From Erwinia pyrifoliae DSM 12163 (lineage in GTDB: Bacteria; Pseudomonadota; Gammaproteobacteria; Enterobacterales; Enterobacteriaceae): a DNA stretch of 52,044 nt. Location: NCBI RefSeq assembly GCF_000026985.1, contig NC_017390.1:986762-1038805 (forward strand). Direction: 5' to 3'. Positions 1 to 52,044 of this stretch are shown one piece after another. Under the pieces are notes generated by a model. The model was not told where the DNA came from, ran no database searches, and saw only the letters and a program-made list of their open reading frames with translations. Position numbers and translations under genes: made by a program. The stretch's first letter is position 1, and each line of letters begins with the position of its first letter.

Positions 1-51
1 GCGGTAGCCGACGATAACGCGCCGCTGCGGTTTGTTCATCGCCGCTATTAA
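1..51 (+). CDS. 3' end of an unidentified gene (partial)
   Basis: Frame 1 is open from the window edge and ends at TAA 49-51, giving a 16-residue tail that ends FVHRRY. It is followed at once by a terminator-like hairpin, which fits the end of a transcription unit. In E. coli K-12 the gene upstream of fhuA is mrcB, but this tail does not look like the C-terminus of PBP1B as I remember it. I do not recognise it. It could also be chance coding. Confidence 0.3.
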   Translation, partial: AVADDNAPLRFVHRRY

Positions 52-64
52 CCTCAAAAGGAGG

Positions 65-131
65 GGCTGAAAATGCGCCTGATCCTGCCAGCACACCATG
101 TGCCAGCAGGTCACGCCAGCCACGGTTTTTT
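65..131 (+). terminator. Compound hairpin followed by a T tract (likely Rho-independent terminator)
   Basis: The arms pair in nested order: GGCTG 65-69 with CAGCC 117-121, GCG 75-77 with CGC 114-116, TGA 80-82 with TCA 111-113, CCTGC 84-88 with GCAGG 106-110, and GCACA 91-95 with TGTGC 99-103, around a 3-nt loop. Six Ts follow at 126-131. It probably ends the upstream transcript before the fhuA promoter. The internal CA/CA mismatch gives it a repeat-like look. Confidence 0.6.
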
Positions 132-133
132 CC

Positions 134-188
134 TTGCGGAACGCGCTTCGTTTCGCATATTATCCGGGCGTTATAAGAATAATTATCG
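134..188 (+). promoter_or_regulatory. fhuA promoter with Fur box
   Basis: A sigma70-like pair, TTGCGG at 134-139 and TATTAT at 158-163 with an 18-bp spacer, is followed by a Fur-box-like sequence at 174-188 that matches 11 of 14 defined positions of the 7-1-7 consensus. A Fur site over the initial transcribed region fits iron repression of a ferrichrome receptor operon. The promoter assignment is by eye. Confidence 0.6.
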
Positions 189-228
189 TTTCGTTTCCCA
201 TTCAATAATTTTTTACCAGAGAAAGATC

Positions 229-2436
229 ATGGCCAGTACGCGCACAATATCTTCACCTTTTTCATCTATTAATACGGCCAGATGCCAGCTTTCGGTGCTG
301 ATTGCTCTGTCTCTGACCAGCGGTTCGGCCTTTGCCGCTGAGCAAACCATCACCCTAGATGCTAATGCCAGCAGCGAGTCTGCGGAAAGTGCCTGGGGGC
401 CGTCAGCCACCATTGCCGCTAAACGCAGTGCCACCGGCACCAAAACCGATACGCCGATTGAGAAAAATCCGCAGTCGGTATCAGTGGTGACGCGACAGGA
501 GATGGATATTCATCAGCCAGCGTCGGTGAAAGAGGCGTTGGGTTATACGCCTGGGGTGATGGTGGGAAACCGTGGGGCATCTAACGTGATTGACGCTCTG
601 TCGATCCGTGGCTTCAGCGAAACCAATACCAATCAGTATCTGAATGGCCTGAAGCTACAGGCTGATAACTACTCTGAATTCGCCATCGATCCGTATTTCC
701 TGGAGCGTGCAGAGCTGCTGCGCGGCCCGGTATCGGTGCTGTATGGCAAAAGTAACCCCGGCGGCGTGCTGGCGATGGTCAGCAAGCGCCCGACGACGGA
801 AACCCTGCGCGAAGTACAGTTCAAGATGGGCAGCGATAATCTCTATTCGACCGGGTTTGATTTCGCTGGCGCGCTGGACGATAGCGGCGAGTTCTCTTAC
901 CGTCTGACCGGTCTGGCACGCAGCGCAGACGCCCAGCAGCAGATGAACAAAGAGAAGCGTTATACCAGTGCGCCTTCCTTTAGCTGGCAGCCGGATGAAA
1001 AGACCCGTTTTACCTTCCTTAGCTATTTCCAGAATGAGCTGGAGACCGGCTACTACGGCTGGCTACCGCGCGAGGGCACCGTGGTGCCAATCACCGATGC
1101 AAACGGCAATCAGCACAAGCTGCCGACCGATTTTGATGAAGGCGAAGCCAGCAATAAAATCTCGCGTAATACTAAGATGGTGGGTTATAGCTTTGAGCAT
1201 GCCTTTAACGATACCTGGGCGGTACGCCAGAATCTGCGTTACTCCGAGTTGCGGACTGATTATCTCAGCATCTATGGTGATGGCCTGAACACCGCGAATA
1301 ACACCATCAATCGTGGCTATGCGCATTCTCAGGAGCAGCTGAATCAGTTTGCCGTGGATACCCAGGCCGAGGCTAAATTTGCCACCGGGCAGTTGGATCA
1401 CATATTGCTGGCCGGCGTGGATTATCAGCGTTCGCGCAACGATATTGACGCCATTTTTGGCGCAGGGGCACCGCTGGATGCCCTGAATCCGCAGTATGGT
1501 AACGACCAGCCAACCGCGCTTTACAGCCCTTATCAGTACCTGAATAAACAGCAGCAGACGGGCCTGTATGCGCAGGATCAGATGGAATGGGATCGCTGGG
1601 TGCTGACGCTGGGTGGCCGCTATGACTATCTGATGATGTCAGCGTTTAACCGTAACGCTAGCGAGACGAAGACCCACGATCAGGCTTTCACCTGGCGCGG
1701 CGGTCTGAACTATGTGTTTGATAACGGGATTGCCCCGTATTTCAGCTACAGCGAATCCTTTATCCCTAATAGCGGAACAACCCTTACTGGCGATACGTTC
1801 CAGCCATCACGCGCGAAGCAGTATGAAACTGGCGTGAAGTTTGTGCCGAAAGATCGACCGGTTGTTATCACCGCTGCGGTTTATCAGCTGACCAAAAACA
1901 ATAACCTGATGGGCGATCCGTCCGCGCCGCTGTTCAGCGTGCAGGGGGGCGAAATCCGCTCTCGCGGCTTTGAATTTGAAGCCAAAGCCGCAGTCAATGC
2001 CAACGTCAATTTAACTGCGTCTTACAGCTATACTGATGCAGAATATACCGAGGATAACTATCTGCGCGGTAAAACCCCGGTGCAGGTGCCGAAGCATATG
2101 GCATCACTGTGGGGAGATTACACCTTTAATCAGACGGCGCTGTCTGGCCTGACGCTGGGCACGGGGTTACGCTATGTCGGCGCGAGCAAAGGGCTGTATC
2201 GCCACATTGCTGCTAACGGTGATAATCAGGATCAGAACTTTGACGTTGCCGGATATACGCTGGTCGATGCGGCGGTGAAATACGATCTTGCCCGTTTTGG
2301 CTTGCCCGGCTCTTCCATTGGCGTTAACGTCAACAACCTGTTCGATCGTGAATATGTCGCCAGCTGCTATCGCGAACACGCCTGCTACTGGGGTGCCGAG
2401 CGCCAAATCGTTGGCACGGCGACCTTCCGTTTCTAA
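229..2436 (+). CDS. fhuA: Ferrichrome outer-membrane receptor FhuA
   Basis: TonB-dependent receptor that imports ferrichrome-type hydroxamate siderophores across the outer membrane. ATG 229 gives 735 residues (E. coli about 747), a signal peptide cut after AFA (residue 36), a TonB-box-like TITLD stretch at the mature N-terminus, a plug domain with the GRGASN and LERAELLRGPVSVLYGK segments, and a 22-strand barrel ending in the terminal Phe (TATFRF). The in-frame upstream ATG at 73 is rejected because it lies inside the terminator hairpin and would add 52 residues before the signal peptide. The late-loop cysteine pair (ASCYREHACYWG) is kept, but the other extracellular-loop cysteine pair known in E. 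coli FhuA is absent. First gene of the fhuACDB operon. Confidence 0.95.
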   Translation: MASTRTISSPFSSINTARCQLSVLIALSLTSGSAFAAEQTITLDANASSESAESAWGPSATIAAKRSATGTKTDTPIEKNPQSVSVVTRQEMDIHQPASVKEALGYTPGVMVGNRGASNVIDALSIRGFSETNTNQYLNGLKLQADNYSEFAIDPYFLERAELLRGPVSVLYGKSNPGGVLAMVSKRPTTETLREVQFKMGSDNLYSTGFDFAGALDDSGEFSYRLTGLARSADAQQQMNKEKRYTSAPSFSWQPDEKTRFTFLSYFQNELETGYYGWLPREGTVVPITDANGNQHKLPTDFDEGEASNKISRNTKMVGYSFEHAFNDTWAVRQNLRYSELRTDYLSIYGDGLNTANNTINRGYAHSQEQLNQFAVDTQAEAKFATGQLDHILLAGVDYQRSRNDIDAIFGAGAPLDALNPQYGNDQPTALYSPYQYLNKQQQTGLYAQDQMEWDRWVLTLGGRYDYLMMSAFNRNASETKTHDQAFTWRGGLNYVFDNGIAPYFSYSESFIPNSGTTLTGDTFQPSRAKQYETGVKFVPKDRPVVITAAVYQLTKNNNLMGDPSAPLFSVQGGEIRSRGFEFEAKAAVNANVNLTASYSYTDAEYTEDNYLRGKTPVQVPKHMASLWGDYTFNQTALSGLTLGTGLRYVGASKGLYRHIAANGDNQDQNFDVAGYTLVDAAVKYDLARFGLPGSSIGVNVNNLFDREYVASCYREHACYWGAERQIVGTATFRF

Positions 2437-2484
2437 CTCTCAAACCGGGTGCGGTTCGCCGCGCCCGCCTGGCAGAAGAAAACC

Positions 2485-3279
2485 ATGTATCAACCGCACG
2501 CAAACGAAACCTCCTTTACCCTGGATAACGTCAGCTTCAGCGTTCCGGGCAGAACCCTGTTACATCCCCTGTCGCTGTCCTTTCCCGCTGGAAAAGTCTG
2601 TGGCCTGATCGGCCATAACGGCTCCGGGAAATCGACCCTGCTGAAAATGCTGGGTCGCCATCATAGCGCCACGGCGGGGCAGGTGTTGCTTAATCAGCAG
2701 CCGCTGGGCGCATGGCACAGCAAGGAGTTTGCCCGTGAAGTGGCCTATTTGCCGCAGCAGTTGCCCGCCGCCGAAGGGATGACGGTGCGCGAGCTGGTGG
2801 CGATTGGCCGCTATCCGTGGCACGGTGCGCTCGGCCGCTATGGCGCAGAAGATCGGCAGCGGGTTGATGAGGCTATCGCGCTGGTCGGGCTAAAAGCTTT
2901 CGCGCAGCGGCTGGTGGACAGTCTGTCTGGCGGGGAGCGACAGCGTGCATGGATTGCCATGCTGGTGGCGCAGAACAGCCGCTGCCTGCTGCTGGATGAG
3001 CCGACCTCGGCGCTTGATATCGCTCACCAGGTTGAGGTGCTGGCGCTGATCCAGCGTCTCAGCCGCGAACGCGGCCTGACGGTGATTGCCGTGCTGCACG
3101 ATATTAATATGGCCGCACGCTATTGCGACAGCCTTGTCGCGCTGCGTGCCGGGGAAGTGATTGCTCAGGGCGATCCCGCAGAGATGATGCAGGCGACGGT
3201 GCTTGAACAGATTTATGGCATCCCGATGGGGATTTTACCGCACCCGCAGGGCGGTGCACCGGTCAGTTTTGTTTACTAA
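2485..3279 (+). CDS. fhuC: Ferrichrome ABC transporter ATPase FhuC
   Basis: Cytoplasmic ATPase that powers FhuB-mediated import of hydroxamate siderophores. From ATG 2485 the protein has 264 residues (E. coli 265), with Walker A GHNGSGKST at 43-51, the ABC signature LSGGERQ at 147-153, Walker B LLLDEP at 168-173 and the switch His of VLHDINM near 205. The open frame extends to 2449, but ATG 2485 matches the family N-terminus. The gene lies 48 bp after fhuA and 11 bp before fhuD, so it should be co-transcribed. Confidence 0.95.
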   Translation: MYQPHANETSFTLDNVSFSVPGRTLLHPLSLSFPAGKVCGLIGHNGSGKSTLLKMLGRHHSATAGQVLLNQQPLGAWHSKEFAREVAYLPQQLPAAEGMTVRELVAIGRYPWHGALGRYGAEDRQRVDEAIALVGLKAFAQRLVDSLSGGERQRAWIAMLVAQNSRCLLLDEPTSALDIAHQVEVLALIQRLSRERGLTVIAVLHDINMAARYCDSLVALRAGEVIAQGDPAEMMQATVLEQIYGIPMGILPHPQGGAPVSFVY

Positions 3280-3290
3280 GGATTGATATC

Positions 3291-4172
3291 GTGATGCCGG
3301 ATTTACCGCGTCGCCGTCTGTTAACGGCTCTGGCTTTTTCTCCGCTGCTGGCAAGGCTTCCCGGCGTTGCACATGCTGCCAGCGCACCGCGCATAATCGC
3401 GCTGGAGTGGCTGCCGCTCGAACTGCTGATGGCACTGGGCGTTACGCCGCTGGGGGCAGCGGAATTGCATAACTACCGCCTGTGGGTCGGTAAGCCCGAG
3501 CTGCCGCCGTCGGTGGTGGATGTCGGGCTGCGTACCGAGCCAAATCTGGAACTGATTACCCAGATGCAGCCATCACTGATCCTTTTCTCGCAGGGATACG
3601 GCCCCGATCCCGCGCGTTTTCAGCGTATTGCGCCGGGCATGGGGTTTGCCTTTAACGACGGTAGCGGTAAACCGTTGACCGGTGCACGCCATGCGCTGAT
3701 GGCGCTGGCAAATCGTATTGACCGCATGGCGCAGGCACAGGCGCACCTGGCGCAGCTGGATGCGCTGATGCAGCAGGTGAAAGCGCGGCTGGCTGGCCGT
3801 TCCCATCGTCCTTTACTGCTGATGTCGATACTGGATGCGCGTCACGCCATCGTGTTTACCGCTAACGGCCTGTTCCAGGAAGTGATGGACCACCTCGGCC
3901 TGGAAAATGCCTGGAAGGGTGAGAAAACGTTTTGGGGAAGTGCGGTCGTCGGCATTGAAAGGCTGGCAACGATGCGTGATGTTGAGGTTATCTGCTTCGA
4001 ACATGGTAACGATAATCTGATGCAGCAGGTCACCGCCAGCGCGCTGTGGCAGTCGATGCCTTTCGTGCGCGAGCAGCGTTTCCGCCAGGTGCCGCGCGTC
4101 TGGTTTTATGGTGCCACGCTGTCGGCAATGCAGTTTATCCATTGTCTTGACCGTGTGCTGGGGGATAAATAA
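3291..4172 (+). CDS. fhuD: Ferrichrome periplasmic binding protein FhuD
   Basis: Captures ferric hydroxamates released by FhuA and hands them to FhuB. 293 residues (E. coli 296). The N-terminus has a twin-arginine-type signal (PRRRLLTALAF) ending near AHA, consistent with Tat export. Family segments ALEWLPLELLMALG, NYRLWV, VGLRTEPNLELI and VWFYGATLSAM are present. The start is either GTG 3291 or ATG 3294; AAGGA at 3278-3282 sits 8 nt before the GTG and 11 nt before the ATG. The stop overlaps the fhuB start (TAATG), which points to translational coupling. Confidence 0.95.
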   Translation: MMPDLPRRRLLTALAFSPLLARLPGVAHAASAPRIIALEWLPLELLMALGVTPLGAAELHNYRLWVGKPELPPSVVDVGLRTEPNLELITQMQPSLILFSQGYGPDPARFQRIAPGMGFAFNDGSGKPLTGARHALMALANRIDRMAQAQAHLAQLDALMQQVKARLAGRSHRPLLLMSILDARHAIVFTANGLFQEVMDHLGLENAWKGEKTFWGSAVVGIERLATMRDVEVICFEHGNDNLMQQVTASALWQSMPFVREQRFRQVPRVWFYGATLSAMQFIHCLDRVLGDK

Positions 4173-6148
4173 TGCGTCCGTCTCGTCTGTCGCTGATACT
4201 GCTGCCGCTGCTGTTTGCTGCGGCGCTGGCGTTGACCCTGCTTAACCTGCAACAACATCTGCCCGTTAAACTGTGGCTCAATGCGCTCAGTTCTCCCGAT
4301 CTCAACCACATCGATCAGATGCTGTTTCACTACAGCCTGCTGCCGCGTCTGGCGCTGTCGCTGTTAGTCGGCGCGGGGCTGGGGCTGGCAGGACTGCTGT
4401 TCCAGCAGGTATTGCGCAATCCGCTGGCCGAACCGGCTACCCTCGGCGTTGCCAGCGGCGCTCAGCTGGGGCTGACGGTGGTTACCCTGTGGGGAGCCGC
4501 CGCAAATGTGGTGCCGCAGCCGCTGGCGGCGCCGATCGGCGCGGTGCTGGTCGGGGTGATTGTGTTTGGCGTGGCCTGGGGAAAACGCCTGTCGCCGATC
4601 ACGCTGATCCTGGCCGGGCTGGTGGTGTCATTGTACTGCGGTGCGGTCAATCAGATCGTTGCCATCTTTAATCATGACCAGCTGCAGAATATGTTTCTCT
4701 GGAGTACCGGCTCGCTGAATCAGATGGACTGGAGCAACGTGGCGTTTCTCTGGCCGTATCTGCTGTGCGGGCTGTTACTGACGCTGCTGTTACTGCGCCC
4801 GATGATCCTGATGGGGCTGGATGACGGCGTGGCAAAAAACCTCGGGCTGGCTCTCTCTCTGGCACGTATTGCCACGCTGGCGCTGGCGATTGTGCTCAGT
4901 GCTGCGCTGGTCAACGCCGCCGGGATTATCGGTTTTATCGGCCTGTTTTCACCGCTGCTGGCGAAATTGCTCGGTTTTCGCCGCCTGGCGAGCCGTCTGG
5001 TGGTTGCGCCGCTGATCGGGGCGCTGCTGCTGTGGCTGGCGGATCAATCGGTGCTGTGGCTGACCGGTCGCGTCGGGGAAATTTCTACCGGGACGGTGAC
5101 CGCCGTTATCGGCGCGCCCCTGCTGCTGTGGCTGTTGCCGCGTCTGCGAGGCGCGGCGCAGCCTCCGGCGCTGGATCTCGGCGATAAGGTGCCAGCCGAG
5201 CGCCAGCGCGTGTTGTGGTGGGCGCTGCTGGGCGGTGGCGTCCTGCTGCTGCTGCTGGCGGTGGGGCTGAGCTTTGGTCGCAGTACCGAAGGCTGGATAT
5301 GGGCCAGCGGCGAACTGTGGCAGCAGCTGCTGCCGTGGCGCGGGCCTCGTCTGGTGGCGGCGCTGGCAACCGGCATGATGCTGGGCGTGGCGGGCTGCGT
5401 GGTGCAGCGTCTGACCGGCAACCCGATGGCCAGTCCGGAAGTACTGGGCATCAGTTCCGGTGCGGCATTTGGCGTGGTGATCATGCTGTTTATCGTCCCC
5501 GGAGATGCCTTTGGCTGGCTGCTGCCGGCCGGTAGCCTGGGAGCGGGATTAACGTTGCTGATCATCTCTATCGTCGCCGGGCGCGGCGGCTTCTCGCCCG
5601 AGCGCATGCTGCTGGCCGGAATGGCGCTCAGTACCGCTTTCAGCACGCTGATCATGCTGCTACTTGCCAGCGGCGATCCGCGCATGCGGGGCATAATGAC
5701 GTGGATATCAGGTTCTACTTACCCTATTGATGCTTTGCAGGCGCAGCGCACGCTGGTTATCGCCCTGCTGCTGCTAACCGTGGTGCCGCTGTGCCGTCGC
5801 TGGCTGACCATTTTGCCGTTGGGTGGTGTTACCGCACGCGCGGTGGGGATGGCGCTGACGCCGTCACGTCTGGCCTTACTCCTGCTGGCAGCAGGATTGA
5901 CGGCAGCGGCGACCCTGACTATCGGTCCGTTAAGTTTTGTCGGGCTGATGGCACCCCATATGGCTCGGATGCTGGGTTTCCGACGCGCATTACCGCAGCA
6001 GGTGATGGCGGCATTATTGGGCGGCGGGCTGATGGTGGCGGCGGACTGGTGCGGGCGCATGCTGTCGTTCCCGAATCAGATCCCGGCAGGGCTGCTGGCA
6101 ACCTTTATTGGTGCTCCGTACTTTATCTATCTGCTACGCAAGGTGTGA
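4172..6148 (+). CDS. fhuB: Ferrichrome ABC transporter permease FhuB
   Basis: Inner-membrane permease for iron(III)-hydroxamates. 658 residues (E. coli 660), built of two fused FecCD-type halves of about 330 residues each. The repeated permease motif appears in both halves (NPLAEPATLGVASGAQLGL and NPMASPEVLGISSGAAFGV). Most of the sequence is hydrophobic helix. It starts inside the fhuD stop codon and is the last gene of the operon, facing hemL convergently. Confidence 0.95.
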   Translation: MRPSRLSLILLPLLFAAALALTLLNLQQHLPVKLWLNALSSPDLNHIDQMLFHYSLLPRLALSLLVGAGLGLAGLLFQQVLRNPLAEPATLGVASGAQLGLTVVTLWGAAANVVPQPLAAPIGAVLVGVIVFGVAWGKRLSPITLILAGLVVSLYCGAVNQIVAIFNHDQLQNMFLWSTGSLNQMDWSNVAFLWPYLLCGLLLTLLLLRPMILMGLDDGVAKNLGLALSLARIATLALAIVLSAALVNAAGIIGFIGLFSPLLAKLLGFRRLASRLVVAPLIGALLLWLADQSVLWLTGRVGEISTGTVTAVIGAPLLLWLLPRLRGAAQPPALDLGDKVPAERQRVLWWALLGGGVLLLLLAVGLSFGRSTEGWIWASGELWQQLLPWRGPRLVAALATGMMLGVAGCVVQRLTGNPMASPEVLGISSGAAFGVVIMLFIVPGDAFGWLLPAGSLGAGLTLLIISIVAGRGGFSPERMLLAGMALSTAFSTLIMLLLASGDPRMRGIMTWISGSTYPIDALQAQRTLVIALLLLTVVPLCRRWLTILPLGGVTARAVGMALTPSRLALLLLAAGLTAAATLTIGPLSFVGLMAPHMARMLGFRRALPQQVMAALLGGGLMVAADWCGRMLSFPNQIPAGLLATFIGAPYFIYLLRKV

Positions 6149-6153
6149 GGTAG

Positions 6154-6185
6154 CGGGGCGAAACGGTCTGTTGCCGTCAGCCCCG
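6154..6185. terminator. Hairpin between convergent fhuB and hemL
   Basis: CGGGGC 6154-6159 pairs with GCCCCG 6180-6185, and ACGG 6163-6166 pairs with CCGT 6174-6177 inside. There is no T tract on either side, so it is a weak or Rho-assisted terminator at best. It fills the 42-bp gap between the two converging genes. Confidence 0.4.
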
Positions 6186-6190
6186 TGAGA

Positions 6191-7471
6191 TTACAGTTTG
6201 GCGAAGCTGCGGCGGGCGGCATCGACCGTATGCTGAATATCCGCCGGGCTATGCGCCAGCGACATAAATCCAGCTTCAAACGCTGACGGTGCCAGATAAA
6301 CGCCCTCATCCAGCATCAGATGGAAGAAGCGCTTAAAGCGCTCTACGTCACAGCGGGTGACGTCAGCATAGCGGGTCACGCTGGCGGCATCGGTGAAGAA
6401 CAGTCCGAACATGCCGCCGACGTGGTTGACCACCAGCGGGATGCTTTCTGCTTTCGCTGCCGCCAGCAGGCCATCAGCCAGCTGGCTGGTCAGTTCGGTC
6501 AGGGTCGCATGCGTACCGGGCCGGGAGACTTCGGTCAGACAGGCAAAGCCCGCTGCCATCGCAATCGGATTGCCCGACAACGTTCCGGCCTGGTAAACCG
6601 GACCGCCGGGAGCCAGCGCCTCCATCACTTCGCGGCGACCACCAAATGCCCCCACCGGCATACCGCCACCGATGATTTTGCCAAGGCAGGTCAGATCCGG
6701 CCTGACGCCGTAATAAGCCTGAGCGCCCGCCAGCGCCACGCGGAAGCCGGTCATCACTTCATCGATAATCAGCAGCGCGCCAAATTCATCGCACAGCGCG
6801 CGCAGCCCCGGCAGGAAGTCCGGCAGCGGCGGTACGCAGTTCATATTGCCGGCCACCGGCTCCACGATAATGCAGGCGATCTCCTGCGGATATTGCTCAA
6901 AAGCGGCACGTACCGAGGCGAGGTCATTATAGGTGCAGGTCAGCGTATGTTTGGCGAAGTCTGCCGGTACACCCGGTGAGTTCGGCTGGCCGAGGGTTAA
7001 TGCGCCCGATCCGGCTTTCACCAGCAGACAGTCGGCATGACCGTGATAACAGCCCTCGAACTTGATGATTTTGTCGCGATGGGTAAAGCCACGCGCCAGG
7101 CGGATGGCGCTCATGGTGGCTTCGGTGCCGGAGTTGACCATGCGTACCATATCCATCGTCGGCACCAGCTCGGTGACCAGCGCGGCCATTTTGACTTCCA
7201 TCTCGGTAGGTGCGCCAAAGCTGAGACCACGTTCGGCCGCTTCGATCACCGCATGGCGAATGGCCGGATGGTTATGGCCCAGCACCATTGGCCCCCAGGA
7301 GCCGACGTAGTCAACATAGGCTTTACCGTCAGCGTCATACAGATAAGCCCCGTTGGCACGCTCGATAAACAGCGGCACGCCGCCCACGCCGTTAAAGGCT
7401 CGCACCGGCGAGTTGACGCCGCCGGGGATTAACTGCTGCGCCTGAGCGTACAGGTTTTCAGACTTACTCAT
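6191..7471 (-). CDS. hemL: Glutamate-1-semialdehyde 2,1-aminomutase HemL
   Basis: PLP enzyme that converts glutamate-1-semialdehyde to 5-aminolevulinate in the C5 tetrapyrrole pathway. 426 residues, the same as E. coli. The PLP lysine is K265 in LGKIIGGG, and the NSGTEATM and [10 protein letters not shown] segments are present. The start at 7471 (MSKSENLY) is preceded by AGGAG with a 7-nt spacer; the open frame runs six codons further to 7489 but that would place the ribosome site inside the gene. clcA, which separates hemL from erpA in K-12, is not here. Confidence 0.96.
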
Positions 7472-7507
7472 GGAACCGCTCCTGATCATTAGGGTAAAAA
7501 CGCGTCT

Positions 7508-7536
7508 ATTCTAAGGGAACTTCGCCATCCGGCGAA
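7508..7536 (-). promoter_or_regulatory. Candidate hemL promoter with inverted repeat
   Basis: On the minus strand a TAGAAT -10 (7513-7508) sits 17 bp from TTCGCC (7536-7531). The region holds a perfect inverted repeat, TTCGCC 7521-7526, atcc, GGCGAA 7531-7536, which overlaps the -35 and spacer. It could be an operator or a short hairpin. The -35 is weak (3 of 6 consensus positions). Confidence 0.35.
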
Positions 7537-7642
7537 AGGCCGCTGTGTTTCAGGCAAGATGTGGTCACCCTTATTTCACCACTGAGGAAGTATCATGCTG
7601 TGCTATCATCCCGTGAGGCATGCGCACTCAGGGCGGCAAAGC

Positions 7643-7671
7643 TTGATTGCTGTATCTGGCTATAAGATAAT
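7643..7671 (+). promoter_or_regulatory. Candidate erpA promoter
   Basis: TTGATT 7643-7648 and GATAAT 7666-7671 are separated by 17 bp, 66 bp before the erpA start. A small dyad, GGTC-gaataat-GACC, follows at about 7684-7698. In E. coli erpA responds to IscR; I could not define a convincing IscR site by eye. The rest of 7472-7736 shows no gene. Confidence 0.55.
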
Positions 7672-7736
7672 GGGCGCAATTATGGTCGAATAATGACCTT
7701 TCAGGCACCCGGCCTGTACGAATACTGGAGTTTGCA

Positions 7737-8081
7737 ATGACTGACGATGTAGCCCTGCCCCTGCAATTTACTGATGCTGCGGCCAGTAAAGTCAAAAACC
7801 TGATTTCCGATGAGAACAACCCCGACCTGAAGCTGCGCGTGTATATTACCGGCGGCGGCTGCAGCGGCTTCCAGTACGGTTTTACCTTTGACGACAAGAT
7901 CAACGAAGGTGATATGACCATTGAGAAATCGGGCGTGGCGCTGGTGGTAGATCCGATGAGCCTGCAGTATCTGGTGGGCGGATCGGTGGATTATACGGAA
8001 GGGCTGGAGGGTTCACGTTTTATCGTGACTAACCCGAATGCCAAAACCACCTGCGGGTGTGGCTCTTCATTCAGTATCTGA
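7737..8081 (+). CDS. erpA: Iron-sulfur carrier ErpA (A-type)
   Basis: A-type Fe-S carrier that delivers clusters to client proteins such as the isoprenoid enzymes IspG and IspH. 114 residues, the same as E. coli, with the three cluster cysteines C42 (GGCSGF), C106 and C108 (TCGCGS). ATG 7737 is preceded by TGGAG. It stands alone between its own promoter and a strong terminator. One of the best-matching proteins in the window. Confidence 0.97.
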
Positions 8082-8146
8082 TTGGCTTGCGTCAGCGATT
8101 CGGCATCTTTGCCGAATGGTTTGAGCGTAACGTAATGATTATTAAG

Positions 8147-8186
8147 AAAAGGCTTCCAGGTCGTAGCGACCAGGAAGCCTTTTTTT
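8147..8186. terminator. Strong bidirectional terminator after erpA
   Basis: AGGCTTCC 8150-8157, a, GGTCG 8159-8163, a 3-nt loop, CGACC 8167-8171, a, GGAAGCCT 8173-8180, flanked by A4 on the left and T7 at 8180-8186. The A and T tracts let it work in both directions. It serves erpA on the plus strand and the small secreted protein gene on the minus strand, whose stop codon overlaps the T tract. Confidence 0.9.
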
Positions 8187-8430
8187 ACCACTCAACGGTG
8201 ACTAAGTTCTCCTGCCGCCCGGTTTTAGCATCGCGCTTTAGCAGGCTCTGGGTGATTTTTGGCCTTGTTTCAGTTTGTTTTGCACAGGGAATGGTAAGGG
8301 ATGACGGGTTTTTGCCGTCGATACTGCACTCTGAGTAGATGACTAAAGACACGCCTATGCTGCCGGTGATGGTTGCAGCAAAGGCATGACCCGTTATCAT
8401 CAGCCCAAGAGCCAGATAAACTGTTTTCAT
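8185..8430 (-). CDS. Small secreted protein of unknown function
   Basis: 81 residues with a clear signal peptide (MKTVYLALGLMITGHAFA, cut at residue 18). The mature part is 63 residues, starts ATITGSIGVSLVIYSEC and has exactly two cysteines (35 and 49), so one disulfide is plausible. The end is polar and basic. The start has AGGAA 9 nt upstream and the stop runs into the shared terminator. The early beta-strand-like segment with a Cys recalls fimbrial or spore-coat-U-type secreted domains, but I cannot assign a family. It occupies the place where K-12 has yadS and btuF. Confidence 0.72.
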   Translation of the reverse strand: MKTVYLALGLMITGHAFAATITGSIGVSLVIYSECSIDGKNPSSLTIPCAKQTETRPKITQSLLKRDAKTGRQENLVTVEW

Positions 8431-8455
8431 GCGGGTATTTCCTGGTGTTTTAAGT

Positions 8456-8476
8456 CAAAACAAGGCAGAAGCCTTG
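8456..8476 (-). terminator. Small hairpin with T run on the minus strand
   Basis: CAAGGC 8461-8466, a 4-nt loop, GCCTTG 8471-8476. Read on the minus strand it is followed by TTTT, so it may stop transcription coming from mtnN before the small secreted protein gene. The rest of 8431-8748 (318 bp) contains no ORF that I believe and no visible remnant of yadS or btuF. Confidence 0.45.
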
Positions 8477-8704
8477 TATTTCAATAAGCGACAATGCCGC
8501 GGGTCATTGAGTTAACGACTATTTTTGGTGAATCTTTAATCGCTTTTAAAGATGATGCTTGCACGCTTCAGGCAGTTCAGGCCATTACAGCTGCCCGCTC
8601 ATTTTTTGCGCAGCGCGCATCATACGCTTTCCGCCGCGATGGAGCCAGTTTTAATCCAGGTTTATGGTGGGTCATTTGCGCGCGTTAGCCAGCAGCGGGC
8701 TATC

Positions 8705-8732
8705 AGCCGTGGCGGGAAGGGTTGCCACGGCT
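8705..8732 (-). terminator. Hairpin downstream of mtnN
   Basis: AGCCGTGGC 8705-8713 pairs perfectly with GCCACGGCT 8724-8732 around a 10-nt loop, just after the mtnN stop. There is no T tract, so it may act as a transcript-end stabiliser or weak terminator. Confidence 0.45.
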
Positions 8733-8748
8733 GTCACAGAGCAGGGTA

Positions 8749-9447
8749 TTAGCCCTCGGTCAGGCGGGTGAGCAGGGTTTCGACCATCAGTGATGACTGC
8801 TTCGCCGCCACGGCCAGGAACTCATCGAAGCTGAGATGTGATTCCCGATCCGCCACGTCGGAGATGGCGCGTACCACGACAAATGGCGTAGCAAACTGGT
8901 GGCAAACATGACCGATGGCGGTCGCCTCCATTTCAACCGCAATGGCCTGCGGGAAAGTGTTGCGTATGCGTGCCAGCGGTGCCGCGCCGTTGATAAAGGC
9001 ATCACCACTGACCACCAGACCGCGCACCGCATGCAGATTCAGTTCTTCGATACACTGCTCTGCCGCCGTAATCAGCTTTTCGTCGGCTTTGAAAGCCGCC
9101 GGGCAGCCCGCCATCTGGCCTGCTTCGTAACCAAACGCGGTAACGTCGGCATCGTGATAGCGTACTTCGTCTGAAACGACGATATCGCCCACTTTCAGCG
9201 TTGCCGCCAGCCCGCCCGCTGAACCGGTGTTGATCACCACATCCGGCTTGCACAACTGCAGCAGCAGGGTGGTGCCCAGCGCCGCAGAGACTTTACCAAT
9301 GCCCGATTTCAGCAGGGCAACTTCTACGCCATTCAAGGTACCGGTGTAAATTTCGCAGCCTGCCAGCGTCAGAGTTTGACGATTTTCGATCTTGTCACGT
9401 AGCAGCGTCACTTCCTGTTCCATTGCACCAATAATGCCTGCTTTCAT
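8749..9447 (-). CDS. mtnN: 5'-methylthioadenosine/S-adenosylhomocysteine nucleosidase
   Basis: Cleaves MTA, SAH and 5'-deoxyadenosine to adenine and the thioribose or ribose product; in LuxS organisms it feeds AI-2 production. 232 residues, the same as E. coli Pfs. Glu12 is in GAMEQE, and the VEMEATAI and AISDVAD active-site segments are present. The start at 9447 ([10 protein letters not shown]) has a GAGAG site; the open frame to 9480 would overlap the divergent dgt leader. In K-12 btuF follows mtnN; here it does not. Confidence 0.95.
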
Positions 9448-9566
9448 AGGGATACTCTCTGAATTAGTGGAATTTGCCATTTATTTCGGCGCATAGTCTA
9501 TCATGGCTGCTGAACAGAGATCTGCTCTGCGGCTTTCGTTGCGTCTTAAATCAGAGGGAACCAGAG

Positions 9567-11072
9567 ATGACCGGGATCGACTTTCGCAGCAAAATTAACT
9601 GGCAGCGTTGCTATCGGCCCGACCGGGGAGCGAAAAACGAGCATGAGATTTTGCGCATCTTTGAGAGCGACCGTGGCCGCATTATCAATTCAGCGGCCAT
9701 TCGTCGCCTGCAGCAAAAAACCCAGGTTTTTCCACTGGAGCGCAATGCGGCGGTGCGCACCCGTCTGACCCATTCGCTGGAAGTGCAGCAGGTCGGGCGC
9801 TATATCGCCAAAGAAGTGCTGACGCGGTTGCAGGAGGCGGGGCGGCTGGAAAGCCTGGGGCTGGCACAGCTGACCGCCCCGTTCGAAAGTATCGTCGAGA
9901 TGGCCTGCCTGATGCACGATATCGGCAACCCGCCATTCGGGCATTTTGGCGAATCGGCGATTAACGACTGGTTCTGCCAGCAGCTGGACGCTGGCTGGCT
10001 GCCGAACAGCGGGCGTGAAGACCGCTGTGTTCCACGGGTACTGCATCGTCAGGATGACGGACTGGATCCACTGCGCGCGAAGGTTCGCCAGGATCTGGCG
10101 CACTTCGAAGGTAATGCCCAGGCGATCCGCGTGGTGCATACGCTGATGAAAATGAATCTGACCTGGGCGCAGGTGGGCTGTATTTTGAAATACACCCGGC
10201 CCGCGTGGCAGACCAGCCCAATCCCCGCCAGCCACAATTACTTAATGAAAAAGCCAGGATTCTATCTGGCTGAAGAAGAGTTTATCGCTAAACTCCGGGA
10301 AGAATTAGACCTTCAGCCGCACTGCCGTTTCCCGCTGACCTATATTATGGAAGCGGCTGACGATATCTCTTATTGCGTAGCGGACCTGGAAGATGCGGTG
10401 GAGAAAAATATTTTCACCGTTGAGCAGCTGTATCAATATCTCTTTCAAATCTGGCCCCACCATCAGCAGGACGATCTGTTTGCCAGCGTGGTCACCAGCG
10501 CGCTGGATAAGTCGCGTAGCCAGCAGACCCATTGCTATAGTGAAGATCAGTTCTTTATGTATTTACGCGTTAATACCGTGGCGCAACTGGTGCCTTATGC
10601 CGCCAGTCGTTTTATTGATAATCTGCCTGCAGTTTATCGCGGGGATTTTAACCAAGCGCTGCTGGAAGATAGCAGTCCTCACAGCCAACTGCTGAATATT
10701 TTCAAAAAAGTCGCGTTCCGTCATGTATTTAATCATCCTGACGTTGAGCAGCTGGAATTACAGGGCTACCGGGTGATCCGTGGTTTGTTAGATATCTACC
10801 GTCCGTTACTACTGCTGACGCGTGAAGAGTTCAGTGAACTGGCGGCGAGAGATTATTTGAAAGGATACCCGATTGAAACCCGGCTGTTCCATAAACTTTC
10901 TTCACGCTTTCGTCTTGCCTATAGCGAAGCCGTGGCGCAACTGGATAAAAATCAGCAGGAAGAGGAAATTTGGGAATACTATTATCGCGTGCGCCTGTTA
11001 CAGGATTATATTAGCGGTATGACTGATTTGTATGCCTGGGATGAGTACCGACGCTTGATGGCGGTGGAGTAA
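9567..11072 (+). CDS. dgt: Deoxyguanosinetriphosphate triphosphohydrolase Dgt
   Basis: HD-fold enzyme that splits dGTP to deoxyguanosine and triphosphate. 501 residues from ATG 9567 (E. coli 505), matching the family start ([11 protein letters not shown]). The HD metal site is visible: H69 in LTHS and H117-D118 in [12 protein letters not shown]. The C-terminus [15 protein letters not shown] is typical. The stretch between residues about 140 and 170 is the most diverged part. An upstream in-frame start at 9474 would overlap mtnN and is rejected. Confidence 0.95.
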
Positions 11073-11137
11073 ATGGCAGTGCGCTAACTTTTGTAAAGAT
11101 GAACAATATTTTTTTACTTATTCTTCATCTTGAAACA

Positions 11138-11165
11138 TGAACTTAGCGCAACAATATCAATCTCA
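11138..11165 (+). promoter_or_regulatory. Sigma-E-type promoter of degP
   Basis: TGAACTT 11138-11144 and TCTCA 11161-11165 with a 16-bp spacer match the sigma-E consensus (GGAACTT, 15-16, TCTGA/TCAAA) well. degP is a classic sigma-E and Cpx target in E. coli. A single GTAAA half-site lies just upstream, too little to call a CpxR box. Confidence 0.65.
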
Positions 11166-11219
11166 TTATTCACAACCGACCTGACTGTTACTTTGTTGAA
11201 TCACTTGAGAATCCGCCCA

Positions 11220-12668
11220 ATGAAAAAGAATACGTTAGTTCTGAGTGCACTGGCTTTTAGCCTGGGTCTGGCGTTAAACCCCTTAGCGGCCAGCGCGGCT
11301 GAAACCGCCTCTTCGTCCTCTACAAGCAGCCAACAATTACCCAGCCTGGCGCCGATGCTGGAAACGGTAATGCCTTCAGTCGTCAGCATCAACGTGGAGG
11401 GTACGACACCGCGCAGGGCGCAGCAGTCCCAACAGTTTCAGCAGTTCCAGCAGTTCTTTGGTGGCAATTCACCGTTCTGCCAGGAGGGCTCTCCCTTCCT
11501 TGGATCGCCACTGTGCCAGGGTGGCGCGCCCGGCGGTAACGGTATTGATGGCCAGCAGCAGAAATTCCAGGCGCTTGGCTCCGGCGTGGTGATTGACGCG
11601 GTGAAAGGTTATGTGGTCACTAACAATCACGTTGTTGATAATGCAACAAAAATTCAGGTGCAGCTGAGCGATGGTCGCAAATATGATGCGAAGGTGATCG
11701 GCAAAGATCCCCGTTCCGATATCGCATTGATCCAGCTGAAAGAAGCGAAGAATCTGACCGCGATTAAGATCGCCGACAGCGACAATCTGCGCGTGGGGGA
11801 TTATACCGTGGCTATCGGTAACCCTTATGGTTTGGGCGAAACCGTGACTTCAGGGATTGTTTCTGCCCTGGGGCGTAGCGGTCTGAACGTGGAAAACTAC
11901 GAAAACTTTATCCAGACTGACGCCGCGATTAACCGTGGCAACTCCGGCGGCGCGCTGGTCAATCTCAACGGTGAACTGGTCGGGATTAACACCGCGATTC
12001 TGGCTCCGGACGGCGGCAATATCGGTATTGGCTTCGCCATTCCATCGAACATGGTGAAAAACCTGAGCGCTCAGATGGTTGAGTACGGGCAGGTCAGGCG
12101 CGGAGAGCTGGGCATCATCGGCACCGAGCTGAACTCCGAGCTGGCGAAAGCGATGAAAGTCGATGCTCAACGCGGCGCATTTGTCAGTCAGGTGTTGCCG
12201 AAGTCTTCGGCGGCACAGGCCGGAATTCAGGCGGGTGACGTTATTGTTTCGATCAATAACAAGCCGATCTCCAGCTTTGCCGCGCTGCGCGCTCAGGTGG
12301 GTTCGCTGCCGGTAGGCACCAAAATGGAGTTGGGCCTGATCCGCGACGGGAAGCCGATAACGGTTAACCTCGCGTTGCAACAGGGCAGCGCGGCGAAAGT
12401 GGACTCCGCCACCATTTATACCGGTATTGAAGGGGCTGACCTCAGTAATTACGATGTCAAAGGGGTGAAGGGCGTTAAAGTCGACAATCTGAAAGCGGGT
12501 TCTGCTGCGGCGCGTATCGGTCTGAAGAAAGATGATGTTATTCTGGGCGTTAACCAACATACGGTGACTAACCTGGGTGAACTGCGCAAAATCCTCGACA
12601 GTAAACCGTCGGTGCTGGCATTGAGTATTCAGCGTGGTGACAGCTCGATCTACCTGCTGATGCAGTAA
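11220..12668 (+). CDS. degP: Periplasmic serine protease/chaperone DegP
   Basis: Degrades or refolds damaged envelope proteins. 482 residues from ATG 11220 (E. coli 474): a signal peptide cut near ASA-AE (26), the LA loop with CQEG and LCQG cysteines, a trypsin-like domain with H137 (TNNHVVDN), D167 (RSDIAL) and S242 (GNSGGA), then two PDZ domains. The extra length comes mainly from a Gln/Phe-rich stretch at residues 65-80, in the LA loop region. The frame to 11130 is open but spans the promoter. cdaR, which follows degP in K-12, is absent. Confidence 0.96.
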   Translation: MKKNTLVLSALAFSLGLALNPLAASAAETASSSSTSSQQLPSLAPMLETVMPSVVSINVEGTTPRRAQQSQQFQQFQQFFGGNSPFCQEGSPFLGSPLCQGGAPGGNGIDGQQQKFQALGSGVVIDAVKGYVVTNNHVVDNATKIQVQLSDGRKYDAKVIGKDPRSDIALIQLKEAKNLTAIKIADSDNLRVGDYTVAIGNPYGLGETVTSGIVSALGRSGLNVENYENFIQTDAAINRGNSGGALVNLNGELVGINTAILAPDGGNIGIGFAIPSNMVKNLSAQMVEYGQVRRGELGIIGTELNSELAKAMKVDAQRGAFVSQVLPKSSAAQAGIQAGDVIVSINNKPISSFAALRAQVGSLPVGTKMELGLIRDGKPITVNLALQQGSAAKVDSATIYTGIEGADLSNYDVKGVKGVKVDNLKAGSAAARIGLKKDDVILGVNQHTVTNLGELRKILDSKPSVLALSIQRGDSSIYLLMQ

Positions 12669-12716
12669 TCGCCGCTGCGCGAAAACCCGTTATCGGTGGT
12701 TGCCTAAGACAGATAA

Positions 12717-12746
12717 GAAAACGGTGCCAGCTGGCACCGTTTTTTG
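12717..12746. terminator. Bidirectional terminator between degP and yaeH
   Basis: AACGGTGCCAG 12720-12730 pairs perfectly with CTGGCACCGTT 12731-12741, with an A run before it and T6 after it. With so small a loop the top base pairs must open. It serves both converging genes. Confidence 0.9.
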
Positions 12747-12756
12747 TCCGTTGCTA

Positions 12757-13149
12757 TTAACGGCCGTTGCGGGTCAGTTTCTCCAGATCGGATTCAATTT
12801 CTGCGATCTTATTGGATACCACGCTTTGCAGATGATGCAGGTCATCCAGTATTTTGCGTTTCAGATCGACTTCAATGCGATCCTGCTGACAAATCTGATC
12901 AAGCTCATCAATCACATAGCGCAGATTCGGGCTGATTTCCTGCACTTCTTTGTAGCCCTGGCTGGTGTTATCTGCCACCACGGTTTTGCGCTGGCGTGGG
13001 TATTTGAATTTCACGCTTTTGGCGAAGAATTCGCCTTTGTCCTTACGGAAATAAATTTTCAGGATGTCGTGGCTGGCTTCCTGACGCAGGCTGTAACGGT
13101 CAATATCTTCAGGTGACGCAATGCCCAACCCTTTCAAATTGTCATACAT
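12757..13149 (-). CDS. yaeH: Conserved protein YaeH (DUF3461)
   Basis: 130 residues (E. coli YaeH 128). The start at 13149 ([10 protein letters not shown]) matches the family; the frame is open to 13197. It is a small, charged, soluble protein with a conserved core ([21 protein letters not shown]) and a C-terminal helical, probably coiled-coil segment. Its function is not established. It converges on degP. Confidence 0.9.
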
Positions 13150-13484
13150 GGTTCTGTTCCTTATGCGGGAGATTGTCGTTTTGGCTGCGTGTGGCAAATA
13201 CGGGTTTGTACTGTGCTCGCTGTCCTTACGTACTGCGTGTACGTTCCGGCTGCGGTGAGCCTGGTCTTTGCTTAGCCCGGTCTTCCTGTACTGAGGTCAG
13301 TATAGGTTCAAAAGCAAAAAAACGAATCGGGGAGAGCGGCGTTGCGCAGAATGGCGCGGATTATGGACCAGATTGTGCACAATAGCATCACCCGTTGCGC
13401 AGGGTTAGAGAGGTTGTTGCAGGCAGGATTGTAAAGTTAGCGTGACAGAGGGAGACGGGCCACGCTGGTGGCCCGCAGACGGGA
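13150..13484. promoter_or_regulatory. Intergenic region yaeH-dapD with dyad symmetries
   Basis: 335 bp without a credible gene. It holds ACGTAC-tgcgt-GTACGT; a 10-bp inverted repeat with one G/T wobble (13285-13294 and 13297-13306); a perfect 12-bp palindrome ATTGTGCACAAT (13372-13383); and the dapD end hairpin. On the minus strand TATACT (13304-13299) could be the yaeH -10, overlapped by the inverted repeat. Regulator identity is unknown. Confidence 0.4.
13456..13475 (-). terminator. Hairpin downstream of dapD
   Basis: CGGGCCAC 13456-13463, a 4-nt loop, GTGGCCCG 13468-13475, located 10 bp after the dapD stop on the minus strand. There is no clean T tract, only a pyrimidine-rich stretch. Confidence 0.5.
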
Positions 13485-14309
13485 TCAGTCGATGGTACGC
13501 AGTAGTTCGTTGAGGCCGGTTTTACTCAGCGTTTTGGCGTCCACTTTTTTTACAATCACTGCGCAATACAGGCTGTAGCTGCCGTCTTTTGAGGGCAGGT
13601 TGCCGGAAACCACGACCGAGCCAGCCGGAACGCGGCCGTAATGCACTTCACCGGTTTCGCGATCGTAGATTTTCGTGCTCTGGCCGATATAGACGCCCAT
13701 CGAGATCACTGAACCTTCTTCCACGATCACGCCTTCAACGATTTCAGAGCGTGCTCCGATAAAACAGTTATCTTCAATGATGGTTGGATTCGCCTGTAAT
13801 GGCTCCAGCACGCCACCGATGCCGACGCCGCCGGACAGGTGAACGTTTTTACCAATCTGTGCACAGGAACCCACGGTGGCCCAGGTATCGACCATCGAGC
13901 CTTCATCGACGTAAGCGCCAATGTTGACGTACGAGGGCATCAGTATGGTGTTACGGGCAATAAACGATCCCTGACGTACTGCCGCTGGTGGCACCACACG
14001 GAATCCCTCTTTTTTGAAACGCGCTTCATCGTAATGAGCGAATTTCATCGGCACCTTGTCGTAAAAACGACTCTCTGCACCTTCAATTACCTGATTGTCA
14101 TTGATGCGGAAAGAGAGCAGGACCGCTTTCTTCAGCCACTGGTGGGTGACCCACTGGCCGTCGATCTTCTCGGCGACGCGCAGAGCGCCGCTGTCCAGCA
14201 GGGCGATAGCCTGATTGACCGCGTCACGAGTGGCCGTATCGGCGTTGGCCGGGGTAATATCAGCCCGATGCTCGAAGGCCGCTTCAATAACATTCTGTAA
14301 CTGTTGCAT
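13485..14309 (-). CDS. dapD: Tetrahydrodipicolinate N-succinyltransferase DapD
   Basis: Succinylates tetrahydrodipicolinate in the lysine/meso-DAP pathway. 274 residues, the same as E. coli, with the start at 14309 ([13 protein letters not shown]) behind AGGAAGAG. The C-terminal two-thirds is a left-handed beta-helix of hexapeptide repeats (for example [29 protein letters not shown]). The open frame to 14336 adds nine unrelated residues. It lies downstream of glnD on the same strand, as in E. coli. Confidence 0.96.
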
Positions 14310-14405
14310 AGTTAGTCTCTTCCTGGTTTTTGCCAACCGCTGTTGAAAAGATACGATCCCACCAGAGCGGAATCGGCGGTGGCGCGGTTAAAAAGTGAAT
14401 ATGGG

Positions 14406-17063
14406 TCACACTTTATCGTTTGGATTCAGGGCTTCTGTCAACCGTTGTTGCAGTACTTCGCGCAATTCTGTGTTCAGCGCACGTCGTTCGCTGTTGGCGA
14501 GAATAAACAAATCCTCGACGCGTTCACCGATGGTACTGATGCGTGCGCCGTGCAGTGACACGCTTAAATCGGCGAAGACCTCGCCAACGCGAGCCAGCAA
14601 ACCGGGCTGATCGAGCGCGATCAATTCCAGATAAGTTCGTCTGTCGGTATGAGTGGGTAGAAAGTTCACTGCCGTTTCCACATTAAAGTGCTTCAGACGC
14701 GCTGACTGACGGCGGGTACGGGGTGGCTGCCAGTCGGTCTGACAGATGGCCTGTTCCAGCGCATGGCGCGTTGCCTCATGACGGTCGGTCGCCAGCGGGC
14801 TGCCGTCCGGCTCCAGCACGATAAAGGTGTCCATTGCCATGCCGTCGCGGCTGGTAAAAATCTGGGCGTCGTGGACGCTGAGATTACGCCGATCCAACTC
14901 CCCGGCGACGGCGGCAAACAGATATGGCCTGTCCTGGCTCCAGATAAAAATCTCGGTGCCGCCGCGTGTGGCCAGCGGGCTGACCAGGATCAGCGGTTTA
15001 TCATGATCGTGAACCAGCAGGTGGCGCGCATGCCAGGCCAGCTGGTTCGGCGTGTGGCGCAGGAAATAGTCGGCGCGGCAGCGCCCCCAGATACGGTGCA
15101 GCGCCTCTTCGTCGATATTATCCATGCGCAGCAGCGCCAGCGCCTGCAGGCGATGGTGCCGCACGCGCTCGCGCAGATCCGGGCTGTTTTCCATACCGCG
15201 ACGCAGCTGTTTCTCGGTGGCGAAGAACAGTTCGCGCAACAGACTCTGTTTCCAGCTATTCCACAGGGTTTCATTGGTAGCGCAGATATCCGCCACCGTC
15301 AGGCATACCAGATAGCGCAGCCGGTTTTCATTTTGCATCACTTCCGCGAACTGCTGGATCTCGGTCGGGTCCTGAATATCGCGGCGCTGCGCGGTGACCG
15401 ACATCAGCAAATGGTGGCGTACCAGCCAGGCGACCAGCTGCGTTTCGCGCGAATTCAGGCCGTGCATTTCGGCAAACTCCAGCGCGTCCTGTGCGCCGAG
15501 GATCGAGTGATCGCCCCCGCGCCCTTTGGCGATATCATGGAACAGCGCCGCCATCAGCAGCAGCTCCGGCTGGGGCAGACGCGGCCACAGCTCCACGCAC
15601 AGCGGATGACGTGGACGGATGCTTTCATCGGCGAAACTTTCCAGCTTCTGCAATACGCGGATGGTGTGTTCATCCACGGTGTAGGCGTGGAACAGGTCAA
15701 ACTGCATCTGGCCGACGATACTGCTCCATTGCGGCATATAGACCCACAGCACGCTGTGCCGATGCATCGGCACCAGCGCGCGGCTGACGGCTCCGGGATG
15801 ACGCAAAATCGCCATAAATAGCTCGCGAGCTTCAGCAATGGTGCAGAGCGGCCGTTTCAGATGACGGCGTGCATGGCGCAGATGGCGCAGGGTAGTCGAA
15901 TAAATGCCGGTGATTTGCGGCGTGCGCACCATGGTATAGAACATGCGCATGATCGCTTCCGGCTGGCGGGTAAATAGCGTTTCGTCGCGCAGGTCGATTA
16001 GCGTACTGCGTAGCTGAAATTCGTCATCTACCGCACGCGGCTTTTCGTCAGCGCCCAGTGCGAGGATCGCCTCGTCAAACAGCTGCAACAGCATCTGATT
16101 CAGTTCACTCACGCGGCGCGTCACGCGGAAGAAATCCTTCATCATGCGTTCGACCGGTTCATTACCTTCGCCCTGATAGTTCAGGCGCCGGGCTACGTTG
16201 AGCTGGCGGTCAAACAGCAGACGGTTATCGTAACGTGCCAGGGAAAGATGCAGGGCAAAACGGATGCGCCACAGGAAGCTCTGGCACTCGTTAAGCTCAT
16301 TGCGCTCCGCTTCGGTGAGAAAACCGAAACCGACCATCTCAGTCATTGAGGTTGCACCGAAGTGACGGCGTGCTACCCATAACAGCGTGTGGATATCGCG
16401 CAGGCCGCCGGGGCTGCTTTTGATGTCCGGCTCCAGATTGTAGCTGGTGCCGTGGTAGCGCTGGTGGCGTTCCTGCTGCTCGGCTATTTTGGCGGCGAAA
16501 AAGCGGTCAGATGGCCAGAATCCGTCGCTGAACACGTTTTTCTGCATTTCAAGAAACAGCGCCAAATCGCCGGTCAGCATCCGTGATTCGATCAGGTTCG
16601 TGGCCACGGTGAGATCGGAAAGCCCTTCAAGCAGGCACTCTTCCAGCGTGCGTACGCTGTGGCCCACCTCCAGCTTTAAATCCCACATCAGCGTCAGCAG
16701 TTCACTGGTGCGCCGGGCATCATCGTCGGACAGCGGTTGGCGGCTGAGGATCAGCACATCTATATCAGACAGCGGATGCAACTCACCACGACCGTAGCCG
16801 CCGACCGCCACCAGGGCGATACCCTCTTTTTCCGGGAAGGCAAAAAAACGCCACAGGCGGCGCAGCAGGCGGTCAATAAACAGGGTGCGGGCTGCAATCA
16901 GGCTTTCCGCATCCTGCCCGGCGTCGAAAGCGGTGGCGAGGTACTGCTGGAAAGTATCAAGGTGTTGCCGCAGCGTATCGCGGTTCAGCTCATCATCATC
17001 CCAGCGTCGCGGGGCTTTTGTCAGCTTTTTCAGGATGCTGACGTCCGTCACGTCTTTCTTCAT
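14406..17063 (-). CDS. glnD: Bifunctional PII uridylyltransferase/uridylyl-removing enzyme GlnD
   Basis: Primary glutamine sensor that modifies PII (GlnB/GlnK) by UMP addition and removal. 885 residues (E. coli 890): nucleotidyltransferase motif [19 protein letters not shown] at 88-106, an HD domain with [14 protein letters not shown], and two C-terminal ACT domains ([32 protein letters not shown]). The first 25 residues differ strongly from E. coli, as is common for this family. The start lies only 19 nt after the T tract of the map terminator. Confidence 0.96.
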
Positions 17064-17082
17064 TTCACCGCTCCGAAGAGAT

Positions 17083-17107
17083 AAAAAAAGCCGGCGGCGG
17101 CCGGCTT
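17083..17107 (-). terminator. Terminator between map and glnD
   Basis: On the minus strand AAGCCGGC (17107-17100), loop cgcc, GCCGGCTT (17095-17088), then a run of seven Ts to 17083. It should end map transcripts, but it sits directly in front of the glnD start, so glnD needs read-through or a promoter inside map. Confidence 0.85.
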
Positions 17108-17157
17108 GAGATTGCTGAACATATGACGCGATCCGTATCAGGCCAGCTGCGGGAAAG

Positions 17158-17952
17158 TTAGCCTTCGTGCGTCAGAACGGCCGGAATGGTGTCATCTTTA
17201 CGCAGCGTCATAATTTCGCAGCCGTTTTCAGTGACCACAATAGTGTGTTCGTACTGCGCGGACAAGCTACGGTCTTTGGTTTTTACCGTCCAGCCATCTT
17301 TCATGCTGCGGATGCGGTAATCGCCGGCGTTGACCATTGGCTCAATGGTAAATGCCATACCCGGCTGTAACACCACGCCGCCATCATCGGCATCGTAGTG
17401 CAGCACCTGAGGCTCTTCATGGAAGCCCTTGCCGATGCCGTGGCCGCAGTACTCGCGTACCACGGAGAAGTCCTGTGCTTCAACAAACTTCTGAATCTCG
17501 CGGCCCAGGGTACGCAGGCGGATGCCCGGTTTGACCATGCGCAGGGCAAGATACAGGCTGTCCTGCGTCACACGGCACAGGCGCTCGCCCTGAATGGTTG
17601 GTTTGCCGACGATAAACATGGTGGAGGTATCGCCGTGATAGTCATCTTTGATCACCGTGACGTCGATGTTAACTATATCACCATCCTTAAGGATTTTATC
17701 GTCACTCGGGATGCCGTGGCACACCACTTCGTTGACCGAGATGCAGACGGATTTCGGGAAGCCGTGATAGCCGAGACAGGCGGAAACCGCGTGCTGCCTG
17801 TTCACGATGTGATCGTGACACAGGCGGTCCAGTTCTGCGGTGCTGACGCCGGGTACGACGTGTTCTGCAATCATCTCAAGAACTTCGGCGGCCAGGCGAC
17901 CGGCCACACGCATTTTTTCGATTTCTTCAGGAGTTTTTATTGAAATTGCCAT
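17158..17952 (-). CDS. map: Type I methionine aminopeptidase Map
   Basis: Removes the initiator methionine from nascent proteins. 264 residues, the same as E. coli. All five metal ligands are in place: D97 (VNIDVTV), D108 (HGDTS), H171 (YCGHGIG), E204 (TIEPM) and E235 (QYEHT). The ribosome site is weak. It is divergent from rpsB, the usual arrangement. Confidence 0.97.
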
Positions 17953-18093
17953 TCATTCGGTCCGCATTTGTCGTCATTTTCGACAATAATAATGAGAGTC
18001 GGGCAATGGTAGCAGTCCACCAGGACGCTGCCAATTGGAGTTTGATCTCTGAGCAGCCTCGCAGGGGACGACGGGCTGCAAAAGTAACAACAG

Positions 18094-18130
18094 TTGGCTT
18101 CAATGCCGGCTTTGTGGTATAAAGCGCGCC
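18094..18130 (+). promoter_or_regulatory. rpsB-tsf promoter with GC-rich discriminator
   Basis: TTGGCT 18094-18099 and TATAAA 18118-18123 with an 18-bp spacer, followed directly by GCGCGCC. A GC-rich discriminator is typical of stringently controlled ribosomal promoters. The rest of the 356-bp map-rpsB gap holds the rpsB leader and no other gene. Confidence 0.7.
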
Positions 18131-18204
18131 GACGATTCTTTGTACGTTGAATTTTATTGTCGCAGAGAAACGCATAACTCTCACTATGTGTAAATAACAC
18201 ACAC

Positions 18205-18305
18205 GTATCGACACCTACGCCGGGGTGCCTTGCTGGTTCGAGAGAACCGACGGGTCGGTTGTATGGGATGCGTGGAGGCTTAACCCCAAACTATCTATAG
18301 AGGTA
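18205..18305 (+). ncRNA. tff: rpsB leader RNA (t44/S2-binding leader)
   Basis: The leader keeps the enterobacterial S2 leader pattern: ACACACGTATCG, GGGGT 18222-18226 able to pair with ACCCC 18283-18287, a hairpin AACCGA 18245-18250 with TCGGTT 18255-18260, the GGATGCGTGGAGGC block, then TATAGAGG as ribosome site. In E. coli this region is the t44 (tff) RNA and the site of S2 autorepression. The limits given are approximate. Confidence 0.7.
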
Positions 18306-18308
18306 ATC

Positions 18309-19040
18309 ATGGCAACTGATTTAATTTCCACGCGTGATCTGGTCCAGGCCGGTGCACACTTTGGTCACCAGACCCGTTTCTGGAACCCGAAAATGAAGCC
18401 ATACATCTACTGCGTTCGTAACAAAGTTCACATCATCAACCTTGATATAACGCAGCCAATGTTCGAAACAGCCTCGGATGAGCTGGAAGAAATTTCTTCC
18501 CGTGAAGGCAAGATCCTGTTTGTTGGTACCAAGCGCGCTGCAAGCGAAGCGGTAAAAGAGTACGCTTTGAGCTGCGACCAGTTCTACGTTAATCACCGCT
18601 GGTTGGGTGGCATGCTGACTAACTGGAAAACCGTTCGTCAGTCAATCAAGCGTTTGAAAGATCTGGCAATTCAGTCTCAGGATGGCACTTTCGACAAGCT
18701 GACCAAGAAAGAAGCGCTGATGCGCGCTCGTGAACTTGCCAAGCTGGAAAACAGCCTGGGTGGTATCAAAGACATGGGCGGCCTGCCGGATGCACTGTTT
18801 GTTATCGATGCCGATCACGAACACATCGCTATCAAAGAAGCAAACAACCTGGGTATCCCGGTGTTTGCAATCGTTGATACCAACTCAGATCCAGACGGCG
18901 TTGACTACATTATCCCGGGTAATGACGATGCGATCCGTGCGATTAGGCTGTACCTGAGTATAGTGTCTGCCGCTATACGTAAAGGTTGCTCTAAAGATCT
19001 GGCTCAGCAGGCTGAAGAAATCTACGCTGACGCTGAGTAA
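18309..19040 (+). CDS. rpsB: 30S ribosomal protein S2, strongly diverged
   Basis: S2 sits on the back of the 30S subunit and is needed for S1 docking. 243 residues from ATG 18309 (E. coli 241), behind AGAGG. The family framework is intact ([71 protein letters not shown]). But against E. coli S2 from memory about 45 positions differ, including GARNK to CVRNK (35-39), the segment at 46-66, and most of 212-243, plus a 2-residue N-terminal insertion. Three ATA codons (I47, I218, I223) and an AGG (R213) fall exactly on changed sites. The frame is intact and this is the canonical locus, so it is probably functional. The frame open from 18225 is leader sequence. Confidence 0.93.
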
Positions 19041-19093
19041 TAAGGCTTGCTCTGATAAAGAGCCCCTTATCAATCAGATATCAATCTGTAACG

Positions 19094-19123
19094 AAGGGGC
19101 CTGAATTGGCCCCTTTATTTTTT
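19094..19123 (+). terminator. Attenuator/terminator between rpsB and tsf
   Basis: AAGGGGCC 19094-19101, a 6-nt loop, GGCCCCTT 19108-19115, then TATTTTTT. In E. coli a partial terminator at this place lowers tsf expression relative to rpsB; the same role is likely. Confidence 0.85.
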
Positions 19124-19241
19124 CGACTTCGCTTTGCCGGTTGTGATAATCGGCGGGGCAGAATGTTTCTCCCAAGACCGACATTTGTGGTTAACGCCTG
19201 TGGGTATGACTGGCAGATGCAAGCTAACCGAGGATTAGAGA

Positions 19242-20093
19242 ATGGCTGACATTACCGCTGCTCTGGTAAAAGAACTGCGCGAGCGTACTGGCGCAGGCAT
19301 GATGGATTGTAAGAAAGCACTGACCGAAGCCAACGGCGACATCGAGCTGGCGATTGAAAACATGCGTAAATCTGGCGCGATCAAAGCGGCGAAAAAAGCA
19401 GGCAACGTAGCGGCTGACGGCGTGATCAAAACCCGCATTGAAGGCAACTACGGCGTGATTCTGGAAGTGAACTGCCAGACTGACTTCGTGGCTAAAGATG
19501 CCGGTTTCCAGGCCTTTGCTGACAAAGTGCTGGATGCGGCCGTTGCAGGCAAAATCACTGACGTTGACGTGCTGAAAGCGCAGTTCGAAGAAGAGCGCGT
19601 TGCGCTGGTCGCGAAAATTGGTGAGAACATCAATATTCGCCGCGTGGCTTCCCTGGAAGGCGACGTGCTGGGCAGCTACCTGCACGGCGCACGTATCGGC
19701 GTGCTGATCTCCGCTACCGCAGCGGATGAAGAGCTGGTTAAGCAGCTGGCTATGCACGTAGCAGCCAGCAAGCCAGAATTCGTTAAGCCAGAAGACGTGT
19801 CTGCTGAAGTGGTAGAAAAAGAGTACCAGGTTCAGCTGGATATCGCCATGCAGTCCGGCAAGCCAAAAGAAATCGCTGAAAAAATGGTTGAAGGCCGCAT
19901 GAAGAAATTCACCGGTGAAGTGTCTCTGACCGGTCAGCCTTTTGTTATTGACCCAGCCAAGACCGTGGGTCAGTTGCTGAAAGAGAAAAACGCAGACGTG
20001 ACCAGCTTCATCCGCTTTGAAGTGGGCGAAGGCATCGAGAAAGCTGAGACAGATTTCGCGGCGGAAGTCGCTGCTATGTCCAAGCAGTCTTAA
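19242..20093 (+). CDS. tsf: Elongation factor Ts
   Basis: Guanine-nucleotide exchange factor for EF-Tu. 283 residues, the same as E. coli: an N-terminal UBA-like domain with [15 protein letters not shown], then the core TDFVAKD, HVAASKP and QPFV segments. It is close to the E. coli protein over its full length, in contrast to its partner rpsB. ATG 19242 follows GAGGATTAGAGA. Confidence 0.97.
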
Positions 20094-20102
20094 TGGTCCG
20101 AC

Positions 20103-20130
20103 AAGAACCGCCAAACGGCGGTTCTTTTTT
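20103..20130 (+). terminator. Terminator after tsf
   Basis: AAGAACCGCC 20103-20112, loop aaac, GGCGGTTCTT 20117-20126, and a T run to 20130. A clean Rho-independent terminator that closes the rpsB-tsf unit. Confidence 0.92.
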
Positions 20131-20248
20131 GTCTGCCTTCCGGCAGCGCATTTTCAGTCTCATCCCAATAGTATTTCTTTACTGCTTTTAGGATAATACC
20201 GCACGCAGTTAACACCCCTTTTCGACGATATCTTCCAGGAAAATAACC

Positions 20249-20974
20249 ATGGCGACCAATGCAAAACCCGTATATCAACGTATCCTGCTGAAACTGAGCG
20301 GTGAAGCACTGCAAGGTGCTGAAGGTTTCGGTATCGATGCCAGCGTGCTGGATCGTATGGCTCAGGAAGTGAAAGAGCTGGTAGAGCTGGGCATTCAGGT
20401 GGGTGTGGTGATCGGTGGTGGTAATCTGTTTCGCGGCGCTGGTTTGGCGAAAGCGGGTATGAATCGCGTTGTCGGCGACCATATGGGCATGCTGGCAACG
20501 GTGATGAATGGCCTGGCCATGCGTGATGCGCTGCATCGTGCTTATGTCAACGCCCGCCTGATGTCCGCTATTCCACTTAACGGCGTTTGCGACAACTACA
20601 GCTGGGCAGAGGCGATCAGCCTGCTGCGTAATAACCGCGTGGTGATCTTCTCCGCCGGTACCGGTAACCCGTTCTTTACCACTGACTCCGCAGCCTGTCT
20701 GCGCGGTATCGAAATCGAAGCCGACGTGGTACTGAAGGCCACCAAAGTAGATGGGGTTTATTCTGCCGATCCGGTGAGCAACCCGGATGCCGTCCTGCAC
20801 GAGCGCCTGACCTACGCTGAAGTGCTGGATAAAGAGTTAAAAGTGATGGATCTGGCGGCCTTTACCCTCGCGCGTGACCATTCTCTGCCTATTCGCGTGT
20901 TCAATATGAACAAGCCTGGCGCGCTGCGCCGCGTGGTAATGGGCGAAAAAGAAGGTACGCTGATCGCGCATTAG
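20249..20974 (+). CDS. pyrH: UMP kinase PyrH
   Basis: Phosphorylates UMP to UDP; a hexamer of the amino-acid-kinase fold. 241 residues, the same as E. coli, with KLSGEAL near the N-terminus, [10 protein letters not shown], the [10 protein letters not shown] phosphate-binding segment and [17 protein letters not shown] at 20192-20197 may be its -10. It is followed by frr on the same strand. Confidence 0.97.
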
Positions 20975-21096
20975 TATCCGTCTGCGGTTAGAATAAGGTA
21001 TATTCTGCCTGTCAGAATTATCAATGAGTAATTTGCATTTGAACGGCTTCTGCCTGGCAGAGGCTGGTGGATCAAACAGAATCCAAGGGTTTCAAC

Positions 21097-21654
21097 GTGA
21101 TTAATGACATCAAAAAAGATGCAGAAACGCGCATGGAAAAATGCGTAGAAGCATTCAAAAACCACATCAGCAAGATCCGTACCGGTCGCGCATCACCGAG
21201 TATTCTCGACGGCATCATGGTTGATTACTATGGTTCTGCTACGCCGCTGCGTCTGCTGGCCAGCGTCACCGTGGAAGACTCGCGCACGCTGAAAATTAAC
21301 GTCTTCGATCGCTCGATCGGTGCCGCCGTTGAGAAAGCGATTATGACTTCGGATCTCGGCCTGAACCCAAGTTCAGCCGGTAGCGATATTCGCGTTCCGC
21401 TGCCAGCGTTGACCGAAGAACGTCGTAAAGACCTGATTAAAGTGGTGCGCGGCGAAGCCGAGCAGGGTCGTGTCTCCGTGCGTAACGTGCGCCGTGATGC
21501 TAACGACAAACTGAAAGCGCTGCTGAAAGATAAAGAAATCAGTGAAGACGACGACCGTCGCGCACAGGAAGATGTGCAGAAGATGACTGACATCTTTATC
21601 AAGAAAATGGATGCCTCTCTGGCAGATAAAGAAACGGAGCTGATGGACTTCTGA
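21097..21654 (+). CDS. frr: Ribosome recycling factor
   Basis: Splits post-termination ribosomes together with EF-G. 185 residues, the same as E. coli, starting at GTG 21097 ([13 protein letters not shown]) with AAGGG 7 nt upstream; E. coli frr also starts with GTG. Diagnostic segments are [34 protein letters not shown] and ERRKDL. The open frame from 21067 adds ten residues and lacks a ribosome site. Confidence 0.96.
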
Positions 21655-21671
21655 GTTCGTCACTATCCGCC

Positions 21672-21724
21672 CAAACGCCGTACAGAATGCCGTTCGTATG
21701 AAGGGGCAGTCTGACGGCGTTTTG
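21672..21724 (+). terminator. Long-loop hairpin after frr
   Basis: AAACGCCGT at about 21672-21680 pairs with ACGGCGTTT at about 21714-21722, followed by T4. The loop is over 30 nt, so it is a weaker terminator candidate. Confidence 0.45.
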
Positions 21725-21803
21725 CATTTGTTAACTTGCCCGACCGCCGCCCGTCACGCTTTTTGTGGGGCGCCCGTGCCGGGTCATTATACTGAGCAAA
21801 CGC

Positions 21804-23018
21804 ATGAAGCAACTGACCATCCTTGGCTCGACCGGTTCAATCGGCACCAGTACGCTTGCCGTGGTGCGCGCTAACCCACAGCGGTTCGCCGTCAAGGCGC
21901 TGGTTGCCGGGCGCAACGTTGAAATGATGACCAGGCAATGCCTGGAGTTCCGCCCGGCATATGCCGCGATGTCGGATGAGCGAGCGGCGAATGAACTGCG
22001 GCTGCGTCTCAACGATCTCAATGTTGCCACCGAGGTATTAAGCGGTGAGCAGGCTGCTGGCGATCTGACCGCGCTGGATGATGTCGACCAGGTGATGGCG
22101 GCGATCGTCGGCGCGGCAGGATTATTACCTACCCTGGCCGCCATCCGTGCCGGAAAACAGGTGCTGCTGGCGAATAAAGAATCGCTGGTCACCTGCGGCC
22201 GCCTGTTTATGGAGGCGGTAAGCGCTTCGCAGGCCCAGCTGTTACCGATAGACAGCGAGCACAACGCGATTTTTCAGAGTTTGCCTGCTTCCCTCCAGCA
22301 GCAGTTAGGGTACGCTTCTCTGGAGAATAATGGTATTGAAAGCATTATTCTCACGGGGTCTGGTGGCCCTTTTCGTGACACGCCGTTGGCTGAATTGCGT
22401 CATATGACGCCAGACCAGGCATGCGCGCATCCGAACTGGTCAATGGGGCGTAAAATCTCCGTCGATTCGGCCACCATGATGAATAAAGGCCTGGAATATA
22501 TCGAAGCCCGCTGGCTGTTTAATGCCACCGATGCGCAGATGGAAGTGATTTTGCATCCGCAGTCGGTGATCCATTCAATGGTGCGTTACCGTGATGGCAG
22601 CGTGATCGCCCAGCTTGGTTCGCCGGATATGCGTACGCCAATCGCTCATGCTATGGCCTGGCCACACCGCGTCAGTTCAGGTGTACAACCACTTGATTTT
22701 ACACGGATGTCGGCGTTGACTTTCGCAGAGCCTGACTACGCACGTTATCCCTGTCTGAAGTTGGCGATTGACGCCAGCAAAGCCGGACAGGCGGCGACAA
22801 CCACGTTAAATGCGGCGAATGAGATTGCGGTAGCGGCGTTTCTGGCGTCAGAAATCCGCTTTACCGATATCGCTGCGCTGAATATTGCGGTGCTGGAGAC
22901 GTTGTCCTGTCAGGAACCGCGCAGCGTCGATGCGGTGATTGCCATTGACGGCGAAGCCAGAGCAGCTGCGCGTGCTTTATTGCCACGCTTTGCGGCTGGT
23001 CATGGCGGCGTGAGCTAA
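21804..23018 (+). CDS. dxr: 1-deoxy-D-xylulose 5-phosphate reductoisomerase Dxr
   Basis: Makes 2-C-methyl-D-erythritol 4-phosphate in the MEP isoprenoid pathway, the fosmidomycin target. 404 residues (E. coli 398), starting at ATG 21804 ([14 protein letters not shown], the NADPH-binding glycine motif). LLANKESLV, the metal site [19 protein letters not shown] and [20 protein letters not shown] are all present. The frame to 21765 is open but not family-like. The C-terminus is a few residues longer than in E. coli. Confidence 0.96.
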
Positions 23019-23029
23019 CTCGCCGCCAT

Positions 23030-23058
23030 TTGTGAGCGCTGGGCGGAGATGGTATAGT
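23030..23058 (+). promoter_or_regulatory. Candidate promoter upstream of uppS
   Basis: TTGTGA 23030-23035 and TATAGT 23053-23058 with a 17-bp spacer, about 130 bp before uppS. It could start the long uppS-to-accA transcript. Confidence 0.5.
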
Positions 23059-23189
23059 CTTGCCCCACCGTTCAGGGCTAATGACGTGGTTAAGCGGACA
23101 ACGCCTATGCATTCGCAGCTTTTTTTGCGCCAGCCGGGTGAGATATTTCAGAAGCCGTTGAATTCTGAGTCAAGGAATTATTACGCGTT

Positions 23190-23942
23190 ATGTCGTCCGA
23201 AAATCAATTAAAAACCGATGACCCGCAGGGGGCAGGCCCCCGCCATGTGGCCATCATTATGGATGGCAATGGCCGCTGGGCTAAAAACCAGGGCAAGCTG
23301 CGCATTTCTGGTCATAAAGCGGGAGTGAAATCCGTTCGTCGTGCCGTCAGCTTTGCCGTCAGTCGCAAGCTGGATGCGCTCACGCTTTATGCCTTTAGCA
23401 GTGAAAACTGGAATCGCCCACAGCAGGAAGTGCTGGCGTTGATGGAGCTGTTCGTCTGGGCGCTCGACAGCGAAGTGAAGAGTTTGCATAAGCATAATGT
23501 CCGGCTGAAAATTATCGGAGATATCAGTCGGTTTAATCGCCGATTACAAGGGTGTATTCGCCGTGCTGAAGAGATGACGCAACAAAATAATGGACTAACG
23601 CTCAACATTGCCGCGAATTATGGCGGACGTTGGGATATTATCCACGGCGTTAGAAAAATTGCAGAGCAGGTGCAGGAAGGGCTTCTTCGTCCGGATCAGA
23701 TCGAAGAAGACACTCTGGGAATGCACCTCTGCCTGAATGACATGGCACCTGTAGATCTGGTAATAAGGACCGGGGGAGAGCATCGCATCAGTAACTTCCT
23801 GCTGTGGCAAGTGGCCTATGCAGAGTTTTGGTTCACCGATACTCTCTGGCCTGATTTTGATGAACACGTTTTTGAAGGTGCACTGAATGCGTTTGCACAA
23901 CGAGAGCGTCGCTTTGGCGGTGCTACACCCGGTGGCGCATAA
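23190..23942 (+). CDS. uppS: Undecaprenyl diphosphate synthase
   Basis: Cis-prenyltransferase that makes the C55 carrier lipid for peptidoglycan, O-antigen and colanic acid. 250 residues (E. coli 253). The catalytic Asp is D25 in IIMDGNGRWAK; GHKAG, FSSENWNRP, NIAANYGGRWDI and IRTGGEHRISNFLLWQ are conserved. ATG 23190 has its AAGGA 12 nt away, rather far. Also called ispU. It is followed by cdsA after 18 bp. Confidence 0.95.
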   Translation: MSSENQLKTDDPQGAGPRHVAIIMDGNGRWAKNQGKLRISGHKAGVKSVRRAVSFAVSRKLDALTLYAFSSENWNRPQQEVLALMELFVWALDSEVKSLHKHNVRLKIIGDISRFNRRLQGCIRRAEEMTQQNNGLTLNIAANYGGRWDIIHGVRKIAEQVQEGLLRPDQIEEDTLGMHLCLNDMAPVDLVIRTGGEHRISNFLLWQVAYAEFWFTDTLWPDFDEHVFEGALNAFAQRERRFGGATPGGA

Positions 23943-23960
23943 GCGCTCTGGGGGTAATCT

Positions 23961-24818
23961 TTGTTAAAATCACGGCTGATTACCGCGTTTATGTTAATTC
24001 CCATCGTTATTGCAGCGCTTTTTCTGCTGCCGCCGTTAGGGTTTGCCATCACCATGCTGGCGATAAGCATGTTGGCCGCCTGGGAATGGGGGCCGCTGGC
24101 AGGTTTTGCTGCCCGTTCGCAGCGCGTCTGGCTGGCGTTGTTATGCGGCCTGCTGCTGGCATTGATGCTTTTCACGCTCCCCGCTTACCAGCATTCGGTA
24201 CATCTGCCGCAGATTGGTGACACCCTTTGGGCGGCGTCATGCTGGTGGATAGTGGCGCTGCTGCTGGTATTGTTCTACCCTTCTTCTGCCTCATGCTGGC
24301 GCAATTCGCGTCCATTGCGTTTAGTGTTTGGTTTGCTGACCATCGTGCCGTTCTTCTGGGGCATGCTTGCGCTGCGCCAGTATCACTATGAATCAGACCA
24401 CTTTGCCGGTGCCTGGTGGCTGCTTTACCTGATGTTGCTGGTATGGGGAGCGGATTCAGGGGCTTATATGTTTGGCAAACTGTTTGGTAAACATAAACTG
24501 GCGCCCAGAGTCTCACCGGGAAAAACCTGGGAAGGTTTCGCCGGGGGGCTATTGACCTCGGCGCTGATATGTTGGCTGTTCAGCGAATTTGCTCCACTGT
24601 CTGTTCCGCTAGCCACGTTGCTGATTTGCTCGATTGCCGCCGCACTGGCATCCGTTCTGGGTGACCTGACCGAAAGCATGTTTAAACGCGAAGCCGGTAT
24701 TAAAGACAGTGGTAATTTAATCCCCGGTCACGGTGGTATTCTTGACCGCATTGACAGCCTTACGGCTGCGGTCCCGGTATTTGCCTGGCTGTTGTTGCTG
24801 GTCTTTGGAACGTTGTAG
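23961..24818 (+). CDS. cdsA: Phosphatidate cytidylyltransferase CdsA
   Basis: Inner-membrane enzyme that makes CDP-diacylglycerol for all phospholipids. 285 residues, the same as E. coli, with the same TTG start (MLKSRLITAF). Multiple membrane helices; the family signature near the C-terminus reads LGDLTESMFKREAGIKDSG and continues into GHGGILDRIDS, with the metal-binding Asp residues. It is followed by rseP after 9 bp. Confidence 0.96.
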   Translation: MLKSRLITAFMLIPIVIAALFLLPPLGFAITMLAISMLAAWEWGPLAGFAARSQRVWLALLCGLLLALMLFTLPAYQHSVHLPQIGDTLWAASCWWIVALLLVLFYPSSASCWRNSRPLRLVFGLLTIVPFFWGMLALRQYHYESDHFAGAWWLLYLMLLVWGADSGAYMFGKLFGKHKLAPRVSPGKTWEGFAGGLLTSALICWLFSEFAPLSVPLATLLICSIAAALASVLGDLTESMFKREAGIKDSGNLIPGHGGILDRIDSLTAAVPVFAWLLLLVFGTL

Positions 24819-24827
24819 GGAAACACA

Positions 24828-26177
24828 ATGCTGAGTGTACTCTGGAGTTTTGCTGCTTTTGTCGTTGCACTGGGGATTTTAATCACCGTGCATGAGTTTG
24901 GCCATTTCTGGGTGGCTCGTCGCTGCGGGGTCAAAGTCGAGCGCTTCTCGATTGGCTTTGGCAAGGCACTTTGGCGGCGTTTCGATAAGCAGGGCACCGA
25001 GTACGTCATCGCCCTTATCCCACTGGGCGGGTACGTTAAGATGCTGGATGAGCGCGTTGCCAGCGTGCCGGCTGAAATCCGCCATCAGGCATTCAATAAT
25101 AAAACCGTGCTGCAACGCGCAGCCATCGTTAGCGCCGGTCCGGTCGCCAATTTCCTTTTTGCTATCTTCGCTTACTGGCTGGTGTTTATTATCGGCGTGC
25201 CTGGCGTTCGTCCGGTTGTTGGCGAAATAATGAGCGGCTCGCCGGCGGCAGAGGCACAAATTGCCCCCGGTACGGAACTTAAAGCCGTTGACGGTATCGA
25301 AACGCCTGACTGGGATGCTGTGCGCATGGCGCTGATGGCGAGGATTGGTGAAGACGATACGCGTATCACCGTCGCGCCTTTTGGCAACGAGCAGACCAGT
25401 GAAAAAAGAATCGATCTGCGTCACTGGCAGTTCGAGCCTGATAAGCAGGATCCGGTGACATCTTTGGGTATTCAGCCCCGTGGGCCGCATATCGAATCGG
25501 TGTTGGTCCAGGTGCAGAAGAATTCCGCTGCAGGTCGGGCGGGTTTGCAAGCTGGCGACAGGATCGTTAAAGTCGGTGGTCAGCTTTTAAACCAGTGGCA
25601 GAGTTTTGTCACTGTGGTGCGTGATAATCCGGGAAAAAAGATAGCTCTTGAGGTAGAACGCGCGGGCAGTAGGGTGCAGTTGACGCTGATACCTGATGTC
25701 AATCCGCATAACAAGGCTGAAGGGTTTGCCGGGGTGATACCGCGTATTGTCCCACTGCCTGATGAATACAAAACGGTGCGCCAGTACGGGCCGTTCGCTG
25801 CAATCGGTGAAGCCAGCATGAAAACCTGGCAGCTGATGAAACTGACGGTGAGTATGTTGGGCAAACTGATTGTCGGCGATGTAAAACTGAACAATCTCAG
25901 CGGGCCGATTTCGATCGCCCAAGGGGCTGGGATGTCAGCGGAATATGGTTTGATTTACTACCTGATGTTCCTCGCTCTGATTAGCGTGAACCTTGGGATT
26001 ATCAATCTGTTCCCACTGCCGGTGTTAGATGGTGGTCATCTGCTTTTCCTGCTGATTGAAAAAATCAAAGGAGGGCCGTTGTCCGAGCGAGTTCAGGACT
26101 TCAGTTATCGTATCGGCTCAATTTTGCTGGTGCTGTTAATGGGGCTTGCGCTATTCAATGATTTCTCACGTTTCTGA
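24828..26177 (+). CDS. rseP: Site-2 intramembrane protease RseP
   Basis: Cuts RseA inside the membrane to release sigma-E, and clears signal-peptide remnants. 449 residues (E. coli 450). The zinc site is H22-E23-F-G-H26 in the first membrane helix, with the third ligand region LDGGHL near the C-terminus. Two tandem PDZ domains lie between. The sequence also hosts a sigma-E-like promoter for bamA. Confidence 0.96.
25274..25302 (+). promoter_or_regulatory. Sigma-E-like promoter inside rseP for bamA-skp-lpxD
   Basis: GGAACTT 25274-25280, a 16-bp spacer, and TCGAAA 25297-25302. The -35 is a perfect sigma-E match and the -10 is close. A sigma-E promoter inside rseP drives bamA in E. coli, to my memory at the corresponding codons. 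Confidence 0.55.
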
Positions 26178-26230
26178 TTTGCCCAGGCAAGTGATTCGTG
26201 GGAACCAGCTAGGAAGAATGCATAACAACG

Positions 26231-28642
26231 ATGGCGATGAAAAAGTTGCTCATAGCGTCGCTGCTGCTTAGCAGCGCTACCGTATACGGTGCAGATGGAT
26301 TCGTGGTGAAGGATATTCATTTCGAAGGCCTGCAGCGAGTCGCCGTCGGTGCGGCATTGCTCAGTATGCCCGTCCGCGTCGGAGACACCGTCTCTGATGA
26401 AGATCTCAGTAACACCATTCGCGCACTGTTTGCGACCGGAAATTTTGAAGACGTTCAGGTTCTGCGCGATGGCAACACGCTGATTGTCGAGGTCAAAGAG
26501 CGCCCAACCATTGCCAGTATCACTTTCTCCGGCAATAAAGCGGTGAAAGAGGACATGCTGAAGCAGAACCTTGAAGCCTCTGGCGTGCGCGTAGGTGAAG
26601 CGCTGGATCGCACCACCATCAGCACCATCGAGAAGGGGCTGGAAGACTTCTACTTTAGCGTGGGCAAATACAGCGCCAGCGTGAAAGCAGTCGTTACGCC
26701 ACTGCCCCGCAACCGTGTTGACCTGAAGCTGGTCTTCACTGAAGGTGTTTCTGCCAAAATCCAACAGATTAACGTGGTGGGCAACAAGGCTTTCAGCTCG
26801 GATGAACTGATTTCGCGTTTCCAGCTTCGTGATGAAGTACCGTGGTGGAACCTGGTTGGCGATCGTAAATACCAGAAACAGAAACTGGCCGGTGATCTTG
26901 AAACCTTGCGCAGCTTCTATCTGGATCGCGGCTATGCCCGTTTCAATATCGATTCGACTCAGGTCAGCCTGACGCCGGATAAAAAAGGCATTTACATTAC
27001 CGTTAATATTACCGAAGGCGAACAGTATAAGCTTTCCGGCGTGGCGGTAAGCGGCAACCTCGCCGGGCACTCCGCTGAAATCGAAGGGCTGAGCAAAGTC
27101 AAGCCCGGCGAGCTGTATAACGGCGCTAAAATCACCCGTACGGAAGACGACATCAAGAAACTATTGGGTCGTTATGGCTATGCCTATCCGCGCGTGCAGA
27201 CTCAGACTGAGATTGATGACGCCAACAAAACCGTTAAGCTGCATGTCAACGCTGATGCGGGTAACCGCTACTACGTGCGTAAAGTGCGCTTTGAAGGGAA
27301 CGATACCTCGAAAGATGCCGTGTTGCGCCGTGAAATGCGCCAGATGGAAGGTGCCTGGTTAGGTAACGACCTGGTTGAGCAGGGCAAAGAGCGTCTGAAC
27401 CGTCTTGGCTACTTTGAAACGGTTGATACCGATACCCAGCGCGTGCCAGGTTCCCCGGACCAGGTCGACGTGGTGTACAAAATCAAAGAGCGCAACACCG
27501 GTACGCTGAACTTCGGTGTGGGCTACGGTACTGAAAGTGGCGTTAGCTTCCAGGCGGGTATCACCCAGGATAACTGGCTTGGCACCGGTAATACCGTTGG
27601 CATTAGCGGAACCAAAAACGATTACCAGACCTACGCTGAATTATCACTGACCGACCCCTACTTCACGGTTGACGGCGTCAGTCTTGGTGGCCGTCTGTTC
27701 TATAACGATTTTAAGGCCGACGATGCCGATCTGTCAGACTATACCAACAAGAGTTACGGTCTGGACGGCACGCTGGGCTTCCCGGTCAATGAAAACAATA
27801 CTCTGCGTTTTGGTGCAGGCTATATACACAACAGCCTGTCTAATATGCAGCCACAGGTGGCGATGTGGCGTTATCTACGCTCCGTAGGGAAAAATCCGTC
27901 ACTGTCAGACGACGAAGATTTCTCGACGGATGATTTTACCTTTAACTACGGCTGGACGTATAACACCCTCGACCGTGGCTTCTTCCCTACGGCGGGTAAC
28001 CGTACCAACCTGAACGGCAAGGTAACGCTCCCCGGCTCGGATAATGCCTTCTATAAGGCGACGCTGGATACGCAGCAGTATCTGCCGCTCGATCAAGATC
28101 ATACATGGGTGCTGTCAGGCCGTGGTCGCGTGGGTTACGGCGGTGGTTTGAGCGGTAAAGAATTGCCGTTCTACGAGAACTTCTACGCCGGTGGTTCCAG
28201 CACCGTACGTGGCTTCCGTTCCAATACCATTGGTCCGAAAGCGGCCTATTACAACAATGGTTCTTCCAACTGTTCCGGCAGTGATGTCACCCGAATTTGT
28301 AGTTCTGACGATGCGGTTGGTGGCAATGCAATGGCCGTTGCCAGCGCCGAGCTGATTACGCCAACGCCGTTCATCAGTGAGAAATACGTTAATTCGGTGC
28401 GTATTTCCCTGTTTGTTGATGCGGGCACCGTTTGGGATACCAACTGGGACAACACCGCAGCGACCAGCGCGGCAGGTATTCCTGATTACAGCAAACCGGG
28501 TAACATCCGCATGTCAGCGGGTATGGCGCTGCAATGGATGTCACCTCTTGGGCCGCTGGTGTTCTCATACGCCCAGCCGTTGAAAAAGTATGACGGAGAT
28601 AAGGCCGAACAGTTCCAGTTTAACATTGGTAAAACCTGGTAA
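26231..28642 (+). CDS. bamA: Outer-membrane assembly factor BamA
   Basis: Core of the BAM complex that folds beta-barrel proteins into the outer membrane. 803 residues (E. coli 810): a signal peptide cut near VYG-AD (20), five POTRA domains to about residue 420, then a 16-strand barrel ending in the terminal Trp (FNIGKTW). Loop 6 keeps the VRGF motif ([14 protein letters not shown]). The extracellular loop before [10 protein letters not shown] is shorter than in E. coli but keeps its cysteine pair ([11 protein letters not shown]). AGGAAG lies about 15 nt before the start, as in E. coli. Confidence 0.97.
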
Positions 28643-28764
28643 TTCGGTGTTGCAAGGAAGCGGAGTAACAGGGTAGCGCACTGTTTATCGTGGCCTTGTT
28701 CTGGCCTCGATGAAGCGCAACACATGTGTCCGTGACACAAACGTTGATGGTAAGGAGTTTTATA

Positions 28765-29262
28765 GTGAAAAAGTTGTTGTGTGCTGCAGGTCTGGGTATT
28801 GCTCTGGCGGTTTCCGCTGGCGCTCAGGCTGCTGATAAGATTGCAGTGGTGAACGTTTCCAGCATTTTCCAACAGTTACCAGCGCGTGCGACCGTCGCGA
28901 AACAGCTGGAAAACGAATTCAAAGGCCGTGCCACTGAGCTGCAAGGTATGGAGCGCGATCTGCAAACTAAAATGCAGCGTCTGCAGCGTGATGGCTCTAC
29001 GATGAAAGTCAGCGAGCGCAGCCGTGTGGAAAAAGACGTGATGGCCCAGCGTGAAGCGTTCTCTACTAAAGCTCAGGCATTTGAGCAGGATAACCGTCGT
29101 CGTCAGATGGAAGAGCGTAATAAAATCCTGAGCCGCATTCAGGACGCCGTACAGAAAGTGGCTGATAGTGAAGGCTACGATGTGGTTATCGATCAGAACG
29201 CGGTAGCTTACGTTGCCAAATCTAAAGACATCACTGCCGATGTTTTGAAACAGGTTAAATAA
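28765..29262 (+). CDS. skp: Periplasmic chaperone Skp
   Basis: Trimeric holdase that carries unfolded outer-membrane proteins to BAM. 165 residues (E. coli 161), starting at GTG 28765 with AAGGAG 7 nt upstream. The signal peptide ends at AQA; the mature protein begins ADKIAVVNV and is mostly long basic, charged helices, the tentacles. The frame open from 28726 is rejected for lack of a ribosome site. It follows bamA and precedes lpxD by 3 bp. Confidence 0.95.
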
Positions 29263-29265
29263 GTC

Positions 29266-30288
29266 ATGTTTTCAATTCGACTGGCTGAATTAGCCCAGCA
29301 GTTGGATGCAGAATTGCACGGAGATGGCGAAGTCGCCATCTCCGGCATTGCTTCTATGCAATCCGCGCAAACTGGTCAGATAACTTTTCTTTCGAACAGC
29401 CGCTACCGCGAGCAGCTCGCAGCCTGTCAGGCTTCAGCCGTGGTGCTGACGGAAGCGGATCTGGACTTTTTCCCTGGCTCCGCGCTGGTGGTTAAAAACC
29501 CTTACCTGACCTACGCCCGTATGGCGCAGCTGCTGGACAGCACGCCGCAGCCGGCGAAAGATATCGCTCCGAGCGCGATAATTGATGCCACTGCCCGGCT
29601 TGGCAACCACGTATCGATTGGCGCTAACGCGGTGATCGAATCCGATGTGGTGCTCGGTGATAACGTGGCGATCGGCCCTGGCTGCTTCGTCGGCAAAAAG
29701 ACCCATATCGGTGCTGGCAGCCGTCTGTGGGCTAACGTTTCTGTCTATCATGAAGTGCAGATTGGCCGCGACTGTCTGATTCAATCTGGTACGGTGATCG
29801 GTGCAGATGGCTTCGGTTATGCCAACGATCGCGGTAACTGGGTGAAAATCCCGCAGTTGGGAACGGTGATTATTGGCGATCGCGTTGAGATTGGTGCCTG
29901 TACCACTATCGATCGTGGCGCTCTTGATAACACCCAAATCGGTAATGGTGTTATCATAGATAACCAGTGCCAGATTGCGCACAACGTAGTCATTGGCGAC
30001 AATACCGCAGTGGCGGGTGGTGTTATCATGGCTGGAAGCCTCAAAATTGGCCGCTATTGTATGATTGGCGGGGCCAGCGTGATAAACGGTCATATGGAAA
30101 TTTGTGACAAAGTGACCGTCACCGGAATGGGAATGGTGATGCGACCCATCACCGAGCCTGGGGTATATTCCTCCGGTATCCCGCTTCAGCCCAACAAAAC
30201 CTGGCGCAAAACTGCGGCACTGGTGATGAATATCGATGAAATAAGCAAACGCTTGAAAAACATCGAGCGCAAAGTCGGTAAAGACTAA
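29266..30288 (+). CDS. lpxD: UDP-3-O-acyl-glucosamine N-acyltransferase LpxD
   Basis: Third step of lipid A synthesis. 340 residues (E. coli 341): an N-terminal uridine-binding domain, a left-handed beta-helix of hexapeptide repeats, and a C-terminal helix. The catalytic base is H239 ([11 protein letters not shown]). It is tightly packed after skp. Confidence 0.96.
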
Positions 30289-30368
30289 GCGAACACGCAC
30301 CAACGCTGTCCGGCTTTCATAAATAAAACATGCGAAGCAGGGAAAGCCTGGCGCACAGAAATGATTCG

Positions 30369-30403
30369 CGGCCTGCGGACGATCGACAGATTGTTGCAGG
30401 CCG
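30369..30403 (+). other. mRNA hairpin between lpxD and fabZ
   Basis: CGGCCTGC 30369-30376 pairs perfectly with GCAGGCCG 30396-30403 around a 19-nt loop that contains CGATCG. There is no T tract after it. It sits in the only sizeable gap (158 bp) of the lpx gene run, and may act in processing or weak attenuation. Confidence 0.45.
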
Positions 30404-30446
30404 TGTTATTGATGCCATCAGATTTTTTTAGGACAGGAAGAGTATT

Positions 30447-30902
30447 TTGACCACTAAAACTCATACTCTGAAGATTGAAGAGATTATTGAACTTTTACCG
30501 CATCGCTACCCGTTTTTACTGGTCGATCGAGTCCTTGAGTTTGAAGAAAGCAAGTATCTGCGTGCGGTGAAAAACGTCTCGGTCAACGAACCGTTTTTCC
30601 AGGGGCATTTCCCTGGTAAACCGATTTTCCCAGGCGTGCTGATTTTGGAAGCGATGGCTCAGGCTACCGGGATTCTGGCTTTTAAGAGTGTGGGTAAACT
30701 GGCACCTGGGGAACTGTATTATTTTGCCGGTATTGACCACGCGCGCTTCAAGAACCCTGTAGTCCCTGGCGATCAAATGATCATGGAAGTCACCTTCGAG
30801 AAAACCCGCCGTGGGTTGACACGCTTTAAAGGCGTGGCAACCGTTGACGGTAAAATTGTCTGCGAAGCAACGATGATGTGTGCCCGCAGCCGGGAGGCTT
30901 AA
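30447..30902 (+). CDS. fabZ: 3-hydroxyacyl-ACP dehydratase FabZ
   Basis: Hot-dog-fold dehydratase of fatty acid elongation. 151 residues, the same as E. coli, with the same TTG start, here behind AGGAAGAG. The active site is H54 (FQGHFPGKP) and E68 (ILEAMAQ). It sits among lipid A genes, which compete for the same hydroxymyristoyl-ACP. The next start (lpxA GTG) is 3 bp beyond the stop. Confidence 0.97.
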
Positions 30903-30905
30903 TTC

Positions 30906-31694
30906 GTGATTGATAGTACCGCCGTTATCCACTCAAGCTCGATCGTTGAAGTAGGTGCGGTCATTGGCGCTGGCGTTCAGATTGGTCCGTTTTGCGTGAT
31001 TGGCGCGAACGTGTCGATTGGCGAAGGCACGATTTTGAAATCGCATGTTGTTGTCAATGGCCATACCCGTATCGGCAAAGACAATACCATCTGGCAGTTT
31101 GCTTCAGTAGGTGAAGCGAATCAGGATTTAAAATACGCTGGCGAACCCACGCGGGTTGAAATTGGCGATCGCAACCGTATTCGTGAAAGCGTCACCATTC
31201 ATCGTGGCACGGCACAATCGGACGGGGTAACCCGGGTTGGCGATGACAACCTGCTGATGGTAAATGCGCACGTTGCCCATGACTGTGTAGTCGGTAACCG
31301 CTGTATTCTGGCTAACAATGCCACGCTGGCCGGGCATGTTATCATCGATGATTTTGCGATCATCGGCGGTATGACGGCGGTGCATCAGTTTTGTACTATT
31401 GGCGCGCATGTTATGGTTGGCGGCTGTTCTGGCGTTGCCCAGGACGTGCCGCCTTACGTGATTGCCCAGGGGAACCACGCCACGCCTTTTGGCATCAACC
31501 TTGTGGGCTTGCAACGACGCGGCTTCAGCAAAGAGGCGCTGCACGCTATCCGTGCCGCGTACAAACTGCTTTACCGCAGCGGTAAGACGCTTGATGAAGT
31601 TAAGCCGGAGATCGCCGACATCGCACAGGCGCACCCGGAAGTTCAGCCGTTTTACGATTTCTTTGCCCGCTCTAAAAGGGGCCTGATTCGTTAA
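30906..31694 (+). CDS. lpxA: UDP-N-acetylglucosamine acyltransferase LpxA
   Basis: First step of lipid A synthesis. 262 residues, the same as E. coli, with a GTG start. Left-handed beta-helix; the catalytic histidine is H125 (NAHVAHDC). The chain-length ruler region around [12 protein letters not shown] is conserved, so a C14 hydroxyacyl preference is expected (inference). Confidence 0.96.
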
Positions 31695-31697
31695 CCC

Positions 31698-32843
31698 ATG
31701 CCAAAGCACCCCTTAACGATTGCCCTTGTCGCCGGAGAAACCTCCGGCGATATTCTTGGTGCCGGTCTTATCCGTGCACTGAAAGAGAAACATCCTGACG
31801 CCCGTTTTGTTGGCGTGGCCGGTCCGCTGATGCAGTCCGAAGGGTGTGAAGCCTGGTATGAGATGGAAGAACTGGCGGTAATGGGCATTGTGGAAGTGCT
31901 GGGTCGTCTACGCCGCCTGCTGCATATCCGCCGCGATCTCACCCGCCGCTTCACCGCGCTGCAGCCCGACGTTTTTGTTGGCATTGATGCGCCTGATTTC
32001 AACATTACCCTGGAAGGGCGGTTGAAACAGCAGGGGATCCGTACTATTCATTACGTCAGCCCCTCGGTTTGGGCCTGGCGTCAAAAACGCGTGTTTAAAA
32101 TTGGCCGATCCACCGACCTCGTGCTGGCTTTTTTACCGTTTGAAAAAGCGTTCTACGACCGTTTCAACGTGCCGTGTCGCTTTATCGGCCACACTATGGC
32201 GGATGCGATGCCGATTGAACCCGACAGGCAGGCCGCGCGCCGTGAGCTGGGCATTGCGCCACAGGCCCTGTGCCTGGCGCTGCTGCCCGGCAGCCGCAGT
32301 GCCGAAGTCGAGATGCTGAGCGCTGATTTCCTGAAAACGGCAATGCTGCTGCGGGAAAAATTTCCACAGCTGGAAATTGTTGTTCCGCTGGTGAATCCGC
32401 GCCGCCGCACACAGTTTGAAGCGATTAAAGCCGAAGTGGCTCCAGATTTGCCAATGCACCTGCTGAATGGCAAAGGTCGCCAGGCGATGCAGGCGAGCGA
32501 TGCGGCTCTGCTGGCCTCCGGTACCGCCGCGTTGGAGTGCATGCTGGCGAAATGCCCGATGGTGGTGGGTTACCGCATGAAACCCTTCACCTTCTGGCTG
32601 GCAAAACGGCTGGTGAAAACGGATTATGTTTCACTGCCCAATCTGCTGGCGGGCCGCGAGCTGGTGAAAGAGCTGTTGCAGGATGAGTGTCAACCGCAAC
32701 GGCTGGCAGCCGCGTTAGAGCCGCTGCTGGCTGCTGGCGAACCCCGTGATGCGCTGCTGGCCACCTTCGCCGAGCTGCATCATCAAATCCGCTGGAATGC
32801 CGATGAGCAGGCGGCGGCAGCGGTACTGGAGCTGTGTCGATGA
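31698..32843 (+). CDS. lpxB: Lipid A disaccharide synthase LpxB
   Basis: Joins UDP-diacylglucosamine and lipid X into the lipid A disaccharide. 381 residues (E. coli 382), GT19 family: [12 protein letters not shown] at the N-terminus, [22 protein letters not shown] and LASGTAALE. The stop overlaps the rnhB start (ATGA). Confidence 0.96.
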
Positions 32844-33463
32844 GCGAATTTATCTATCCTGAAGCCTGGCTGATTGCCGGGGTTGATGAAGTGGGCCGTG
32901 GCCCGCTGGTGGGCGCGGTGGTTACCGCTGCGGTGATCCTCGATCCTTCCCGACCAATTGTCGGTCTGGGGGATTCAAAAAAGCTGTCGGAAAAACGTCG
33001 GCTGGCACTGTACGATGAGATTAAAGATAGAGCACTCAGCTGGAGCCTGGGCCGCGCAGAGCCGGAAGAGATCGATCGGCTTAATATTCTGCACGCCACC
33101 ATGCTGGCGATGCAGCGTGCGGTGGCAGGACTGCATTTGACGCCGGATTTTGTGCTGATTGACGGCAATCGCTGCCCTCAGCTGGCGATGCCGAGCCGGG
33201 CGGTGGTAAAAGGTGATAGCCTGGTGCCAGAGATTAGCGCTGCTTCTATCATGGCTAAAGTCACGCGCGATCGTGAAATGTGCGAACTGGATCAGCAGTA
33301 TCCCCAGTATGGCTTTGCCCGGCATAAAGGCTACCCGACGGCTGTGCATATGGAAAAGCTGGCGCGGTTTGGCGTAACGCCTCAGCATCGCCGCAGTTTT
33401 GCTCCGGTACGCAATGCGTTGCTGGATGCCGAACTGGCCGCTGCGGCTACCCGCACGCTGTAA
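32840..33463 (+). CDS. rnhB: Ribonuclease HII
   Basis: Removes ribonucleotides embedded in DNA. 207 residues (E. coli 198). The active site begins with D16-E17 ([10 protein letters not shown]), followed by [13 protein letters not shown] and [14 protein letters not shown] 32840 overlaps the lpxB stop and has GGAGC 8 nt upstream; GTG 32834 is also possible. The C-terminus is slightly longer than in E. coli. Confidence 0.94.
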
Positions 33464-33493
33464 TTCTCCTCCTTAGCGTTAACAGGAACACAG

Positions 33494-36400
33494 ATGGCCG
33501 AACCTCGTTTTATTCATTTACGCGTTCACAGCGACTACTCCATGATCGATGGGCTGGCGAAAACGGGCTCATTGGTGAAATACGCGGCAAGCATGGGTAT
33601 GCCGGCCATCGGCATCACGGATTTTACCAACCTGTGTGGGCTGGTGAAGTTTTACGGAACGGCGCACGGCCAGGGCATGAAGCCGATTATTGGCGCAGAT
33701 TTCAACGTTAGCAGTGAAGCGATGGGCGATGAGCTGACGCAAATCACCGTATTAGCCGCCGATAATGATGGCTATCAGAACCTGACGCTGCTGATTTCAC
33801 GCGCCTATCAGCGGGGTTACGGGCCGGCGGGGCCGACCATCGATCGTGACTGGCTGGCTGAACATCAGCAGGGGCTGATCCTGCTCTCCGGCGGTCGTCG
33901 TGGCGATGTCGGCAAAATGCTGTTGCGCGGTAACCCTACGCAGGTTAACGAGTGTCTGAACTTCTATCAGCAATATTTTCCCGATCGCTATTACCTTGAG
34001 CTGATCCGCACCGGGCGTCCTGATGAAGAGACGTATCTGCACGCGGCGGTAGAACTGGCGGTCGCGCGGGGTGTGCCTGTTGTCGCCACCAACGAAGTCT
34101 GCTTCCTGGCCGAATCAGACTTTGATGCCCACGAGATCCGCGTGGCGATCCACGACGGTTTCACCCTTGACGATCCCAAGCGCCCGCGCCATTACAGCCC
34201 GCAGCAGTATCTGCGCAGCGAGGAGGAGATGTGCGAGCTGTTCTCGGACATTCCGGAAGCGCTGGAAAACAGCGTGGAAATAGCCCGTCGCTGCAACGTC
34301 ACCATCCGTCTTGGCGAATATTTCCTGCCGCAGTTCCCGACCGGCGAGATGAGCACGGAAGATTTCCTTGTGGTGAAATCGAAGCAGGGCCTGGAAGAGC
34401 GTCTGGAATTTCTGTTCCCGGATGAGAAGTTGCGTGCCGTGCGCCGTGCTGAATATGATGAACGTCTGGATATTGAGCTGAACGTTATCAATCAGATGGG
34501 CTTCCCAGGTTACTTCCTGATCGTCATGGAGTTCATCCAGTGGTCCAAGGATAATGATGTTCCTGTCGGACCAGGACGCGGTTCAGGGGCCGGTTCGCTG
34601 GTGGCCTATGCGCTGAAGATCACCGACCTCGACCCGCTGGAATTTGACCTGCTGTTTGAACGTTTCCTTAACCCGGAACGCGTTTCGATGCCCGATTTTG
34701 ACGTCGACTTCTGCATGGAAAAACGCGACCTGGTGATTGAGCACGTTGCGGAGATGTACGGCCGCAAGGCGGTGTCACAGATTATCACCTTCGGTACGAT
34801 GGCGGCGAAAGCGGTTATCCGCGACGTCGGGCGCGTATTGGGCCATCCTTATGGCTTTGTCGATCGTATCTCCAAATTGGTGCCGCCCGATCCTGGCATG
34901 ACGCTAGAAAAAGCCTTTGCCGCCGAACCGCAGCTGCCGGAAATTTACGAAGCAGACGAAGAGGTAAAAGCGCTGATCGATATGGCGCGCAAGCTGGAAG
35001 GCGTGACGCGTAACGCCGGTAAACATGCCGGTGGCGTGGTGATCGCGCCAACGCAAATCACCGATTTTGCCCCCCTGTACTGCGATGAAAACGGCGACCA
35101 TCCGGTCACCCAGTTTGACAAAAATGATGTGGAATATGCCGGGCTGGTGAAGTTTGATTTCCTCGGTCTGCGCACGCTAACCATTATTGACTGGGCGCTG
35201 GCGATGATTAACGCCAAGCGTGCAAAGAGCGGTGAAGCGCCGATTGATATCGCTGCGATTCCGCTTGAAGATAAAAAAAGTTTCGATATGCTGCAACGCT
35301 CGGAGACCACGGCGGTATTCCAGCTTGAATCGCGCGGCATGAAGGATTTGATAAAGCGCCTGAAGCCTGACTGTTTCGAGGACATGATCGCGCTGGTGGC
35401 GCTGTTCCGCCCGGGGCCGTTACAATCCGGCATGGTGGATAACTTTATCGACCGTAAGCACGGGCGCGAAGAGATATCCTACCCGGATATTCAGTGGCAG
35501 CATGAGTCGCTTAAGCCGGTGCTGGAGCCGACCTATGGCATCATCCTGTATCAGGAACAGGTGATGCAGATAGCCCAGGTGCTGGCCGGTTACAGCCTGG
35601 GCGGGGCGGACATGTTACGCCGTGCGATGGGTAAAAAGAACCCGGTGGAAATGGCCAAGCAGCGAGGCGGCTTCGAAGACGGGGCGAAAGCACGCGGCGT
35701 AGACGGCGAACTGGCGATCAAAATTTTCGATCTGGTGGAGAAATTCGCCGGGTACGGCTTTAACAAATCGCACTCTGCCGCCTATGCCCTGGTTTCCTAT
35801 CAAACCCTGTGGCTGAAAGCGCATTACCCGGCGGAGTTTATGGCGGCGGTGATGACGGCCGATATGGACAACACCGAAAAGGTGGTTGGCCTGGTGGATG
35901 AGTGCTGGCGGATGGGGCTGAAGGTACTGCCGCCGGACATTAATTCCGGCCTGTACCAGTTCCACGTCAATGACGAAGGCGAAATCGTTTACGGCATCGG
36001 CGCGATTAAAGGGGTCGGTGAAGGTCCGATCGAAGCGATTATCGAGGCGCGTAACGAGGGCGGTTATTTCCGCGAGTTATTTGACCTCTGCGCGCGTACC
36101 GACACCAAAAAAATGAACCGCCGGATGCTGGAAAAATTAATTATGTCCGGTGCGTTTGACCGTTTAGGTCCGCACCGTGCTGCGTTGATGAGCGCGCTGC
36201 CGGATGCGTTAAAAGCCGCCGACCAGCACGCTAAGGCAGAGGCGATTGGCCAGGTGGATATGTTTGGCGTGCTGGCAGAAGCCCCGGAGCAGGTGGAGCA
36301 GTCCTATTCAGACGTCAAACCGTGGCCGGAACAGATTCAGCTGGACGGCGAAAGGGAAACCTTAGGGCTTTACTTAACCGGCCACCCGATCAACCAGTAT

Positions 36401-36976
36401 CTGAAAGAGATTGAGCGCTATGTCGGTGGACAGCGCCTGAAAGACATGCACCCGACCGAGCGTGGTAAAATGACCACCGCCGCCGGTCTGGTGGTGGCGG
36501 CCCGCGTGATGGTAACTAAACGCGGTAACCGTATTGGCATCTGCACGCTGGATGACCGTTCTGGTCGCCTGGAAGTGATGTTATTTACAGATGCGTTAGA
36601 CAAGTTCCAGCATATGCTGGAGAAAGACCGTATTCTGATCGTCAGTGGGCAGGTCAGCTTCGATGACTTCAACGGCGGGCTTAAAATGATGGCCCGTGAT
36701 ATGATGGACATCGATGAAGCACGCGAAAAATATGCGCGCGGGCTTGCTATCTCGCTGACGGACAGGCAAATTGATGACCAGCTTTTAAACCGTCTCCGTC
36801 AATCCCTTGAACCTTATCGTTCGGGGACAATTCCGGTACATCTCTACTATCAGAGAGAAGATGCGCGGGCAAAGTTGCGCTTTGGTGCAACCTGGCGCGT
36901 GTCGCCGAGCGATCGTTTGTTAAACGATCTGCGGTCGTTGATAGGATCGGAGCAGGTGGAACTGGAGTTTGACTAA
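33494..36976 (+). CDS. dnaE: DNA polymerase III alpha subunit DnaE
   Basis: Replicative polymerase subunit. 1160 residues, the same as E. coli: an N-terminal PHP domain ([18 protein letters not shown]), the C-family polymerase core with [16 protein letters not shown] and the catalytic pair in [10 protein letters not shown] (D401/D403 in E. coli numbering), the helix-hairpin-helix and beta-binding region, and the OB fold and C-terminal tau-binding domain. It lies 30 bp after rnhB. Confidence 0.97.
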
Positions 36977-36988
36977 AACAGGATTATT

Positions 36989-37948
36989 ATGAGTCTTAAT
37001 TACCTGGATTTCGAACAGCCAATCGCAGAGCTTGAAGCGAAAATTGATTCGCTCAAGTCGGTTGGCCGTCAGGATGAAAAACTGGATATTAATCTGGATG
37101 AAGAAGTTCAGCGTCTGCGCGATAAAAGCGTGGAGCTGACGCGTAAAATCTTCTCCGATTTAGGTGCCTGGCAGATCGCGCAGCTGGCGCGTCATCCGCT
37201 ACGCCCGTATACGCTGGACTACGTGCGCAACGTGTTCACCGATTTCGACGAGCTGGCGGGCGACCGTGCCTATGCCGATGATAAAGCTATCGTTGGCGGC
37301 ATTGCACGCCTTGAAGACCGTCCGGTGATGATTATCGGGCATCAGAAAGGGCGTGAAACCAAAGAGAAAATCCGGCGTAACTTCGGTATGCCCGCGCCGG
37401 AAGGCTACCGTAAGGCGCTGCGCCTGATGGAAATGGCCGAGCGTTTCAACATGCCGATCATCACGTTTATCGATACGCCGGGAGCCTATCCGGGCGTGGG
37501 CGCAGAGGAACGCGGCCAGTCGGAAGCGATCGCCCGCAATCTGCGCGAGATGTCCGGCCTGAAAGTACCGGTCATCTGTACCGTTATCGGTGAAGGCGGT
37601 TCCGGTGGCGCGCTGGCGATTGGCGTGGGTGACAAGGTCAATATGCTACAGTACAGCACCTACTCGGTGATTTCACCGGAAGGCTGCGCCTCTATTCTGT
37701 GGAAGAGTGCGGACAAAGCGCCGCTGGCGGCCGAAGCGATGGGCATTATTGCTCCGCGTCTGAAAGAGCTGAAGCTGATTGATAGCGTGATCCCGGAACC
37801 ATTAGGTGGTGCACATCGCGATCCGCTGGCGATTGGCGCGTCAATGAAAGCACAGCTGCTGGCCGATTTGGCAGAGCTGGATATGCTGACTAAAGAAGAG
37901 CTGCTGGATCGTCGCTATCAACGCCTGATGAGCTACGGATACGCCTGA
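36989..37948 (+). CDS. accA: Acetyl-CoA carboxylase carboxyltransferase alpha subunit
   Basis: With AccD transfers the carboxyl group to acetyl-CoA to give malonyl-CoA. 319 residues, the same as E. coli; crotonase-like fold with [18 protein letters not shown] and [15 protein letters not shown]. It ends the long envelope-lipid gene run and is followed by a terminator. Confidence 0.97.
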
Positions 37949-37967
37949 TAGCTGATTCTGCTTTATT

Positions 37968-38049
37968 AAGGGCCGGACAGTGAACTGAACCGCATATGTT
38001 GGACTTCAATCTGACATTTGCCGGTACGGTTTCCTGTCTGGCCCTTTTT
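37968..38049 (+). terminator. Long-loop terminator after accA
   Basis: AAGGGCC 37968-37974, g, GACAG 37976-37980 pairs with CTGTC 38034-38038, t, GGCCCTT 38040-38046, then T5 to 38049. The 12-bp stem with one mismatch encloses about 53 nt. It separates accA from ldcC. Confidence 0.7.
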
Positions 38050-38133
38050 GTTTCGGTGTCCCTGCTGCCCGGTTATCCTTATGTTGCTGCCAGACGCCGC
38101 GTGTGGATCAGGCAAAACTCTCTGGAGAATGTC

Positions 38134-40308
38134 ATGAATATTATTGCCATCATGGGCCCGCACCACGTCTTCTACAAAGACGAGCCTGTCCGTGAGCTGG
38201 ATGTCGCATTAAAACGACAGGGGTTTCACACCGTTCATCCGCAGGGTGCTGAGGATTTGCTGAAGCTTGTCGAGCACAATCCGCGCATCTGCGGCGTGGT
38301 GTTTGACTGGGATGAGTACAGTCTTGATCTCTGTAGCGAGATCAACCAGCTGAATGAATATTTGCCGCTTTACGCGTTTATCAATACCGATTCGACGATG
38401 GATGTCGGCGTTAACGAGATGCGCATGGCGATCTGGTTCTTCGAGTATGCGCTCAATGCCGGTGAAGAGATTGCCCAGCGCATTCGCCAATATACCGATG
38501 AATACATTGATACCATCACGCCGCCGCTGACCAAAGCGCTGTTTAACTACGTCAAAGAGGGAAAGACAACTTTCTGTACGCCAGGGCATATGGCGGGTAC
38601 GGCATTCCAGAAAAGCCCGGTGGGCAGCCTGTTCTATGATTTCTTTGGTGCCAATACGCTGAAGGCGGATATCTCGATTTCGGTTAGCGAATTAGGTTCG
38701 TTGCTCGACCACACCGGCCCCCACCTTGAGGCGGAGGAGTATATAGCGCGCACCTTTGGCGCGGAACAGAGCTATATGGTCACCAATGGCACCTCCACCG
38801 CCAACAAGATTGTCGGTATGTACGCGGCAGCAGCAGGCAGTACCGTGTTGATAGACCGCAACTGCCATAAATCCCTGACCCATCTGCTGATGATGAGCGA
38901 TATTATTCCCGTCTGGCTGAAGCCAACGCGCAATGCGCTGGGTATTCTTGGCGGCATCCCGAAGCGCGAATTTACCAAAGAGAGCATTGCGCTCAAAGTG
39001 GCACAAACGCCGCGCGCCAGCTGGCCGCTACATGCGGTGATCACGAATTCGACCTATGACGGGCTGCTGTATAACACGCAATACATCAAAGAGACGCTGG
39101 AGGTACCGTCGATTCACTTCGACTCGGCATGGGTGCCTTACACTAACTTCCACCCGATCTATCGGGGATTGAGCGGTATGAGCGGCGAACGTACGCCGGG
39201 TAAGGTGATTTACGAGACGCAGTCCACACACAAATTGCTGGCCGCGTTTTCTCAGGCTTCGCTGATCCACATTAAAGGCGACTACGATGAACAGACCTTT
39301 AATGAAGCCTATATGATGCATACCACCACTTCGCCGAACTACGCCATCGTCGCCTCTATCGAAACGGCAGCGGCGATGCTGCGCGGTAATTCAGGCAAAC
39401 GTCTGATTAACCGCTCGGTAGAGCGTGCGCTGCATTTCCGCCGCGAAGTACAGCGGCTGCGTGAAGAGTCAGACGGCTGGTTCTTTGATATCTGGCAGCC
39501 GGACGGGGTTGAGGAGCCGGAATGTTGGGCGATCCAGCCCGGTGACGAGGAGTGGCACGGTTTCCGCGATGCCGATGCCGATCATATGTACCTCGACCCG
39601 ATCAAGGTGACGATCCTGACGCCCGGTATGAGCGAGATGGGCGAGATGGCAGAAGAGGGCATTCCGGCGGCGCTGGTGGCCAAGTTCCTTGACGAGCGCG
39701 GCGTGGTGGTGGAAAAAACCGGGCCGTACAACCTGCTGTTCCTGTTCAGCATCGGTATTGATAAAACCAAAGCAATGAGCGTATTGCGCGGACTGACGGA
39801 GTTCAAACGCGCTTACGATCTCAATCTGCGGGTAAAAAACATGCTGCCGGATCTGTACGCAGAGGATCCAGACTTCTACCGCAATATGCGTATTCAAACC
39901 CTGGCACAGGGCATTCACAGCCTGATCCGCCAGCACGATTTGCCACGCCTGATGCTGCAAGCCTTCGCCATGCTGCCGGAAATGAAGTTAACGCCGCACC
40001 AGATGTTTCAGCAGCAGGTAAAAGGCAATGTGGAAACGGTTGATATCAGCCAGCTGATTGGGCGCGTGTCGGCCAATATGATCCTGCCTTATCCGCCCGG
40101 CGTGCCGCTGGTGATGCCGGGGGAAATGATCACTGCGGAGAGTCGTCCGCTGCTCGATTTCTTACTGATGCTGTGTACCATCGGCAGACATTATCCTGGC
40201 TTTGAAACCGATATTCACGGTGCAAAATTGACCGAAGTGGGGCAATATCTGGTGCGGGTGCTGAAGCACGATGGCGAAGTGCAGGCTGCCGGAAATGCGG
40301 TGGTTTAA
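38134..40308 (+). CDS. ldcC: Lysine decarboxylase LdcC
   Basis: PLP enzyme that converts lysine to cadaverine. 724 residues (E. coli LdcC 713): an N-terminal wing domain starting MNIIAIMGPHHVF, a core with the PLP lysine in TQSTHKLLA and FDSAWVPY, and a C-terminal domain slightly longer than in E. coli. ATG 38134 has CTGGAG 7 nt upstream. The frame is open back to 37996 but that part crosses the accA terminator. Position between accA and the VOC gene matches ldcC rather than the acid-inducible cadA. Confidence 0.95.
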   Translation: MNIIAIMGPHHVFYKDEPVRELDVALKRQGFHTVHPQGAEDLLKLVEHNPRICGVVFDWDEYSLDLCSEINQLNEYLPLYAFINTDSTMDVGVNEMRMAIWFFEYALNAGEEIAQRIRQYTDEYIDTITPPLTKALFNYVKEGKTTFCTPGHMAGTAFQKSPVGSLFYDFFGANTLKADISISVSELGSLLDHTGPHLEAEEYIARTFGAEQSYMVTNGTSTANKIVGMYAAAAGSTVLIDRNCHKSLTHLLMMSDIIPVWLKPTRNALGILGGIPKREFTKESIALKVAQTPRASWPLHAVITNSTYDGLLYNTQYIKETLEVPSIHFDSAWVPYTNFHPIYRGLSGMSGERTPGKVIYETQSTHKLLAAFSQASLIHIKGDYDEQTFNEAYMMHTTTSPNYAIVASIETAAAMLRGNSGKRLINRSVERALHFRREVQRLREESDGWFFDIWQPDGVEEPECWAIQPGDEEWHGFRDADADHMYLDPIKVTILTPGMSEMGEMAEEGIPAALVAKFLDERGVVVEKTGPYNLLFLFSIGIDKTKAMSVLRGLTEFKRAYDLNLRVKNMLPDLYAEDPDFYRNMRIQTLAQGIHSLIRQHDLPRLMLQAFAMLPEMKLTPHQMFQQQVKGNVETVDISQLIGRVSANMILPYPPGVPLVMPGEMITAESRPLLDFLLMLCTIGRHYPGFETDIHGAKLTEVGQYLVRVLKHDGEVQAAGNAVV

Positions 40309-40336
40309 CATTGTCGGGTATTAATCAGGAGCTAAT

Positions 40337-40732
40337 ATGTCAGCTTTGGCATTAAAAAAAGTGCATCATATCGCGATTATCGCCCGTGACTACCAGGTCA
40401 GTAAGGCGTTTTACTGCGATATCCTCGGCTTCAGCCTGATGGACGAAGCATATCGGGCGGAGCGCGGTTCATGGAAAGGGGATCTGGCGCTGAACGGTGA
40501 TTACACCCTCGAACTGTTCTCATTCCCTGTGCCGCCTGCGCGAGCAACTCGGCCGGAAGCCTGTGGTTTGCGCCATCTGGCGTTCAGCGTCGATGATATT
40601 GCTGCTGCCATACGTCATCTGGAAAAGCACGGCATATGTTGTGAAGCGCTACGCAGCGATCCGTTGACCGGCAAGCTTTTTACCTTTTTTAACGACCCGG
40701 ATGGTTTGCCGTTAGAGCTGTATCAGGCATAA
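40337..40732 (+). CDS. yaeR: VOC (glyoxalase-fold) family protein YaeR
   Basis: 131 residues (E. coli YaeR 129). Two beta-alpha-beta-beta-beta modules of the vicinal oxygen chelate fold; likely metal ligands are in VHHIAII, ELFSFP, LRHLAFSV and LPLELYQ. The substrate is not known; the SMU1112c-like group is annotated only as glyoxalase-like. AGGAGC precedes ATG 40337. It sits between ldcC and tilS as in K-12. Confidence 0.92.
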   Translation: MSALALKKVHHIAIIARDYQVSKAFYCDILGFSLMDEAYRAERGSWKGDLALNGDYTLELFSFPVPPARATRPEACGLRHLAFSVDDIAAAIRHLEKHGICCEALRSDPLTGKLFTFFNDPDGLPLELYQA

Positions 40733-40772
40733 AATAACCCCCGGTTAAACCCGGCCCGCTTGCCGGGTTATT
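40733..40772 (+). terminator. Hairpin between yaeR and tilS
   Basis: AATAACCC 40733-40740 pairs with GGGTTATT 40765-40772, with an inner CCCGG/CCGGG hairpin as an alternative. No T tract follows, so termination is uncertain; it is only 15 bp from the tilS start. Confidence 0.45.
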
Positions 40773-40787
40773 CATGTCTGGAGCGCC

Positions 40788-42089
40788 ATGTCTGCCATTT
40801 CCCATCTTGAACATGCTCTTGCCACGGAGCGCGCCGTGCTGCTGGCCTACAGCGGCGGTCTCGACTCCAGCGTACTGCTGCATCAGCTGGTGCAGCTGCG
40901 AGAGCAGCGCCCGCACCTGCAACTGCGCGCCGTACATATCCATCATGGACTGAGCCAGCTGGCCGACGATTGGGCGGCGCACTGCCAGCAGCAGTGCGAT
41001 CGGTGGCAGGTGCCGCTGGTGGTGGTCAGGGTGCAGGTCGATGCCAGGGACGGGGGGATTGAAGCAGCAGCACGTCAGGCGCGTTATCGTGCGCTGCGTG
41101 AGCATCTGATAGCGGGGGAAACCTTGCTGACCGCGCAGCATCTGGACGATCAAAGCGAAACGCTGCTGCTGGCGTTAAAACGTGGTAGCGGCCCCGCTGG
41201 CCTGGCAGCGATGCCACAGGAACAGCGACAGGGAGAACATCGTCATCTGCGTCCGCTACTTACGCAGAGTCGTCAGCAGCTTGAAAGCTGGGCGCAACGC
41301 TACCGGCTTAACTGGATTGAGGATGACAGCAATCAGGACGCGCGCTATGACCGCAACTTCCTGCGTTTACAGGTCATGCCACTGCTCAACCAGCGCTGGC
41401 CGCATTTTGCCAGCGCGGTGGCGCGCAGCGCGCAGCTGTGCGGCGAGCAGGAGCGCCTGCTTGATGAGCTGCTGTCCGAATCGCTTGATGCGCTGGTGGA
41501 TGAATCTGGCGCGTTATGCTTTACACCGCTGTTAACGATGAGTGATGCCCGGCGTTCTGCGCTGCTACGGCGCTGGATAGCCCGCCAGCACGGCCGCATG
41601 CCCTCACGCGCTGCGCTGCAACGGATATGGCTGGAGGTTGCCTCTAGCCGTGCGGACGCAGAGCCACGCCTCAGAATTGGCGGCAATGAAGTCCGGCGGT
41701 TTCGCGATCGTCTCTACTGGCTACCGCAGCTGCTGCCACTGGGGGCGAGCCAGCTGGCGTGGCCCGCGCCGTGGCAGCCGTTGACGCTGCCGGACGGTTT
41801 GGGACAGCTACATCAGTGTTCACCGGGGATCGCGCTGCGCTATCCGCAGCCGACAGAGTGCGTCAGCGTGCGTTTTCAGGCTGCGGGGGCTTTTCATATC
41901 GTCGGCCGGGCCGGTAGCCGTTCGCTGAAAAAGCTGTGGCAGGAGCACGGCATCCCCCCGTGGCAGCGTGAACGCATTCCGTTAATTTTCTATGGCAATC
42001 GTCTCATTGCCGCCTTGGGCGTATTTGTGACCCGTGACGGCTGTGCACAACAGGGCGAAAATGCCTGGCACATCGACTGGCGTCGATAA
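40788..42089 (+). CDS. tilS: tRNA(Ile)-lysidine synthase TilS
   Basis: Converts C34 of the CAU-anticodon tRNA-Ile to lysidine, so that it reads AUA. 433 residues (E. coli 432): N-type ATP PP-loop SGGLDSS at 22-28, then HHGLSQLADDW, QHLDDQSETLLLAL and DDSNQDARYDRNFLR, and a C-terminal domain with RAGSRSLKKLWQEHGIPPWQR. Confidence 0.96.
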   Translation: MSAISHLEHALATERAVLLAYSGGLDSSVLLHQLVQLREQRPHLQLRAVHIHHGLSQLADDWAAHCQQQCDRWQVPLVVVRVQVDARDGGIEAAARQARYRALREHLIAGETLLTAQHLDDQSETLLLALKRGSGPAGLAAMPQEQRQGEHRHLRPLLTQSRQQLESWAQRYRLNWIEDDSNQDARYDRNFLRLQVMPLLNQRWPHFASAVARSAQLCGEQERLLDELLSESLDALVDESGALCFTPLLTMSDARRSALLRRWIARQHGRMPSRAALQRIWLEVASSRADAEPRLRIGGNEVRRFRDRLYWLPQLLPLGASQLAWPAPWQPLTLPDGLGQLHQCSPGIALRYPQPTECVSVRFQAAGAFHIVGRAGSRSLKKLWQEHGIPPWQRERIPLIFYGNRLIAALGVFVTRDGCAQQGENAWHIDWRR

Positions 42090-42107
42090 ACCCATTCGTG
42101 GAGAGTC

Positions 42108-42422
42108 ATGATGAAACAATGCCTGATGGCACTGCTGCTGCTCGCTTGCAGCCAGCCGGTGCTGGCTAACGGTAATAGCCATGCAGGACAGGAAAAGTCC
42201 GCATGCTGTGTCGCCTGCTACGGCGCAGAAGGTAAAGCCGCCGCGCCGATTTACCCCCATCTTGCCGGGCAACATGCCCCCAGGCTGGCCCTGGCATGAC
42301 GGGCTGACAAAAGCGGCGCGCGCGGCGGTGGTCAGGCCGAGGCGATGAAAGCCTTTATTGCCGGAATGAGTGACGAAGATATTGACGATTTAGCGGCTTA
42401 CTACGCGGGGCAGAAACCTTAA
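42108..42422 (+). pseudogene. Decayed c-type cytochrome gene (c553/c4-like)
   Basis: The first frame starts MMKQCLMALLLLACSQPVLA, a normal signal peptide, and runs through a haem site read as CVACY instead of CxxCH, then PIYPHLAGQHAP, before going out of frame and stopping at 42299. A second frame from about 42345 encodes AMKAFIAGMSDEDIDDLAAYYAGQKP up to TAA 42420-42422, the usual end of a small soluble cytochrome c. So the axial histidine codon is lost and the middle carries a frameshift and deletion. An unframed scrap (ARGGGQAEA) lies between. Not functional as a cytochrome. Confidence 0.88.
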
Positions 42423-42471
42423 CGAAGGGGCGGGATTGGATCCTGTGTGGAGCGCGGGGGAAGCTGGGCTG

Positions 42472-42492
42472 GGGCGGATCGTCGAACCGCCC
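42472..42492 (-). terminator. GC-rich hairpin downstream of rof
   Basis: GGGCGG 42472-42477 and CCGCCC 42487-42492 with a 9-nt loop, 13 bp beyond the rof stop on the minus strand. There is no T tract. Confidence 0.4.
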
Positions 42493-42505
42493 GCTGGCTG
42501 CGAGG

Positions 42506-42769
42506 CTAATCAGGTTCGCTGACCACCACCGTACCGAGTTGGGGGTGGCTAAAGCTCAATATATGATCAAGGCGCAGATCCCGGCACGCGCCGGCAACCT
42601 GAATACTAAGGTACTCCACGTTCTTACGTGACAGGATACCTTCTGCCCGTGCCTCCAACTGCTCGCTATTCTTCAATACCAGCGTCAGTAGCCATTTGTT
42701 CTGGCAGGCGAGCTCCAGATTGTCATAATCATCACAGTTGATCGGTTTGTACACTTCATTCGTCAACAT
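42506..42769 (-). CDS. rof: Rho-binding antiterminator Rof
   Basis: Binds Rho and inhibits Rho-dependent termination. 87 residues (E. coli about 84); small Sm-like beta fold with YKPINCDDYDNLELAC, SRKNVEYL and SFSHPQLGTVVVSE. Its start overlaps the end of the decayed yaeP frame, as the two genes overlap in E. coli. With yaeP broken, any translational coupling is presumably lost. Confidence 0.93.
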   Translation of the reverse strand: MLTNEVYKPINCDDYDNLELACQNKWLLTLVLKNSEQLEARAEGILSRKNVEYLSIQVAGACRDLRLDHILSFSHPQLGTVVVSEPD

Positions 42770-42943
42770 AGTTGCTCACCTTTAACATTGTGGCAGCAGA
42801 TGCCGCCTGTTCCCTGATAGAAGAGTGTAGCTTTGACTTGTTGCTACCTCATTGAGTGCTTTCATGCGTCAGGCATGTTTCCCAGCTCGCCACTGCCTTG
42901 CCCGGCTTTTGTCCAGCGAACATCATTAATCATACGCTTGCAT
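42756..42943 (-). pseudogene. yaeP: Decayed yaeP (DUF2604-type small protein) upstream of rof
   Basis: A perfect AAGGAGG (about 42955-42949) still precedes ATG 42943, but the frame stops after five codons. Pieces of YaeP can be read in successive frames on the minus strand: GSGELGNMPDA, then MKALNEVATSQSY, then SIREQAASAAT and SNYVDE with the stop at 42758-42756. They match E. coli YaeP (SGDLGYVPDA, KVLNEMA, VREKAAYAA, SDYVNE) in order. At least three frame changes and a small deletion separate them. The function of intact YaeP is unknown; the DUF number is from memory and may be wrong. Confidence 0.82.
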
Positions 42944-43075
42944 TTGCACCTCCTTGAGAGATCCCTCTGGCGTTAATCCGACTATAGCACAGCCCTTTTG
43001 GGTAAATCAGCCCGTTATCGGGTGATTTACGACGTCTTAAGAGTACAATGGCGCGCAACTAAGATAAGGATCCTT

Positions 43076-43630
43076 ATGGCACTGAAAGCAACGATTTATA
43101 AAGCCACGGTTAATGTCGCGGATATGGACCGTAACGTATTTATTGACAATACCTTGACCCTGGCGCGTCATCCTTCTGAAACCGCAGAACGAATGATGCT
43201 GCGCCTGCTGGCCTGGATGATACATGCCAACGAACGCCTGGCCTTCACGCGCGGGCTGAGCGCTGAAGACGAGCCTGAGGTCTGGCAGCTCAACGACCAC
43301 AATGGCATCGATCTCTGGATAGAACTCGGTCTGCCGGATGAGCGCAGGATTAAAAAAGCCTGTAGCCGTTCGCAGCACGTCTGGCTGTATGCGTATAACG
43401 GACGGGCAGCTCAACCGTGGTGGCAGCAGCAGCAGAACAAACTGGCGCAGCACGATAATCTGACGGTGCGTTATTTGGACGATCAACAGCTCAATGCTCT
43501 GGCGCAGCTGGCTTCACGCTCAATGACCCTACAGGCGACCATCCAGGACGCGACCGTCTGGCTTTCTGATGACAGCCATCACCTGGAAATTCAGTTCGAG
43601 CAGTGGCAGGAAGGCGGGAAAAACAGGTGA
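43076..43630 (+). CDS. yaeQ: Conserved protein YaeQ
   Basis: 184 residues (E. coli YaeQ 181), start at ATG 43076 ([20 protein letters not shown]) behind AAGGAT. It has a PD-(D/E)XK-like fold by family knowledge, with [16 protein letters not shown] and MTLQATIQD conserved. It was once reported as a haemolysin regulator suppressor in another species; its real role is unclear. Its stop overlaps the arfB start (GTGA), so the two are probably coupled. Confidence 0.93.
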
Positions 43631-44043
43631 TAGTGTTGCCACGCGGGATCGTTGTTCCTGATGCCGAAATAGAGCTTTCTGCTATCCGCGCGCAGGGAGC
43701 CGGTGGTCAACATGTGAATAAAAGCTCGACGGCTATCCATCTGCGCTTTGATATTCGCGCTTCCAGCCTGCCGGACTTTTACCAGCAGCGGATGCTGGCG
43801 GTCAGTCACCATTTAATTACCCCGGAAGGGATGGTAATTATCAAAGCCCAGGAGTATCGCAGTCAGGAAATGAACCGTGATGCCGCGTTAAAGCGTCTGG
43901 AAAATCTGATTATCGAACTGACCACCGTGGAGAAAAGCCGTCGGGCAACGCGTCCGACGCTGGCGTCGAAAAAACGCCGTCTGGAAGGTAAGGCGCGTAA
44001 GGCCTCGACCAAATCACTGCGCGGCAAAGTTCGTGGCGATTGA
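43627..44043 (+). CDS. arfB: Alternative ribosome-rescue factor ArfB
   Basis: Peptidyl-tRNA hydrolase that frees ribosomes stalled on non-stop mRNA. 138 residues from GTG 43627 (E. coli YaeJ 140): GGQ motif at 26-28 ([19 protein letters not shown]), and a basic C-terminal tail ([18 protein letters not shown]) that enters the empty mRNA channel. An open frame from 43603 exists, but the GTG overlapping the yaeQ stop fits the family. Confidence 0.95.
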
Positions 44044-44070
44044 GTCAGTTACCGCTGTTCATCTGATAAC

Positions 44071-44104
44071 GATAAAGTTCTGGCGGTGAGGCCAGAACTT
44101 TATC
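44071..44104. terminator. Perfect 14-bp hairpin after arfB
   Basis: GATAAAGTTCTGGC 44071-44084, a 6-nt loop, GCCAGAACTTTATC 44091-44104. A/T-rich at the base on both sides, so it may serve arfB and the converging membrane-protein gene. No long T tract. Confidence 0.65.
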
Positions 44105-44193
44105 ATGGGTTATTGCCATCAGGGTGCTGCTGGTTTGAATGATTAAGCGCAACAGGCTTGCTCATTGTTTACCGCACCTGGGACAGTTGACGG

Positions 44194-45216
44194 TTAGGAA
44201 AACAGGTGCATATGCATATAGAAGTGCAAAATATAATAAGTGGCATAGGAAAGGCCCATATACAGTCCCAGCGTAAACAAGAAGCCGAAAGTATTACCGG
44301 TTGCGGTGACGCAAAGTGGCTTTTTACGCGGGATAAACAAGATAGCGACCAGCGGGATAATAAACAGGAAGTGCCCGATGAAGTCGATCATGCCAAAAGG
44401 AATAACGGCTACCGTCACAAAGAAGCCCATTACCCCGATCCCGGCATAACCTGCCGCCCTGCCGCTATAAATATGCCAGGCACAGCAGAACTCAACAAAC
44501 CCACTGGCGCGGATAAAGAACGACCAGTCCATTCCCATCGTCAGATAGTTATGTTCGGTCAAAAGCTGATGGAACAGCTCAGGGTGCATGAACTTCTCTA
44601 TCGCGCCCCACAGGAAAGAATAGGCAAGAGTAAAGCGAACCAGCTCCAGGGACAGTCCACGGAAAACCTCCGGCTTCAAGGTCTGCATAATCAGATAGAC
44701 GCCGGTACCGATAAACACCAGATAATCCAGCATATGGAATAATCCATACAGTTGGATGGCATAGCCATACAGGAACAGGATTGCCACCCCGGCAATCAGG
44801 CTGGTACGTTGGTGAAAAGCGGTTACGGCAATCAGAAAATGAACATAAACCAAACCGGGGTTTTCAATCACCAGCTCCGGGGTCAGGATGATGCTGGGGA
44901 AAAATACTGCCAGAGTCAGGAAGAATGCCGAAGTACCATAACGCATCACCTTGGGTACCATCTCCTCCAGGGAGGCCAGGCGCGGCTGCCAGCGGCTCAC
45001 ATCAACCGGTGAGGGGATTTTTCTGTCCAGTACGGAAGACAGGAAAATAACCAGCGTGGATAAGAACAACAGCCCCAGAAATTCCGTGGACTGCATCATT
45101 TCCGTCAGAGGCACAGGCTCTCTTGTCGTATCGTAATCAACAAACCATTTTACATGTGCTAAAGCGTCGACGGGCATAAAAAGTGCCAGCAGACTCATTC
45201 CAGTGAAGCGTTTCAT
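44194..45216 (-). CDS. Multi-pass membrane protein of unknown function (DoxX-like?)
   Basis: 340 residues: a signal-like N-terminus ending DALA-H at residue 20, the short exported segment AHVKWFVDYD, then about eight or nine hydrophobic helices and a His-rich C-terminus (HFYMHMHLF). The segment YSFLWGAIEKFMHPELF recalls the DoxX family helix with GxxKxxxP; this is a weak similarity. Base composition is visibly more AT-rich than its neighbours. It occupies the place of nlpE-yaeF in K-12. GAGAG lies 6 nt before the start. Likely a transferred or lineage-specific gene; function unknown. Confidence 0.85.
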   Translation of the reverse strand: MKRFTGMSLLALFMPVDALAHVKWFVDYDTTREPVPLTEMMQSTEFLGLLFLSTLVIFLSSVLDRKIPSPVDVSRWQPRLASLEEMVPKVMRYGTSAFFLTLAVFFPSIILTPELVIENPGLVYVHFLIAVTAFHQRTSLIAGVAILFLYGYAIQLYGLFHMLDYLVFIGTGVYLIMQTLKPEVFRGLSLELVRFTLAYSFLWGAIEKFMHPELFHQLLTEHNYLTMGMDWSFFIRASGFVEFCCAWHIYSGRAAGYAGIGVMGFFVTVAVIPFGMIDFIGHFLFIIPLVAILFIPRKKPLCVTATGNTFGFLFTLGLYMGLSYATYYILHFYMHMHLFS

Positions 45217-45525
45217 CGTTCTCTCAATTTGACTATTTTAGGGGGTAGCGGGCAGGAATTAAAACGGTAATTTTATTCATGTCGCTAACTTAGGCCTTTC
45301 TGATTGCGGATCAGTATATTGAATGGCAGGCGGGTTTTTTGCGGATTTTAATGAGTTCAAATATCAATAATGAATTTTAATACCTTATATTTTGGCATTA
45401 TGGATTAATAGCGAGATAATCGTCTGAAGTGTCGATTATCTGACGCTTTAATAAGGCTAAGGCAGCAGGTGTGGGATTAGCAAAAAGGGGAGCGGCAATC
45501 GTCAGGCCGGCCTGTCAGGGACAAA
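45217..45525. other. AT-rich intergenic stretch with inverted repeat
   Basis: About 310 bp without a gene. It contains GATAATCG 45415-45422 and its inverted copy CGATTATC 45433-45440 separated by 10 nt, in a locally AT-rich stretch (45340-45415). It probably includes the promoter of the membrane-protein gene, but I could not pick a convincing -35/-10 pair. Confidence 0.4.
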
Positions 45526-45562
45526 CAAAAACCCCGGTTGCTGGCTAACCAACGACCGGGGT
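45526..45562 (-). terminator. Terminator after proS
   Basis: On the minus strand ACCCCGGT (45562-45555), a 16-nt loop, ACCGGGGT (45538-45531), then a T run. It closes the proS transcript. Confidence 0.85.
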
Positions 45563-45599
45563 CATGTCAATAATGCAGGCCAACTGTCTGTTGCAGAAA

Positions 45600-47318
45600 T
45601 TATTGCGCCAGTTCTGCCACCAGGAAGTCAACGATTTCGTTGGTTTTCATCATGCGTTTCTCTCCTGCCCGGCGGGATTTGTACTCAACCTCTTCGCTGT
45701 CAAGATTACGTTCGCCAATCACGACAGTATGGGGAATACCAATCAGCTCCATATCAGCGAACATCACGCCCGGACGCTCTTTGCGGTCGTCCAGAATAAC
45801 GTCAATACCTTTAGCACGCAGCTGGTGATAAAGCTCTTCAGCCAGCTCTTTGACACGAAACGATTTCTGCATGTTCATCGGCAGAATGGCCACCTGGAAA
45901 GGCGCTAACGCCGGAGACCAGATAATCCCGCGCTCATCGTGGTTTTGTTCTATCGCGGCAGCAACGATGCGGGTGATACCGATCCCGTAGCAGCCCATAG
46001 TCAAAATCTGGTTACGCCCATCTTCACCCTGTACGGACGCTTTCATCGCTTCAGAGTACTTGGTGCCAAGCTGGAAAATATGGCCTACTTCGATACCGCG
46101 TTTGATCTGTAGCGTGCCTTTACCATCCGGGCTGGCATCGCCTTCAACTACGTTACGAATATCTGCGATACGGGGCAGCGGCAAATCGCGATCCCAATTA
46201 ATACCGCTAAAATGCTGGCCATCAACGTTGGCTCCGGCGCAGAAATCACTCATTGCCGCCACGCTGCGGTCGGCCACAATGGGCATGTTCAGGCCAACCG
46301 GCCCCAGTGAACCCGGCCCCGCATTAACCTGTGCGCGGATCTCTTCATCGCTGGCGAAAGTCAGCGGAGCGGCCACGATGTCGATCTTCTCAGCTTTAAT
46401 TTCGTTCAGCTCGTGGTCACCGCGCACCAGCAGAGCAACCAGCGTATGGCCACTCTCTTTGGTTGCCTTGACCATCAAGGTTTTAACGGTTTTTTCAATT
46501 GGCAGATTAAACTGCTCAACCAGATCGGCAATGGTTTTTGCCTCTGGCGTGGCGAACTGTACCCGTTGCTGCGTGGCATCGGCACGGCCGCCTGTCGGTG
46601 GCAGAGCCTCGGCCATCTCAATATTGGCCGCGTAATCTGATCCGGTAGAGAACACAATATCATCCTCACCACTCTGCGCCAGTACCTGGAATTCGTGGGA
46701 TGCGTTGCCGCCGATCGAGCCGGTATCCGCCTGCACGGCACGGAAATCAAGCCCCATGCGGCTGAAGCTCTGGCTGTAAGCGCGGTACATGGCGTCGTAG
46801 GTTTCCTGTAAGGATCCCTGGCTGGTGTGGAATGAGTAAGCATCTTTCATGATGAACTCACGCGAACGCATTACGCCAAAGCGTGGGCGTACCTCATCGC
46901 GGAATTTAGTCTGGATCTGGAACAGATTCAGCGGCAGCTGTTTATATGAACTCAGCTCATTACGGATCAAATCGGTGATCACTTCTTCATGCGTCGGGCC
47001 GAGCACAAAAGGACGGTCGCTACGGTCAACCAGACGCAGCAGTTCCGGGCCATACTGCTCCCAACGCCCACTCTCCTGCCACAGGTCGGCTGGCTGCACC
47101 ACCGGCATGGAAATTTCAATGGCGCCGGCGTTGTTCATCTCTTCACGCACGATGTTTTCCACTTTCTTCAACACGCGTAGACCCGTTGGCAGCCAGGTAT
47201 ACAGGCCAGAGGCCAGTTTGCGGATCATCCCGGCGCGCAGCATCAGCTGGTGGCTGATGACTTCAGCGTCGGCAGGGGTCTCCTTCAGAGTGGAGAGCAG
47301 ATATTGAGTAGTACGCAT
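45600..47318 (-). CDS. proS: Prolyl-tRNA synthetase
   Basis: Class IIa synthetase of the bacterial type. 572 residues, the same as E. coli: motif 1 region [19 protein letters not shown], motif 2 [16 protein letters not shown], an inserted editing domain in the middle ([29 protein letters not shown]), motif 3 GCYGIGITR, and a C-terminal anticodon-binding domain. Confidence 0.97.
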
Positions 47319-47410
47319 GAGTTAAGATTCCATATAAACGGAAAAAGAGCCAAAAAACGTGGACGCTAGTGTAGCAGCGTGTTCGTGGAGTCAAAAGATG
47401 CCGGGAGAAA

Positions 47411-48118
47411 TTAACGTGGGTCTATGGCAATCACTTCGCTGCCTGCAGGCGTGACGTGCCAGCGCACATTGAATTCCAGCAGCGATGCAGCGTACTCGCG
47501 CCCGCTTTCTTCGCCCTGGCGATATGCGGGGCGAGGGTCCTGCGCCAGTGTTTGAGTAATGAAACGCTCAAGATACGGATAGCGCTGCTGATGTTGCGCC
47601 AGCTGAAGCCTTGCCTCTGCGCTAAAACTGACCGGCATATCAGCAGCGGGGGCCTGCCGGGCAAAGCCTGCGCGGGCTTCGGGCAGCGCTTCGGCAAAGG
47701 GCAAATAAGGTTTGATATCGATAACCGGGGTGCCGTCCACCAGGTCGAGGCTGCCTAATTGCAGAATGACCTGCTGCTTTTCGCAGCGAATGCCTTTTAG
47801 CTCAACCAGCGACATCCCCACCGGGTTAGGGCGGAAGGTGGAACGAGTAGCGAAAACGCCCATGCGTGCGTTGCCACCTAAACGCGGTGGACGAACGGTA
47901 GGACGCCAGCCGCCTCCCATCGTCTGATGAAAGATAAACAGCAGCCACAGATGGCTGAAATCCTCCAGGCCTCTTACCGCCTCCGGGTGATTGTATGGAG
48001 CCTGCAGATGAAGCTCGCCGCCGCCGTCTTCAACCAGCCTTGGCTGGCGCGGAACGGCAAATTTCTCCTTCCACGGGGAGTGGATCACCCCAATCTGGGC
48101 GAAGAAAAAATCACTCAT
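47411..48118 (-). CDS. trmO: tRNA m6t6A37 methyltransferase TrmO
   Basis: Methylates t6A37 of tRNA-Thr(GGU). 235 residues, the same as E. coli TsaA/YaeB: a beta-barrel TsaA-like domain with FVFHQT-type FIFHQTMGGGWRPTVRPPR, GVFATRSTFRPNPVGMSLVEL and LDLVDGTPVIDIKPYLPF. It overlaps the rcsF end by 4 nt (ATGA), so the two are translationally coupled. Confidence 0.95.
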   Translation of the reverse strand: MSDFFFAQIGVIHSPWKEKFAVPRQPRLVEDGGGELHLQAPYNHPEAVRGLEDFSHLWLLFIFHQTMGGGWRPTVRPPRLGGNARMGVFATRSTFRPNPVGMSLVELKGIRCEKQQVILQLGSLDLVDGTPVIDIKPYLPFAEALPEARAGFARQAPAADMPVSFSAEARLQLAQHQQRYPYLERFITQTLAQDPRPAYRQGEESGREYAASLLEFNVRWHVTPAGSEVIAIDPR

Positions 48119-48519
48119 GGCTTACTGACTTTGAGTGCTGAACCCTGGCATATCGCCTGACGGAAGCAACCCTGAACGGCACTGACAATTTCGCACCTGT
48201 GTACCAGCACCGCGTTGGCTTTCAAGCCTGATGCGCGCAGCTGCATGCGTTTACGTGCGGTAGCAAGGTTAGGCGGAGAGTCCTGTGTGCTGATCTGGCA
48301 ATCATCACCATACACTTCTCCGAGATCGCGGAAAGGCATGCTGACCAAATCGGTAGCATCGGTATACAGTTTTACCGGGGCAGGGCGCGCAGTGGCCTTA
48401 GTCTGGGTTAACTCGGTTTGCGCTGTCGGTGGAAAAGGCGTTACAGGCTTATAAGGCCGCGTCAGTAACGAACACCCTGTCAGCGTCATTGCTAACAAAC
48501 AGAGCGGTAAAACACGCAT
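48115..48519 (-). CDS. rcsF: Outer-membrane lipoprotein RcsF
   Basis: Sensor of envelope stress that activates the Rcs phosphorelay, which controls capsule. 134 residues, the same as E. coli, from 48519. Lipobox LTGC with C16; the four disulfide cysteines C74, C109, C118 and C124 are all present in FRDLGEVYGDDC, VHRCE and GCFRQAIC. A Pro-rich linker follows the lipobox. The frame to 48579 is rejected because it buries the signal peptide. Confidence 0.95.
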   Translation of the reverse strand: MRVLPLCLLAMTLTGCSLLTRPYKPVTPFPPTAQTELTQTKATARPAPVKLYTDATDLVSMPFRDLGEVYGDDCQISTQDSPPNLATARKRMQLRASGLKANAVLVHRCEIVSAVQGCFRQAICQGSALKVSKP

Positions 48520-48623
48520 GGGGGAAATCCTCATTCGGAAAAGTGGCGTTATTGAAGCAAGCTGGAGCGGAAATAACAAGCAGATAGCGTTCAGATGGGG
48601 TCGTATAGCAGGAACAAATCGTC

Positions 48624-48645
48624 GCGGGCAGCGGCTGCTGCCCGC
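48624..48645 (-). terminator. Hairpin downstream of metQ
   Basis: GCGGGCAGC 48624-48632, a 4-nt loop, GCTGCCCGC 48637-48645, 10 bp after the metQ stop on the minus strand. The T tract is poor, but the stem is strong. Confidence 0.6.
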
Positions 48646-48654
48646 ATTAAGCTG

Positions 48655-49470
48655 TTACCAGCCTTTTACTGCGCCACCGTTAAATACTTTATTTGCAGCG
48701 TCATTGACTTCATCAGACTGATAAGCCTGAACGAATTTTTTCACGTTTTCCGCGTCTTTGTTATCTTCGCGTGCCACAATGAGGTTAACGTAAGGCGAGT
48801 TCTTGTCTTCAACGAAGATGCCGTCTTTCGCCGGAGTCAGATTAATCTGGCTGGCGTAAGTGGTGTTAATCACCGCCAGGGCAATCTGCTGATCGTCCAG
48901 TGAACGTGGCAGCTGTGGCGCTTCCAGCTCTACCAGTTTGAGGTTTTTCGGGTTTTCAACCACATCCAGCGTGGTTGGCAGCAGGCCAACGCCATCTTTC
49001 AATTTGATCAGACCGACTTTCTGCAGCAGCAGCAGGGTACGCCCCAGATTGGTGGGATCGTTAGGAATAGCAACCTGGGCACCATTCTGGAGTTCATCCA
49101 GTGACTTGATTTTTTTCGAGTAACCGGCAATAGGGTAAACGAAGGTATTACCGACAGAAACCAGCTTGTAGCCACGGTCTTTGATCTGCTGGTCGAGGTA
49201 AGGTTTGTGCTGGAAAGCGTTAGCATCGATATCGCCTTTGCTCAACGCTTCATTGGGTAATACATAATCATTGAAGGTCACCAGTTCAACGTCCAGACCA
49301 TATTTTTCTTTGGCCACTTTGGCAGCGATTTCAGCAACCTGCTGCTCGCTGCCAACGATGACACCGACTTTAATATGGTTCGGATCTTTCGCTTTCTGAT
49401 CGCAGCCCACCAGAGCCAGGGTTCCAATCAGCGCACCTACAGCAGCAAATGTTTTAAAGTTAAAAGACAT
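48655..49470 (-). CDS. metQ: Methionine-binding lipoprotein MetQ
   Basis: Binds D- and L-methionine for the MetNI importer. 271 residues, the same as E. coli; lipobox LVGC with the lipid cysteine at 23, then the NlpA-family domain (GVIVGSEQQVAEIAA, FNDYVLPNEALSKGDIDANAFQHKPYL). Last gene of metNIQ. Confidence 0.96.
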   Translation of the reverse strand: MSFNFKTFAAVGALIGTLALVGCDQKAKDPNHIKVGVIVGSEQQVAEIAAKVAKEKYGLDVELVTFNDYVLPNEALSKGDIDANAFQHKPYLDQQIKDRGYKLVSVGNTFVYPIAGYSKKIKSLDELQNGAQVAIPNDPTNLGRTLLLLQKVGLIKLKDGVGLLPTTLDVVENPKNLKLVELEAPQLPRSLDDQQIALAVINTTYASQINLTPAKDGIFVEDKNSPYVNLIVAREDNKDAENVKKFVQAYQSDEVNDAANKVFNGGAVKGW

Positions 49471-49505
49471 ATCCCTTCCTTAAATTGAGAGAATTACTGT
49501 TGTGT

Positions 49506-50159
49506 TTATTTGTGGCTGACCGCTCGAACAATGCGATCGCCGCAGAACTGAATTAAATACACCAAAACAACCAGCAGGACCAAAACCGTGTTCATCACCG
49601 TGGCATTGTAACCGATATAGCCATACTGATAGCCAATCTGGCCCAAACCGCCAGCCCCGACGGCGCCACCCATTGCTGAGTAACCGACCAAAGTGATTAA
49701 CGTAATAGTAGCGGCATTCACCAGGCCTGGTAGCGCTTCCGGCAACAGAACCTTGCGGATAATTTGCAGTGGGGTTGCTCCCATGGCGCGGGAAGCTTCA
49801 ATCAGGCCGCTTGGCAGTTCGAGCAGGGCATTCTCAACCATACGCGCAATAAAGGGGGCTGCGCCAACCGTCAGTGGAACGATGGCCGCCTGTAGCCCGA
49901 TTGATGTGCCGACGATTATCCGGGTAAACGGGATCATCCACACCAGTAGAATGATAAACGGGATCGAACGGAAGATATTCACTGCGGCTGACAGCACGCG
50001 ATACAGCCTGGCATTGGCGACGATCTGCCCCGGGCGGGTGACATATAAAAGAACGCCGACCGGCAGGCCGATAACAAAGCCAAAGAAGCCAGAGACAAAG
50101 GTCATCATCAGGGTTTCCCAAACGCCGCGACCCAGTAACCACAACATTGCCTCAGACAT
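49506..50159 (-). CDS. metI: Methionine ABC transporter permease MetI
   Basis: Inner-membrane permease of the methionine importer. 217 residues, the same as E. coli; five predicted helices with the EAA-type coupling loop around [24 protein letters not shown]. It overlaps the metN end by 8 nt, indicating translational coupling. Confidence 0.96.
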
Positions 50160-51183
50160 AACCCAGTACCTCTACCTTTACATGGTGATCTTGCAAAAAC
50201 GCGATGGCAGCCTGTATATCTGCCGCTTCGCCGTGGATTTCGGCCAGCATAATGCCGAACTTCACGCCTCCGGCATAATCCATCTGCGCGCTAATAATGT
50301 TGTTGTTGACGTTAAAACGACGAGCCGACTCCGACAGTAAAGGGGCATCGACTGACTGGCCGGTGAACTCCATGCGTAATAATGGCACCTTAGACGTGAT
50401 GATTTCAGACGTCAGCCGTTGCTGATAATCCTCCGGAATATCCAGATGCAGGGTCGACTGAATAAACTGCTGTGCCAGTGGCGTTTTGGGATGAGAGAAC
50501 ACTTCGCTAACAGTATCCTGCTCAATCAGCTGACCATTACTGATAACGGCAACGCAGTCACAAATACGCTTCACCACATCCATCTCATGCGTAATCAACA
50601 GGATGGTAATACCCAGGCGGCGGTTGATGTCTTTCAACAGTTCAAGGATAGAACGGGTGGTGGCGGGATCCAGAGCGCTGGTCGCTTCATCACATAACAG
50701 CACTTTAGGGTTGCTGGCCAGCGCACGGGCAATCGCCACGCGCTGCTTCTGACCCCCTGACAGGTTGGCAGGCCAGGCGTCGTGTTTGTCTGCCAGACCG
50801 ACTAAATCCAGCAGCTCGGTAACGCGAGTTTTAATCTCGCCTTTAGTCAGATTGCCCAGCTCCAGCGGCAACGCGACATTTCCGGCAACGGTGCGTGAGT
50901 TCAATAAATTGAAATGTTGGAAAATCATCCCTATCTGACGGCGTGCCAGCGTCAGTTGGCTCTCTGAAAGGGTAGTGAGATCCTGGTTATCAACCATAAT
51001 CTGACCAGAAGTGGGGCGTTCAAGCAGATTGACGCAGCGGATCAGGGTACTTTTACCCGCGCCAGATGCACCGATCACACCATAAATTTGCCCGGCGGGT
51101 ACATGCAGGCTGACATCCGCCAGCGCCGTGATAGTGCGCATGCTTTGCTGAAACACTTTGGTGATATTTGAAAGTTTAATCAT
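50152..51183 (-). CDS. metN: Methionine ABC transporter ATPase MetN
   Basis: ATPase of the methionine importer. 343 residues, the same as E. coli: Walker [10 protein letters not shown] at 38-46, LSGGQKQ, Walker [14 protein letters not shown], and a C-terminal NIL (C2) domain that binds methionine and inhibits transport ([13 protein letters not shown] to the end). First gene of metNIQ, under a MetJ-type operator. Confidence 0.97.
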
Positions 51184-51260
51184 TGAGTTATTTATTATTG
51201 TGATGGGAATGAGCCGTGGAGTTGATGAGAACCGCCCCCCGCACTGATGAAACTAAGTGG

Positions 51261-51289
51261 ATGGTAAGGCATCCAGACGTCTAAATCAA
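51261..51289 (-). promoter_or_regulatory. metN promoter with MetJ box in the spacer
   Basis: On the minus strand TTGATT (51289-51284) and TACCAT (51266-51261) are 17 bp apart. The spacer holds a perfect met box AGACGTCT at 51275-51282 with an imperfect neighbour AGGCATCC at 51267-51274. MetJ with S-adenosylmethionine should repress here. Confidence 0.8.
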
Positions 51290-51371
51290 TCGAAGTGATG
51301 TAAACGGGCGTTCTCTCTTTTCAGGCAATCATGCGATACTCTATGGCAAATTATGTAGCAGGAGTTTCGAC

Positions 51372-51932
51372 GTGGCTGATAAGGTCCCCGCAATTTTTCT
51401 CGATCGTGATGGCACAATAAATGTCGACCACGGTTATGTCTCTGAAATCGACAACTTTGAGTTTATCGACGGCGTCATTGACGCGATGCGAGAGCTAAAG
51501 CAAATGGGCTATGCGCTGGTGCTGGTCACCAACCAGTCAGGCATCGCGCGCGGGATGTTTAGTGAAGAGCAGTTTATGCAGTTGACCGAGTGGATGGACT
51601 GGTCGCTGGCGGATCGCGATGTCGATCTGGACGGCATCTATTTTTGCCCGCATCATCCTGAAGCGGTGGTAGAGCAGCTACGCCAGTCGTGTGACTGTCG
51701 TAAACCACAGCCGGGTATGCTGCTTACCGCACAGCAGGAATTGCACATCGACATGTCTGCTTCTTATATGGTGGGCGATAAAATAGAAGATATGCAGGCG
51801 GCGGCAGCGGCGGGTATTGGTAAGAAAGTGCTGGTACGCAGCGGCAAGCCAATCACACCAGAAGGTGAAAATGCCGCCGACTGGGTGCTTGATAGCCTTA
51901 AAGATCTACCTGCACGCATCAAACAGGGCTAA
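51372..51932 (+). CDS. gmhB: D-glycero-beta-D-manno-heptose-1,7-bisphosphate 7-phosphatase GmhB
   Basis: HAD-family phosphatase in ADP-heptose synthesis for the LPS inner core. 186 residues (E. coli 191); nucleophile D11 and acid D13 in [14 protein letters not shown], the Cys/His zinc site region CPHHPEA and [10 protein letters not shown], and [13 protein letters not shown] 51372 has AGGAG 7 nt upstream. It lies just before an rRNA operon, as in E. coli. Confidence 0.96.
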
Positions 51933-51969
51933 AAAACAGCATTTAGCATAAATTTACAGCGGACAGGAA

Positions 51970-52044
51970 AAAAGTTCAGGTTTCCGCTTGCGTTCCCGTG
52001 AGTCATCCCTATAATGCGCCTCCATCGACACGGAACAACGGCTT
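51970..52044 (+). promoter_or_regulatory. rRNA operon P1 promoter and start of leader (rrnH position)
   Basis: TTGCGT 51988-51993, a 16-bp spacer, TATAAT 52010-52015 and the discriminator GCGCCTCC are the hallmarks of an rrn P1 promoter. An A-rich stretch (aaaaaag, 51968-51974) upstream is a possible UP element. Transcription should start near 52023. The 16S gene lies outside the window. Confidence 0.85.

Follow-up and report, generated by a model that had tools for sequence, protein, structure and literature searches.

The gene rpsB, which encodes the 30S ribosomal protein uS2, lies in a 52,044-nucleotide stretch of the genome of the plant-associated bacterium Erwinia pyrifoliae DSM 12163 (contig NC_017390.1) that we analyzed as a whole and refer to as the window; all positions below are counted from its first letter (Table 1). 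The gene stands in the order map-rpsB-tsf-pyrH-frr and follows a t44 leader, as is usual for bacterial uS2. Its product scores 338.3 bits with the NCBIfam model TIGR01011 (cut-off 76.3), with residues 6 to 226 aligned. The predicted structure (pLDDT 91.7, pTM 0.86; TMq 0.92 to 4toi) is a confident model that retains the uS2 fold, with its alpha/beta globular domain and coiled coil. The zinc ligands H20, D190, D206, and D207 are invariant in a 49-sequence alignment, and the protein also retains the contacts listed for Arg208, Asn203, and the zinc pocket. The E. coli ligands are H18, D188, D204, and D205 in the published description (PMC4288201).

Table 1. Features of the rpsB region, with positions in the window
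Feature	Position	Strand	Remarks
rpsB, 30S ribosomal protein uS2, 243 aa	18309..19040	+	Intact ORF; single genomic copy found
map, control neighbor	17158..17952	-	98.5% identical to sister G016
tsf, control neighbor	19242..20093	+	99.3% identical to sister G016
pyrH, control neighbor	20249..20974	+	99.6% identical to sister G016
t44 RNA (RF00127), 5' of rpsB	18180..18284	+	76.9 bits; 103/105 identical to G009
Two-residue insertion D4 L5	18318..18323	+	Absent from 20 other aligned S2
Hot segment 1, residues 4-66	18318..18506	+	20 substitutions plus the insertion
S1-docking hairpin strand, codons 32-36	18402..18416	+	E. coli F30, F32, G33, A34 to Y, Y, C, V
Helix alpha2 region, residues 45-66	18441..18506	+	Net-charge shift
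Conserved core, residues 67-211	18507..18941	+	Six substitutions only; coiled coil, most zinc ligands
Hot segment 2, C-terminal helix, residues 212-241	18942..19031	+	13 substitutions

The reading frame is unbroken over the whole ORF. Upstream, the frame stays open to a GTG at 18225, across most of the t44 element, which gives an ORF of 271 aa; the open frame at rpsB likewise exceeds the protein length in relatives. An overlapping antisense gene finds no support: the antisense frame holds two internal stops in E. pyrifoliae and one in a sister, and no minus-strand ORF of at least 100 aa lies inside rpsB.

An earlier note on this DNA, made from the sequence alone, had put S2 at about 45 differences in 241 positions from E. 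coli S2, plus a two-residue insertion. Alignment with one E. coli uS2 (P0054) yields 46 substitutions and a two-residue insertion (195 of 243 positions identical, two gap positions). The changes that the note had singled out are also seen in alignment: GARNK has become CVRNK, and EKTVPMFNEALAEL is replaced by a different 14-residue segment. The survey took in 40 genomes: its own, 23 of the same genus, and 16 that belong to other families of the order. The protein is 80 to 84% identical to uS2 of the same-genus genomes, with 84% the best value from any of the 39 others, and relatives do not have its altered residues in common with it. A search of about 5.8 billion proteins, in which scoring covered the 7999 candidates with the most shared words and 120 of those were listed, gave 83 to 84% as the best non-self identity among the matches listed.

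This divergence is confined to a single gene of its neighborhood. Against the sister genome G016, the rpsB product is 83.8% identical, where pairs of sisters share 97.9 to 99.2%, whereas the products of tsf and pyrH reach the values in Table 1 and that of frr 98.4%. Among map, tsf, pyrH, and frr, which the earlier note had taken for ordinary orthologs and which range from 98.4 to 99.6%, divergence is thus restricted to rpsB. Other genes compared with G016 gave 96.0% (ispC), 94.0% (uppS), 95.1% (cdsA), 95.3% (dapD), and 95.5% (glnD). We conclude that the divergence of uS2 is real, and stronger than the earlier note had it. Neither of the two outcomes that the note had set against it, the residues being common to most close relatives or uS2 diverging no more than the tsf and pyrH products, was observed.

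On a wider scale, a Kluyvera uS2 query was scored against 198 genomes of the family. All genomes scoring below E. pyrifoliae were of at most 1.1 Mb, except G067, which has 5.1 Mb and is 49% complete. Other families of the order nearly reach the score of E. pyrifoliae uS2 (431.6 to 434.5 versus 436 bits). The protein therefore resembles the uS2 of small-genome members of its family, which, by their genome size, are probably insect symbionts, in its distance from ordinary uS2. Unlike theirs, the E. pyrifoliae genome is complete at 4.07 Mb, with ordinary neighbors around rpsB and no strong AT drift; GC content of the gene is 0.497, and 0.497 to 0.521 in relatives.

We placed 39 uS2 substitutions and the D-L insertion on the terminal branch, along with 18 codons that are silently off the sister consensus. 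The 20 other S2 that lack the insertion are 19 of the same genus and one of the same order. The replacements are clustered: residues 1-66 and 212-243, which make up 98 of the 243 codons, hold 33 of the 39 replacements and only 5 of the 18 silent changes (P = 4.7 × 10−5). They also strike well-conserved positions. At 24 of the 39 changed sites, a single residue is shared by 95% or more of a set of 88 distinct Enterobacterales uS2. The derived residue occurs in none of the 88 at 29 sites, and 12 of these 29 are also missing from 35 further S2, mostly from other families and classes with one same-family genome included. Each of the remaining 10 derived residues is found in one or more of the 88 relatives. 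Outside the sister group, I166 and A187 are what most sequences carry, so the truly new residues number fewer than 39. M8, L12, F34, and G35, each at least 90% conserved among 49 sequences reaching other classes of the phylum, have all changed. Base-biased hypermutation finds no support as a source, as the mutation spectrum is mixed.

In the predicted structure, hot segment 1 would comprise a helix (8-13), two strands (33-37 and 40-43), and a second helix (45-64), and the C-terminal helix is predicted to start at 209. PMC4288201 describes the N-terminal helix of E. coli S1 as sitting on the uS2 beta-hairpin and helix alpha1, with S1 Phe5 and Phe9 stacking on uS2 Phe32. That stacking residue is Tyr34 in E. 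pyrifoliae, and F30Y, G33C, A34V, and V14A (E. coli numbers) have changed as well, so that the docking hairpin is altered and the S1-anchoring region, to which the earlier note had drawn attention, does take part in the divergence. The net charge of residues 45-66 is −6, where 19 of 20 relatives have +1 and the other has 0. Dimer contacts in 100S ribosomes have been placed at the N-terminal hairpin and alpha2 of uS2 in B. subtilis, and the E. coli 100S interface includes the uS2 C-terminus (PMC6746590). Judging from these published contact regions, the altered parts of uS2 would overlap the parts that contact S1 and the second ribosome of a dimer. The protein is also among the RNA polymerase contacts listed in PMC6566652.

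Co-evolution with an altered S1, which the earlier note had raised, is not supported, and neither is a matching change in 16S rRNA on the same branch. S1 differs from that of G009, G016, and G017 at 0, 3, and 2 positions, and its first 20 residues are identical in all four genomes. We found no 16S rRNA difference that is fixed in the seven own copies and absent from G016 and G017, the two sisters on which this comparison rests, as G009 gave no 16S match. None is listed against these two at positions 1063-1110 (helices 35-37). The seven 16S copies (L151, L154, L157, L160, L163, L166, and L169; G000) clearly differ from one another, and in the record at least one has N at a few positions. The ribosomal proteins of the S10, spc, alpha, and str groups are 98.0 to 100% identical to those of G016 (L4 lowest), with S3, S4, S5, S8, and S11 at 99.4 to 100%. 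RMF (100%), HPF (96.8%), RpoB (99.6%), Era (97.7%), and the first 467 residues of RpoC (99.8%) are likewise close to G016. S21 and RaiA, compared by family-model score, are equal or nearly equal in the four genomes. With S1, 16S rRNA, the S10, spc, alpha, and str proteins, RMF, HPF, RpoB, and Era all ordinary, co-evolution with S1 is unsupported. S6, S18, S20, IF1-3, and Hfq are further possible partners.

In the comparison with G016, dN of rpsB is 0.086, against 0.002 to 0.027 in nine other genes, and its dS of 0.223 lies within their range of 0.145 to 0.461. Branch-unique codons in rpsB count 36 replacement and 12 silent changes in E. pyrifoliae, and 0/7, 0/4, and 2/1 on three sister branches. 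The nine other genes (3080 codons) give 38/97 here and 51/138, 40/167, and 31/188 in the sisters; scaled by these genes, the replacement excess on the E. pyrifoliae branch is highly significant (Fisher P = 1.6 × 10−16). Silent substitutions in rpsB are also raised (12 versus 7, 4, and 1; P = 2 × 10−4, odds ratio 5.1). A two-ratio codon model assigns an omega of 0.75 to the branch and 0.08 elsewhere (2ΔlnL = 59.7).

We also ranked rpsB in a wider comparison with G016 that covered nine regions and 370 ORF pairs, with 359 usable values, many of them from spurious or accessory ORFs. The gene stands 22nd by dN and 20th by omega among the 359, and 12th and 6th among the 270 pairs of at least 150 aa. 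By these ranks it is not the fastest gene, yet it is the outlier among the translation genes tested. The fastest-evolving stretch met against G016 is a block near rpoB (about 48 to 58 kb of the joined 60 kb L277+L243+L244; G000:C3, about 298000-308000), where identity falls to 44% over a series of ORFs of about 260 aa and one of 808 aa. Judged from the ORF sizes, it may be a fimbria-like cluster.

Based on these data, we favor an adaptive remodeling of uS2 at its S1/mRNA-exit face, most likely driven from outside, and give this reading a probability of about 0.4. In this reading, the native rpsB underwent a lineage-specific burst of replacements that remodeled helices alpha1 and alpha2, the S1-docking beta-hairpin, and the C-terminal helix; the leader, the zinc site, and the coiled coil were preserved. 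The driver would most likely be an outside factor, such as a phage or toxin protein, that binds this face of uS2; we infer an outside driver because no tested partner of the cell's own changed with uS2. A surface turned from basic to acidic would weaken the binding of such an antagonist, and the change from Phe to Tyr at the S1 contact would leave an aromatic residue to hold S1 attached. As the next adaptive option, the set-point for S1 retention, 100S hibernation, or mRNA docking would have shifted. Escape from a toxin, phage factor, or antibiotic, as the earlier note had put forward, may be at work, but our findings indicate no particular agent. The more specific proposal, that uS2 was rebuilt with inverted electrostatics in an arms race with a ribosome-binding antagonist (a phage or toxin protein) and now presents a distinct initiation or hibernation surface, is speculative and on the unlikely side.

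Locally relaxed constraint followed by compensation is a serious rival, because the selection tests are assumption-dependent, silent sites have moved moderately fast, and codon bias has fallen. We consider it quite possible, though tentative. Under this explanation, constraint on the S1/mRNA-exit face was lost or weakened in the lineage, or a slightly deleterious change (the D4-L5 insertion, for example) became fixed, with no need for an antagonist. Replacements would then gather roughly as fast as silent changes, while helix alpha2 and the C-terminal helix readjusted to each other. Plain counting agrees with this, with a replacement/silent ratio of 1.39 or 1.55 in the hot codons, close to the silent rate of the gene (P = 0.26 and 0.23 versus 1), as does the whole-gene omega, for which a value of 1 is not rejected. 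The branch-site test, in our own implementation, put 24% of sites in a class with omega 3.0 (LRT 4.7, P = 0.03) and returned an LRT of 0 for each of three sister branches. Runs with the branch length set to 0.12, 0.20, and 0.30 speak against mere relaxation, with omega of 12, 7, and 4 (P = 1 × 10−10, 7 × 10−6, and 6 × 10−4). Masking nine multi-nucleotide codons removes significance (P = 0.8 with the length free, 0.24 with it fixed at 0.20), as relaxation would have it. Positive selection on rpsB is therefore not firmly shown; the outcome is fragile and hinges on assumptions that move P from 1 × 10−10 to 0.8.

Codon use bears on the same rival. Codon adaptation of rpsB is 0.675, the lowest of 21, the others having 0.747 to 0.826. 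Together with the raised silent change, this drop fits weaker selection on the gene. The replacement codons appear unpolished, with the rare Ile codon ATA three times and AGG and TCG once each, and silent changes have turned CTG into TTG or CTT. Such codons suggest either a recent burst or weak codon selection on the gene. Given hot-codon ratios near 1, the lowest codon adaptation, and more silent change, part of the protein may have lost constraint. Loss across the whole protein is unlikely, since strong constraint persisted in the core (replacement/silent ratio 0.13 or 0.12 by counting). Relaxation also sits poorly with 24 of the 39 changes falling where 95% or more of 88 relatives agree on one residue, and with the finding that no tested partner was lost or altered.

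A detour through redundancy seems to us improbable. A temporary second rpsB, on a plasmid or from a duplication, would have evolved at low expression and then gene-converted the native ORF, so that the leader and downstream spacer stayed native. This would account for the roughly fivefold rise in silent changes inside the ORF and the low codon adaptation, while the leader and the rpsB-tsf spacer evolved as in the sisters and silent counts in tsf are ordinary on this branch. The core, however, is constrained in a way that a redundant gene would not be. A second, normal rpsB, which the earlier note had suggested looking for, does not turn up, with a single match in the whole genome of 4,072,827 bases (chromosome 4,026,286 bases); a second-copy paralogue, with the standard copy elsewhere in the genome, is rejected on the same search. 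Plasmid, phage, and viral-contig collections held nothing closer than 82.4% (DNA) or about 80% (79.8%, protein).

Horizontal replacement, or a mosaic rpsB from a distant or unsampled bacterium, is disfavored and very improbable. The residues L11, Y32, Y93, and Y200 are common in more distant S2, and of the 18 silent states, up to 10 also occur in Xenorhabdus loci and 9 in Photorhabdus and one Serratia; the states shared with Xenorhabdus are scattered and mostly common in other genera. Against a donor, no listed match apart from the protein itself goes above 75% within residues 1-92 or 56% within residues 200-243. A mosaic scan in 30-codon windows found an Erwinia-set gene closest or tied in 20 of 22, the two exceptions differing by one base. 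A silent-codon tree of 201 burst-free codons groups rpsB with G017, G016, and G009 (UFBoot 91, 93, and 82), with a silent branch of 0.036 versus 0.010 to 0.022, and the flanks show no grouping with a donor. We therefore read the gene as having, most probably, evolved in place. Two S2 proteins with high scores, P0007 and P0121 (329 and 359 aa), were rejected as donors, as their N-terminal part is duplicated; one has no contig, and an assembly artifact is likely. A sequencing or assembly artifact at rpsB itself is nearly excluded, since the 90% uS2 cluster of the protein collection spans two member sequences on eight contigs, the frame is intact, the neighbors are normal, and we found no point in its support.

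Set beside known systems, the protein is like E. coli RpsB and bacterial uS2 at large (TIGR01011/PF00318) in family model, fold, zinc ligands, coiled coil, operon position, and t44 leader, and unlike E. coli RpsB in its 46 substitutions and two extra residues and in the rewritten S1-docking hairpin, alpha2, and C-terminal helix. The E. coli mutants rpsB1ts and ksgC, the latter a kasugamycin-resistance mutant of rpsB, illustrate how alterations in uS2 can affect S1-dependent growth or the response to a drug. These mutants are single laboratory changes, and that of rpsB1 sits in the coiled coil according to PMC10931766, a region which is conserved in E. pyrifoliae uS2.

As far as our searches of the open-access literature show, the uS2 burst in E. 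pyrifoliae is undescribed; a word search of the text of PMC2897811 returned no mention of rpsB, ribosomal protein, or protein S2. Essential ribosomal proteins serve as slow clocks and as markers in concatenated phylogenies. Here, one of them has moved about as far as the uS2 of other families of the order while its tested partners stayed unchanged, which makes the lineage a natural experiment on constraint. An adaptive change would point to a ribosome-directed antagonist, so far unrecognized, that acts on the S1/mRNA-exit face, and relaxed constraint to a dispensable contact there. In both cases, the derived uS2 offers a multi-site variant ready for studies of S1 anchoring, 100S dimerization, and uS2-mediated autoregulation.

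A separate observation concerns the 3070-bp plasmid contig of this genome (L182; G000:C1). Another contig matches E. pyrifoliae plasmid records at 99.9% over 20,000 bases. The 3070-bp contig matches a plasmid of Erwinia pyrifoliae Ep1/96 over its full length at 100.0%, and the annotation of that plasmid names a glycoside hydrolase of family 19 together with an Hcp-like type VI tube protein, possibly a secreted cargo carried on a tiny plasmid.
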